Positions 1 through 64,000 of a stretch of 64,000 bases of DNA are shown piece by piece. The DNA lies in the NCBI RefSeq assembly GCF_019649055.1, contig NW_026570338.1:1-64000 (forward strand), read 5' to 3'. The notes below the pieces were generated by a model, which saw only the letters and a program-made list of their open reading frames with translations, was not told the origin of the DNA and ran no database searches. The DNA is from Paramacrobiotus metropolitanus. Lineage: Eukaryota > Tardigrada > Eutardigrada > Parachela > Macrobiotidae. Position numbers and translations under genes: made by a program. Position 1 is the stretch's first letter. Each line of letters starts with the position of its first letter.

Positions 1-76
1 GACTTCGGTCTTACTTAACGACCCGGAATGCCGACAAATCTGGAATTACTGAACGCAATCCGGAACAGGATACGGA

Positions 77-1408
77 ATGCTCAGAACCGAGCTAACCTGT
101 ATCCACAGCTTGCCCAGAACTTTGACGCATGAACGTCGGTCAGAAGCTGTACAAATGCCCACATTGGCAGAGGTACAGGCCGCTATCCGAACGGGAGATC
201 GAATCCTCGACGAAGTGAGGATGACGCAAGGCGGAGACTTGATCGCCGTAACCAACAGAGCAGCATTGGTAAACGACCTTTACCGAAGTTTACGGATCGC
301 CCGCAGACTTGCCGAACAGGACGGCGGCATAACCACAGATGATCAGGCCATTCGACTAAACATGCACTACCGGAGGATTCGACAGATAATCCAGAGCCAA
401 ACAGGAGGAGCCGGACAACAGGTTCCCCAGCCCCGGTATCATGCGATGGCATTTCAGATCGGACAGGATGATCAGACGACAGAAGTCTGGAAAACCATCC
501 TTGACGGCAAAGACGCTCTCCAAGGAATCTACGGACGTATAGCTGACGGAATCCGGGATTCTACCGAACTAGATCCAGTTCGGAAAATTAATGATCTCAT
601 AGCCCACATAGGACTAACTGAAGATCTTACTCGGTATGGTTTGCCCACCACAGAGGTGGACAAACACCGACTCCGAACAGTTATGGATCAGGTGAAGACG
701 GCTATCTCGGCGGAGAAACTTCCGTCCTTACTGACGGATAACGTCCAACCGACGACGTTACTACCGGGAGCCGTTATGACTTCACCGATATCATCGCCTC
801 CGCCGACGACCACACAGGTCGTAACGGCGAAATCTCCATCATCCGACCGGATAATCCTCTACGGCGGATCCGCTATACAGGAGGCGGAAGACATCCTTAA
901 ACGGATTCAGCAACGCGCCGAAAGAGGACTTGAGCCGAACGTGCAGAGGATAACTTCCGAGTTCGCCACTCACATACAACTTGTGAGGAACCTGATACAA
1001 CCAGGCACGGTCGAACCGGGAGTTCATTTCCAATTCGTAATGAACGGCATAAACCAGCTGCGGGAATATAGCCGAAGCCAGCGCCGACCAGAGTCACGGG
1101 GTCAACACCGACCACCGGACTCCGACACGGAAACCTCGGACGCATTACCGTCGACCTCATCGGCGGCGGAGACGCACTCGGCAATGCGGAAAAGCCGCAG
1201 AGAAAAGATGTCCTCCATAATCAGCGATGGATGGGACTTACTGGAAGACCTCCAGCGAACGTTCGTACAAAATACGCCAACGGACGGCGAAACTCTGAGA
1301 GTGGCACGGCAGAAGATGAACGACTTGACAGCCTACTTGAAAAAGGCAGACGACTTACCCTGCAAGAAGAACCGACCGAAGTCGACGAACGACAACTTAG
1401 GTCGGTAG
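77..1408 (+). CDS. Unidentified helical/disordered protein, first open frame of GC-rich block
   Basis: This is an open frame of 443 codons. Its ATG at 77 follows an in-frame stop at about 50; an ATG at 154 (MPTLAEVQ) is an alternative start. No family was recognised. The product is mostly predicted helix with Pro/Ser-rich linkers. Segments such as the one near residues 150-190 and the one ending MNDLTAYLKKADD look like one recurring amphipathic helical-hairpin module, which appears again in the next two frames. The frame ends at TAG 1406-1408. The overlapping frame 1 (to 1506) carries a better helical continuation, DERQLRSVVERITEIL, so the coding frame probably shifts near the A5 run at 1340-1344 or the CCC at 1358. 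It is the first of a same-strand chain with very similar word usage. Coding status is likely; function is unknown. Confidence 0.55.
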   Translation: MLRTELTCIHSLPRTLTHERRSEAVQMPTLAEVQAAIRTGDRILDEVRMTQGGDLIAVTNRAALVNDLYRSLRIARRLAEQDGGITTDDQAIRLNMHYRRIRQIIQSQTGGAGQQVPQPRYHAMAFQIGQDDQTTEVWKTILDGKDALQGIYGRIADGIRDSTELDPVRKINDLIAHIGLTEDLTRYGLPTTEVDKHRLRTVMDQVKTAISAEKLPSLLTDNVQPTTLLPGAVMTSPISSPPPTTTQVVTAKSPSSDRIILYGGSAIQEAEDILKRIQQRAERGLEPNVQRITSEFATHIQLVRNLIQPGTVEPGVHFQFVMNGINQLREYSRSQRRPESRGQHRPPDSDTETSDALPSTSSAAETHSAMRKSRREKMSSIISDGWDLLEDLQRTFVQNTPTDGETLRVARQKMNDLTAYLKKADDLPCKKNRPKSTNDNLGR

Positions 1409-1559
1409 TTGAGCGGATCACAGAGATCCTCAACGCGGAACCCGAGTACACTCGGATCGCCACGCCGTCGCCACTCGCCGAGCAGCACCGACTACGACAG
1501 CGGTGATGACTCTAGTCGGCACGACACCAATGGAAAACTTGCCGGTAACTTGGACATAA

Positions 1560-3512
1560 TTACAAGCCGGACAGGATTTAGCCGACATCTTTCACCACCG
1601 ACTTAGTGGAACCCTAACGGAACAAGAGGAAACCGACCTCACCCGGATCGACCGAGCACTACGACTCGAGTTGGATTGGGCCGATACTCTAGGCTCATGG
1701 GGAATTCCACCGCCGGGTCCGAACCGGGACCGGCTAATTGAAGCACTTCAGTCGGTGATTGACCATGTCAAACAGTACTTGGCAAACCCGAACAAAGCGG
1801 GAGCGCCAGTACCAGCTCGTGAGAAAATACCCTCTCCAGTCCCATCACCTGGACTTGACGTCGAACTTCCATTCGCCGAGGCAGCCGAACCAAAGGCAGT
1901 CGACATCGGTGAAGTTGAGAACCAGTACCGAGAAGCGGTCGACGTCATGGAGAAGCTCGGAAGACAACTCCGAGAACTCGACCCGAATAACGCCATGGAG
2001 AAGCAAATGCGCGACGCCTTGGACCAGCAGTATAGCATCTGCTCAAGGCGGGTCGAAGATTTATGGAAAATTTTGGAGGCTAACCCACAAAGGGTCCAGC
2101 CGACCTCTAGTCAGCCGCAGCCGACTGCTTCGCAACAACCGCTCGAGCCCACATTGGCAGAAAAGCGCGAAGTCCTCAACGACAAGTTGGCTCGTACACA
2201 AAGGATTGCCGATAGCTTGCAACGCCAAGTCGACAACATGGACGGAACAGATCCGACCATCCGTAACATCCGGACGGCAATCGAAGACCAAATAAGAGTC
2301 TCTCAGATGCACATTCAGGACGTGCAAACCGAACTCGAAATCTTACGGCGAAAGGAACTCGAGGAACAACGGAAAGCGGAACAACACGCACCCGGTTCGC
2401 AACAGCCGAACACCTCGAGTCAGCCGACTTCGACAACAGCTCGGATTCAACCTCAGCCGACCTCAACAGCAGGCTTGGCCCAACCGAAACCGATGGAAAT
2501 GGCCGATCGGCCCATGTCTCCGGCCACGGAAGCCCGAATCATGGAAGCCATACCGGACACGGACGAACTGCCGAGTACGGTCGCGCCACATATAGTCAAA
2601 CTATTGGCTAGAGTAGCGGAACTCATCACAGAGATGAGGGCCCGCAGAAACTTCTGCGTCGACAACAGCCAAGAAGCGAACGACTTGGATCGAGACATCT
2701 TGGCGTGGGGAAACAATGCCCGGTTCATACGACGACTTTGTCATCCGGACGCCCCACAAACGATGAGGACTCGACAACACTTAATCCGAACGACCTCATG
2801 GTTGGAAACAAGGGTAAACGAGTACGAGGAAGAGAAGGAACGGGACAAAGAACAGGAATCGACCAACCTGGCAACAAACGCCATGACTGAAGGTCGACCG
2901 TCTCGGACCACAAAGATCCAGTCGGCTCGGAAACCGAGTTTCGATTCTGTCCGACTTCCACCTCCAGCCCCACCAGCCAAACCCGACCTTGAATGGGTAA
3001 AAGCAGTTAACACACAGTTACTGCGAGCGGACGCTGTCATCGTCGAACTTCGAAAGATGATGGACGAGACCGACCAACGGAGTCCGCAATACTGTCAGAT
3101 CGATATCAATCTCGGACACTTGGAGAACAACGCCAAGGAAGCCCGATTTATCCTCCGACCAACAACAGTGTGGTCGGTAAAGAATCAGGAACGGCTGCAA
3201 ACCCTGACGGCCATGATTCAGTCCTTCGTAGACGACTTCTACAAGCGGAAGGAAGCGGAAGCGCAACGTAAGCCGAAGAGGCCGCCCTCCGCTAAAAAGC
3301 CAAAGGTACAACCTGTCAAACCGACACAGGTAGTCCCACCGGCGAGTCACCAAGACGAGCCGATGGACGAAGTACCGGTACCTGGACTTGAAGGCGAGGA
3401 TGAACCGATGGATACTTCGGAGGAAGTCGGAACAACAGAAGTAGCCCGACCTAAACCTTTTGGAACGACCTACAACTTTACCTGGGCTCTCACAAAGAGA
3501 ACCGCAGAGTGA
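1560..3512 (+). CDS. Unidentified repeated helical-module protein, second open frame
   Basis: Frame 3 is open from just after a TAA at 1557-1559 to TGA/TAG at 3512. The first ATG-like start is unclear, which suggests the frame continues an upstream one. No known family was recognised. At least four copies of a roughly 45-residue helical-hairpin module can be seen, for example around MEKLGRQLRELDPNN, KLARTQRIADSLQRQ, VAELITEMRARRN and LRADAVIVELRKMMDE. They are separated by Gln/Pro/Ser/Thr-rich linkers. The C-terminus is Lys/Pro-rich and then acidic. The overlap with the next frame (3460-3512), beside TTTT at 3458-3461, suggests a +1 change of frame rather than two genes. The modules and linkers would suit a structural or scaffold protein, but that is inference. 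Confidence 0.55.
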   Translation, partial: LQAGQDLADIFHHRLSGTLTEQEETDLTRIDRALRLELDWADTLGSWGIPPPGPNRDRLIEALQSVIDHVKQYLANPNKAGAPVPAREKIPSPVPSPGLDVELPFAEAAEPKAVDIGEVENQYREAVDVMEKLGRQLRELDPNNAMEKQMRDALDQQYSICSRRVEDLWKILEANPQRVQPTSSQPQPTASQQPLEPTLAEKREVLNDKLARTQRIADSLQRQVDNMDGTDPTIRNIRTAIEDQIRVSQMHIQDVQTELEILRRKELEEQRKAEQHAPGSQQPNTSSQPTSTTARIQPQPTSTAGLAQPKPMEMADRPMSPATEARIMEAIPDTDELPSTVAPHIVKLLARVAELITEMRARRNFCVDNSQEANDLDRDILAWGNNARFIRRLCHPDAPQTMRTRQHLIRTTSWLETRVNEYEEEKERDKEQESTNLATNAMTEGRPSRTTKIQSARKPSFDSVRLPPPAPPAKPDLEWVKAVNTQLLRADAVIVELRKMMDETDQRSPQYCQIDINLGHLENNAKEARFILRPTTVWSVKNQERLQTLTAMIQSFVDDFYKRKEAEAQRKPKRPPSAKKPKVQPVKPTQVVPPASHQDEPMDEVPVPGLEGEDEPMDTSEEVGTTEVARPKPFGTTYNFTWALTKRTAE

Positions 3513-4938
3513 ACGAACACCCGACGGTCGACTCGTTCTCCAACCTGGCGGATCAAACTCACCGAAATTCGCTAGGAAGCCGAAACTGACGGACAACATT
3601 GAAGAGCACGGTCCACGCAGGCGTCTCTTCCCGTCAAAGTCGCCATCACCAGTCAGGACCAAGGAACGACTCTTGGAAATCCTGAAGGCGACTCCGTCTT
3701 CTCTACCACCGGCTGAAGAGAAGCCGAGCCCGTCACGGAAAGTGATGGGAGCGAAGGCCTTATTCACTCCCGGCATCCACAAGAAGTTGGTCAGCCAAGC
3801 CAAAACATTGGATCTTCAACGGATACTTTACGAAGCACAACTTCAAGGAGGTATCCGAGATCGGACCATGACGGACGAGCAACAGACTCAGACGGCCCAG
3901 AAGATTCATGCTACGATCCAGGATAGGGACAAAGTCCTGCGACGGTTGGTGACTCTAAGATGCGGAAAGCAGGAGTTACGACAACTCCCGCTGGACTCTA
4001 ACATGATCCAGACGATCCAACGTCTCCGTAATCCGAGCATCAACCCGGGCGCCTACACACTGGAGATTCAACCTCGGCCCGGAGAAGAGGTAACCGAGAA
4101 GATTCCGATAACAATGTCGGATAGTAGTGAAGATGAGGAGAACGCGGACGACGTTGACTCCGATGACTCCATTCAACGGAAGGCAGAGGCACCACCGAAG
4201 GGATCCACGCCGAAACGAGGCAGATCGCCGGTAAAACAAATTTCGCCGACCCGATCAGCATCCCAGCCGACTAAGCTGCCGAGTCAACCGATAGTGGAGA
4301 AACCACTTAGGTTTACACCACGGAATACTCCGACGAAACCGAAGAAAACCGAAGACGCGATGGACACAACATCCCCTTCGGAAGCGCGAGTCGAAACGAC
4401 GGTCGAAACGTCACCACAAAGGGACGAACCGACCTCGATACACTCCGGCCCACGTCTAACAATTGACGAGTCTCGAACGAACGAGTCGGCAAAGGAATCG
4501 GTAAACATACCGACCAAACGGAGTACGGCTAAGGAAAAACCACCGCAGGACTCATCGCGCGAATTCCATGATGACCCAGCCTTACAACATGTGAAGGACC
4601 TGACAAGGTCGGAACAGGATGCCTGCATCGACATGGCATATCCGGAGGATAGGGAACTCTGGCACTCGTTGAGAATCCGACGTGCCAGCATACTCGGAAA
4701 CACCACGGAAGCTCGGCGCGACCACGACCGGCTTACCGAGAAGATGGCCGACGTTATGAAACGTATGGGAGAACATTACCGAGCGGAAAAGAGTCGACCT
4801 AAAGCCCTACAAGCGGCTACGCCGACTCGACATAAAGTCACCGCCCCGGAACCCAAGTCGACCAAGAAGACGGCACAGCAACCCGTCAAGATGAAAGTCC
4901 CCTCCAACCAGACAACCTTCCGTCCAGATCAACGATGA
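3460..4938 (+). CDS. Unidentified charged disordered protein, third open frame
   Basis: Frame 1 is open for about 490 codons and overlaps the end of the preceding frame by 50 bases. There is no convincing ATG at its beginning. It contains basic Pro/Ser/Thr-rich linkers, an acidic DSSEDEENADD stretch near residue 225, and a helical module near residues 375-450 (around LTRSEQDACIDMAYP). It ends at TGA 4936-4938, but frame 2 continues with a lysine-rich sequence of the same style. CCCC at 4899-4902 lies exactly where the frame would have to change. No domain was recognised. I read it as an internal piece of one long ancestral reading frame. Confidence 0.5.
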   Translation: MERPTTLPGLSQREPQSERTPDGRLVLQPGGSNSPKFARKPKLTDNIEEHGPRRRLFPSKSPSPVRTKERLLEILKATPSSLPPAEEKPSPSRKVMGAKALFTPGIHKKLVSQAKTLDLQRILYEAQLQGGIRDRTMTDEQQTQTAQKIHATIQDRDKVLRRLVTLRCGKQELRQLPLDSNMIQTIQRLRNPSINPGAYTLEIQPRPGEEVTEKIPITMSDSSEDEENADDVDSDDSIQRKAEAPPKGSTPKRGRSPVKQISPTRSASQPTKLPSQPIVEKPLRFTPRNTPTKPKKTEDAMDTTSPSEARVETTVETSPQRDEPTSIHSGPRLTIDESRTNESAKESVNIPTKRSTAKEKPPQDSSREFHDDPALQHVKDLTRSEQDACIDMAYPEDRELWHSLRIRRASILGNTTEARRDHDRLTEKMADVMKRMGEHYRAEKSRPKALQAATPTRHKVTAPEPKSTKKTAQQPVKMKVPSNQTTFRPDQR

Positions 4939-5206
4939 TCTGGACACACGGGTCATCAACTCGGCCAATTCCGCGAAATCCCACAAGGATAAACGGAAGG
5001 CCAAGAAGGAAGCAGCGAAACAATCCGCTAAGCCGCAACCGACGGAAACCCAGAAGAAACCAGTAAAGCCGGAGGCCAAAGAGACGACCAAACCGAAGTC
5101 GGACTCTACGGTGAAGACGCCGAAGCCTAACCCGGCCAAGCGGCATAAGTCATCCGATGATCTGGATATTTCGATGCCGGCCCACAAAGGACCGAGCAGA
5201 AGGAAA
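4922..5206 (+). CDS. Lysine-rich bridging segment in a third frame
   Basis: Between the stop of the previous frame and the start of the next long frame, only frame 2 is open without interruption. It encodes a very Lys/Pro/Thr-rich basic tail (for example KDKRKAKKEAAKQSAKPQP) that resembles its neighbours in composition and word usage. It has no start codon of its own in a sensible place. It joins the previous frame near CCCC 4899-4902 and the next frame near AAAA 5204-5207. The best explanation is that it is part of one long coding sequence broken by single-base length changes. An independent small gene is unlikely. Confidence 0.4.
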
Positions 5207-5235
5207 AGGCTCAACAACCGCACGACAAGGATGCG

Positions 5236-7662
5236 GTGGAGCGTAAATTTAGAGAAGTCATGGAGCGAACCGGCACAAAGCCGGCTAAGACTTCAGGAGG
5301 TCGGCTACGGAACCCACCAAAACCGCCGACTCCGACCGAACAACCCCAGCCCTCCACATCCAAGCAACAGTCTGATGTGGAATCCGACCAGATCTCGGAC
5401 ATTGAAGAAAAGGACTCAATCTCCGACCATGGAGAAGGTGATCCCTATGAAGGATTCAAAGGCGACCTGAAAGAAATGTTCGACCATGGAGCGGACACTG
5501 ACGAATCACAGTGGCCAGCCCCAGACGATGTACGCGAACGCCTTCCGGACGAACAGCCGGATGACCCGGTCGATACATTAATCCGTACCGTCCGAGTACA
5601 CGTCGAAGTCGTCAGGAGCATCGAAAACGCCAGGAAAAACGGCGTGGACATTTACCAGTCCTTGGTCCGAGACCTGTCCAATAACATCCAAGTCGGAGGC
5701 GAAACCGGAAAATGGTTGACGCATCAACTCATGATGCAGATCGTCGCCTGGACTTTGGATTTCGGATTAGCAGTAGCCGTTCACCGACAATGGGGACGGA
5801 TGGCCGAACTGCTTCCACCGGACCTCATCAAAGCACTTAAAAGTGCAGCCGCAAGAAATGCGGACGACACACCGACTAGAATTGCACGGTGCATCGGATA
5901 CAGTAGGAATCCCCGCGGATCAACGTTGGTCCAAATCGCCCGTGTATATAACGTGATGTACATGGACAAGAAGGGGAACATCGACGAAATCATCACGAAT
6001 AGGATAAGCGACCGGATTACGTCCTTGGTCGAACAACACACTCTTCAGACGACTAACGCGGAACGCGACGTACCTGTACGGTACACCGTGCCTAACTTCA
6101 TACCGGAACAACATCGGCGTGAGTTTAACCTCCGGATGTCTTATGTCAACACGGACAAGCCTCCGGCCGGCACGGAACCTATCGAAGAATATAGTGACTC
6201 CAACGAACAACCGTCGGAGGATGCAGCCGCCTTGCTGCATATAGCTCGTACGGCTGGACAGTCGTCACAAAGACGAGTCCAAGTCTTACCCCGACCTCGA
6301 GCACCCCATGAACCGACAACATATGTCGGCACGGCAGCAGCTCCAGGGGGACGAGCAAGTACGGCAAAACCGACTCGAAGCGCGAAAGGACGGTTCATTC
6401 CGAGGGACGTACAATCACTCCCGCCGTCCTCGCCCATGGAAATTTCCCCGGAACCGGAAGACTTGACCCAACAGAAAGGAAAGTCAAAGTCGACCAAGAC
6501 GAAGTCGACTAAGCCGGCCAAGAAAAAGGAGCCGAAGTCATCGGAACCGACCTCGTCATCCGAGGAAGAAACCGAGGATGATGACGACGACGACGATTTC
6601 CAAACACCTGGGAACGGATCGCCGAAAGACGATGACGATGACGACGACGAAAATGGTAAACCACCACCACCGTCGAACCCGGCACCCCAACAGCAGGGCG
6701 AACCGGAGATACCGGATAGACAACCGGAGGAGAAGGACGGCAGCGACAAAGCTGAAGAATCCAAAGGAAATGAAGACGATGGTGGAGTGTATATCCCTCG
6801 TCAGTACGGTAAACGGATACCGATAACCCCTGATACTGACGAGCGGCCACTTCTCTCCGAATGGAACGAAGACACCATGGAAGTGTTGCCGGACGACATC
6901 CCTCCGTTGACCAACGTTAGGGTCAAGTATACGGGAATTAAATCGGCTTCAAAACCGAAGCCGAGTGTATCGGAATACGATGCGGGATGGATGTACACAT
7001 TCGCCGCCCTGAAGGCCTTGGCTACCCGTGGACCGAAATTTGCCACACCAAGAATCGCCTTCAAACTCCTCCAACATTGGAAGGTAGACGAGACGGGCGA
7101 CTGGCGACAACTGAGCCAGAATAATGTGCGACATTACTGCGACCTGGGATACCATGCCGGGAAGATAATACGTACGTACACCAGCACAAAGCGGATGTAC
7201 TACGAGTTCCCACCGGCTAAAAAGGATCCGGCCCCTTCAACATATGAAGGATGGACACACGCCATCGAAGCGTGCATGGAAATGTCCTGGCATCCCGATG
7301 GACTTACCCGTGGAGAAATACTCCACCAACTTACAGCACGGTTTGAGTTCGAGTGGACAGCAGTAGAACCGCAGTTGGTCGACCCTAAATACAAGGCCAA
7401 ACCGGACGTAATCGCCGGACGCAAGAAGTATTCCCTGGAAGACGAATTAGAATTCGTCCTATCGAAGGCACTCTACCAACAAAGATTTGCCACGGACACC
7501 GATAAAGCCCAGGGCGGCCAACGGTTCATCGCCTTAAATCCATCAACTCACCGGCACGGACACTTACCGAAGGAACGATCCACCTCGGCACAACCAACCG
7601 AGCTGACCGACTCGCACCAAGCAAGTCGGCCGGAGCCGACAGAAGCACCTACACGGGAGTGA
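5236..7662 (+). CDS. Large protein with acidic tract and two winged-helix-like segments
   Basis: This is an open frame of about 808 codons; frame 1 is open back to 4993, and the GTG at 5236 is not a credible start. Order of parts: Pro/Ser-rich N-terminus; an all-helical part at about residues 105-210; a disordered basic and acidic middle with long Asp runs near 450-480; then two compact segments. The first (about 584-665) has three helices and a basic wing with QNNVRHY and a following KRMYYEF, resembling forkhead-type winged helices (helix 3 of that family reads like QNSIRHN). The second (about 671-768) has the same helix pattern. This suggests nucleic-acid binding, by pattern only. The C-terminus is Thr/Glu/Pro-rich. 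It is the most domain-like protein of the GC-rich block. Confidence 0.6.
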   Translation: MERKFREVMERTGTKPAKTSGGRLRNPPKPPTPTEQPQPSTSKQQSDVESDQISDIEEKDSISDHGEGDPYEGFKGDLKEMFDHGADTDESQWPAPDDVRERLPDEQPDDPVDTLIRTVRVHVEVVRSIENARKNGVDIYQSLVRDLSNNIQVGGETGKWLTHQLMMQIVAWTLDFGLAVAVHRQWGRMAELLPPDLIKALKSAAARNADDTPTRIARCIGYSRNPRGSTLVQIARVYNVMYMDKKGNIDEIITNRISDRITSLVEQHTLQTTNAERDVPVRYTVPNFIPEQHRREFNLRMSYVNTDKPPAGTEPIEEYSDSNEQPSEDAAALLHIARTAGQSSQRRVQVLPRPRAPHEPTTYVGTAAAPGGRASTAKPTRSAKGRFIPRDVQSLPPSSPMEISPEPEDLTQQKGKSKSTKTKSTKPAKKKEPKSSEPTSSSEEETEDDDDDDDFQTPGNGSPKDDDDDDDENGKPPPPSNPAPQQQGEPEIPDRQPEEKDGSDKAEESKGNEDDGGVYIPRQYGKRIPITPDTDERPLLSEWNEDTMEVLPDDIPPLTNVRVKYTGIKSASKPKPSVSEYDAGWMYTFAALKALATRGPKFATPRIAFKLLQHWKVDETGDWRQLSQNNVRHYCDLGYHAGKIIRTYTSTKRMYYEFPPAKKDPAPSTYEGWTHAIEACMEMSWHPDGLTRGEILHQLTARFEFEWTAVEPQLVDPKYKAKPDVIAGRKKYSLEDELEFVLSKALYQQRFATDTDKAQGGQRFIALNPSTHRHGHLPKERSTSAQPTELTDSHQASRPEPTEAPTRE

Positions 7663-7878
7663 GGGAACGCAGAACGCGTTGGAGGAGAGGCATAACCGAC
7701 CTCCCTCCAGTGACACCACATAGGCGTCACCGACCAACAGAAGTCGATTTACCTCATTAGACGACCACAAAGGCGTCTTGGACCAGTTCGAGGACCGACT
7801 TGGCCCGACCGTAGTAACTATAGGGTGTAAATTATAGGATGCAACCGAGAAACGGTTTGCTTACTTTTGTTTTGACAG
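7663..7878 (+). other. Spacer with hairpins and a 3' splice-like signal
   Basis: No open frame. It holds several short hairpins with loops of the CCACA-type, for example GTGAC..GTCAC at 7710-7730 and AGACG..CGTCT at 7760-7780. It ends with a pyrimidine-rich tract followed by GACAG at 7874-7878, which looks like a splice acceptor directly before the next open frame. GTGAGG at 7659 would serve as a donor, but its phase does not match the downstream frame, so an intron here is unproven. Confidence 0.35.
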
Positions 7879-8832
7879 AACCGAACGGAAGCTTACACGG
7901 TGGACTGCCAACAGTGCAGGGATAACGCGACGAGGGACAACAACAGATTGCCTTGCGCGCAATGTATCGTATCCTTCACGAACGAACGAGTTACCGGCAC
8001 AGGACCACAACACCGAGCTCAGGCGGCGGCACTTTACATTAATGTTGTCGCTGGTAACTTGAGCGCATATCGGTACCTGGCCGGCAGAGAATACCTTGTC
8101 GACCAACTAGAGTCGCATGAACAGGATAACCTGGCTACACTCCAGCGGCAACGAACCCGCGACCCGAGATGGGAAGGAACCCGACCACCAGTCTTAACGG
8201 ACAGACTGTGGGAGTATCGCCAGCTGCAAGACGCTAACCGTCAATTGGAGGACCAAAGGAAGATCAGAGAGGTCGACAAACGAATTGCCTCGATGAAGGT
8301 CCATCCACCACCGACCGACTATGAACCAGAAATAAAAATTCGGTTACCGGCACCCACACAGGGTCGCTCGGATAGCGAACAGCTGATCCACGACGTGCGC
8401 GACGTCTTCGTCGGAGACCCACACCGACCATTGACGAGTGCATCGGTAACAATGATAATGAACATGCCGGACGGAACCCAACAACCGGTTACCTTTACAC
8501 CGGCATCTCAGGAACAGTTGATGGCAATCCCACATAGGGCAACGCCAGTAGTCACACAGGCTCGTCCAACTGTTTCCCAGCAGATTCCCCAACACGGAAC
8601 CCATGGAACTCGGACTCAACCGGCAACTCAACAGCAGCAGCGCCGACCGAGCAAAAACTTAGCGGGACACGACCTCCGACACAGGATTGGTCCTGTTGAT
8701 CTTCGGGACAGAATCGAAGAACAACGTGCAGTCATTCGACAAGTCGGAAAAGAGCCGACCAGACCTCCACCGGGAAAACGGACTGGATCTGGAGAAACGG
8801 GAATCGGACTTACGGTAGACTTAACAAATTAG
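7879..8832 (+). CDS. Protein with N-terminal CxxC pair, frame closed by TAG
   Basis: Frame 1 is open from a splice-like acceptor (…GACAG|AAC) to TAG 8830-8832; no ATG lies near the start. The N-terminus has two CxxC pairs (DCQQC and PCAQC, spacing C-x2-C-x13-C-x2-C), so a small zinc-binding knuckle is plausible. A helical part with heptad-like charged residues (about residues 60-140) and a Gln/Pro/Thr-rich disordered tail follow. The same frame remains open beyond the TAG for another 412 codons, so this and the next entry are probably one protein interrupted by a nonsense change or by stop readthrough. No known family was recognised. Confidence 0.5.
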   Translation, partial: NRTEAYTVDCQQCRDNATRDNNRLPCAQCIVSFTNERVTGTGPQHRAQAAALYINVVAGNLSAYRYLAGREYLVDQLESHEQDNLATLQRQRTRDPRWEGTRPPVLTDRLWEYRQLQDANRQLEDQRKIREVDKRIASMKVHPPPTDYEPEIKIRLPAPTQGRSDSEQLIHDVRDVFVGDPHRPLTSASVTMIMNMPDGTQQPVTFTPASQEQLMAIPHRATPVVTQARPTVSQQIPQHGTHGTRTQPATQQQQRRPSKNLAGHDLRHRIGPVDLRDRIEEQRAVIRQVGKEPTRPPPGKRTGSGETGIGLTVDLTN

Positions 8833-10068
8833 TCGAAACGTAACTTTGTCCCACCCGAACAGCAGCCGGAAGCCCATCAGGCGGAACCGGCGGCTGAAGT
8901 CCTAGCTGAACTGGCAGCCCAACCGGAACAAATGGACGTCGAAGTAGCCGACCAGATGGCGCAACTACCACAAGTAGAAGTGCCGATCCGAGAAGACCCT
9001 CGCTACGACCGCGCTCGACAACAAGGAATCGAGGTCGTCATGCTACATCCCACCGAACGGACAAACCACATTATGAACGTCATGAATTACGAGGAACGGA
9101 ATCGACCACAAGTTTGGCGCATGGTAGAAAACCTTCGTCAATTCCTCGTCCGATCTGGATACCAGACGTTACTGGAACAACATCAGTGGCAACCGGACTT
9201 CAACATGTCTGCGCACACAGCACAGAATGTTGAACATCCGTACACCAGATCGAATGCGTTACCGTCGATGACCGACCCGGTCTTGCTGAACGTACCACTT
9301 TATAGTCCGGACGGAACGCGTGCAAGCCAACTAGGAGCTCGGGAATACCCCCACGACGAGATGGAAAGTATTGCCCAGTTCGTCATCACGGACGCCCACC
9401 CAGCCTTTGTAATAACCGCGGCTCGGGCAGCACTGGACTTGACTCAGTACCTCCCAGAAGGGGAAGTTGACATGGCCCAGGACGGAGTCACCGCATTCCT
9501 GCGATTCATCTTCGCAGCTCGGCTCGGCAATTACTTTTGCCACTACACCCTGTACGGCCTATACCAGAACGAGATGATACCAGCGGCTGTGGAGACCCTC
9601 GTAGCCCAACTTGGCACACCAATGAGAAGTGTTATCCTCGCCGTCTGGATGCGCGACTTGCTGTACACCCACGAACGGTATGCGACAAAGTATGCCTTTC
9701 GTGAGGATCACATAGATCCCAGCGACGACGCGACCAGATTTATCAGCTGGTACCGACAAAAGAAGACTTTGCCCAGCGGATTCAACTCATCGCCCTACGA
9801 ACCTTGGATGGCGGACGACATAGCACCCGGCGCACGACCGTATGCGCTGCGGCTCCGCAAACAGGCGGCCAGGGAATCGAGGAAAGGCAGAGCGGATCGC
9901 CTCGGCCAAGAAACGGATGAGACTGACGAGATGTCTCAACGGAGTGGCCCGGCGACTTGTAAACCCAAGGATCCGACTATCCGGCCACATAACCGACCTG
10001 GCCCGGATGATGAAGATGAAGATGATTACTTCGGCGGCGACAAACCCGTCGAAGTCCCACTCAGTTAA
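8833..10068 (+). CDS. Continuation after in-frame TAG, globular protein of unknown family
   Basis: The frame is identical to that of the preceding entry and directly follows its TAG. The first ATG is at 8932. The central part (residues about 60-290 from that ATG) looks globular: aromatic-rich helices with FICHYTLYG-like hydrophobic stretches (NYFCHYTLYGLYQNEM), RSVILAVWMRDLLY and a WYRQKKTLPSGF motif. The C-terminus is acidic (DDEDEDDYFGGD). No family was recognised; it could be a capsid- or nucleoprotein-like product, but nothing in the sequence proves this. It is the last long frame of the GC-rich block; non-coding repeats follow. Confidence 0.5.
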   Translation, partial: SKRNFVPPEQQPEAHQAEPAAEVLAELAAQPEQMDVEVADQMAQLPQVEVPIREDPRYDRARQQGIEVVMLHPTERTNHIMNVMNYEERNRPQVWRMVENLRQFLVRSGYQTLLEQHQWQPDFNMSAHTAQNVEHPYTRSNALPSMTDPVLLNVPLYSPDGTRASQLGAREYPHDEMESIAQFVITDAHPAFVITAARAALDLTQYLPEGEVDMAQDGVTAFLRFIFAARLGNYFCHYTLYGLYQNEMIPAAVETLVAQLGTPMRSVILAVWMRDLLYTHERYATKYAFREDHIDPSDDATRFISWYRQKKTLPSGFNSSPYEPWMADDIAPGARPYALRLRKQAARESRKGRADRLGQETDETDEMSQRSGPATCKPKDPTIRPHNRPGPDDEDEDDYFGGDKPVEVPLS

Positions 10069-13000
10069 GATCGAGTTCCCACATTGGAACTCGATCCCCC
10101 ACTCGGAACAAACCGAGGGGACTTAACGCCGAGAAACGGCACGGTCGAGAACCGACCTGACTGAGAACCAGTCTAACGGACAAATGGCACCGTCGAGAAA
10201 CGACCCCGGAATGGACATTTTTCTTCAGTTTTCTCTCCCCCAGAAACCGATCAAACCATGTATACAGCGGAAGTCAACGATGACTTTGCCAGAATGCTGA
10301 CTACACAAGTCAGCCGGATTCTTCGGTTTTGACCCGGACATGGATGGTTAGACCTGACAAACCGGTTTTTCCACCGTTCCGGTACGTCTCCCGAGGAATC
10401 CCCTGGACAGAACTGAGCAAACCGACCTCAGTTCCCCAGCATGGCATGAACAGATCGTGAACCACATCTGCTAACATAGCAGATCGACAACCACGTTCTG
10501 CGACCATCGGAGCCAACAGAAGCCCCAATCCGCGTTACATGGAGCCGACCGATAGTTACATGGTACAGATCACACCATTAACCACGACCGGCTATGAAGA
10601 TTACTCCGGCCAACCGACTCCGGAGCATAGACCGAGAGGATTACGCTAACGTGGCGCTGAATACGTCGCTGCGTGTTCACCGCCATGTTTGCCGAGCACC
10701 CGTGGCCAACTTCGGAACCGGGTAGCCGAGCAGCTTTCACCAGTGTAAACAACGGATATCCCTCGGCCGAGTTGCCAACAGCGCAAGAAAACTCGGATTT
10801 GACTATATGTACTTGAGCCGACCACAAAGGTCAACTTTGTACTTCATCCATAACTTGGAGACATAACGGATATCGTGGCACTAACCGACCACAAAGGTCG
10901 GTTGTGTAAGCCGATCACAGAGACCGGTTTTGGGAAACTCGGAACGAATTGTTCAGAGAGTTGAAGTCGGAATCGCAACGATGCAGATCGCCGGACCACG
11001 ACTCGCTACCTCAGCCGATCACACAGATCGACTAAGTATATGGTAGCCGACTAATGAGAAATCGACATTATGGCCGACCACACAGGTCGACCATAACGGC
11101 CAACAGAAGTCGACCATGAAGAATGGACGGAAGCTAGCACTAGCCACGTGGTAACTTAACCGGATTCTCCGTTTGAACCCAGATCTACAGGAACTCAACT
11201 AGGAACCTGTACCCGGAGTCCAACCGCAGTCTCCCCCGGACGATATCGGGTAAACCAGCCGATTCACCGGTGACCACGACTACGCGCGTCTCGAACGTGC
11301 TGCCATTACCTGAAGAGGAACAGCGACGGTGATTTGGCCACCACACCAACGACTCCGCCGCGACCTGCTTCCCCATGTCTTCAATGGAACATCCTAGGCA
11401 GACCGAGTTAGAATACTCGGCCGGCACCCTTTCAACAAACCCCCGATGACGATGACCGCCTGCCCGCAACAGTACCGGCCAGTTGGCCAGCGTCACCGGC
11501 AAAGAAAAATCCTCCGTGGACGTGAGTTGTCTACCCCAACAGAAGCGGCTAGGCGTCTCAGGTTCGCGACAAAACAAAACGGAAGAACCGGATCTGATGA
11601 CCTCAGGGACTTGCATGTGCATGAAGTTTCAAACCAAAGAGCTCGACAACCGGGGCCACAAAGACCCTTCGTGTTGTAGGCGAGCACATTTGCATGATGA
11701 AGCGCCAGTCACTCGGCCAACAGACGCCAAGGAAACTTTTACCTCGCAGGACTCGGCGACCCAGAGGCAAGTCACTCGGATAAACCAGCCAACAGTAGCT
11801 TGGATCCGACCCAGAGTTCATGTCAGCAACCACAGAAGGAACGGAGTTGGGCTGCCGAACATCCTTCTGCCAGTCAAAACTGACCGAAGGATGTCCGAAC
11901 AACGGAGACCCGGTCAACTGTAGCCGTAGGCACAGAACTTGTAAGTCGGAAATCGACCTCCCAGCCGAAGAACTTTATCTCTCCGACGGACGAACACACA
12001 GTCCATCCGTTTCGAAGAAGTCGGAAATCAGCCGACCTTGGGATTCCGACATGGATAACCGATCTCGAACGGAAGTCGGAAGTCATCAGATGGAGGTCGG
12101 AAGTATACGACAACAGGTCGGAAAATACACCGGAAGTAGAAAATCGACCTCTTAGCCGAAGAATTTTGCTTTTTCGACGGACGAACACACAGTTCATCCG
12201 ACCCGAAGAAGTCGGAAATTAGCCGACCTCAAATGAAGGTCGGAAGTGACCGAACAGAAGTCGGAAGGACGCGACAACAAGTCGGCAAAGGCATTTGGAA
12301 GTCGAGAACCGACCTCCTGACGGAAAAACTTATCCTTCGGACGGATGAGCACACAGTTCATCCGACCTTCCGAAGCCGACCATAACCGACCACAAGTCGG
12401 AAGTCGGAAACCCAGTCAACATGACCGAAGACGATTGATCACAGTTTGCGGTGGATGAATTCGACCTGAAGGCACTTGTTTAGCCCCACATGGGCATGTT
12501 ATTGCAGGTTAACCCTAGTCGACCACCGACGGATAGGATGACCGACCTCAACAGAAGGTCGGATAACGACGGGATATACCGGATGGAAGTCGACTGGACA
12601 CTTCCATCGAACAAACCCACGATTTCCGATCGGACCTTCGAGCCAGTTCGACTCGGATTACTTCAAACCAGGCTCGTGGTAGCAGATTAAACGGTTGTAA
12701 CCGACCACTTTTAAACGGAACTGCTGTACATGACGACCACAAAGGCCGCATGACTTACATACAGCTTTTTCCGACCTGAACTTTAAGAATTCGGAACATA
12801 GCCGAATTCCTTTTAGCCGCCGATCGACTTATCGGTAGGCCGACCTTGGTCAAACCGACCTCGGTCCTATTCCCCATTTAGAGAGGATGCCTCGGCATTT
12901 GCATCTGCAACAGTGCCTCTCCATCCCGAACGGACGGATACGAGTCGGAAGTAAGTGTTTAACCGTGCTTACCCGACCTCGGAGAATGTAACCGGTTACG

Positions 13001-13200
13001 ACGGGTAACCCGGGAACCGATGCCCCGGACCCAACCTGACCGGATGAAAGTGGACAGGAGACCCCGTGGACGTCATCCTAGTCGGAATAGGACCCCCGGA
13101 CAAATTTTTACATTTTTTTTTTAGCATTTTTTCCTAACAAACGGAATTGTATTTTTCTAGTACGATCTCTTTGACAGATCTGTCTTGTAACCCCTTTTGC
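10069..13200. repeat. Non-coding tail of GC-rich block with dispersed small hairpins
   Basis: No long open frame on either strand fits the codon style of the upstream genes. The stretch is dense in CCGAC/GTCGG words and contains many short inverted repeats with a loop beginning ACA. Examples: ACCGACC-acaaa-GGTCGGT near 10884-10902, CCGATC-acaca-GATCG near 11014, CGACC-acaca-GGTCG near 11074, and CCC-acat-GGG near 12484. Related hairpins also occur inside the upstream coding frames (CGACC-acaca-GGTCG near 809). Composition changes abruptly to AT-rich sequence at about 13.1 kb. It looks like the 3' non-coding end of the element. Confidence 0.6.
11935..12400 (+). repeat. Degenerate tandem repeat, three copies of about 165-200 bp
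   Basis: Three successive copies share the order GTCGGAAATCGACCTC, AGCCGAAGAA-TTT, a GACGGACGAACACACAGT box, TTCATCCGACC and GAAGTCGGAAAT. The shared GACGGA(C/T)GA(A/G)CACACAGT boxes start near 11986, 12176 and 12339. Copies differ by substitutions and small gaps, so this is an old repeat. It is not coding in any consistent frame. Confidence 0.65.
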
Positions 13201-13384
13201 TCACTGGAATTGTGATTAAACTTTAATTACTTTCTTTCGCGCTGCATAAACTTCCATTACATTTTTCTTTTTACATTGTTCTCCGCTGCCAACAGACGCA
13301 AGAAGCCAGCCAACAGAAGCATCACCGGTCCAACGAAACGCCCGAGCGGCTTCCGGATTTCTCGGCCGTGAGTGGTTTCCACTC

Positions 13385-13990
13385 ATGGGTTCGGAAGTGA
13401 AGAAGGGACGGTCGACCAGACACCGGACTCCCACTGCCAGAGGACGCGTACCGGCGACCCCACATTGGGTCCGACCGGAGAGTTGTGCGGTACTGGTGCG
13501 GTACCGAGTCGGAGCATCCTTCGCGGGAGCTCGGATTCCCGCCCAGAGGCATGTCAGAGGCGTACGACTGCGCCTGGTGCGTACGGTCCACACAGGACGT
13601 ACTTGCACCATTGCTTGCCGTTACCACCTCTCTCGCTGTACATACGTGTGCTGCTGCACTGCACTCATCCGCTGAAGCGGATATACGCAGCGCATACACT
13701 GAGCCACACTTGCTCTCTCGTTCCTCTCTCGCAGTATGACTCAGCGTTCATACGCTCGCGTTGGATAGAGTCCAGTCTGCGCATCATCACACAGCTGATG
13801 GCACACAGCACGTGCTGGCCGGCAGTTGCTTTTTTCACGCCTTGACGGACGCTCAAGAGCTTTTTCTAGCACACACTTGCTTGGCCATCACGGCTATGTT
13901 CTTGCTTTCCTGCTATTACGCAGCATTGTTCCCCCTTTATTTTGTACAATAAAGCATCACTCGTGATCTCCTCGTGCACATCTGTTACAG
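13385..13990 (+). promoter_or_regulatory. Possible 3' LTR-like end or promoter region with polyA signal
   Basis: A purine-rich tract (GAAGTGAAGAAGGGACGG) at 13396-13413 is followed by about 560 bp of mixed composition. This contains AATAAA at 13948-13953 and a sequence ending TGTTACA near 13988, just before the next gene. The arrangement resembles polypurine tract plus LTR with R-region polyA signal at the end of an LTR element. The partner LTR would lie outside the window. It could equally be a simple terminator plus the promoter of the gene starting at 14063. Confidence 0.2.
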
Positions 13991-14062
13991 GCTGTTTATC
14001 TGTTTCAACTTGCTCCTCAAATGAAACATTTAAAATCTTCGTCCCCTCACAAGCATTTCACC

Positions 14063-15438
14063 ATGTCCAAAGTGCTTCTAATCGCAGTACTGGTCAACAT
14101 TTCGCCCGCTGTTTTATCGACTAATCGGACCAATGATCAACTGTACAAACCGGTGAGTAAACACACTTATTAAGCAGTATACTGATGGTGATGAGACACA
14201 GTATACTGACACAGTATACTGATGGTGATGAGACTTGTTAGTTGTGGTACGTGTGTAATGTAAATGGCAGATATCTATCTACATAATTATAATGATGCGA
14301 GGTATCCATATAAACTGTGAAATATTAACTGTTCTCCTCTGTAATCATCTTAAATCGTGAGAGGAGTAGATTTGTCATTGTTGTAGACGTAGTGTAGGTA
14401 ATGGTAATCGTTCATAACGCTACCTTCGCGCTAAATACATATAGGGGGAAAAATGTGTCTAGCCGAACCAATCCCCTATACTGCTGCCGTCAGCCGGCTG
14501 GATTTTTACGTTGTGGCTAAACATGGAGCTTATGTACCGCGCCTGATTTAGCCGCATGTACTGCCGTAACGTCACACTCCAGCCGGATGACGGCAGCAGT
14601 GCCGTGAATTGGTTCGACTGACATGGTTTTTCCCCTTATATTACCTCTACCTTTACGATAGAAATCACAGGATAATTTTGTACCGCAGACCGATGGATCC
14701 CGTCACTAGTAGTAAAAGTTTATTATATGTATTTCAAATTTATTATGCATCTTTAGTACCGCTTACTTTGTTTTTCTTGACAGAATTTAATTTTTATAGT
14801 TGACACGGACAACCAAAATACTGCCGCAACTAGGGATCGACTATTCTGTCGACAGTAATGCAGATTACGAAGATGAAGGCAAGGTTAAGAATTTGAGTTT
14901 TGTTACCTATTCTTTTTCATATAGTTTGGAAGTGATTTTAAAAGGCAGTTAGATCATACTGCGTAGTTTGAACTGTATTTGCTAAAAATTCGTGTTCGAA
15001 ATCCCGGTTTCTGTGTACCATAAACAAAAGAACTAAATACAAGACGGAGCTGCAGAATATTCCAATGAATCCAATCGACCATTAATTTTGTCATCTAAAG
15101 ACTAAAAGTGTGCCGGTACTTTGCGCTGAATTCAGTTTATGAGCGATCTTCATGCGTAAGTGCGTTTATGCGCATAATTTATAGAGAAAATCGGTTCATA
15201 ATAAGCCTCTTGGTCCACTTAAATGCATTCCAAAGTTCTGGGATTTTTCTTACAGCCATTTTTCCTCAGCCGGAAGTTACGTGCACAAACGGTTGTGCCT
15301 AAGTATACAAATCTTCTGGTTACTGAATATCATAAAGAAATGCAAAAAAGCGCTTGGGAGGGCGCAAAAGCGAAAGCTTTCGTGCATGTATACGAATTAG
15401 TGCCATGTACCGGGTCACTCTTCTTAATCGCAAGTTGA
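14063..15438 (+). CDS. Small predicted secreted protein, three exons
   Basis: Exon 1 (14063-14152) starts with an ATG and a hydrophobic signal-peptide-like run (MSKVLLIAVLVNISPAVLS) and ends at donor CCG|GTGAGT. Exon 2 (14800-14883) follows a TTTTTATAG acceptor and encodes an acidic stretch. Exon 3 (15256-15438) follows TTTTTCTTACAG and runs to TGA. All junctions are phase 0, giving about 118 residues. A MITE copy sits in intron 1. No domain was recognised; the mature protein is short and without a cysteine framework. Exons 2 and 3 are inferred from splice signals and open frame only, so exon 1 is the firmest part. Confidence 0.45.
14442..14637. mobile_element. MITE-like inverted-repeat element, copy 1
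   Basis: Ends GGGGGAAAAA and TTTTTCCCC are inverted, followed inward by a second inverted pair (CTGCTGCCGTCA…TGACGGCAGCAG). The interior contains GTTGTGGCTAAACATGG and GCCGTAACGTCACACTCC. A second copy with the same ends and interior lies at 42159-42350. Flanks are TATA-like on both sides, suggesting a TA-type target duplication. It is non-coding and lies in the first intron of the small secreted gene. Confidence 0.75.
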
Positions 15439-15689
15439 ACTCTGTGCTCAGATTACTCCAGATTTTGTCGTAGATATGCCAGGTTGCGGTGATAATTCAA
15501 CCGGGGGCTTTTGTCTATCCTTTGCCGGAGTTTCCCGACACTACCTTCACCAAGCAGCAGTGTGAGTGGCAGTTTTCAGCACACTGCAACGACTCCTGGG
15601 TCCACTTTAATCATAACTGAAGAAATGATCGTCCGTTTTACACCGTACGCTGTCCAAGCACCGCGGCAACATCCGAAGAGCTCTCGTTC

Positions 15690-16238
15690 ATGTTTAACCG
15701 TCTGTCGCAGCCACCAGTTCGTTATACTGCTGTCGCGGTTTGCGATTCGCTTCACATCACTTCCTCCATGTTTCATCCCATCCGCACCCAGATCCTGGTG
15801 TTCTTCCTCACCTTTGCTCAGACCGAGCGCACGACCGGAAAACTGCGAGGGGCGGCTTTGACCAACCTCCTGGGTTTTACCGTCATCGGCTCCCGCGTAC
15901 AGCTAATAATTAAGAGAAACGACTTTACGACGTCGCCAAAACTGCGGCAGATCTACTTCTGTGACTGCTCTTTCCAGTCCATCGACGCTGATAGCTTCTT
16001 CTGTCTGGTTGATTTACGCATTCTGGCGTTGGATGTCGGTGCAACGGCGGCTGATGCTGCCCGCCTCCAGACTGACCCGGTTTTTGCCGGTTTCCGAGAT
16101 TGGTTCTCCACGCGCACTTACTTGCGGCAGCCTCGCGAACCCGGGAGCGTCTATATAATTGGACCTTACTTGCACAACTGGGCATTTCCCGTACCAGAAG
16201 CCAATGGCCTTGATCTACTCTCCTTCCAGTGCGAATAA
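15690..16238 (+). CDS. Leucine-rich-repeat-like protein
   Basis: An ATG-started frame of 182 codons. It has a Cys-containing N-terminal part, then leucine-rich units with IGSRVQLIIKRNDF and LRQIYFCDCSFQSIDADSF, which resemble LRR strands and an LRR-type asparagine ladder. The C-terminus has a Phe/Trp-rich cap with paired cysteines. Frame 3 upstream (from about 15490) also has cysteine-rich coding-like sequence but contains a TGA near 15617, so the true N-terminus may be broken or lie in another exon. A clearly decayed relative sits at 24930-25175, showing this is a duplicated family. Probably secreted or extracellular; ligand unknown. Confidence 0.5.
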   Translation: MFNRLSQPPVRYTAVAVCDSLHITSSMFHPIRTQILVFFLTFAQTERTTGKLRGAALTNLLGFTVIGSRVQLIIKRNDFTTSPKLRQIYFCDCSFQSIDADSFFCLVDLRILALDVGATAADAARLQTDPVFAGFRDWFSTRTYLRQPREPGSVYIIGPYLHNWAFPVPEANGLDLLSFQCE

Positions 16239-16534
16239 CGGAGAACTTCGACAAGTCAATATCTGATTGTCATTCTGACTGTTTAAAAATATTTAATTAC
16301 TTTGTGTGCTAAATCATGTCGTTTTAATGTCTTGCATGCTCCCCACATCATTAAAAGCCAGAAAAGCTGATTCTGAAACGATAGATAATACCTAAATTTT
16401 TGACACAACACAACCGGTATTTCGTTTCTGTATTTGACCAAAATAATTTTTATCGCAGCTTATACGTACGTACAGCAGTTTCAAGCGACCAGCTTTTCTT
16501 ATGCGCACAATGCAACGGAATAAAATTGGTTTGA

Positions 16535-18810
16535 TTACTGCTGACGATCCAAGGAAGCGCCATTCATCATCATAGTTTCCAAAAGCGTCAAATAATTCGC
16601 ATTAAAGTGATTGTACGCGTCGTCCAAAAGAAGGTATGTCTCGGCGGAATCATGGTCAACCACAACTCGCAGAGCATGGGTTAGTTGAGTAAAATTGGTA
16701 CGGTCATCCGGTGAGAATTCCCAGCATCGCGACATCAAACTGTATCTGCCAGAGAACGTGTGATTAATGGCTACTGCATGGGCATGCTTGATCGGTTTTC
16801 CCACCATAAACCTTTTCGAACTCGGAGTGTGCTTTGTACAGCAAGGTTAAAATCTCAAAACAAACGGCACTTACATGGAAATAGGACAGAACGTCGGCCG
16901 CTCCAAACGTAATCCGTTTTTCAGGGACATCACAAATTCGGAGATGGGCTGGCGCATAATGTCGCTCCCACCATATGGAAGTTTACCCAGACTGAACGTT
17001 TCCCACATCACCACACCAAATGACCATACATCCGATTTGTGGGAAAATATCCTGTGAGTGATGGCTTCGGGCGGCATCCAACGCACTGGTAACGCCTCCT
17101 GTGGTTGAAATTTCTGTGTCATTCCTTGATTTCCGAGCACACTACTGAACGCTATCGCTCGACTTATACATGGAGTACTAGCAGTGAAATAAATTTACTG
17201 TCCGTTTATACGGTTTTGAAGACTTGTAATGATTGATTCTAACGAAGTTTTAGACGTAAACATCGTACTTTGTGATGTAGCAGCCCAATAAAAGACCGGC
17301 AAATTTGCTGGCCTTTGGATCAAACGGAACGTCTCTGGTACCGGCTTGTGCCATTCCGAAATCAGCAATTTTTACCACGTTTCGATCACAAATCAGGATA
17401 TTACGGGCTGCGAGATCCTTGTGGATGATGGATTTTGTGCCGAGATACTCCATACCGCGGCTAATTTGGTATACACAACTGAGCAGAGATTTTGAGGATA
17501 GACACGGTGGATAGAGTCCATGCTCCTCCGGATCGCCAGCATGCAGCAGTCGCTCGATGCGTTCGGCTTTGGCCTCGTTGTATGGCAGGATGTCTCCGTT
17601 CTCATCAGTGTGATTGTAGAAATGCTCCGGGTTGTACAACTGCAGATAGCTCAGTAAAGATCCATACTGTGCGTACTCCAGCAACAACGCCACTTCACCT
17701 TTTTAAAGCGGAGCACTGAAGTGCTGTGTGAGTACCAATAAGTGCACTTCGCTTTTTCTCATATTCCGGTCACTTTAACTATACAGTTTCATATTCCGGT
17801 CACCAGGTAGAAAAATGACCTAACAGAACAAAATTCACAGAAATTGTTAGTTTTCATAAAAACGACCTCTCATTAAATTTGAACCGTACACATGGCAAAA
17901 TAAAAAGTAAGTTATGCGATCAGCAGCTATTCATGTAGTGCTCAACATGTGCCGTCGTACCAGTGACCGGAATTTGAAACCATTCACTCAAGGTGACCGG
18001 AATATGAGAAACAGCGAAGTTCAAGACGAACAGGATTATTGCTGTATTACCTTTTGTTACAACTCCCAATAAATTCACAATGTTCAAATCGCGACCGGTG
18101 TGCGTCATGATTTTTAACTCCTGGATTAGTTGACGAACTTGACCGTTGTCATGTTTTCTTCTCGCTCTTTTAATAGCAACATCCACTTTACTGGGATTGC
18201 CGTAAACGCCGTCGACGGTGCCTTTCCATACTATACCGGTCGCTCCTTTGCCAAGAAGCGTATTTGCTGTAAAGACTCATTCTTACCTCCAGATAATGCA
18301 TTGTAGCCTCCCGCACACCTTGAACCACAAAGGGTAACCAGCAAACAGGCAGCGTGTATGCCCGTGCATTTTACACGCACCGCAACGCGTACCGATTTCC
18401 CGCCCAGAAACTCTGTGATTCTTGGTGTGTGAGCAGTTACAGTATTTGCTGTAACTGGCTGTTACAATGTTAAGGCGGTTTTTCTTGATTCTTACAGATA
18501 GTCAATTTGGCCAGAGGAATCTCCAGGAGCTTAACATGGCCATGCAGCGTCGGATCATTCAGAATGAAATCAGCGTGAACGGAGGACAAATCATATAGTG
18601 GCAAAGATTTTACCAGCGAATGCGGACGCCAGCGAGCCTTGCGTATAGTCCTCTGTCCCAGATGCTGCTTCTCGTGACGCAACCAGCATAGTGCCGCTAA
18701 TGCGATCATGGCATTAATCGGAATCAGAGTTCCCAAAGTAGCCGGCAACGCGATTTTGATGCCGGTAGTATCCAAGAGCAAAGACGAGGTTGCATTAAGA
18801 CTGTCGACAC
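16535..18810 (-). CDS. Receptor tyrosine kinase, transmembrane and kinase exons
   Basis: Five minus-strand exons with matching phases: 18810-18496 (TM helix around residues GTLIPINAMIALAALCWL, then basic juxtamembrane), 18266-18051, 17698-17297, 17151-16875 and 16745-16535 ending in TAA. Catalytic motifs are intact: glycine loop GKGATGIVWKG, VAIK lysine, HKDLAARN catalytic loop, DFG, PPE, DVWSFGVVMWE, and the C-lobe pair CPIS|IYSLMSRCW across the last splice. HKDLAARN and LPVRW mark it as tyrosine-type. A kinase insert of about 45 residues lies after LLSYLQ. The activation segment has no tyrosine, unlike the paired tyrosines usual in this group. The exon 8 donor (GTCTTT at 17296, or GTACCA at 17341) and the exon 9 acceptor are the least certain. 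The upstream exons are in the next entry. Confidence 0.9.
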
Positions 18811-19005
18811 CTAAAACAATACTCGTACGGATTTATATAGTTTTAGCTTTTGTCGATAACTTTAAACTTATGTCAAAAAATATATGAAGTTATTGCTATA
18901 CCTAAATATGGTAGTACCGAATCTGTCTGATATGAGGTCTTGTTACAGTTCGCCATTTGCACAAAACAAAGTAAGGCTTATGTTTCCAAGTACACCTTGG
19001 CTCAC

Positions 19006-20268
19006 CAGTCGTCGAATTTACTGCTAACCAGGCTATACTGTTTGCGCTAGTCTGCAACGGTTTGCTGGCTTCATTGCGGAAGGCCCGTGGATTCTGTACT
19101 GTTGGTCCTGGAGTGACCGGAGCTGTCGAAGGCGCTTGCGAACGTACGGATAAGGGCGTATCTAAGAGAAGCGCCGAATATCACCCCCCGCGGCACCATA
19201 AAACTTTAATTACTCTGTAAACGGAAATATTTCGAATTATTTTGTACAAATACAATACCCGGCCCGTAAAGAAGGACGCTGCCGCTACACCACAGTTATA
19301 TCGCTTTTGGATTCGCTCAACATCCAGAGGGCTTAAATTATCTTCTTGCTTTAACCGTCTTCCCTTGGGTTTCGGAATTATTGTTGGCATACTCGGGTCA
19401 ATGGCAAAAAGCATTGAACACGAAATGCGTAATTGAGTCATAATCGTATGGCAGCGCGTAGGTTTCCATTCCTCTACGTATAAAGAAGCTTTCGTTTCCT
19501 AAATATAGCAAACAAGGTTACTCATTTGTAATGTTCCACATTTTCGGGAGCAGTCGTGCTTCGAATTCCTTATTATAAACCGTTAGTCTCTCCCACTAAC
19601 ACAGTAAAACTAGTAACACTACCGTTAGTCAGGTTATTCCCACTTCCCTTTAGATTTCTCCTAATACAGGCATAAAATGCTCCCTTTACCGTGCGGGATA
19701 ATATTGCTCCATATGATTTCGATATGCTCATCCCGATCGGGCCTCTGGTGTTCATGATAAAAGCCCAGAGTGTGCATGAGTGCATGTTGCACGCTTCCAT
19801 AACGGTGCAGACACGCTCTCTACACTGATAAGAGCAGCGCCCCGCCCTTTCGTCCTACTTGAGTTAGGCAACTAAGAACAACAGATTGCGAGTATGGAAG
19901 ATTCCGGAAAAGTAAGGTATGAGGCAGACAACGTTTTCCTTACCCTGTAGGGATTATAAAAAGATAGTCTGATTCAGTTGTGCGTTCCACAAACTTAACA
20001 CAATTTCCGGTCATACGGCTGATAATTTGCATGGATTCCAGCACTCGATCCCTGTTCGCCGTGTCTGAGAATTTGACAGCAGACACTGATGAATCCCCAT
20101 TAAGACAACCATCAACCAAATCTTACCTTGGAGATAATCGACGCCAAAAGTGTATGGAATGGTGTTATTAGGCCAAAGCGTGTGGTCTTCTGCCTCCTGC
20201 AAGGATCCAGTTATCAGTATAACCGGACAAATCGCGGCGAAGAAAATTATCGTGGTGTATAGGGGCAT
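19006..20268 (-). pseudogene. Signal peptide, astacin-like domain and stalk joined in phase to the kinase
   Basis: Exons 20268-20127 (signal peptide, then WPNNTIPYTF), 20064-19944 (RTTESDYLFI), 19871-19690 (GCLTQVGRKGG, then HALMHTLGFYH), 19498-19291 (YDYDSITHF, then LSPLDVERIQKRYNC) and 19161-19006 (Ser/Thr/Pro stalk) spell an M12A astacin domain in order. The three zinc histidines remain. The catalytic Glu of HExxH is Ala (codon 19783-19781), and the Met-turn SIMHY is SITHF. An in-frame TAG (19822-19820) and an extra base in an A5/T5 run (19406-19410) break the frame; allowing for both, every junction phase fits through to the TM exon. An alternative acceptor just past the TAG also keeps phase. 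It is either a decayed ectodomain or one with assembly errors; it is proteolytically dead either way. Confidence 0.75.
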
Positions 20269-23103
20269 GGCATTCTAACATTTGGCTTGACCTGGTAGTT
20301 GCATTCCTGTCTTGGTTTATCAAAGCAATTTTGCTACTGGAGTATCTGTACTGACTGCCGACCAGCCTGTAATTCAAGTACAGTACGAGCATGACTAGCA
20401 GTAATGAGTACAGTACATTGGCGAATTAAGTCTTAACAAGCAGAATATTTCAATTTATCGTGTCAATCCGCGGAACCGTTACCGACGTGTTCGGCACTTA
20501 ACTCTGCACAAAAACGACAGGAAATATTAACAACATCAAGATTATGATCGAGATAAGAATCTCTACTTCGTCAACTACGTATTTTTGAACAAAAACAAGA
20601 TATTGTCAAATGTCATGAAAAGTTTCAATTTAAACGTCATGCCGGCAGCAAAGCGCCAGTCTCTCAGTAAGCAGCAATGAGCTCAACATAAACTGCTGCA
20701 GATTTCTGCCATTTCTGGTATCATTGTATGCGCTGTTGCGCCAATATTATAGCCTTGTATTAATTTATCACAACTCATAGTCTCGTACGCCTAAAGTTAA
20801 TAGGTATGCTTTAAAACCGAATCGGAAGACTTAGAGAAGAATTAGGCATTTTCGTTAGTACCTGTCTAAATTGCCGGTTGTCACCACGCTTCCCTCAGAC
20901 TTTTGTTTTTCTACAAATGTCGGGGATATTGGCAAATCAAAACTACCGTAATTTATTTTTATCGGAATCGTACGACTGGTGCCACGAAAGCGAATTTACA
21001 TACGGTACTGGTACTGTGTATTCAACCTGTTCGATATAAGCAGTCCCAATATTAACGTAAAGAGTTCAGAGGGGCAACAATGACACCGCCTACAATTCAT
21101 ACATGAAATGGCGCTATTATAGTGTGTGTGTGACCTAATCCGCCTAATAATCCTGGTGTGACCTAATCCGCCTAATCGCACGGAGCTCGGGATTGAGAAC
21201 AACTTGTCGCACGGACACTCCTGCATAATCCCCGCCAATATTTTTATATAGAAACTAGAAGACGGTATATTAATTTTGATCGACGAATGCCCTAATATTA
21301 ATCACCATCTACAAGATTTGTGGAAGTGAGAATTACGAGTAGGTAATAAAAATTATAACCACCACTGATAACTACATGACCGGCAAAACGTTTTTGCTTC
21401 CGGCTTCTCAAAAAGGCTTCAACTTATAAACTGTGGCAAATGAACAGTCACAATTATAATTGTACAGAATCTGCACCGCAGTGCAGCTAGAAAATATATA
21501 ATCACGCAAACGTTTACAGCAGTGGCAGAACTCGATATGCAGCAATTTTTGTCAAATTCGTCACGGACTCACGGATTGCTGCTGATTTAGCGTTTAGATT
21601 GAATTTTTTCATGATAATATCTTGTTTTGTTCGGAAATGATTGGCGTTTTTGAAGATTCTTATCGCGATAGCACATTCATTCTACGCTTTCGTGTTTAAA
21701 GAGTTCTTGTGCGGCACAAGAACTCTTTAAACACCTGTAGAGCTGTATCTGTCAGTATACTATGCCGGAAAGCTGGTAAACGCGTTGCTGGCGGTCCTAA
21801 CTCGATAAAAGTTTACTAACCTTATCATGAAAAGGCTTTGCTGATTCAGGACATGCTATTGTACTTACCAAAACACAGAATGGTTTGTGCTAAAAGAAAA
21901 GTTAAAGAAGCCAAGTGTTTTTCGATAAAATCAAGACGTGAATGCAGCTGGCTGGTCAAGCCGAATTCATGGATGCCATGCTCCAGCAGAGGACGCTGTT
22001 TCTTTTTACCATAATTTTTCAGAGAACAGACGAATCCGTACAAGATGGAGTAAACTTCTGGTACCACATTAACGTACAAAGTTCAGAGGGGCAACAGTGA
22101 CATCGCCTACAATTCGTACTTGCAATGATGCTATTATCTTCTGGTGTGATCTAATCCGCCTAGTCTCATCGCTTTGACCCAATAACACTGCTCCATACAC
22201 CTCTAGCGCGTGGTCCGTTAAAGGCCGCCTCTTAGTTAACCGAAAACGGCAGTTTCGATTAAAGTACTGTTCAGATTTCGAGTGGCTATGAGGACACCGT
22301 TCCGCGACTATCCGTTGCATTTTTACGGATAACTATGAAGGGACATGATCGTGTTGCAACCGAGTCGTCGAAGTTCGTGATTTCGGTGTCTTTGGTTTGT
22401 CTACAGTTGTACGGGACGACGTTCTATAAAACTAGCCTGCGATCTGACGGCACGATGAGCTGGTTTCAGTTGGTTCTGGTAATCATCATATCAGTAATCA
22501 TATCATATCAGTAATCATCATATCAGTAGTCATATCAGATTTCGTGACCTTGCTTCCTTTTCTAAACAGAACAGCTGCTACGTCCATCGAAGCGCTAACC
22601 AGCCATTTCAACATGAGATGCTTTGAGAGCATCGTTGTGATACTGTATACAGCGCTTATGTTCAGTTGCGAACTTGGGATATCTTCAATTAAGCGGGAAG
22701 ATAAGACAGCTAAAAGCTGACTACATAATTAATTTGAAAACAGTACCGCATATGCGTACTTTTCGAGCGATCAGGGATCAGATATTAAATACTTCGCAGA
22801 CCATGCAAAAATATCAAATGTGTGCATGTTTGTTGTTCTAAATTTCGCCGCCATGATGTGGAAAAACTGACTAAAGCAAAGCAACGAAATGGCGACAATA
22901 TGGAAACTGAAGCAAACCAACAGGTTTACGCTGCGGATAAGCACATCGACAAGTTCACCCCGTTTTCATAAAGACATCAATGTGGAGCGGTTTTTGCGGT
23001 GTTTGACACTCGGTTATCCCGGACAGATCTTTTGGCGGCAGGGTTCGACGAAACAATGATGAGCATTGTCGCATTCAACCGAGGCTCTTGAGCCACCAAG
23101 AGA
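20269..23103. repeat. Intergenic stretch with a duplicated non-coding segment
   Basis: No convincing gene. Segments near 21053-21180 and 22066-22170 share AGAGGGGCAACA, CGCCTACAATTC and GTGTGA(C/T)CTAATCCGCCTA in the same order, so they are copies of one repeat; the first has an internal duplication of the CTAATCCGCCTA part. A short minus-strand open segment (22079-21868, ending at donor TTTG|GTAAGT) could be an isolated exon but has no recognisable domain. ATCATATCAGT simple repeats lie at 22485-22545. Confidence 0.5.
21692..21734. repeat. Perfect 43-bp palindrome
   Basis: Two 21-bp arms, GTGTTTAAAGAGTTCTTGTGC and its exact reverse complement, flank a single G. There is no gene on either side within 1 kb. 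It could be the tip of a lost inverted-repeat element. Confidence 0.9.
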
Positions 23104-23603
23104 TTAGGAAAGGGACCGTATCTCGATCAGACGGTCACAGTAGAGGCTGACATCCTGCCCGTTGAGGTACCAGCGCGCAACACAACCCCCGCAGTAGTCG
23201 GCGCGACATCTGGCGATAGGAAATGCGTTGCAGCTGCTCGTCTGACACGGGTCTACATAACAATACACTGGCCGCTGCCCGTTGGGGCAACCTGTGTCAA
23301 AAAGAAAAACGGCGTTCAGGCAAGCGCATGAAAATAACATTCTTTCGTTTGATTCCCAATTGCACCAGAAAAATGAAATTGGCTAAGCATAATAATTTAA
23401 TAAAAATACAATTGAGTAAACATTATTTTGCGCAATCCTTTGGCAGTCTGCATTTATGATTAGGCTGCAGTCTACAGACACAACAATTAAAATTACATGT
23501 AGCGCTTCAACTTAATTTCTCATAATGACTTACGTCCAAAAGTGGCAGCAGCAACAAGTCCCGTGGACATGATTAGTAGAACAAATGCGACTGAAAAATG
23601 CAT
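23104..23603 (-). CDS. Small secreted cysteine-rich protein, one CGGC-type domain
   Basis: Exon 1 (23603-23534) encodes a signal peptide (MHFSVAFVLLIMSTGLVAAA) and ends at GGAC|GTAAGT. Exon 2 (23291-23104) follows TTGACACAG and ends in TAA. Phase 1 matches, giving 85 residues. The mature part is one cysteine-rich module of the form CPNGQRPVYC-x3-PC…C…C…YCGGC…LNGQDV…C. This is recurrent in secreted invertebrate proteins, although I cannot name the family safely. A paralog with two modules lies at 25460-26066, and upstream non-coding sequence is also shared, so the pair is a tandem duplication. Role unknown; an extracellular binding or inhibitory role is possible. Confidence 0.75.
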
Positions 23604-23739
23604 TTTCTGTCACTCGAGAAAGACCAAAAAATAACCTGCCTTTGAAAACTTTAGCAGAAGTCAAACACAATCCTGAATACGAGCGGTATACCACATAAAT
23701 TATAAGCACATAGAAAACCACGAACGAAGTAATACCTTA

Positions 23740-24000
23740 CTGTGCAAGCATTTTGTCGCAGGAAAGTGATTTTATATCAGATGAAATTACGACCGTCAGG
23801 ATGAGAAACCATTTTACTATGCGCGGTGTTGTGGCATTTACTGCAAAGACAATCACAGCCGTAAGTGCCCAATCACCACTTCAAACAAGCGTACTGGAAC
23901 CAAACACTTCCCTTCGCCTTTACGAGCGTGTTTTCAGTTTTACTGTGAATACCTATCTGCGGCAAAAATATTTTATAGTCTAATGTTTACTAAGCAATAA
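23740..24000 (+). repeat. Duplicated upstream region (partner at about 26200-26450)
   Basis: Shared words in the same order include GATTTTATATC, GAAATTACGA/GAAGTTACGA, TTCGCCTTTACGAGCGTGTT/CTCGCCTTTATGAGCGTGTT and TAAATATTTT-like ends. The two copies lie upstream of the two paralogous Cys-rich genes, so they are their duplicated promoter regions. Nothing further is recognisable in 24000-24900. Confidence 0.7.
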
Positions 24001-24929
24001 TTAAACCAATATTTCAGCGAAGCGGAGGCATCGCACCTTTCTGACGCTGACTTTTATCAGTGTAATATAATATTACAGTATCCGCTTTGGGCATAGAAGT
24101 ATTTACAACATAGTGGCAGATCGACAAACAAACCTATTAATGGCGCAAAATGAAACCTGCAATAAAATTAGTAACTTTTATATTGAAAGTTATCGTAATA
24201 TTATGTCCGTAAGTTCTTGGCAGCCGTCCTTTTTCATGCACACTTATATTTCACCACATCGCTTAAGGATACTGCGTTTCAATCGTAGAAATAACTTTTG
24301 TGCGACAATTGAACGAAAGGTCATTGACAATTCGGGGAAGTTGCCAGTTTCTATTACAGAGTAATAAACAAATTCACGGGAGTTTCCCTACCCTTTGCGA
24401 GACTGATGGGTATTAGGCACAAGTTCCGACTGAATGCACAGATTTCCGGTTTCTGACTGATTTCTAAATATTTTTTTTCTGAAATTTACTGTCGCTTTAT
24501 TCTTGATTACAGGATGCCGAGATTTCAACGTAGCGATTGATAGCAGAGTATTGCACATTGGGCATTATTGCCTCTTATTCGTACATCTTTTCCAGTTGTA
24601 ACCTTTTATTGCATTAACTTCTTATGTCTGCAAACATCATACAATTTTATTCACATTTTGCGTACGGGTGTTATTAGCGAGAGCAAGCAGACGAATCTGA
24701 GAAGCGCACTTAGCGAAGATTCTTGTGCGAAACGCAAACAGCAACACAACAACAGACGCATTCGTTCTGTACGAATTCCGGTCAGACTGGTAAACGTTAA
24801 AGCTAATGAAGTACAGCGTACAATCGTTACACTAAACAAAAAGTATATCTTTATATATTAATGGCCCAGTGTTGTGGCTGATACTGAGTGATATATAGTA
24901 GCTACTGAAAAATTCAAAGACAGAAGAGC

Positions 24930-25175
24930 TGTCGCGGTATGTGACTCCCCTCTCATCACGTCCACCACTTTCCATGCCATCCGCACCCAGATCTTGGAGT
25001 TCTTCCTCACGTTCCCTCAGACCGCGCGAAGCGCCGCGAACGACCGGAAAACTGCGCCTTGACCAACCTGGTGGCTTTTAGCGTCATCGGCTGCCGCGTG
25101 CAGTTGATTATTAGTGTAAGAAAAATGACTTTCCGACTCTCAGGCACCCGGGAGTGTCTACGATTGGTCCGTATT
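24930..25175 (+). pseudogene. Decayed copy of the leucine-rich-like ORF
   Basis: The sequence matches 15735-15915 closely: shared GCCATCCGCACCCAGATC, GAGTTCTTCCTCACG, ACGACCGGAAAACTGCG, TGACCAACCT and GTCATCGGCTCCCGCG-like stretches. It then jumps to a match of 16137-16180 (CCCGGGAG(C/T)GTCTA). The middle is deleted and small gaps destroy the frame. It lies between the two Cys-rich paralogs. Confidence 0.85.
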
Positions 25176-25459
25176 TGCATCTGACTGTTACTTTAAAACA
25201 TTTAATTACAGTACGTTTTTCTGGGTCGTTTTACTTGGAATATGGTGTAATCTGCTCGTAGCCTTAAAAGCGAAGCAATCGACTCTAATGAACTCCATAA
25301 GAACACAACCGTTTGTTATAGTGTTTAATTTACATAATTATTCATTCCAACTTTACATATGTTTTAGCAAGGCGTGTTTGCACATAATGCACCAAAATAA
25401 TCCACCGAGTTAACAGAATCGAAGTCAGCTCTCCAGTATTATGATTTATGCACAAGAGA

Positions 25460-26066
25460 TTAGCAGGCATTCGACACGTTCATCCCGTTTTCATAGAAGG
25501 CATAATTGCATCCACCGCAGTAGTTATTGCAGCACTTAGCTCCCGGCCGTCCTGGGCAAGTCTTTCCGCGGCAAGGCTCGACGAAACACGCAACAGGATT
25601 TGCGCATTTGACCCAGGGACAGTTAATAGCCCGCTTCGCGCGCCTGTTGCACCGGCTAGTGACGTCCCGTCCGTTGAGGTAGAAGCGCGCATTGCAGCCA
25701 CCGCAGTAGTTAGCCTGACAGGTGGCAGTGGGGTAGGCGGGACAGCTGTTAAAGGAACACGGGTTGGCGTAGCAATTGACCGGCCATTGTCCGTTTGGGC
25801 AACCTGGAATTGTATCAAGTAAACACTGGCATTCGTATAAGCAAGCAGAAATTGCAATTCTTTCGGTTGATTTCAAATCAAGTGATTGCATAGCGAACAA
25901 TATAAAGTGCAAAAAATAATTGTCCTGTTAGCGATTAGAGACAAAAAAATTGGACCTAAAGCTGCGAAACTTTAGAATTTATCTTTTCTGACTTACGTCC
26001 GGAGCTAGCGGCAGCAGCGAGTCCAACGCACACGAGCATTAAAGTAAATGCGACTGAGAAATACAT
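25460..26066 (-). CDS. Small secreted cysteine-rich protein, two CGGC-type domains
   Basis: Exon 1 (26066-25997, 70 nt) encodes a signal peptide (MYFSVAFTLMLVCVGLAAAA) and ends at donor GGAC|GTAAGT. Exon 2 (25803-25460) follows AATTCCAG. Phase 1 and exon-1 length equal those of the 23.1-kb paralog. The 137-residue product has two modules, each with PC…CP…P.A.C..NYCGGCN and an NG.(D/N)V..C end; the paralog has one. The second module is joined by a KRAIN linker that could be a proteolytic site. The product is likely extracellular. Compared with the shorter gene, a module was either gained here or lost there. Confidence 0.8.
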
Positions 26067-26734
26067 CTTTTGGCAATATAGCAAGATCAGTATTAAGAAT
26101 CTGTCCGAAAATCGACAAGCGTCAAAAAATTAACCTAAATTACATGTGGTGCTAAATAAATTTAAAGCTCAAGAGAGCGATTAAAATAGGTAATTATTCT
26201 GCAAAGTATTTCGCCGCGGCAAAATGATTTTATATCGGCTGAAGTTACGAGTTCCATGCTACGTTTTATAGGTGCGTTTTACAATGTGCCGCGTTGTGTT
26301 ATTTTCTAAGGACAGTTGCCGACGAAGTGCTGAATCGACACTTTATACAAGCGGACAGAAACCACAAAATCCGCCTCGCCTTTATGAGCGTGTTGTTGGT
26401 TTCGCCGTAAATACCGGTATGCGGTATAAATATTTTGTAGTTTCCCGTTTACTTAGCAATCGCTGTATCAATATTTTAGCGGAACTGAAGGTGGCGCGCC
26501 GCGGTGGCGTTAAGTTTTCTCGGCGTAGAATATCCTCACATCCGCTTTAAACATATTTCAGTAGAAGTACATCGGCATGTCAACAAACAAATCGTTCAGT
26601 TACGCCACAAAAAAATAAAATTACCGTTTTTGTTTTACCATTTGCCCATCACGCACCAAGGAGTCTTTTATCCTGATCGTTAAATAAAGTTAGGTATGGT
26701 ATATTTTAGCAAATAAATGCAGTTGCATCGATAA

Positions 26735-29700
26735 TCAATTCTGTGCGACAATTGTCGGAAGAAATTGAGAAAGGTCGCCTACATTATAGGGCGTGTTGCC
26801 AACTGGTAGCATAGAGTAACAAATAAAATTCCGACAGTCTCCTTCCGCCTCCCGAAAGTGGTTGCCACTAGGCGCCGGTGGCGGCACACTTTCTGCAAGT
26901 TTCCGATCTTCTATGGCTTTGTCGCAGGATTTTGAGGTTTTGACATCGCCATCGGCAGCAGTAGACACAGGACACATTGAAACACTGTATTTTATTTCAT
27001 GAGCCGGCTTCACTGCGTCACATGCAGCAGTGTCACTTTGACAACTTCTCAACGAATACAGTGATTTGGCCTTCCGGAGCACCGCCAGCCACTCATCGCG
27101 TTCATCCGATGAAGGCGTCAGCACACCAATGTCTTCTTCGTTGTCCCGGCTTTTGATGACGAAACGCCGGTTGGATTTGCATGACCGTGAGCCGAACGAC
27201 GGCATTACTGGAGCTTCGTGGCGAGGAAGGTCACGTTTAGTCGCTCGCGACCAGGGGACGACGAAGGAGCTGGTGGAGAGATCGGGTAAAGGCTGCAAAG
27301 GTTCAACGGGTTTTCCTATAACAGCCTGGTGTAGCTACAAAACAAAATCATATGTAAAACTGCTAATTTATTTAGCAATGAGACATCGGTACTTTACCGT
27401 ACGCGTCCGCTGGCAACAGTTTCAGTACGAGGACAATTGGGTGCTGTGAACATACCCTGCACGATTAGGCTGCGATGAACAGCCGGCTAAATTTAAGCCG
27501 TTTGCATTCAGACTGTGATATCAGTAGCGTTGCGAGCTACGGGCTGTTCATCGCAGCCTAATCGTGCAGGGTATGTTCACAGCACCCAGTTGTCCTCGTA
27601 TAATCATATAAAACGTATTGTTAACATAACTAACAACATTTACTACTGTAATAAGCTCATACGGACACAAAGAAATGGGACACAGCAGATTTATTAAGCA
27701 AAACAATAAAGTTGTCAATTTATTTCTTAAAAATTAAGATAATGCTAACACGAGTAATAATTAAAATAATAACTTACATAATAAGGTTAATACACAGCAA
27801 CAAATAAAAATTATAAATTTATTAGAATTACAATTCATTTAAATTATTATTTAATAAAACTATAAGATAATAATAGATTATTTATTTAAAAATTTACGTA
27901 TTTCAACTTTTGAATATTTATAAAAATATAAACTTTGTTCTTTGCCATGGGCGGTCGACATAGAGACACCGTTTCCTGCGGACGCGCACAGTAAAAATGT
28001 CGCAAAAATTAATGTTAAGGGAACAGTTACCGCTGTGTGATATCTTCTCCTTATGCCGTACTGCTCATCGTACTCCCACACTACACTGACCCACAGCGGG
28101 ACAACCACGCCGAAAATGTCAACTAACCGCTTTTCCTTCAGAATGGATACTTTGGCGGGGAAGCGGGTCGGCTCGGACGCCGTGGCTTTGATCATAACAG
28201 GGGTAGTGCGTCGCGGTGACGTGCTGAAGGATAAATTGGTCAGTACGGCTAACCACTGTATCTGGAGGAGTTTGTTAGGGGTGCGGTAAAGGTCAACACG
28301 ACCGGTCAGTTTCTTGTATAACTCTAGCGCCAAGTTATGGTTGCTGATGCAGAGATAGTTGTCCGGGTTGACGAAGACAGAGGGTGTTTGGTAGGGAAGA
28401 GGGACGGAACGGATGGAGCAGTCGGATAAACGGTAGGCACTCAGCAGTTCGTGATTGTGCTACAGGAGGCAACAAAATTATTTTTCCAAATTCAAAAATG
28501 AAATTATTAATAAGCACAACAACCACAATCGACGCTTCCTGCAAATATTTGTAATAGTAATACCGTATTGCATGTCTTCATTAAATATTAACCGCTTCAA
28601 AAATCTGTTCTATTTTTGAAAGCTGTGTCACACGCTCTTGTAATTTTTTCAATGTAATGTCACTATAATTCCTTGTAATGTGCTGATTATTACCAGCAGC
28701 ACACCTTATGATTATAATTATCGAACTATGAAATATAAACAACAAAAATTGCATAATAATTTAACTGTTTAAATACAAAAATTGTGGGTAACAACTGACC
28801 TTACTTTTGGCGTATTCTTCTAGCGTCCCGTCACTATAGGCCACCCACGTAACCGGCACCCACTTCCGCCACGTTCGATCACGGAACCGGTGGCTGTGTT
28901 TCCGTTCCACCGTGCCACGCAGCACCACCGTACGCCGAGTGGGAAAGGGCCTTGGAGAGGCGGTACCACAGGGAAGGGAGGCGGAAACTCGCGGAAGCGG
29001 AAGTAGTTCCAGCAGAGAACGGACTCGGGGTGGGGCGACGACCGGTGGTGGAAGTCGTACGGGAGAGGGTTGGAAGGAGCGGTGGATTAACTGCAGAATA
29101 TTGTACCAGTTCTCCGCTTCCTCCTGGCTAGCGAAACGTGTCGACCATGTGACCTTTCGAAGAAGTAATGTCGAATCATCGAAGATATCCTCGATTAAAT
29201 TAAATTTGTTTTGCTTTAAATTGCTGATGGTAAGGGATTTAACATCATGTGAAGGAAGCTGGCTGGCCTGGAAAATGCAAATATGTGCGTTAATAATTAT
29301 CATAATTCTCTCATAAATTATTGTAAAAAAATCTAATAATTATTAATCTAATAAACCATTCAGTTAATTAATGATGATCATAATTAGCGTGCAGCAATAA
29401 ACTGAATCAATCATAGTTGGCACTTCCTTAGCCAGTGAAACCTACTGGCAAAAAGGAATCTTGAGATTGACTGAACATTTACCGAAATTAGCATGACTCA
29501 AGTGATTGTTATCTTTAGATAAGACTTTCCGGAAGATCGGAACAAAGCCATTGTACTACGCTATGATACAAATTAAATCCAGAAACATGAAGCAATAGTT
29601 GTAAATTTCGTGGACCAGTTAAATGCAGTATTGTTACTGCACTGCAGATCATTTCCAAAAGTAATTAATTTTGTTCGATAACATATCGCGTCCGCAATAG

Positions 29701-30032
29701 GTTGTGTATTATAATTTGTACTCCACACAGTACCAAATATTATAATTCAATTTTTATGAGACGTGGGCATGATCTACCTGGGTATCGTCACAGTTGCGAA
29801 TTAAAGTCCTGTGAATAGAAGCATTCGGAAGTAAAGTCCAGCCCACTTGGCGGCGTTCTAGCTTGATATTCTCACAGATTCGTGTCTCGTTGACATTCGC
29901 TTGCAAGAGGAATCCCTGGTGCACATGCTGCAGGGGAATATGTGAGCCTGGCGGTTCGTTACTGGCTTCCCCACAGGAAATATCCAGCAATTCCGGATGT
30001 ATGGGAATCACAAATTCAGTGTCCTCTACCAT
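26735..30032 (-). CDS. Protein with three PH-like domains, four exons
   Basis: Exons 30032-29778, 29267-28800, 28459-28031 and 27334-26735 all join in phase 0 and give about 583 residues. PH-like domain 1 spans exons 1-2 (HQGFLLQ start; FASQEEAENWYNILQ end helix). After a Pro-rich linker, domain 2 spans exons 2-3 (RTWRKWVPVTW and DGTLEEYAKSK, then LSDCSIRSVP). Domain 3 spans exons 3-4 and ends RRFVIKSRD with the helix SSDERDEWLAVLRKA, whose Trp is the conserved PH residue. The C-terminal 100 residues are disordered. PH domains usually bind phosphoinositides or protein partners at membranes. The ATG at 30032 directly follows AAAAG, so an upstream exon is possible. Decayed copies of exons 3 and 2 lie at 38.2 and 42.5 kb. 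Confidence 0.7.
27426..27600. mobile_element. Foldback/MITE element in a PH-gene intron
   Basis: Two arms of 59-60 bp (27426-27484 and 27541-27600) are reverse complements with one visible mismatch, separated by a spacer of about 56 bp. Ends are TACGAGGACAA and its complement; a TA on each outer edge suits a TA target duplication. Non-coding. Confidence 0.85.
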
Positions 30033-31017
30033 CTTTTGACGAGTTCTCCGAGCGCAGAGGTGCTCACAAATTCTTCAACAATCTGCTAAACGGAAAGCGA
30101 AAGAATTCGGACAAAATTTGCCTTGGTGCTTAAAAGCAGAATTTCCTCCGTGACGGGAATTATGAAGTTACTAACGTTGCTGATTTAAAATTTAAATAAA
30201 AATCCCTTACAAAGAAATATATAACTGTATGCTTTTAACTGAATTTTAGCGCTATTGAAAGTGAGTAAGTACTTACAGTAATTATCGATAAAATCCTCAT
30301 AATGTTGTACATATGAGATGCTTGGCAACTGCGTTAGTGCTTAGTACTGCTTACAGTATTGCAACGGCAACTTCTATAAGCTGCCACTAGTGGAGTGGGT
30401 TACACACCCGTACCACGATAAAACGAGGTTTGATGGTTCGTCGATGGCCGTCGGTGATGTTACGAGTTAGCGAATTACCCAAAAATCAATTATGCAATTG
30501 CGAACATGTTAACCGATACGGGCGCGATTGTCAAAGTGCACAAACATTTTTAATCAGCTGAAAAGTCATTGGGGAAGAGCAAGGGCAAGGGCAAGAGGAA
30601 GGACGATTTTAGAACATTCAGACAATCTCAGAAGTCTAGCAAATCCACGTTAGGACTGGTCATCTCGCACAAGTACACATTCAGATGTCTCCGGTTGAAC
30701 TAGCACCAATGAGATGTACATCTTCACTACAGATCTCATTTGTACGGCTACAGTATGTTGTCATTGCTGCTGTTATTGCTGCTGTTATTGCTGCTGTTTA
30801 ACACTTAACGTGTGATCGCAGAAGCTTTACGTGCGATCGCAGGTTTTGACGTTTTGTTACCCTGTACAACGACTTCCTGCGACATCGCTACAATCATCGT
30901 CTTTTTCTGTTGTCGGTTGAGGCTGTGGAATAAGTACATCTTTATTATGATAGAAAAATAGTGTGAGTTTTATATACCGCCAAATAAAAAGCATGTCGCT
31001 ACAATTATTATAATAAA
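30033..31017. repeat. Gene-poor stretch with short TGCTGTTAT microsatellite
   Basis: No supported gene. A (TGTTATTGCTGC)n-type microsatellite lies at 30761-30798. The rest is AT-rich unique sequence without recognisable features. Confidence 0.5.
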
Positions 31018-32128
31018 GCTGAGCACGGATGAATATTGGCTTGTACGACTATTATTAACTGCAATGCTTTAATTTCTAGTTTTATGTATTATGCCGGTAA
31101 AACGAAAGAAACAATCAGAATGAGCGATATTATAGTTTTCAGTGACCTGCCTAGTGCCTACATACTTTACGTACTATCAGTATTACACACAAAGATGCTT
31201 TGCTTTTCGTTTTCTTACATACTCGTAATGAACATATGTTTATCGCAACACGGACTGGCTAAATAGTGTACAGAAGTTATTTACACATAGTTTACGCTGA
31301 TACTTTGTACTGTACTAAAATACGAGCAAAGATATTGCTAGTGTTCCGCTGGGTCAGGTCGGGTTAGATGTGTATGCATTTCTTATCGTGACCATGGTAA
31401 CAAGCTTATGACTGACCACTGGACGTAGCCAAATGATTTTAGCAAAAAATCAACAATCTATGATCCACCGCCACATTGAGAGAATTCTGATGTACTTTAA
31501 AGCAGCAAAATTGGTAAAGTAGAAGCCGAGATCCTTTGCCTCAAAGGAGAGGGGCCAAAGTCCTGGCACAGATGATTAGTATTCATATTCATATAATTCA
31601 TATTCATATAATGAATACTAATCATCTAGACGGCCCTCTCCTTGAGGCAAAGGATCTCGGCTTACTTACCAATTTTGCTGCTTTAAAGTACATCAAATCT
31701 CTCAATGTGATCATTTGATTTTGCTAAAATCATTTGGCTACGTCCAGTGGTCAGTCGTAAGCTTGTTACCATGGACACGATAAGAAATACCTGCTAGCAT
31801 TCTAGCAGTATCTTTGCTCGTATTTTAGTACAGTACAAAGTATCAGCGTAAACTATGTGTAAATAACTTCTGTACACTATTTAGCCAGTCCGTGTTGCGA
31901 TAAACATAAGTATGTTCATTACGAGTATGTAAGAAAACGAAAAGCAAAGCATCTTTGTGTGTAATATTGATAGTACTTACGTAAAGTATGTAGGCAGGTC
32001 ACTGAAAACTATAATATCGCTCATTCTGATTGTTTCTTTAGTTTTACCGGCATAATACATAAAACTGTAGAAATTAAAGCATTGCAGTTAATAATGGTCG
32101 TACAAGCCAATATTCATCCGTGCTCAGC
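31018..32128. mobile_element. 1.1-kb near-perfect palindromic element
   Basis: The left half, from GCTGAGCACGGATGAATATT, is repeated in reverse complement in the right half, ending AATATTCATCCGTGCTCAGC. Arms of about 550 bp meet near 31575-31620 at ATTCATAT repeats. Differences between arms are few (small indels, for example near 31365 against 31795). It has no coding capacity of its own. Two pieces of a relative lie at 32610-32640 and 32817-32850. The structure suits a non-autonomous foldback DNA transposon or a recent inverted duplication; no target duplication was found. Confidence 0.85.
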
Positions 32129-32609
32129 ACACTGCTTACCTACTCGTATCTAGTATCTGTACAGCCAGCGAAACGCCAGGAATCCAATCGATAATCAAGT
32201 GAGTCCTCCGGCTGGCACCCTTCACCCAACTACACAGGCTGCCAACAACGCCAAGTGCATCCCCACAAGTACAATCGCTATTCAACAGTCACGCCAAGTC
32301 GCGAGATGCACTCGCACAGCTTCAGTAGATACTTCGATGTGTGTTCCAGTTTCTGCAAAGGCATACAATATTGAAACGACAGTAAGTCAACAATTTAATC
32401 CGCTGATTCGTTAAATGTAGCACATACAAATACAAATTCCTTTTTCAACGATTAACTTAACATGTACCGGCCTGACATCAACAACGAATATCCCTGTATA
32501 ATTCTATCAAATAAAATAATAGTGCTATTTTATTTGTGCATATAACAGTATAAATGGGCGTACAAAGCCAAAATGGGTACTATGTAGTATGTACATAACT
32601 ACGATATAC

Positions 32610-32850
32610 AAGCCCAGCACGGATGAATATTGGCCGATGACTATTAAAAAATAAGTAATTCCAAGGATGTGTTGATTTGTGGTCGCTTACAGACTGTCAT
32701 AATAAACCCGTACGTATGTTTAGTAATATTATGACTGACTGTTTACTTGTACATACAGTACATAACTTGCAATGATGACTGACGTGTTAAGTTACATGAA
32801 TTAGTCCTGGTTACATGAAGTCCTGGCACAGATGATTAGTATTCATATAA
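32610..32850. mobile_element. Remnant of the same palindromic element
   Basis: The terminal word AGCACGGATGAATATTGGC recurs at about 32616-32634, and the inner word TCCTGGCACAGATGATTAGT at 32819-32838, each followed by divergent sequence. It is an internally deleted or half copy. Confidence 0.7.
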
Positions 32851-32944
32851 TTTATGCACGTACAGTGTTTTGCCCGTAAATTTGTAAAAATAGTGCGCCC
32901 TAAGCGGTATCTTAATTCTCAATGTGCCCTAAGTGTGCCCTAAG

Positions 32945-32980
32945 CGTCACGAGCTCTGTGTAGCCACACAGCTCGTGACG
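32945..32980. repeat. Imperfect hairpin and GTGCCCTAAG repeats
   Basis: CGTCACGAGCTCTGTGT pairs with ACACAGCTCGTGACG, apart from two bases. Three GTGCCCTAAG-like words precede it (32894-32945). A separate cluster of ACACTTCTGTATA direct repeats lies at 33350-33445. No gene is evident. Confidence 0.6.
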
Positions 32981-33594
32981 TCACGAACCGATAAAAAAGC
33001 CGAACCGTGGCAAAACCGACAGCGAATTTACCCGAAGCGCCAACAGAATTAATCAACTGCAGCAAATATAGGCATTTTCAAACGGAAATGCGCGGCAGTA
33101 TATATGGGTATCCACGAAATTTGCTTGTGGATATGGCTTTGGTGCCGCAAAAATCTGCGTTTCTACGCTCCCCTCTTGCAAATTATCCCTGTATGTTCAT
33201 TATTTTGGCACAATCTGCTTGTCAAAACTCTACTTGCAGTTGGTGAGAAGTGAAGGTACGAACATGGGCTGAATAGCGTTTTAGTTTACGGGCGAAACCG
33301 CTTCCGCTCCACCAGGCCATGTCACGTGATCAAAAGTCACCTGCGGCAACACTTCTGTATAACACTTCTGTATAACACTTAAATTTATAACTTAAATGTA
33401 CACTTAAATTTCTGTACAACACTTCTGTATAACACTTCTGCGGCAACAGATACTGTATAATCTGCCATCGTACTTATTGCACTTTAAAAAACGCACAACC
33501 GTACAGCCGGTTTCTAAGTAAAAAAATTCAAGATAAAACCGAAGTATGGGTGGATATTTTTTATTAGGCTTGATATTGGCTTGATACAATATTT

Positions 33595-34529
33595 CCGCGG
33601 CCGTATCTTGCTTGTCTTGGGCGAGGAGCATTTAATGAGCTGCAAAGCGAACTGGATGAAATGAAACGGTTGACGGATGAACATAGGACTTCTTGCGGAA
33701 ACGTGTCTTTGGCGAATGCAGTGCGCGAAGCGGTCAAACGACCCCGTGCCGCTCGTCTCAATCCACACGTCAAATTGCCGGAGACCAGCGCCCGCCCAGT
33801 GGTCGATCCTTCGGCCGGTGTGCAGCGTCCTTTTGTGGGCGACACCGTCAGTCTTGCCTGCCCCCTGGTTCACACCGACGGTCAGCCGCCCGTGGCCGGC
33901 GATGTTGTCTGGCGCGTTAATGGCCAGTTACTTTACAACAACGAGACGTCCGTGGGCGGACGCCAATACACCCACGTCCGCACCGGTCAAGTGGCCGTGC
34001 TAATGCTGCATAATGTCGGCTACGCCGTCGCCGGGAGCATCGAGTGTCTGCGGCCTTGCCTTGCCTGGATACCGGCGGACACCGCCAACTCTGTCTCCTG
34101 AAGGAGTACCTAGTACTCCCGCAACCGCGTCACATCAGCCAGGTCTTCCGCCACCCCATGTCCAATGTTACCGTCCCCGCGCAAACCTCGCTCTCCATCA
34201 CCTGCACCCGGGACCTGCAGTTTCCGTGTCGACCGGATCCCGCTCAGCATTTCGCTTGGAAATACCAGGGCAAGTGGGTCTCCGCACCACCCGGTCATTA
34301 CATCAACACGTTAGGCTGCTTTCAGAATTACATCGTGCTCACCCTGCCGTCGTCCACCCGTGCGGAGAACGTCGTGCTGCCCAATGGAGAGACATACTGT
34401 CAGAAAACATTGACGCTGCTCGTGGCCTCGCCCAAAGTGCACCGCAGCGGGGAGATCGAGTACTGGGCCCGCTCCGACCCGACCAAGGAGGAGTGGTTCA
34501 CCCAGTCGGCCTTTGTCACCTTCACCTAA
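33595..34529 (+). pseudogene. Two Ig-like domains, frame broken between them
   Basis: Frame 1 (open to TGA 34101) carries an Ig-like domain: GDTVSLACPL, then VVWRVNG, then a second Cys in VAGSIEC. Frame 3 (34044-34529) continues with LLKEYLVLP, then a second domain with SLSITC, FAWKYQG and GEIEYWA before TAA. The join lies near 34040-34060, where the frame must move by one base, so this is a pseudogene, an assembly indel or an unrecognised splice. The upstream sequence is helical (around ELDEMKRLTDEH) and has no signal peptide, so earlier exons are missing. Such domains usually sit in receptor or adhesion ectodomains. No TM segment or kinase follows downstream. Confidence 0.5.
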
Positions 34530-35414
34530 GCAACACCATCGCATGATCTTTAACACTCTCCACAAAGCCGCTGACGGAAGTGTCGTTAATTGTCACGCGC
34601 ATACGACGTCCCGCACTCGATGCGGTCCACGTGGTCAACTGCGACCAGGACGTGGAGGGTATGCCACTTTCATCCCCGGAAGCGCATTGATTACTACGGT
34701 CTATTGCGTATTCTGGCCGATGGAGCAGTTTGCATATGCTCCCTGTATTCTGTTGTTCACTTAATTTAATGCTAATCATTCGACTTCATTGAGAAAATGG
34801 CTCGCGTCCTGCATGGTTTTATGGTTTATTGCATTAACGGTTTCATTTTTTGATTATGCTGCGTTTTTTGTTTATTGTCCCGTTTAATATGTTCACTTGT
34901 TTGGGCCGCGGCTTTGCTTTTGGGGCCTGGTCGATCGAGGATGCTTGCACAAGCAGTACTTAGCTATATAGTATAGACTGACCAGCTTGGCCTTCGGGTG
35001 CCAGGCGCAGACATCGGTTTGTGGTTTACCACCTGCGCACCTGTACTGGCTAACCCAATTTCCGGCACACTATTATGGCCCGAAGATTGCATTAATGCGT
35101 TAATTTTAAGTTAGTGCAGGTGTGTACTACTGAGAAGGCCGATAGCTCCGCCTTCATGATTGAACATTCGCCGTTGTGTTTTGCTGTTCTGGGGATTTCC
35201 ATCCCACACATTTCTGCGGTGTTTTGACGGATCTACAGCACAGCTGCGCGGGCTGTAGGATCCGATTTCATTTGTCTGGTGTTTGCTGCGCCACGGTGCG
35301 CACATTAGATTTCGGCATTAAGTACCTGCACATACATACCTGCACCTGTTAGTATTTATACTTCTATACTCGTACATAGTTTTCGATTCACAAAAGAAAC
35401 ATCACATCCTAATA
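34530..35414. other. No gene recognised
   Basis: Short open frames only, none with splice support or a known motif. Confidence 0.4.
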
Positions 35415-35645
35415 TTAACAAACAGCAGAAACATGCGGCCGGATTACAGAGAACATTTGATCTAAATTAGCCGAGGCCGGTGCCGTTCCCAGGATGGATG
35501 CCGCGTTTCCACGTTGAATTTCGATGCTGAACCTCTGGCGCAAAAACTCCGTTGCACGTTTCTCGCCTGTTTCCTGCCAAATCATCTTGCCCACTTCGCT
35601 AATCAGCCGGGAGGCTTCCGGTCCGAGTGGCCCTACTGTCTCCAC
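35415..35645 (-). pseudogene. C-terminal fragment of an unidentified repeated protein
   Basis: An open minus-strand frame of 76 codons without a credible start, containing GPEASRLISEVGKMI, FLRQRFSIEIQRGNAASI and ANLDQMF. The same protein end occurs at 59485-60170 on the plus strand, and a short tail at 49560-49660. Repetition at three places with truncated 5' parts suggests a transposon-encoded protein, but I do not recognise the family. Confidence 0.6.
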
Positions 35646-36299
35646 GCCGACCGCTCGGAACAGGTAATCGTGAGTGATGCTCTGGTACTTCTCGGCTTTT
35701 TTCCGTTCGGCCGTTCTTACCCTTTTTACCTGTTAGTACATACTTGTACCTGTTAGTACATACCTGCACTAACTGAAGTAGCTGGCATTGCACGTACTCG
35801 TAGGACAGTAAGATAATTACGCATGTACAGCACGTATGATTGTATTCTTTGATATTACGTATGCAACTACACAATGTGCAGCTAACCCTTATTATTAACC
35901 AATGAAACAAAATTACCTTATTATCCTTATTTGCCATTAAAATTAGTTCCGGATAATAATATACAAAATTTGCAATAAAATATGGTTATGTTGCTGATTT
36001 TGTCTAATGTAATACTTGTATAATTCGATATTGTACATGTACATGCTCGCAACTCGCAAGTACTGCCCTTTATTTGTGCATCGTGCCACTATTGACAGTA
36101 ATGATCATATTCTGATTTTTTTCCTGGGATGATTTTGATGCCGTTTTGTTAACACGCAGATGGGTGTATGTACATATAAAATTCTCAACGCCAGAGAAAA
36201 AACCATGCGCAACCAGCAGGTATCTTCGAGTGTAGGTATCTCAAGACCTAAACTAGCTGACAAAGTGGCGCAATAGCATGTATCTTATTCTTATCCTGG

Positions 36300-36720
36300 A
36301 CCGAACGGCATCATATTGGCCATGGGCGACATCCATGGACCCGGCGGATTCCAACCCTTATTGAACGCAGACGGATGGTTTCCGCCGGGCATCGCATTGC
36401 TTAAACGGACTGGTCGGGTCGTTATTCAAAGAGTTGACTGGGCTGTATCAACGCGGGGCAGTCCGTCGGCTGTGCCGGTGTACGCCCCCGCAGATTGTCG
36501 TCGAACCCGGTCAGAGTCATGTTGCTCGTGGACATACAGAAACCGGACAGGATATTGTCCACAGTGGCGTTAACGTACTTTTCCGTCGCTTCGTTGTCGC
36601 GGCGTCTTATATATACTTTACTGCATCTAATAACGTTGGTTTGGGGCGCATGTACGCCCAGAAGTACGGAGAATCGCAAACGCCGTTGGTCGGTAGTGGT
36701 TTTTGGTTGCAGAGACTTAG
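36300..36720 (-). pseudogene. Relic of a lipocalin-like last exon
   Basis: It aligns along its length with the last exon of the 44-kb lipocalin-like gene (44040-44430): KYVNATVDN, CMSTSNMTLTGFDDNL and the Pro/Asn-rich tail are recognisable, but insertions and frame changes break it. The other exons are absent nearby. Confidence 0.85.
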
Positions 36721-37331
36721 ACCCTGACACATACTTCTACGAATTTTGACAGCTTTCACACTCTTTTATTATAAAGAACTGTTCAAGGATCAGCTTGGTC
36801 ACCGCATTATGAAAATTAGTGACGGTTGCAAGTAAGTAATCTGTGAATGAATCATCATCATATAGATTTGCATAGGTACTGTACGCTGTGGAAAGACTTC
36901 AGACAAGCATGACTGTATTGACATTGTCCTATACTGTATAGAGAGTTATTGATCTAAGATCAAGGAAGTGGTTCAAGGGACGCGTTAACAAATTACGATT
37001 GAGTTCAGTGATATTTAATCAACGTCCCCCCCATACCCCCCATCGAAATAACAAGCAATAAACAGATTTCATGTTTGCCGATGAGCAGAAGACGTGTTGT
37101 GGCATCTTAGCAATCTGTACTGAAAACCGCGTGTGAATGGCTTAGAATAATTCTGCACAGCATGCAGCTCTTTAATAGCTGATCTTGGATCGTATTCTCT
37201 AGAATGTCTTTTACGCTCCGATCTTGTTGTAGTGTTACATTGCTCAGCCAGTAAAAAATCAAGGTCGGTTAGTTTGAATATTATCAACTTAGAGTTCATG
37301 ATACAGCATTAAGTGCGCACCACCACAAACA

Positions 37332-37692
37332 TCAATTGCACCCTGACCCAAAGCAGTTGCCGCCCACAGCACCTGTACCTTCTCCGTACTGCGCATTACC
37401 ACCACCACCTACGATTTCTTGACCTTGACCAGGAAGGGGTGGAGGTACACCTTGTCCAGAGAGGCCTCCACTAGAACCACTGGAACCAGGTCCAACCCCT
37501 GGCGCACCACCTGGGCCGCCTTGTTGGGGTGGAACAGGTCCTTGTTGGGGTGGAATAGGTCCTTGTTGGATTCCTTGGGCATGCATCACGGCAACAAGGC
37601 CTACAAAGTTAGAGGTTGTTGCAAGTTAGGAATGCCGTGACAGTGTATATTAACCTACCGGCTACGGCAAGGAAAACGAGGATTGACTTCAT
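37332..37692 (-). CDS. Small secreted Pro/Gln/Gly-rich protein
   Basis: Exon 1 (37692-37659, 34 nt) reads MKSILVFLAVA and ends at donor CCG|GTAGG. Exon 2 (37600-37332) follows CTTTGTAG in phase 1 and gives 100 residues. The signal peptide is completed across the splice (…AGLVAVMHA). The mature protein has QQGPIPPQQGPVPPQQGG repeats, a Gly/Ser/Pro-rich middle and two Cys at the end. Exon 1, signal peptide and about 430 bp of upstream sequence are shared with the long repeat gene at 60468-62059, so the two are paralogs by segmental duplication. Probably a secreted structural or mucous/cuticle protein, by composition only. Confidence 0.75.
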
Positions 37693-38149
37693 AATTATTG
37701 TCGCGTTAAGGAATAACGGCAAAAGAATCAGTTGGGAAAAGATAAGATGATCGATACTATCAATGCTGTCATGCCCGACTTCTTTTATATTAACGGCGAT
37801 GTTCGTTACAACCACGTCGTTCCCGAATGTCCTGAGTAATCATTTATCAAATGTCGAAAATATTGCAGTTATCAAGTACGGAACCGGTAAGAATTCGCCG
37901 TGCCAGCAAGTCGTGATTGGAAAATTTGGAGCTTAATGCAATAACAATTGCCCTGGATTTTTCATACACTGAATTCTCTGAAAACTTGTCCAAAATTTCC
38001 GGTTAATTTTCCATCAGCGCCATAGCCACTCGTCCAAGTAAAGTGGTGTCTGCTGCAACGCTGCACTTTCGAAATGCACAACGTAGAAATGTCCTACTTG
38101 GCAGGCTGGCTGTGTACAACAGTGTAAAATTTTGCACTACCTGTTTCAC

Positions 38150-38385
38150 GAAGGGTTCCAGATCTGCAGAAGTTTGTTGGATGAATGGTAAAGGTCAACA
38201 TGACCGGTTAATTTCCTGTGAAACTACAGCGCCAAGTTCTAACTGCTTCTGATCATGAAGAGATCATTGTCCGGGTTGACAAATACGGGGGGTGTTCTGA
38301 TAAAGAACGAAACGGATGGAGCAATCGGATAAACAGAAGGTATGCCGCAGTTTGTGCTGCAGGGTAACAAAAATTATTAATCATA
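38150..38385 (-). pseudogene. Decayed copy of PH-gene exon 3
   Basis: Matches 28225-28480 with shared words GGTAAAGGTCAACA, AGCGCCAAGTT, TTGTCCGGGTTGAC, GGGTGTT, GGATGGAGCA and CGGATAAAC in order. Small gaps destroy the frame. Its exon-2 partner lies about 4 kb away at 42545-42975, in the same relative order as in the intact gene. Confidence 0.85.
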
Positions 38386-38639
38386 GTATATAAATGGAGT
38401 TATTACAGTATATACTTATGATAACTTATCCCAGTCATTACAATCTGTATGTTTACTCGATCTCATGTAATAATGTTGAATTGCCTCTAATAATGTTTAA
38501 TAATTATTAAATCACAATTTCATAATTTTTTTCTTCTGGTGCTGCGTCTTAAGTCGCCCGTAGTACCGTGCTTTTGTGAAATGTGTTGATAACATTATAT
38601 ACTCACAAGTATCGGTCGCGCTAGCGCGCGACCAGTTGT

Positions 38640-41600
38640 GTTCGAGGTATGGAAGAATTTAAAAAAAAATACAAAATACACATCGTACAGCAATAAAAAT
38701 GATTTTGAGAAATATATCTGTATTTCAATTATGAAACCCCCAGCGAGGCCAGCTACGAAAATATTTTAACATGTAGAAATGAGGACAGTTTTCAAGCTTT
38801 CCGGTTAAATTCGACCAGTGGTATAAAAACTGTGAAAGCCTCCGCAATTTTTCTTTTTGTTTGCATTTTTCACGGTTCTTTTTCACGTTTTTAATAGTTT
38901 TTAATATTGAAAATTCCATTGAAAAAATGGGCGTAAATCAAATTATGGCGCATTTTGTATTTTGTCACGAGCGGCAGATTGTCATCGCACGCACTCTAAT
39001 GTAACTTTATATTGCCGATCTAACGAACTGAAAACTTGAATTTTTTTGTACGACCGATAATAATTATTTAAACGGTGATTAAATGAATGGAGTGGGATCA
39101 TTTACACGATGCCCACAAAAACCATTCAACCGATATTTTAGCGCAGAATAACGGTTGCCCAAGGTGACCTGGGAGGCTGCATCTTTAGCTACTAATTGTA
39201 AGATCTTCAGCCATTCAGTCAAGCTCTTGAGTATTTATAAAAATAAAATAAATACATATTTATTAAATTTTGAGGTTAATGAATACCCAAGCTACCGCCA
39301 GTATTACAGAGCAACGTATGACTTAGTGAATACCCAAGCTACCAGTATCACAGAGCCGCTATGTGAGTGAATACGGTAAACGGGCCGCGGGCTGGCTTTT
39401 AGATATTTAGAAATTACATATAAATCAGACAATTTAGACCGTGAGATATTGAAGTACTTAGATTTCTAGATATTTTTAAATTTCGAAACTTTGGAGGCTC
39501 AAAAAATTAGAGGTAACGGCCCCGCTGCGCGGGGCCGAGTCGAAATATTTAGAAATATTTAGAAATTCTTGAAATGTAAAAGCTTTGGAGCCGACTTTCA
39601 AAACATTTATAGTTATTTTGAGGTATTCAAACAGATTTAAAAACATCTTAAAGGTTTCAAGAATTTAAAAAAATTATAACTTTGATAGGATTGTCAATTT
39701 CAAATAACTATAGTTTAGGTTGCTAAGTTGCGAAACTTGTATTTGCTCATTCGAGACTTTTGTAGAATTTACTGGAAATTTCTATGAACTTTAAACGCCA
39801 AGTACGGAAAGTTTGAAAGGGTTTTTGAAAACGTTCCGGAAACCAAAATTTTTTTCGAAGCAGCAGATAGGAAGCTTTAGAAGATGCTGGATTTTATAAA
39901 ATAATCAAAAGCTTCACCAATGGAATCTCGAATTAGGAGATAATTTCCAAAACTAACAACCTTTAAGTACTAACAACCTTTAAGTACTACAGCTTCTAAA
40001 AATTTTGTTAGACCTTCTCCAAAACTTGAGATTTTTTTAAAGATAAAGGTAGGAACGTTTGCGCGATGCTCTATTTTATAAAATTATCACCTTATTAAAA
40101 AAATCAATCTTGATTTAGAAGATAATTTCCAAAAAATAAGGACGTAAGGATATATGAATCTATTGATAACAAGCACTAATGCAGGACACATTGTGCTTGT
40201 AACTACCGTATCTTTATCTTTATCTTAAGAGTTATACGAGTACATTATTATGTCTTGATATTTTTGCAAGTCGAGAAATAATTCAGTATCCATGCGTTCA
40301 GCTTAGAATTTTTTTTGATAACTCAGGCGCAGGGCAGAATAGATTACGACGCTTTTGAAAAAATTATTGCAGTTCCGAAAAGTTTTGAAAAATCTTCAAA
40401 AGATCTGTCAGTACTTAAGCTGATGTTACTAGAATAGAACTATGCTTCTATAATTATAGTATTAATTTGTAATATTTTACGGACATTATTAGCTTAGCAA
40501 ATACACGTCCACACACATATAATATGTGTAGAATACAGACTGTAGATTTGCAATCATAATGCCATACCTTAAGAGCAAGTCCGGTCCGGTGCAATCTAAC
40601 GTAGCTGACCCGTGTACACAAACTTTAAAAAACCTTTTTTGTTTTAGTTAGCAGTTTCATCGGGATAGCAGGTAACCCATAAAACTGATGTTTTACATAC
40701 ACAGCATGGGAATTAAACCTGGCCGAACACAACACACGCTCATAATATACGAGTACTTATTAGAAAAGAGGTTAACGTAAGCAAGCTAGTTTGGTGCAGC
40801 AGGCTCACTACTTTTATATTTTAGTATTTCTACACTTTGAAAACAATTTTAATATTTGGAAATATTTTAAAAGTACATTCGTGGAAAGAGAAAAATGAAT
40901 GGAAAAATTCTGCAAAGTTTTGCAAAGGTATTTTGCAGTTTACTTATAAATTATTACTGAAACTGTAGATTCAGTTTTAATAATGTTTAATAAGTTATAA
41001 TGACAACTTCGACATGCTGTTATGTTTTACCTAAAACGTTACTTACTGGTTTCTGGCTTACGCAACAGGCACTGTAAGCCAACAATTTCTTTATGTGCAA
41101 AGTACCGCGGTAATACGGTTCATAAACCCGATTAGAATAATTACGGGCCCGAAAAACACCCACAAATAATTCAGAACTGCCTAAGGAAAGAGAGTATCAA
41201 ATTTTGCCGTAGCTTTCGATTTTAGATATTGGAAAAATTTGGTGAACTTATTTAATAAGATAATTTTAGAATAATTCGAAATTAGCAAAATCGATCATGC
41301 AATCAAACCAGTTTCAGAAAATCGAAAAGCCGTTAGAATTCATATTTCCCGATCTTCTATAAGAGACAATGGTTAATGAAAGCCCAACAATCGTCAACGC
41401 GTAGTCATTTTAAGTCCAGCTTGGTCTTAAAAATTTCCATATTTTTGATAGGTGTACCAATAGATTTTTGTTCGTTTTTCACAACCAGTGGTCAGAAGAT
41501 GGTTTCACCAGGTCTTCAGTAGAGGAAACGTAAAGAGCGCTCAAAGAAGTAATCGCTGCACAGCAATAAAAAGTGCTTAACAAAATGACTGTAACCAGAG

Positions 41601-42100
41601 AGACTATAGCGGAAGCATGAATACTTTCTTTTTAGTGTAGATTTTGATGTGTAAACAGTAAATTAATTTAAACAGTATTTTAACGTCCATAAAAGGTAAA
41701 GTACAGCGCCCCTTATGTCGCATTATACCGTATCTGTCTGTATACATCAGAACATAAAAATATCAGAAGGTCAAAACGTGAGAAGGCAGAACGTCAGGTA
41801 ATCAGAACGTGAAAAATTAATAACGTTAGAATGTCGGAAATTCAGAACGTGAGAACATGAGAACGTCAGAATATTAGAACGTCAGAACGTGAAAAATCAA
41901 GAACTTTAGAAGTTCAGAAATTCAGAGCTTCAGAACATCAGAACGTCAAAAATTAGAAAAGGTTAGAACGTCATTACGTCTTATAAAATACGACTATCAA
42001 AGCGTATATACGATTACAATCCTAGTCTTAAAAAACTGTTTTCCATACTTTTAGCTGTTTTACATCTATAATGACTTCGAAAATAACGCCAATACCAGTA
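38640..42100. repeat. AT-rich gene-free stretch with simple repeats
   Basis: No coding region is supported. It holds a duplicated GTGAATACCCAAGCTACC unit near 39280-39350, a CTAACAACCTTTAAGTA duplication at 39950-39990 and an irregular AGAACGTCAGAACGTGA repeat at about 41750-41975. It separates the two parts of the PH pseudogene, so much of it may have been inserted. Confidence 0.5.
41750..41975. repeat. Irregular AGAACGT-type tandem repeat
   Basis: Words AGAACGTCAGAA, AGAACGTGA and AGAATGTCGG recur about every 8-18 bp with substitutions. Non-coding. Confidence 0.7.
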
Positions 42101-42158
42101 CCAATCCAGTACTCAAGTGCCGAGCGCGGATGGGTGAGGCTACCTTCTATAGTATTGA

Positions 42159-42350
42159 GGGGGAAAAAGCAAACGCGTTCCACCGTTCCCCAGTACTGCT
42201 GCCGTCACCCGGTTGAAGCGTGACGTTGTGGCTGAACATGGCGCTTATGTACCGCGCCAGATTTAGCATATGTATTGCCGTAACGTCACACTCCAGGCGG
42301 GTGACGGCAGCAGTTCAGGGGAACGGTGGAACGCGTTTACTTTTTCCCCC
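42159..42350. mobile_element. MITE-like inverted-repeat element, copy 2
   Basis: Termini GGGGGAAAAAG and CTTTTTCCCCC are followed inward by further inverted sequence (ACGCGTTCCACCGTTCCCC against GGGGAACGGTGGAACGCGTT). The interior matches copy 1 at 14442-14637 (CTGCTGCCGTCA, TTGTGGCT, CCGTAACGTCACACTCC). This copy has longer intact arms. Confidence 0.85.
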
Positions 42351-42544
42351 TATATAGTTATACCGTAATTACGATTATTATGTTTTGATGGGATGTTTTC
42401 GTAATTTAAATAGCCAAAGGTCATATTTTAAAGCATTAGCTAATATTTTGTAAATTTTATTGTTGATAATCACACTCACATTATGAAAAACGATTGCAGT
42501 GCTTTTTAAATTTTTTTGAATGCAGAAAATACAGGCAGTAAAAT

Positions 42545-42975
42545 AAATGACCGACCTTGCTTTTGGCATATTTTTTTAGCGTGCCGTCACCATAGGCGAA
42601 CCACATGGTTGACACCTTTCCGCCAGGATCGATTGAACGGAACCGATGATTCGCCTTTCAGTTTCAAAGCGTCCCACAGTATCAGCGCTCGCGCCGAATC
42701 GGAGGTGGTTTTGTATATGCTTTACCACACGGCCGGAAGGGATACGGAGACTCTGGAGGTGAAATAGTGTCAGCCGAAAACAGAGTCGGGGTTTTGCGAT
42801 AACTGCTGGGATGGAGGTCGTAAAGGATGCCTGCAAAATTATGGATCGGTGAAATTAACTGCAGAATATTGATATTATCGCGCACCAGCTGTTCTCCGCT
42901 TGCATTGTTCATGGTTCGCGAAGCGTACAGGCCATGTGACCTTTCCCAGAAGTATTTTTGAATCTTCGATTACCA
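42545..42975 (-). pseudogene. Decayed copy of PH-gene exon 2
   Basis: Matches 28797-29175: CTTGCTTTTGGC, AGCGTGCCGTCACCATAGG, TTAACTGCAGAATATTG, TTCTCCGCTTGC and CATGTGACCTTTC are in the same order. Gaps and stops break the frame. Orientation is the same as the intact gene. Confidence 0.85.
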
Positions 42976-44027
42976 CGCGTTACTTCCAAACTTCCACGCT
43001 AGAACTAGCTGTGGAGCGACTCTAGCCCGTGCTAATAAAGGGTTTCTTTCCGTTCTTCGGCAATAAAATAACAGCGGCATCGCAGCAAGTGACAGTTGTA
43101 TCGCCTGCGATAAAAACAAAATAAACAGCGATCACTTTACTAACAATACTTCTCCTTCTTGACGACAAAAGAAAGTTAGGCGGTCGTAACAATGCAAGTG
43201 CGTTCTTCTGCAGCATGAAGAGTTAGTAGTGGTACGCGTACGCCCCGCGCAGTACTTAAAAAAAATTGCATACATACAGTAATTATCTGTATTTAACTAT
43301 TATTCGTTGTTACGGGCTTTACGGTTATTTTGCATTTTGATCATGACAATAGCCACCAAATCGACATAAAACAGCGTCCGCGGTCATACTATCTAAATTT
43401 AAATGAACAGCTGGTATAAATAAATAGCTGCTAGATGGAATAAATATAGCTGGTATTGTACTTATGATACAATTGTACATGTACATTTTACATAATTGTG
43501 CATTTTACATTGAACTTGTACATGTGGTGTATAGAAAATACGATAACTGCAGGTCGTACTGGATCGTACTGGATGTTTCGATGATGCCTCTTAATTTCTT
43601 ATACTAATTTTGTAGCAGTAGTGTTTGGTTGTGGCCTGCTAATCATGAACTGAAATAAAGAACATGGCAGTTATAATGTTTGTCGTATGCGTACCAGGTA
43701 TCCTTGAGTAAAGCATATGCAACCACACAATTTCATGTTTTATTTGTGACTTAATGTTTCATTTTTCATGTACCTCGTATTAAGCTGTATTTTATTTTGT
43801 GCGAACTCAATTATCTAGCAACTGCAACACAAGTTTTCTTATTATTCCTTAGAAAATTCTGTTTGGGTAACACCAACACACTATCACACATGCATGAAGG
43901 TACAAAAGATGCCTAAATTATTCCCAATGCCTGAATGGAGAACATGCAGGACCAGGTGATTTCTAGGGTAGACATTTCAGAACTTGGACGTTAACTCGGC
44001 GAAGTATTCAGTTTTATATGCATAATC

Positions 44028-45405
44028 TTATCCATGGCCAAATGGCATCATACCGGCCATGGGCGACATCCACGGACCCGGTGGATTCCAGCCGTTATTG
44101 AATGGAGACGGATGGTTTCCGCCGGGCATCCCATTATTAAACGGACTGGTCGGGCCGTTATTCGATGAGTTGGCTGGGCGCACCGACTGCATCAACGCGG
44201 TGCAGTCCGTTGGCCATGCCGGTGTACACCCCGGCAGATTATCATCGAACCCGGTAAGGGTCATGTTGCGTGTGGACATACACAAACCCGAGAGGACATT
44301 GTCGACGGTGGCGTTAACGTACTTTTTCGTCGCTGCATCCAATAATGTCGGTTTGATGCGGGTGTACGCCCAGAAGTACGGAGAATCGCAGATGCCGTTG
44401 GTCGGGGGTGGTTGTTGGTTGCACAAATATTTGATTTGCACGGAGTGGTAATCGGTAAAGATGGTGTTGTAGACAACATTACCTACAATATAGGCACTGG
44501 ATAAAAAAATAAAGAATACGAAAACATTGCTGGGAAGTATACGAAAACATTGTTGATGTTGTTGTTTTTTAAAAAATTCCCGTAAAAAAGTAGTGGAAAT
44601 TACTTTTGATGGGTGCGCCTCCCGGAGTCGGATTGGGGAACCATCCCGTGGTGGCTTCCCGACCGTCCGTGCCGATGTTGGACACCAGACAGATCCCGAC
44701 ACACACCGGTGCTGGGGTTCGTAAAAGAAAGGAGATGGTTCGGTTGTACGTTACATAACCGGGGTTCTGGGTGTTCAGCGGGATCAAGACGTTGTAGACG
44801 TTGTCGCCGATGGTGCCGGGTGTGTATACGAGATATTCATACCATACACCGGACATCTGTAATACAACATCCAGAAATTTATTTTTAGGCAGCATTTTGG
44901 CGAATTGATTGTACGAGGAATTCTTGGCGTGCCTGATAGGGATCCACCGGCTGCGTACGAGGATTTAGTGGGATGGAACAGGCATTCCGATTCACATTCT
45001 GGCAGCGCACTGCTGTGCACAGCGCCAGGATTAAGACCAGCGCTGGAACAAGAGCAACATAAAAAGTGTAATAGAACTCCGAACTTACTCTTTCAAAAAT
45101 ATTTTACGGTATGTTGGTAAATTTGGAACTTATTGAAGAAAAATTATTTGTTTATAATTTTCCATAGTACGTATTTACGTACCCATGTATTTATTTCAAT
45201 TTACGCTGTACAGAATGTGTTCAACTAGACGATTTGGTATTAACGAATTTTGTTTACTTGAGTGCAGAATTAAAGCCTTTTCTGTTAGTTATAATTTCAC
45301 ATAATAATGAAAATATTCAAAATACAGTATATAAATGCAGACTATCATTCTCACAACGGGAGACAACTTACCGGAAAGCGCACCGTAATCACCCGAGGAT
45401 TTCAT
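44028..45405 (-). CDS. Lipocalin-like secreted protein A, four exons
   Basis: Exons 45405-45372, 45042-44915, 44856-44604 and 44482-44028 join in phases 1, 0 and 1 to give 289 residues. The signal peptide is completed across intron 1 (ALVLILALCTAVRC). The mature part has the lipocalin hallmarks SGVWYEYL near the N-terminus (G-x-W motif) and FTDYHSVQIKYLC (the TDY…C strand), plus further paired cysteines. A Pro/Asn/Gly/Met-rich tail follows (residues about 235-289). Lipocalins bind small hydrophobic ligands outside the cell. The exon 2 donor (CTC|GTACAA) is weak, and its use is inferred from phase and from the paralog. Paralog B lies at 46.4-48.4 kb; a relic lies at 36.3 kb. Confidence 0.8.
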
Positions 45406-46378
45406 GACCGCAGACGTGGATGTCACGTTTCTCTGTACGGTATAAGGGAAACCTTCCGGTAATAATAACTATGTTGTAACAATGAACAGACTTCCAAGAC
45501 ATAGCGGCTTATATACATAGTTTTGTAAAGCAAGACTGTCTAGTAATAAGTGTTACCGTTTATTCCGTGAAACACTTATGGAAAAACAATAATCAGGGAA
45601 TTGTTAAGTGCAGAACAGGTTGGGCAGCTGCTTATGCATGTGCATTTTTGTAATCCTTCATTTTTATAGGGCGCTCGCTGCCGATACCTTTCTGTCATAG
45701 TGCAGATATATTACTGTATCACGAAATGCTAGTCATCGTTTCGTCAATCGGCAGCAATTTTTGGATGATCGGCAGAGAGTAAAATAATGATCGTCGATTA
45801 AATGAACAATTGTCCAATAAATTCATTCACAGTATATAATAAAAAATTGAAGTATGCTGCATCAGAATGTAATTCGTAATTAGAAACTTTTTTGTATTTC
45901 AACGAAGCTACTGTACATATAGAAGTATTCTAGTCGGCTTTAGCTTTAATCAAAGTAATGTTTCATATATCAGTTTGAGAACGGGTGTTGCACTGTTTTT
46001 TTCTTGGTTCGGAATTAAATCTTTTATTTACATATGTTTTGTACATGTTGTGCCTCTTATGTACATGTACCATTATGTACAAACATCTTGGGTAAGCTAC
46101 CCACATTTCCTGTTTATTGTATACGAAATTCTAATCGATGTGCGTAAGTCAAGAATATCGAACGTTTTAAATAGCAGTCAGCAGACAAGCCCCACGCGCA
46201 GCACCGGAATCGGAAAAACACAAACCTAGCACGTTGCCAACCAATGTTCTAATTAAAATAAATGTGGCATTAGAAGCGCCTGAGCCACGTTCAGTCTGCG
46301 CAACAACATACCGAAGAGCATTCTAGTACGATAATATTAAGAATTTTCCCGCTTTATCGTCGTGTCTCAATCAAAATA

Positions 46379-48440
46379 TTAAGCTGGTCTTCGTCCGGGA
46401 GGAAATCCAAAGAATCCGAAGTTTCCCCGCATCGTCACAGACGGCTGCATGACCGGCGACGAGGAATACATATTGCTGCTCATGGAATTACTGGTCTGCT
46501 TCACGGACTGCATTAACGCACTGCAATCTGCTGGTAATGTCGGCCGGCAAGATGGCAGACTATCATCCCAGCCGGTAAAGGTCAAGTTCCGTGTGGAGAA
46601 ACAGAAAGGCGCTAAGACATTGCTGACGGTGTCATCGATGTAATTTTTAGTGGACTGGTCCAGCAGGGTCGGTTTCACCCGGGTGTACGCCCAGAAGTAT
46701 GGTGCATCGCAGGTACCGGCTGCTGATGCCTGGTTGCAGATCATTTTGATTTGCAGGGAATGGTAATCCGTGAAAAGTGTGTTGTATACAACGTCGCCTG
46801 CGTTGGAAACAAAATTACCAAAAGTTTATTCAGCATGTCGTTTAAAACTGGCTGTGGATCGACGTACTTTTTACAGGCGGGCCTCCTGGAGTAGGATTGA
46901 GGAACCAGCCGGTGGTGGCTTCCTTGCCGTCCGTGCCGATGTTGCCCACAAGACAGATGACGACGCACTGCGGTGCCGGTGTACGTAATAAAAACGACAG
47001 CGTACGGTTGTACGTGATTATGCCCGGGGTTTGGGTGTTCAGCGGTATTAAGACATTGTAGACGTTGTCGCCAACAATCCCCGGTGTGTACACGAGATAT
47101 TCGTACCATACCCCGGACATCTGTATGAGTATCAATAAAATAATAATTATTACATTATGGCTTCGTGCACGGGTAAACACGGGTTTTGGCTGCGTGCACG
47201 GGTGATATTTTTGGGTCCGCACGGGTGTTGGCTGGGTGCACGGAGTTTGTGAACGGTAAAAAAAAAAGATTAAAACGAGTAACATCATTGTGATCCTGTT
47301 GGTGTTTGTGCTGTGAGTGACCTTCGTTTAGGGAAAGCAGTAGTGTGTACCTAGGCGAAAGTTACTGTGTGGTATTCCTGTAGTGTGGTAGTGAGTGTGG
47401 TGAGAGTGTGTTTGTGGCATCTGTTGTCTACGGAAGTGGGCAACAGAACCAACACCAATCTCCAGAGTTCCTTCTCTGCTGACTGCGGTCAAGTTGGTAG
47501 TAGTACACGCGGTGCGTGTAGTATGTCAGTAGATTATGGCACATGAAAAATATGTCAGAAACCGGTCGAAAAACCTGTTGTGACTGATAAGACCTGGAAA
47601 ATTATAAATCTTACGACTAAAATTTGAAATTATAAAAACTGAAATAGCCGTGCACACAGCTAACACCCGTGCGGATCCAAAAAGGTCACCCGTGCACACA
47701 GCCAACACCCGTGTCCAAACTCCGAGCACGCAGACAACACCCGTGCAAACACCCGTGCACGCAGCCAACACCCGTGTTTCCCCGTGCACGCAGCATCGAC
47801 CTAATTATTATTTCGCGCAGTCTTAATAGTTTGTACAGACTGTAAATAGAGACGACGTGCAAGCGCCATTTTCTTTTTTATGTATTCGATTATGTAAGCG
47901 AAAGAAGATCACGTGCCAGCCTATCTGAAATAAAGTTACATAAATACATAATGCCGCTGCTAGCGAAAGAAAAGCACTATACCTATTTGCCGGCTGATGG
48001 TAACTACGGCCATGGCTTGTGGCAGTAACATCTGGTTAGATAGGCGTTAAAAATCCCGGTTGAATTAGAACTATGCTAATGTATTTTAAATTGGAATACT
48101 GTACGCAAAACGCTTCCGTCTATACGCGTTGTGCTAAAATTGATACATCAAGCAGCAAGCATATCCGGCTAGTTCGGATTTAGCCATAGGTAACAGCTTT
48201 CTGTCGATATCCACACAAAACGGCGACTATTGAAAGGTTAACACGTACGTGGTGATTTTTAAATTTTTATCCAAGACAAACCTATAACGGAACAAGACTT
48301 GCCTGCGCCGGGTCCACTGCTTGTGTCCGCGGTATGCTAGGTACAGCACAGCTGTTCCCGTTGCTTGTCTGCCCGTAAATGCTGCCCGGTAGCATTATCC
48401 ATGCTACGGACAGCAAAACCGAGGTCAGCAAGATGTACAT
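46379..48440 (-). CDS. Lipocalin-like secreted protein B, three exons
   Basis: Exons 48440-48303, 47120-46868 and 46797-46379 (phases 0 and 1) give 269 residues. Exon 1 holds a signal peptide (ILLTSVLLSVAWIML) and the PRTQAVDPAQ segment matching PRTQPVDPYQ of paralog A. Exon 2 has the same length as in A (253 nt) with SGVWYEYLVYTPG; exon 3 has FTDYHSLQIKMIC. The exon 1 donor reads CAG|GCAAGT, a GC-type donor that otherwise fits the consensus perfectly. Intron 1 (1.18 kb) carries a 649-bp foldback transposon. The C-terminal tail is Ser/Met/Gly-rich and shorter than in A. Function inferred as for A. Confidence 0.75.
47153..47801. mobile_element. Foldback transposon with tandem-repeat arms and 9-bp target duplication
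   Basis: Direct copies of TAATTATTA flank it (47144-47152 and 47802-47810). The arms are inverted and each is made of short tandem units with GTGCACGGGTG and GTGTTGGCTG (left 47160-47245, right 47650-47800). The middle (about 400 bp) is unrelated and non-coding. The 9-bp duplication equals that of the Mutator-like element at 50.4 kb, suggesting mobilisation by that class. Confidence 0.85.
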
Positions 48441-50377
48441 ACTGCCTATTGGGAAAACTTGCGCGGAAGCTGGATCACGGAATCGACATTGAAAAGTCGA
48501 GTTGGGCCAGTGATATAACTCGATAAGTGGGAGGCTACGTTTAAATCTATGACAATGTAAGGGTGGAACAAAGATAAAGAAAACCAAGTTTACTTTTGCA
48601 GTTTTCGCCGTATAGGAAAACAGTCGCCGCGACAGTCAAAAAACCGTCTTTTTCAGCATACATCTAAATGATCTAATTGTAAAAACTAGTCTGTGGTGCA
48701 GCATGCAACAGGATCAGCTGCATCAACACATGAAGCATGCCATTGCACAAGAAATTCACAATGTGTAGATTAGCATGTTGGCTTAAAAGTTTGTCACAGC
48801 TATGCTGTTCCTTTGTTACATTCCCGGCAGAGAAATAGGCTAGTTTATTTTGCAGTTCAATACAATATGCTGAAACGTTTTCTTTCTTGTGCACTTGTCC
48901 AAACACGGGCGCTATTTTGACAAGTGAGAAGCACAATGGTATGCGAGAGCATCGCCATGGCCGCAAATTAGGATTTCGTGCAGTACTTACTTCTAGAATC
49001 TTTTAAATTTCAAGTCGATCTAATTACGTAGTATGCGTTATATAGTGGATGACAAAATTACATATAAATCAGCCGGCAGTTGCGCCCCATCTACTTACTT
49101 TTGTCGTCCATTATACCGTATGTACAAATCGCTCAATAACCTAGGCGTCAAACTTATTTAATTTTTTTCGACATCACCGCATCAGCCAGCATACAAATGC
49201 CTGCGCAAATTTACACCAATTAAACTGATGGCATTTTAAACATGGAAAAAGCTTCTGAAATCTTGTGTCATACGTGCACGCAGTGTGCCCAAAACAGCCG
49301 CTGCAACCCTTTCCTCTGAATATTGCAATTTGTTAAACGAACTTCGCGGATATTCCGACCGATCGACGAAACGAATCACAAAGCACAAAATAAGAAACTT
49401 GATGTCCAAACACCATGGCGAACTGCCGCCAACATGCATAATTTACATTCTTGTACGTAAAATGGAAAGGACGTAACATAAATGCTTTTATTCAGATTGA
49501 CGATAGAATACAGTGATTACAGTCACAAGTTTCGTATAAAGTACAGGATTTACTTATTCTGACGATGATTACACACCTCAGCCGACTACGGAAACAGTCA
49601 GCCTAATTACACAGAACATTTTGTCCAAATTAGTCGACGATGGTGCTGTTCGCCCAGATTAGTCGACACAAAACAACGCTTGTCTTAACCCGGCAGTGCT
49701 CGGACTATCAAGGAATTTTTTGTTAGAGCTCAAATTGAAACTGTAAGATAACAAAAATGTGATGATCTTAACCTATTTTTTTGAGATTTTTTCAAACAGT
49801 AGTTTAAAATTTAAACGGTAGGTGAAAATTTCACCAGTTGGGCATTGATGGTGGTCGATTCCTACGGTCTGGATAAGGTGGTTGCCGGCGCGACAGAGCG
49901 AAAAAGCGCTTGCGATACATTTCCTGGGAATGTAATTCCTTTGAATCAACTTGCACTCAGTAGCTAGTTGATACAGGTAGCCTATGGCGTTTAAGATTTT
50001 GCGTTTCGCAGCGTCTCTGAATTATTAAAAAAATCTTTCTAAATGCCGGTCAGTATGTTACAGGACCAGAATGGTTTGCGCCATTTCACACATCCGCAAA
50101 ACATCGCTGCCATAATTACGCCTAATTAGCAAGGAACAATGAAGCTAGGTACACATGTCCAACAAAAGAAGCAAATATAGTAGTACTGACAACCACTCGT
50201 GATTTCTCAAAGAGGATGTGGCAGAACTTATTGGAATCAATACACGGACAGACACGGTTTATTACGCAACGCAGGACGTGCTTGGCCTGCTATCATATTG
50301 CTCCGTTTGCTCCGTTTCCTATAACAGGCGAGCAAAACAGGGTAATAAAATCAAAGAACTGCTCCCTACTAATTGTT
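48441..50377. other. Gene-poor stretch with one repeat fragment
   Basis: No supported gene. A minus-strand open segment at 48673-48966 has no credible start or recognised motif. A fragment of the unidentified repeated protein lies at 49560-49660 (minus strand, sharing GCTAATTTGGAC- and ATGTTCTGTGT-like words with 60110-60145). Confidence 0.5.
49560..49660 (-). pseudogene. Short tail of the unidentified repeated protein
   Basis: The minus strand shares CTAATTTGGAC(A/G)AAATGTTCTG and CGTAGTCGGCTGAG with the end of the 60.1-kb copy. Only about 100 bp remain. Confidence 0.75.
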
Positions 50378-51044
50378 TGCTTTGATGGCTAGGTAAGATT
50401 CACATAATCATAATCATAAAACATAACACATAAAACATAAACATAAAACATAATTCATAAGCATAAACATAAACATAACTCATAAATATAATGTTGCTCA
50501 TAAAATCTACTCATAAATCCCCATCTCCGGTTTATTTTCCGTAATGAAGAGTTGGTTTTTAAAGAATATTAAACTTCATATCGCACCGATTTCCAAATCC
50601 AACTTTTTCGTACAAGTGCATCAGGTGAGACTTGTGCAGTGCCTGATAACGCCAAAACCGTCACGTTCAAACTCAAATTATATATTACCGTATTCCGTAC
50701 ATAAATACCGGTATGTATATTGTACTGAGAGAATTCCATAAACATCAGTGACATTTTGCTATTCTCTACGGAACAATTAAACTCGCACTTCTGGGTATGT
50801 CGAGTTTCTCACAAATTCTCAAGAAAATATCAGGAGGCCAGGCAAGAATGTGAGAGCTTGTTGCACAAGCTTTTGTAAACGAAAACCGGACATCGGTTAG
50901 CGGTGCAATCCTAACTCGCACTGCAGGCTGCAGCTGAGAAAAAACTGACGGTCCTCATTCCGAGTGCTGTGTGCACAACACTGTTTGCTTGTAATCTTGC
51001 TTGACCTTTGAACTGCGTCTGACGTTTTCGTACTACTGTACATT

Positions 51045-54000
51045 ATGGATGTCCCTGGCACCATGGATAACATTGCTCCAAATATCTCCGAAGATCAGTC
51101 GGCAAGAAAACGAAAAAGGTAAATTTTATGAATATACTTTTAATTAACTATAAACGTAGTACATGGCGTACTGTATTTGCAGGTCAACAGAATCGCGATC
51201 TCCTTCACCTGCCTTAAACGTTTCCGGCATGGACGTTTCGTTGGACTCCGTCCGTTCCGAGCACGACAACTCTGAAATATTATCAGTTGACGAGCAGTCC
51301 GAACATTCGGTCGTGGACCTAAATCCAGAGCCGTATATACTGTTTGCCAGGGGCAGTAAGGAGCGCATAAAATCGGGAACGGCTGAAACAGCCGTTGGAA
51401 AGATTTGGACAACGTAAGTTGGCTTTAAATTTGTTAGCGAACTAGCACACTTTAAATTTGATATTTAAATTTGCTAGTATTTTAGTCAGGCTAATAAAGG
51501 TGGTCTTTTCGAAGTCTAACCATTCGTTGCTTTCAGCAAAATGTACCACATGTTCCAGAGACCGAAAAACGAAAGCCTGGGAACCACCCATTCGTTGCTA
51601 TTGACAGAAGCTGATCTTCAAGTACTGTTGAACCATTCCGTTCCACAGGAGTTCCAAGGGACAGGCTACTTTGCGGTTCGGATTGACGCAACTGTGCTTA
51701 ATGAAGTGCAAGTCGTCCTAGAGCTTTTTAAAGAAGACGGCAACCGCACGTGGTCACAACGGACTAAATCATGGTGCCATTTCGAGCATGACGGGGATAT
51801 TTTGTACGTGCTTGTCGTTTATTATGACCATTCGCATAATGGTTTCTGCAAAACTATCAGCTTTGTTGTGGACGGACCGAACTCAACCGAAATGGATCTC
51901 GCCATCAGCGATCTTGTGATTATCCGTTATTACTGGAAGGCCAATTTTAAGCCGATCAGTTTCGACCCGAAGCAGTATCCCGAAAGCCGACTTCCCTCGT
52001 ATTTCAAGAGAAGGCTCGCTCCCAAGCTGAGCAACACTGGTCGCGGGCCGGTAGGAGCTCCACGTCACGCACTGAAAGAAGTTATTGAAGAAACTCCTGC
52101 TTCACTCATTCGCGCCAACCCTTCCTTCCAAATTTCATCTGTAAGGCAAATAAAAACAGCAAAAAATTCAATGAAGAACGAACGATTTGGAGGAGACAAA
52201 CTGCAGTACATTCTGGATTCTAGAATTGTGGAATCTCATTTCTATCAGTCTTGGGATTTTCGTCCAGAAGCGCGCTTAGTTAAGCGACAGGTCCATTTTG
52301 TAACGCGAAAGTACCAGCTGGACTTGGTGGCGAAATATTGCTTCGGCCCGGCGTCTACGTCCGTAGACTTGGACGTGAAATTCAACCTCACAAATGCTTA
52401 TACCGTTGTCTTGACATGCCGGCTACCCGGCATTTTTCACAAAGAGCGGCGAACACCCTTTGTACTAATAGGCATGACAGCGTTGTCCGAGAAGAAGGAT
52501 GCTGCGGTGTTCGAAGAAGTTGCCCTTTGGCTTCATTCGCAGATGATCAGACGGGGCGTGCAGATAAAGAACACAGACGTATCACGGAATTTGAAGATTA
52601 AAACGGACGATGAAGCTGCCCTCTACAAACCTTTTATTGATGTCTTTGAGGTACATGGCTATCTCATTCTATATATAATACATGTAATACATGCTACATA
52701 TAATACATGTTTCCGTTCTGTATCAAAAATGATAAACTGGCAGTAGTTCTTTTGTCGAGTTTATTCAACAAGTTCCTAATATTAGTGCTGCAGGCACCCC
52801 ATACTCTATGTTGTAACCATTTTGCCAAATCGTGCGACCGAAACATGGCGAAACTTCGGGCAAGCCAAAGTCTTTCCCAAGCTTGGCAGCGTCGGATTTT
52901 TGGCGACATTGACAGGGAATCCAACACCTATACAAGAGGAACAGTCGACGAAGAGACGTTGGAGGAGATGCTGAAACACGTGAGAGAATTCGACCGCGCG
53001 GACGAAAATCCGGAAGTACTTAAATTTTTAACAGAATCGAGAAACGGAATCAAGAAACTTCACGCAAAAATGGGCCCGGCAATAAGAAGGATTTTTGGCA
53101 TTTATCCAAATTTACCGCACACCAACGATGTAGAAGGTGTCAACAACCTACTTGGCCTCGAAGCTGGAAAGAAGCTGCAACAGTGCGAATTGATCGAAAG
53201 ACTGGATAATCTACTTCAGTCGAAATGTGAAGATATATGCCGCGCGTTGATGGAACTTGGAGATTACTCAGTGATCGACAACGAGCTGTTGATTAGAAAA
53301 GCCGAACGGACCAATAAAAATGTCATGGAAAAAAAATTCAAAAAGTTTTTCGGAAGCGACCCAGATCCAGAGAAAACGCTCAGTGTATGGAAAGCAACTG
53401 TTGATGACCTTTCGGAAAATGATGTGGATTTAATCGACATCTATCAGCAACGGTATCACGACATTTCACAACGCGACATTTCACATCGTAACATTTCACC
53501 GAATCCATTTCATGACCACGACATTTCTCATCCGCAACATTTCACAACTGCAACGTTTCACAGCCACAACATTTCCCAAATGCAACGTTTCGCAACTGCA
53601 ACATTTCGTAACCGTAACATTTCATGACTCGTACATTTGCCGCCCCGTAACAATGCATAAAGAACGTTGCGCACACTGGAACAACTCTATCCCGCTATTC
53701 CGTAACGAGATTCGATTGCTATAATTCAAAAACCGACAAACTTACTAAATATCCTGTTATTGGCAACTGCGATAACCCACGCCTAATATTCTGTAAAATT
53801 GTTTAAACTTATATCTAAAAGCCCCAAAAGTCAAAACCCATTACCAAAACCCATCTTTCACAATAAAAGTGACATAACTGATATACCTTTTATTGTTACT
53901 GGTTTACTCAAATGTAGCCAGTTTTAGGCACACCATTGCGTTGGCATAACTGGCATGGGTAAATTATTACAAATTTACAATCATAACAATCATTTAAAAT

Positions 54001-55363
54001 CATGCAATACGTCTATTTAGTGTTATTATACTTCGCCTCAGCGTTAAATTAGTACATTCAGTTATATCAAAGTTATTTAGTTATATAGATATCGAAATCA
54101 GTTATACGACTTACATCTATGTATCAGTTGTATCAAAGTTATTTAGTTACATCAAAATCTTTTACCGACACTTATCAATCGTTATTCTAAGATATTAATA
54201 AAAACTTTAAACCGAAGAAACAACATCATGGTTTTCGATACCGCTACTCGACGTCCAGGCAATTTTTTTCGGACACCTGCAAGTTTCTACTGATGTTTAC
54301 CAAATTAATATTCCATAGAAGTAAATTTCATGGTAAACCACAGCAAAGCGCATTAAGCGCTCAGTCAAGACCGAACATTCTCTGCGCCTCCAGGCCCTGC
54401 GCCTCCGGTTTCTCTCTTGCCGCTAATTTGTTTTGAAAGATTGTCAAAAGTAATTATACCTGCGCATCTAGATCGAAAAATGTATGCCGATGCCGACTGC
54501 AGCAATTTCAAAATACTTGGCCTGCATCCGGCTTAAATCCGAATTCGAAGCAAATCTAAAACATTGAGCTACTGTACGCCATTCAGTATAGGGCAGATCG
54601 TCGTACCCGGATTGTGCGTACCAGAGAGAAGGTTGAGAAATGTTACTATCATGAAAAGTTGCGGTTTCGAAACGTTGCGGATATGAAATGTTACGGTTTT
54701 GAAATGTTGTGTCGGCGAATTGTCCGGGATCTGAATCGTTACTGCGGTGAATTGTTACTCGGTGAAATGTCTGGTTGTGAAATGTCTGGCGGTGAAACGT
54801 CGCACAATCATCAGCAACATGGCTTTCAAGTTCACCATCGACCAGAGTTTGTAAAAGCAGGTCATTATATCACGCATCCGGAGAAGATTGTGAAGTGGCC
54901 GACTTCGAAAACAGCTAGCGACGGATCTATCCAGCACTTTGGAGTTTTATCCGAAGCCGATTTCATGCAGCAGTACCATGTTTCCATCGATTCAGTGACC
55001 GGGAAGTTTGAATGCCGCTGTCCGTGGTCGAATACCAATCAAAACCGGCTATGCAAACACGTAATCGCAACAACTGCTATGAATGGGTTGATTGTGTGCC
55101 TGGCTGATTTCGTAAAGCGGAGGGATATTTTAGAACCCTTACGTTTTCCTACGGTTTCGGGAGGTGGAAAGAAGATAGGGCAGAAGACCAAGAGGACTGG
55201 TCGAGGTTACACTACCCGGGATAACTTAAGCCAACTGCCGTCGACAGGTTCAGCTGGTTTTAATGTTGACCATCCGCAGGCAGACTTGTTAAACCAAATT
55301 GTTGTGGCTGAGCCTCTTCGTAACTCTTCTCCAGGTAAACAGTTGGTAAATTACTTGTTTTAA
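51045..55363 (+). pseudogene. MULE transposase, interrupted by a nested element
   Basis: Exons 51045-51118, 51183-51413, 51537-52650 and 52794-55363 (the last with the insertion 53452-54809) join in phases 2, 2 and 0. The N-terminus is Ser/Asp-rich with a basic KRKR stretch. Candidate DDE residues follow the MULE order: Asp in VDLDVKF, Asp in KTDDEAAL followed by CCNHF, and Glu in NDVEGVN. A SWIM zinc finger of the form CxCx(n)CxH is seen in ECRCPWSN…LCKH near 55010-55060. All exon signals are good (for example AAAAG|GTAAAT and TATTTGCAG). The nested insertion splits the last exon between the Glu and the SWIM finger, so this copy cannot make the full enzyme unless the insert is removed. Confidence 0.88.
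53452..54809. mobile_element. Nested foldback element with tandem-repeat arms
   Basis: It is flanked by direct repeats ATCAGCAAC (53443-53451 and 54810-54818), 9 bp. The left arm (53452-53640) has many CGACATTTCACAAC-like tandem units; the right arm (54630-54809) has their reverse complement (GTTGTGAAATGTC-type). The outer ends pair imperfectly. The roughly 1-kb interior is AT-rich and non-coding. Both duplications sit in the same codon frame of the transposase, so the host frame resumes exactly after the insert. Design and target size match the element at 47153-47801. Confidence 0.9.
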
Positions 55364-55388
55364 GATTATTCATATCCAGTGAATACAT

Positions 55389-55775
55389 TTGCGGCATGGT
55401 ACCGTTTCAGAGCGTTGTCCCTGTTGCAAGACCGCTCCAAAACCACTAAAGCCGTGGCAGCAAGGAGCGAGTCCATTCGTTATTTCGAAAGAAGAGCAGG
55501 TCCACGCTTTATGTTGCTGCCCGGGCTGTAAAATTATACTGAGAAATAGAAAAGGCTCACAGTTATTCATCGCGAGAGAGGAGTTTGACTACCAGAATGG
55601 AACGGGAGGGAAGTCCATAATCAGTGCACCGCGAAAACGAAGATACTGTATGTTGGTGGCTTGTGTGCGAGATCGCCATCCAAAATTCTCTCCGAAACAG
55701 TGCCAAATGGACAAAGCAGTTTTGTTTTCGCAAGTTGAGTTGCAGGAAATTGCCGAATTTTTTGCTGCTTTGTGA
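55389..55775 (+). CDS. Open frame in MULE with Cys clusters
   Basis: An open frame of 128 codons inside the transposon, with cysteine pairs (CPCC and CCCPGC) that could bind zinc, and a C-terminus ending EIAEFFAAL before TGA. The transposase frame just upstream ends NYLF at 55363. A splice from CCAG|GTAAAC (55334) into this frame would need phase 0 at the only nearby acceptor (TATCCAG, 55379), which would give TGA, so the link is unproven. It could be a second MULE gene or a C-terminal transposase exon. Confidence 0.4.
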   Translation: MRHGTVSERCPCCKTAPKPLKPWQQGASPFVISKEEQVHALCCCPGCKIILRNRKGSQLFIAREEFDYQNGTGGKSIISAPRKRRYCMLVACVRDRHPKFSPKQCQMDKAVLFSQVELQEIAEFFAAL

Positions 55776-56483
55776 GTATGTGTATTAAACTCGTCAGCTA
55801 AATAGCGTCGAGTTTATATTTTGCATTAATATCCTTTGCATAAAAAAACACTGTCAGTGTAACTTCTTTTTGGGCACATCATATTCATGTTAGCGTACAA
55901 GAGCAACTCCATACCAGCTTCCATGCTTTTCGATTTTGTATTTTTTGTTGTTCGTAATAATATATCTTTGTACTGATGCTTTTATTCTGCTTGTATGAGT
56001 ACTGTCTTACATTTAACCTGTGCTTACTGCTTAATATTCATGTTCAGTGAATGTTTAGCATACATAATTAAGACGTGTTTCTGTACAACCATAGTATTGC
56101 ATCGTAGTTACCGTGGTAGCTTGCTGGTACAAGTATTAATCAATAAAACTACCGTTCTTCCATTTTGTGTAACTATCGACTGCATCACGCAAGATGTATG
56201 CGATGTTAATGTGGTACTAAAAATCTTTATACAAAATGCCCAGAATTGCGTTGGAAGAGCCAAATGTTTTTTTGCGGTACTTAAAAGATTTTCATCGTGC
56301 TGCAGCCCAGTCCCCCAGTAATTTCACCAACTATAATTCTGCTACAGATTTTTTGGAGTCATTATCAACTGCAGATCAGATACGCATGGTAAAATGAATT
56401 GGTTCTTGTAAGAAAGAATTTAAAGGTCAACTTGCTAATGCTCACTTGTTATTAATGCTGACCAGGGCGCTGTACATGAATTA

Positions 56484-57051
56484 ATGGGCAATTTTCACCG
56501 AAACCTCATACAGCTTGATGGAGATATGCTGATAAATTTGCGGGAACTGCAGAAAGTCTTGAAAGAGTTTTCACAAGAAGTGGAGAATAGGATTCAGGAG
56601 CTGGAGAAAGCCAGTCAAACAGCAAGCCTGTGCTCATTGCAACCAACATGCAGAGATGTCACTAGCCGCAGTTTGTCACTAGCCCCACTCGACCGAAAGC
56701 GAAAGAGCGGACATCGGGCACATTAAAAGAGCGAAAACCGGAAGAAATAAGAATGCAACAAAACGTGCAAACACGTACGGAGACTGCTATCGCGGATTGT
56801 TCAATATTTACTGGGGGCGAGAAAAACTGGATAAACTGTGGTTACGCCATGAAAATTTTACGCGCTACACAGATCGCCTTCACGAAATGCAGACTGAATT
56901 CGAATGCCATGACCAGCGTTACGAATCAGTGCAAGAGTACCTTAAAAGCGCGATCAAAGCTTATCCTGCTGTAAGCATTGGTGCTATAACGTTTCAAGAA
57001 GCTGCAAACCAAATCCAGGACGCCCGGGACTTCGTAGTAGAACTTGTCTGA
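56484..57051 (+). CDS. Coiled-coil open frames at the MULE 3' end
   Basis: Frame 1 (56484-56726) encodes a heptad-rich coiled-coil (MLINLRELQKVLKEF…RIQELEKAS). A second frame continues to 57051 with helical sequence (KLDKLWLRHENFTRY, EYLKSAIKAYP), joined near 56690-56720 by a one-base change of frame or an unseen splice. It lies entirely within the transposon. Function unknown; it may be an accessory MULE protein. Confidence 0.35.
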
Positions 57052-57468
57052 ACTCGTAAAATGCTTCAGCTGCATCTGTGACATATTCCTGAAGTTTAAC
57101 ATAATTTGTTCACCTCGATTACAATGCACAGCGTTATAAAAAAACACAATCAGTAAAATCTCACTAGCGCTGTATTGCCTGTTTTATGGTCAAGGTGCAA
57201 CATTTTTTATCGTGCACAGTGTGCACGATAAAACAACACGTTAACGAAACCGCATGCTAGTAGAAAAAAAATCTTAATTTTATTTTAAGTAGAATACTTA
57301 ATTACGGAAAATAAACCGGAGATGGTGATTTATGAGTAGATTTTATGAGCAACGTTATATTTATGAGTTATGTTTATGCTTATGCTTATGAATTATGTTT
57401 TATGTTTATGTTTTATGTGTTATGTTTTATGATTATGATTATGTGAATCTTACCTAGCCTGCTTTGAT

Positions 57469-58207
57469 TGCGTTAATTAGTTTTACACGAGTCAGCTGGG
57501 ATCGGCATAGCTTTGACCAGCGGGCAGCCGCCAGATAACACGAATTGAGCGGAGCTGGTTATTCTGTCTGTACAGGCAGCCGTTACCGTTCTCCTTCAAT
57601 GCCCAAGTGGTGCAATTTTCACCTATGGTTTTCAAAAATTCTCTGAACGTTCTCCACAAAAAAAGTAATTGTTCAAACTGGTGGAACTCTATCATGTGGA
57701 TACAACGTTACGACTGATTAAATTTCAATTTTTTCGCATTACATACGATTCAGTTTCACTTCGTAGAACTTTTCGATAATTTTGCAACGTTTTTTAAGCA
57801 GTATGGTTTTTTTCTGGTGTGTTTTAACAAAAAACTAAAATACTGTGTGGAAAGAGCCATCTTCGCTTTATCTAATGAATATTTTGTTGTGTTGATAACA
57901 ATTGTGCTAATTTTGCAAAAATTGGCGAACTTTACTGGTGCTTTTTTCACCTAGCAGACGCTGCCGAGTTAATAAGTTTACGTAGGCGAAGTGATCCGGT
58001 ACATGGTAGCAAATAGATACATGCGGACGTATACATGAACGAGAAGTTTCGCTTCGCGTACTCCGAACCATTTGCTGAATTTTTTTGACGTTTTGTAGTA
58101 TAGCGTGCAATTCGTTAATGCACATGAATACCGTCTGTGTGCGTAATGTCCCGTTTGGGAACTCTATGGAGGTGAATCACTACGATTCTAAAGCAGTGTA
58201 GTAAAAC
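57469..58207. other. No gene recognised
   Basis: AT-rich, with short open frames only and no splice-supported coding sequence. Confidence 0.4.
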
Positions 58208-58293
58208 TCTCATCAGAGGCTAATTTCCTTTAAAGGAAATTAGCCTCTGATGAGATTCACATGCATGACTTAAATTTAAATCATGCATGTGAA
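58208..58293. repeat. Two adjoining perfect palindromes
   Basis: 58208-58255 is a perfect 48-bp palindrome (TCTCATCAGAGGCTAATTTC and onward, mirrored). Directly after it, 58256-58293 has perfect 13-bp arms TTCACATGCATGA/TCATGCATGTGAA around an AT-rich centre. On transcription they would give two stacked hairpins. No gene is adjacent. Confidence 0.92.
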
Positions 58294-58714
58294 CATACCG
58301 ACCTGTAAATGGGTTACCATGTACTTGTAGGTTTCTGGGACGCACTTTTTCTACTGTTTCGTACCTACAACTTCTTGCAGGTACTTGTTTACTAAGTCTT
58401 GTGCTACTGTTGGCTGATACCACTACTTCCATACTAGCTTGTTACCTTTCCACATTAGCAAATGGTCATCTACATAGCTACTTGTACGAGTTGTTACGTG
58501 TAGCTGTGTATTCACTACAAAGTTTTTGTCAGATGTTCCCGATTTTTCATGGGAATCACCAGAAAATTTCATGGGAACATTGTATTACATGAACGTTGAG
58601 AAAATACTATCGGTAATAAGAAATGAATTCCGAGAAAATCTCGCCGAACGCGTGTGAGGCTGTGAGCTAATGCCGCTCGAAGCGGTACCGGTCGGTTGTT
58701 GTTTTTATTTCAGG

Positions 58715-59292
58715 TGTACCCAACGCAACCCGTAGCGATAACATATCTTCCACTGCCTACCTATCTTCTGAAGACGCTATTCGCACTACTGACATCGGGC
58801 CATCATTTCCGAGTAGAAACAGGAAGATGGCAAGGGATTCCAACACGATGAAAGACTTTGTGCTTTTTGCGAAACAGTGGACACGGAAGACCACAGCCTA
58901 TTTCACTGTCCGGCTTTGGAATTTCATCGCCAAAGTGCATTGCCCAGCATCGAAAAGGTGCAACCGGAATACGCGACACTGAATGATCTTTTCATTGATG
59001 TTCTAAGGCAGAACACTGTTATTGTTTTTTTTAGTTAAATTTGTACATTGTGTTCTCAAAGATGCTCGTAAAGTGCATCATGGCCACCGAAACCTACTGC
59101 CACCTCTTGAATAATACATCTCATTGTTTCTCTCTTGCCAGTCAACACTTGCTGTTATTTTGTTTTATCCTAACTGGACTTTATGGTTTTTTTAAGTAAT
59201 TTTATCTCAGCACTGTTAATAACTGTGACATCAGTAAGATGTCTCCATCAGGCTGTGTGATCTGGGGACAATAAATTCTTCTTCTTCTTCTA
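58715..59292 (+). mobile_element. 5'-truncated LINE, 3' end
   Basis: The plus strand encodes the typical C-terminus of non-LTR retrotransposon polymerases: SGHHFRVETGRWQGIP, then DERLCAFCETVDTEDHSLFHCP with the Cys-Cys-His-Cys cluster. A one-base loss at about 58846 breaks the frame (TGA). The 3' UTR ends in an AATAAATTCTTCTTCTTC simple tail at 59270-59292. The rest of the element is missing, as is usual for dead LINE copies. Confidence 0.8.
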
Positions 59293-59484
59293 CAATATAT
59301 CTTGTCGAGACGTTGCGGCGCCGATGGAATAATTAAGATCAGCGGAGCTAGTCCGTCAGCATTCGTTCTTGCATATCCAGTAAATGTGGCATCTAAACTT
59401 TTTCGCCTCGACTTACTCAGGGGCTACACTGACTAGCGAGATAGGGGATTTCGACTCGGAGGTGTAGTGTTGCGGCACCTTAAA

Positions 59485-60170
59485 AGAATGGCACCGAACC
59501 AGCGAAGCTCAGCTCCTGACTTTCGTAACCCGAAAACAGCAGATTATTTGGGACAAACCAGTCATCCGAGGCTCGGTGGAGACTATGCTGGCGGCAGCTG
59601 ATCCCCCCTGGGGATCCATGGCTCCTCAGTTCCAAAAATCCCGGCCGGAAGCCCAGACGTATTTGCATCAATGTCACTTTAAAGCGTGCCTTCGCTTCAA
59701 CCGGTATTAAAACGGAATCGAAGCCGCCTGATATATCCCGAACCTACGGCAAGCGCCCCGACGGAGTAACGTCGGCCCTGTGGGTAATGGAAAAAATGTT
59801 GACGCCACATGTGTGTGCACGGTAGATTTATCGCACACCGCGGTAACATCGAAACAAGCAGGGGCTTCCGCGACGCAGAGCAGTATAATGTAGCAAAGTA
59901 TCGGGAAATCACGCAAGAGTAAGTACACAGGTCCCGTGCAGTAGGCGTCGAAGCACTCGGACTACCCGGACCGGACGCCTCTCGCTTGGTCACCGAAGTC
60001 GGGAAGATGATATACCAGGAGGTACGGCGACGGAATATCTCCGCCAGCGGATCCGAATCGAAATGCAACGCGGAAATGCGGCCTTAGCCATGGCAACAGC
60101 ACCAGCATCGGCTAATTTGGACGAAATGTTCTGTGTGATTAGACCGCCTTTTTCCATAGTCGGCTGAGAC
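59485..60170 (+). pseudogene. Second, longer copy of the unidentified repeated protein
   Basis: An open stretch at about 59495-59709 (FVTRKQQIIWDK, PWGSMAPQFQKSRPEAQTY) ends in TAA. About 230 bp later the C-terminal part follows an acceptor-like CCCGTGCAG: LGLPGPDASRLVTEVGKMIYQE, then in another frame YLRQRIRIEMQRGNAAL and ANLDEMFCVIRP, ending TGA. The C-terminal part matches 35415-35645. The frame change near 60023 shows decay. Family not recognised. Confidence 0.6.
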
Positions 60171-60467
60171 TGTAATCAGTTTCGAATCTTGTACTTTTAT
60201 AGGAAGCTCGTGGCTGTATTGTTTCGAATGGGTCAAACGTTGAACCATATAAACTTCCAGAGCATGTAATGTTGCGAATAGTGAAATGCTCCTTGAAATT
60301 TGTTAATGTTTAACTTGTGCAGTTTAATGGTCTCATTTTAAAGTGTTTTCAACGATCCCAACGGCAAAAATTGCCTTACATTTTTAAAGTTTGCCGATGA
60401 TTTTACCAATATCCTAACAAAGTTTAGAAAATCTAACGGCAAAGATGCGAATAAAAGACGCAGTAAT

Positions 60468-62059
60468 CTAAAACTGCATAGGGCGTTGCTGTCCTTGACT
60501 TTGTTGCCCTTGCTGTCCTTGTCCCTGACCTTGCTGGCCACCTTGTTGGGGAGGTCCTTGCTGACCGCCTTGCTGTCCTTGTTGACCACCTTGTTGGGGA
60601 GGTCCTTGCTGACCGCCTTGCTGTCCTTGTTGACCACCTTGTTGGGGAGGTCCTTGCTGACCGCCTTGCTGTCCTTGTTGACCACCTTGTTGGGGAGGTC
60701 CTTGCTGACCGCCTTGCTGTCCTTGTTGACCACCTTGTTGGGGAGGTCCTTGTTGACCGCCTTGTTGACCACCTTGTTGGGGAGGTCCTTGCTGACCGCC
60801 TTGCTGTCCTTGTTGACCACCTTGTTGGGGAGGTCCTTGCTGACCGCCTTGCTGTCCTTGTTGACCACCTTGTTGGGGAGGTCCTTGTTGACCGCCTTGT
60901 TGACCACCTTGTTGGGGAGGTCCTTGCTGACCGCCTTGCTGTCCTTGTTGACCACCTTGTTGGGGAGGTCCTTGCTGACCGCCTTGCTGTCCTTGTTGAC
61001 CACCTTGTTGGGGAGGTCCTTGTTGACCGCCTTGCTGTCCTTGTTGACCACCTTGTTGGGGAGGTCCTTGCTGACCGCCTTGCTGTCCTTGTTGACCACC
61101 TTGTTGGGGAGGTCCTTGCTGACCGCCTTGCTGTCCTTGTTGACCACCTTGTTGGGGAGGTCCTTGTTGACCGCCTTGTTGACCACCTTGTTGGGGAGGT
61201 CCTTGCTGACCGCCTTGCTGTCCTTGTTGACCACCTTGTTGGGGAGGTCCTTGCTGACCGCCTTGCTGTCCTTGTTGACCACCTTGTTGGGGAGGTCCTT
61301 GTTGACCGCCTTGTTGACCACCTTGTTGACCGCCTTGTTGGGGAGGTCCTTGTTGACCGCCTTGTTGGGGAGGTCCTTGTTGACCACCTTGTTGTTGGCC
61401 ACCTTGTTGTTGACCACCTTGTTGAGGTGGTCCTTGTTGTTGCTGTTGGCCGCCTTGTTGGGGAGGCCCTTGTTGTTGCTGTTGACCGCCGTATTGCTGA
61501 CCGCCTTGTTGGGGAGGTCCGTATTGGCTACCTTGTTGACCGCCTTGCTGTCCTTGGCCGAATTGTTGTTGGGGAGGTCCTTGTTGGCCTTGTTGACCAC
61601 CTTGACCGAACTGTTGCTGGGGAGGTCCTTGTTGGCCTTGTTGACCACCTTGGCCGAACTGCTGTTGGGGAAATCCTTGTTGGCTTTGTTGACCACCTTG
61701 GCCGTATTGTTGTTGAGGAGGTCCTTGCTGACCGCCTTGTTGGCCTTGTTGACCACCTTGGCCAAATTGTTGACCACCTTGGCCAAATTGTTGACCGCCT
61801 TGCTGACCACCAGGGCCCCCTGGCGGGGGAGGTCCAAACCCGAACGGAAGGGCATTCATCACGGCAACAAGACCTAGAAAGTTCGATTAGCATCTTCTTA
61901 ACCCTTTAATACTCGTACATGAAGCAGCCAGTTTTTAGTATACTCGTAGAAGTACAGTTTTTAGGTGCGATATATACAGTATATAAATAATAGTACGAGT
62001 ACAGTGTACTACTATACTGACTTACCGGCCGCGGCCAGGAAGACAAGGGCTGACTTCAT
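60468..62059 (-). CDS. Secreted protein with long 16-residue Gln/Gly/Pro repeat
   Basis: Exon 1 (62059-62026, 34 nt) encodes MKSALVFLAAA and ends at CCG|GTAAG. Exon 2 (61873-60468) follows TTTCTAG in phase 1 and gives 479 residues. After the signal peptide (…AGLVAVMNA) the protein is almost only Q, G and P. The N-terminal third has units with QFGQGGQQGQQGPPQQ; then comes a highly regular GGQQGPPQQGGQQGQQ array with a 48-bp DNA unit and some shortened units. There are no cysteines or globular domain. Near-identical DNA units imply ongoing repeat-number change. It is a paralog of 37332-37692 with shared exon 1 and upstream sequence. Likely extracellular, elastic or adhesive, by composition only. 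Long frames in the antisense and a second minus frame are by-products of the repeat. Confidence 0.8.
60480..61420. repeat. 48-bp tandem repeat (coding)
   Basis: The plus-strand unit has GGTCCTTGCTGACCGCCTTG, CTGTCCTTGTTGACCACC and TTGTTGGGGA in order. There are roughly 15-20 units, some 9 or 12 bp shorter. Units are nearly identical, with C/T variation in CTTG(C/T)TGACC. Confidence 0.9.
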
Positions 62060-62079
62060 TCTGATAATATATTATGTTA

Positions 62080-62480
62080 GAAGACTTTTGGTGGAATAAA
62101 AAAAGAATTCAGTTGGGAAGAACCAAGGTGACTGATACGATTCAAATTGTCATCTCTGACTTCTTTTATATCGCCCGTATGGGAAGTTGGCAGTCACGTC
62201 GTTTAACCGGATGTGTTTAGCAGCCACTTATGAAAAGTTGCTAATTTTGCATTTATGAAGCGCGAAGCCTGTTGATGAAGTTGCATTTGCAGCAGGTTTT
62301 GCAATGCAGCTGGATACATTAAAAATGTCCTGGATTCGCCCGTTCACGACAGTCCTTAAGAACGTGTCCACAATTCCAGGCTAATTTTTTCGTCAGTTCT
62401 ATAGCCACTCATCGAACTAAGTGATGTCAGCTGCAACGCTGCAGTTTCGAAGTGCACAACATGGGAACGTGCTACCTGGC
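62080..62480. promoter_or_regulatory. Upstream region conserved between the two P/Q/G-rich paralogs
   Basis: Words AATTCAGTTGGGAA(G/A), GACTTCTTTTATAT, TAGCCACTC, TGCTGCAACGCTGCA-like and TTCGAA(G/A)TGCACAAC recur in the same order and spacing upstream of the small paralog (37700-38130). It should contain the shared promoter; no core element can be proven. Confidence 0.6.
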
Positions 62481-63335
62481 AGTTTGCACGCAGTTTGCAC
62501 CATATCCATGAGTTACAATAATGAGCACGTTTTAATGAGCAAAGTACTTATGTACGTATGCCTAATTACTGGTGCTACCAGAATTTCAACGGCGTCAAAT
62601 TGCATCGTTCCTCAAAACCGTGAGAAAGAATCGTTCTGCTATCTTGAATATCCTGGTTATTCTCCCGCAGTATCTTTAAGTGCATCTGAACAGCATCAGT
62701 TACTCTCTCTGTATTTCTGCCGGCAGAATAGCCTTCTATTTTATCGCATCCTAGCCTTTCAGAAACCTAAGAATACCTATGAACACTAAGAAACGACAAA
62801 AATAGCCGAAGGCTATTGTGGCGCTGTGCGAAGTGGAATAGTCAAAAGTGGCGGACCGTAATGTGTGGATCAGCAGTTAAAGTTTACGTTGTCGCAAAAA
62901 CGGCGGCAAGGTAGCCACTTCGTTTTTGGCTAGCACTAGCAGTGCTTAAATTGGAATTGTAATTTGACCCAGAATGGGAGAAGGTTATTCAGTTGCACAC
63001 AGGTATGTGCACAAAAGTGGATGACGATGACCGGCGGTCGGACACTGGTACAATGTCTGTACCGGGTCTCTGACACTCTTTTCCATAAATCTAACCCCTA
63101 CAATGTCAAAACAATGTCAAAACGACAATGTCAAACCACATACCGCTTTAGTGAACAGTATAACGATCAAAATGTGATGCTGATATCGTGACAACATCTG
63201 TCGTAATGATACTAATGCTTTCAGTTGAACCTTAAGCCATTTATTTTTCTGTTAATGGCAGAGCGCTCTCAGACATAACGCAACTGCACATCTCTTCTGT
63301 AAAACTGTAATATGATTATTTAAAGCACTGCAGTT

Positions 63336-63862
63336 TTATTTCTGAGGACTTGGTGCCAGCGGAGGATACACGGTGACCGTCTGGGGATACACCACCTGTG
63401 CGGGAATCGCGGCCGGCACTGTCGTCGTCACATAGGTCACGGTGGTAGTCTTGGCTTTGGATTTGATGTTGCTCAGATTTAACCCGGCGAAGATGCACAC
63501 CATGACGGACGACACCAGGACGATCAGGGTGAAGGCCAGATACGCCGAAAGTAGCGGCTGGGCGTAGGTGGCCACATCCGGGCACAGTGTCGTGGGGCTT
63601 TCGCAGTCAAAGAACCACTGGATGTTGAAGGAGAGGAACGCGGCAAAGGTGGCCATCAGCACGAAGGAGCCCAGGGTGGCCAGGATGCTGAGGATGAGGG
63701 CCGTGATCAGGAGACAGCGACGGCTCTCGGCGTGCTCACCGGCACGCAGGGCGCGGCTGCCGTAGGCTCCGAAGATACCGGTGATTAGATAGAAGATACC
63801 GGCCCAGATTCCCGATGCACCGGCACTGATGAACACGCCCCACCATCCCAGAAGAGAGAATG
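63336..63862 (-). CDS. Four-TM membrane protein, last exon (5' part outside window)
   Basis: The exon follows acceptor AATTTTGCAG and enters in phase 1. It encodes about 175 residues to TAA at 63338-63336; AATAAA overlaps the stop. Hydrophobic segments: WGVFISAGASGIWAGIFYLI, a second after ESRRCLLITALILSI (to about FVLMATFAAFL), and a third before GLNLSNIKSK; at least three are in this exon, with a Cys-containing outer loop (CESPTTLCP). The tail is Thr/Val/Pro-rich (TVTYVTTTVPAA). The GIWAG-and-small-tetraspan layout resembles MS4A/CD20-like proteins, but the family call is tentative. Upstream exons lie beyond 64000. Confidence 0.7.
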
Positions 63863-64000
63863 CTGCAAAATTTTTAATTACATCTTGAACGGAATTTTCT
63901 CGGATATATATACATGTTGTGTAATTATAATATGAAGAATAAGTATGTCAAGCATTTTAAGAAAAAATATTCTTATTATGCTTCGCAGCTTCGGTAATTT

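Follow-up and report, generated by a model that had tools for sequence, protein, structure and literature searches.

Membrane-anchored astacins and receptor tyrosine kinases are the described systems that come closest to the locus considered here. Meprin beta is a membrane-anchored astacin that carries MAM, TRAF and EGF modules and is not known to have a kinase, and a review of astacin structure gives many partner domains for the fold without the word "kinase" appearing in its main text. Receptor tyrosine kinases of the FGFR/VEGFR/PDGFR class have ectodomains made of Ig domains. The window, by which is meant the whole 64,000-nucleotide stretch of Paramacrobiotus metropolitanus DNA that was analysed, contains a locus that most likely represents a decaying copy of a single-pass receptor tyrosine kinase gene, one of a five-member clade in which an astacin head has replaced a GH16 head and serves to bind ligand. 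That the exons are joined in a single message, and that the receptor binds a ligand, dimerises and signals, are all inferences. The four other members lie on contigs C139 (C139a, or L001, and C139b, or L002), C111 (L003) and C89 (L005).

On the minus strand of the window, between 20268 and 16535, ten exons follow one another in the order signal peptide, astacin domain, stalk, transmembrane (TM) helix and tyrosine kinase, an arrangement already claimed in the preliminary description and upheld here by both sequence and Pfam. Exon 1 (20127–20268) supplies the start codon, the signal peptide and the beginning of the astacin domain, with no propeptide as modelled, and ends in phase 1 at the donor gtaaga. 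The astacin domain continues through exon 2 (19944–20064), which is entered in phase 1 and left in phase 2, the same as in L001, L003 and L005, and through exon 3 (19690–19871; 182 nt, equal in the same three loci), which bears the zinc motif HALMHTLGFYHE and an in-frame TAG, and it ends in exon 4 (19264–19498), which carries a frameshift and whose 3' end was placed by comparison with the sister copies. A Ser/Thr/Pro stalk is encoded by exon 5 (19006–19161, phase 1-1), and the TM helix and juxtamembrane part by exon 6 (18496–18810), for which 58–65% identical exons exist in L001, L002 and L003. The kinase follows in exons 7 (18051–18266; N lobe, with LGKGATGIV and VAIK), 8 (17313–17698; kinase insert, catalytic loop IHKDLAARN and DFG), 9 (16875–17098; C lobe) and 10 (16535–16745; end of the C lobe, tail and stop codon). 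When the astacin part is read through, with an X at the stop, it matches Pfam Astacin with 148 bits over positions 2–188 of 189; the kinase matches the Pfam tyrosine kinase model in two parts, with 134 and 106 bits, and its catalytic loop has HKD in place of HRD. In the zinc motif the catalytic Glu is replaced by Ala, and the Met-turn reads SITHF, with Met changed to Thr and Tyr to Phe.

Several other features of the window were seen in passing. Repeated "ccggtcac" motifs at 17700–18010, in the intron that separates kinase exon 7 from exon 8, are possibly a small mobile element. Directly downstream of the locus, on the opposite strand, an ORF at 15621–16238 (+) looks by eye like the LRR-like part that follows multi-exon astacins (LRQIYFCDCSFQSIDADSFFCLVDLRILALDVG); a Pfam search with this ORF gave no match. 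Long ORFs of up to 833 aa, all on one strand, run in series through 53–10065 (+) and may belong to a large mobile element or a repetitive gene, and a long repetitive Gln/Gly-rich ORF of 472 aa lies at 60471–61886 (-).

The window copy itself looks damaged. The TAG (19822–19820) and the frameshift, in a T5 run at 19410–19406, are both in the assembly, and sequencing error is not excluded for either. Two donors read GC where sister copies have GT: one at 19263–19262, matching the place at which exon 4 ends in the sister copies, and the other at 17312–17311, after kinase exon 8, where GT is present in all four sister copies. Taken with the loss of the catalytic Glu, these lesions make it likely that the copy is degenerate and that its astacin part is dead, as the preliminary description had suspected from the stop and the frameshift. 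GC donors can function, and the kinase half may therefore still be expressible. Against the other copies, dN/dS of the window copy in astacin exons 2–3 is still low (0.12–0.21), so that the decay must be recent or, in part, an assembly error. The claimed phase 1/1 junction between astacin and stalk held, although the donor first assigned to it, at 19290, is probably wrong: exon 4 extends about 27 nt past that point in C111, C139a and C139b, ending in C111 and C139a with VAAASYFTG followed by gt, still in phase 1.

Is the order of exons at such a locus an accident? The 169.8 Mb genome (533 contigs) was queried exon by exon. Kinase exon 8 has its nearest relatives at C139:293162 (-), C139:308329 (+) and C111:254301 (+), which are 73–80% identical, the next being at 55%. 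The same two C139 places and the C111 place are nearest to the TM exon (60–65%), followed by C89 at 38%, and they are also nearest to astacin exon 3 (61–66%, with all other rows except the window's own at or below 56%). At the C89 locus, astacin exons 2, 3 and 4 (43–46% identical) lie directly upstream of the TM exon. There are thus five loci, on four contigs, at which astacin, TM and kinase exons come in one order, and a search with the C89 astacin revealed none beyond these five among the 150 of 303 candidates that were scored, judged by eye. The stalk exon is less constant: L001 has a 47% identical exon, L005 has a 66-nt phase 1-1 Ser/Thr exon in the same place, and no counterpart was found in L002 or L003. 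Chance adjacency is ruled out because four other loci share the order, and an assembly chimera or a set of alleles is ruled out by the four contigs together with a dS of 0.63–1.90 across the six close-clade pairs.

Of the four other loci, L001, L003 and L005 were modelled manually as genes, C139b being left out. The C111 model (684 aa) and the C89 model (728 aa) are without stops, and all their introns are GT-AG; the intron phases, 1,2,1,1,(1),1,1,0,2, agree between the two. Both proteins exceed the Pfam cut-offs for astacin (PF01400; 168 bits in L003, 111 in L005) and for the kinase (245 and 247 bits), and apart from astacin neither of them matches any ectodomain family. Their kinase motifs (Gly loop, Lys, HRDxAARN and DFG) are complete. 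By hydropathy only, each has a signal peptide and one further TM-like run, besides a weaker run inside the kinase fold. The frame of C139a is open apart from two stops in exon 1 that result from a short tandem duplication. C139b has deletions in exon 4, including a frameshift, its last exon appears damaged, and its astacin and TM exons are 4.6 kb apart. Two of the five copies (C111 and C89) are therefore free of visible lesions, and since these exist, the odd combination of astacin and kinase is probably real. The receptor reading proposed in the preliminary description accordingly has the support of intact sister genes that agree in exon order and phases, without any transcript.

Selection has acted on both halves. 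In the six close-clade pairs, dN/dS is 0.09–0.24 for astacin exons 2–3, 0.23–0.35 for the TM exon and 0.10–0.13 for the kinase; for astacin exon 4 a single pair (L001–L003) gave 0.27. In comparisons against C89, synonymous change has reached saturation or is close to it. Astacin and kinase exons are thus both under purifying selection, and the low ratios in the two halves indicate that both were long kept as protein while linked. These values also bear on the possibility that the window copy is purely a pseudogene, that the whole clade is disappearing and that the architecture has no present function. The lesions in three of the five copies speak for this, but two copies are undamaged and dN/dS is far below 1 even in pairs that include broken copies, which points to recent decay or partial assembly error; a clade without function is thus an unlikely explanation.

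Another possibility is that each locus consists of two neighboring genes, one encoding a secreted astacin and the other a receptor kinase, which were copied together as one block but yield separate messages. In favor of this reading, exon 4 of C111, if left unspliced, would reach a stop a few codons past its donor and give a soluble astacin; there are no transcript data; and ATG-started exon candidates (at least 12 residues, with a phase-1 donor) occur in L003 (one, of 13 residues), L005 (one, of 33 residues, which continues into the stalk exon) and the window (two), L001 having none. These candidates, however, are unlike one another and none is strongly hydrophobic, and in the frame of TM exon 6 no Met occurs upstream before a stop in any of the four copies inspected (window, L001, L003, L005). 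The original claim was that the stalk and TM exons lack a start of their own; alternative starts belonging to the kinase remain a possibility that cannot be fully excluded. In C111, just 322 bp separate the phase-1 astacin donor from the phase-1 TM acceptor. No AATAAA is present in that interval or in the corresponding one of L005, although the latter has two copies of ATTAAA; L001 has AATAAA in its interval, and ATTAAA is found in those of L001 and the window. The phase-1 match has persisted in copies whose dS is about 1, and also at the C89 locus, which has diverged much further. There, the C-terminal Cys of the astacin domain runs directly into a Ser/Thr-rich stalk within exon 4, in a single open frame that ends at a phase-1 donor, to be followed by the phase 1-1 Ser/Thr exon and a TM exon entered in phase 1. 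The two-gene reading is very improbable on this evidence. The likely alternative, backed by exon order and phases in the undamaged sisters, is that one gene encodes a receptor in which an astacin ectodomain is joined to a tyrosine kinase, with the reservation that all junctions are predicted and transcript evidence is lacking.

What does the astacin head do? The nearest solved structure to it is astacin itself (1ast, 2.9e-33), and the C111 domain also matches the structure of meprin beta. The motif HExxHxxGxxHE is retained in three of the four sister copies, C139a, C139b and C111 (HELMHTLGFYHE). In C89 the frame is open and the motif reads RELMHVLGFYNE, with the catalytic Glu kept and two of the three zinc histidines lost. 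The preliminary description had read the zinc motif and Met-turn residues of the window copy correctly, and had inferred from the missing Glu a role in binding rather than cleaving. That inference fails for the family, the window copy being the only one of the five compared in which the Glu is gone; the idea does fit C89. The Met-turn consensus SxMHY is met by none of the copies examined (SITHF in the window, SVTHF in L001, SVTHY in L003, SGTHY in L002 and SVMQL in L005), the Met being Thr in all four close-clade copies, and the zinc Tyr is gone from the window copy and C139a. Four ectodomain cysteines of L003 fall at the positions of the two astacin disulfides. A propeptide with an aspartate switch is absent from the exon 1 models of L003, L005 and the window, and an upstream exon beyond the models is possible.

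A bifunctional variant, which is compatible with ligand binding, would have a C111-type head act as an active protease without a propeptide and cleave a substrate or a neighboring ectodomain so as to gate the kinase. The intact motif and the four cysteines of L003 agree with this, as does the low dN/dS of the astacin exons. On the other hand, the Met-turn substitution throughout the close clade, the loss of the zinc Tyr in two copies and of two zinc histidines in C89, and the absence of catalytic glutamates from the one GH16 sister head that was checked all argue against it, and we regard the variant as unlikely.

The GH16 heads belong to other members of the same TM/juxtamembrane-kinase family, which carry an ectodomain of the GH16 (laminarinase or beta-1,3-glucanase) type. 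PF00722 is above its cut-off in five of eight single-ORF ectodomains; those of C77, C72 and C98 have no Pfam match. A profile made from five family members finds C77, C72, C98 and C347 (2.5e-26 to 3.8e-11, Z 1000), and none of eight reversed sequences and neither of two astacin receptors passed the threshold. The C154 ectodomain (L011) matches the GH16 entry 4dfs with 2.1e-36 and the laminarinase 3azx with 4e-36. The catalytic motif of GH16 is EIDIME, and alignments to GH16 structures show no Glu at either catalytic place in L011, so that this head, the sole GH16 head checked, is probably catalytically dead, an inference from sequence alone. In 26 of 40 GH16 matches, representing 23 different kinase places, the strand of the match also bears an exon-8-like kinase exon no more than 3.5 kb further downstream; the same is true of only three of 85 astacin rows, all three being astacin-kinase loci already known. 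For this count, 85 of 150 listed astacin rows and 113 of 130 kinase rows were entered, and it misses C139b (5.6 kb off) and C89 (outside the listed astacin rows). The GH16-headed receptor tyrosine kinases (L004, L006–L016) form a large family that is arguably more striking than the astacin receptors.

When 16 kinases of the family (five astacin, 11 GH16-type) were placed in a tree with three outgroups, the damaged C7 kinase (L019) being omitted, the astacin receptors grouped as a single clade (support 78/82, and present in 74% of 200 bootstrap trees) inside a strongly supported group (100/99) that includes the GH16-type C77, C72, C98 and C347. Monophyly of all 11 GH16-type kinases is rejected (p-AU 0.011), with the caveat that the EGFR outgroup branch is long. 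Since the astacin clade is nested among GH16-type kinases, the head was most likely replaced by a swap of ectodomains. The tree of astacin domains puts the five receptors on one side of a branch, weakly (55/39) and with a long C89 branch; because support for the clade is moderate at best, one fusion event cannot be distinguished from two.

Where might the new head have come from? Multi-exon astacins with the same exon layout and no kinase row nearby occur on C281, C7 and C173. In C281, judged by eye, exon 4 has a phase-1 end, EGDILG in an exon upstream resembles a propeptide, and LRR-like exons follow. A secreted multi-exon astacin of this kind can be inferred to be a plausible source, through exon shuffling at phase-1 introns. 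As separate observations, LRR-like exons follow the astacin at both L028 (C281:44500–49000) and L029, and L030 is a further multi-exon astacin. The LRR_8 matches at L028 are weak and below cut-off, and as the LRR reading rests on these, astacin with LRR-like exons can be put forward only tentatively as another unusual domain combination.

The fused gene order with matching phases, the two open sister frames, the selection on both halves and the fact that some heads have a decayed catalytic site are shown; what they amount to in the living cell is inferred. In the proposed model, the ectodomain would be an M12A astacin domain on a Ser/Thr-rich stalk, for which a GH16 head was exchanged, probably via phase-1 introns, the likely donor having been a secreted astacin of several exons whose introns lie at the same positions. 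The enzyme fold would serve to bind a ligand: two receptors might be joined either by contact between their heads or by a peptide, matrix or cuticle component lodged in the astacin cleft, and the paired kinases would then phosphorylate each other's tails. A bolder reading is that this kinase family takes up secreted hydrolases as sensors and swaps them as modules, GH16 for astacin, and that metalloprotease activity may survive in at least one member, C111, combining cutting and tyrosine phosphorylation in one receptor. We consider this unlikely.

In the open-access literature searched (only the top entries where result lists were long), receptor kinases with an astacin or a GH16 head were nowhere described. 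As no general eukaryotic protein database was searched, automatic annotations may already contain the architecture. The astacin-headed receptors appear to be an undescribed architecture within a known kind, the receptor tyrosine kinases. If this is true, GH16 heads and astacin heads with intact or broken zinc sites sit on one kinase chassis, and the conversion of enzymes to receptors becomes directly testable. Gene predictions that separate "astacin" from "kinase" at such loci would conceal the receptor family.

Among known systems, receptors of the FGFR/VEGFR/PDGFR type provide the nearest solved structures to the kinase domain of the family, at about 180–196 bits; the EGFR entry 9p9u_A has a higher total score because the domain is present twice. 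A long insert between the kinase lobes is common to both. The tails read EHYLLL in C89 and ETYLLL in C111, C139a and the window, and that of C89 aligns with the FGFR1 tail QEYLDL, a PLC-gamma site, which would suggest an FGFR-like docking at the tail. The head of L003 and L005 differs from that class in being an astacin, no Ig domain having been found by Pfam in either protein, and the activation loop lacks a Tyr in all five copies as modelled. With the astacins of M12A the receptors share a complete Pfam domain; they differ in being joined to a TM segment and a tyrosine kinase, in the lack of a propeptide from exon 1 as modelled and in their altered Met-turn. Meprin beta has the membrane-anchored astacin in common with them, but joins it to MAM, TRAF and EGF modules instead of a kinase. 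The receptor kinases with GH16 heads that this genome also encodes share the TM/juxtamembrane-kinase family and differ in the head, which has the GH16 fold instead of that of astacin.
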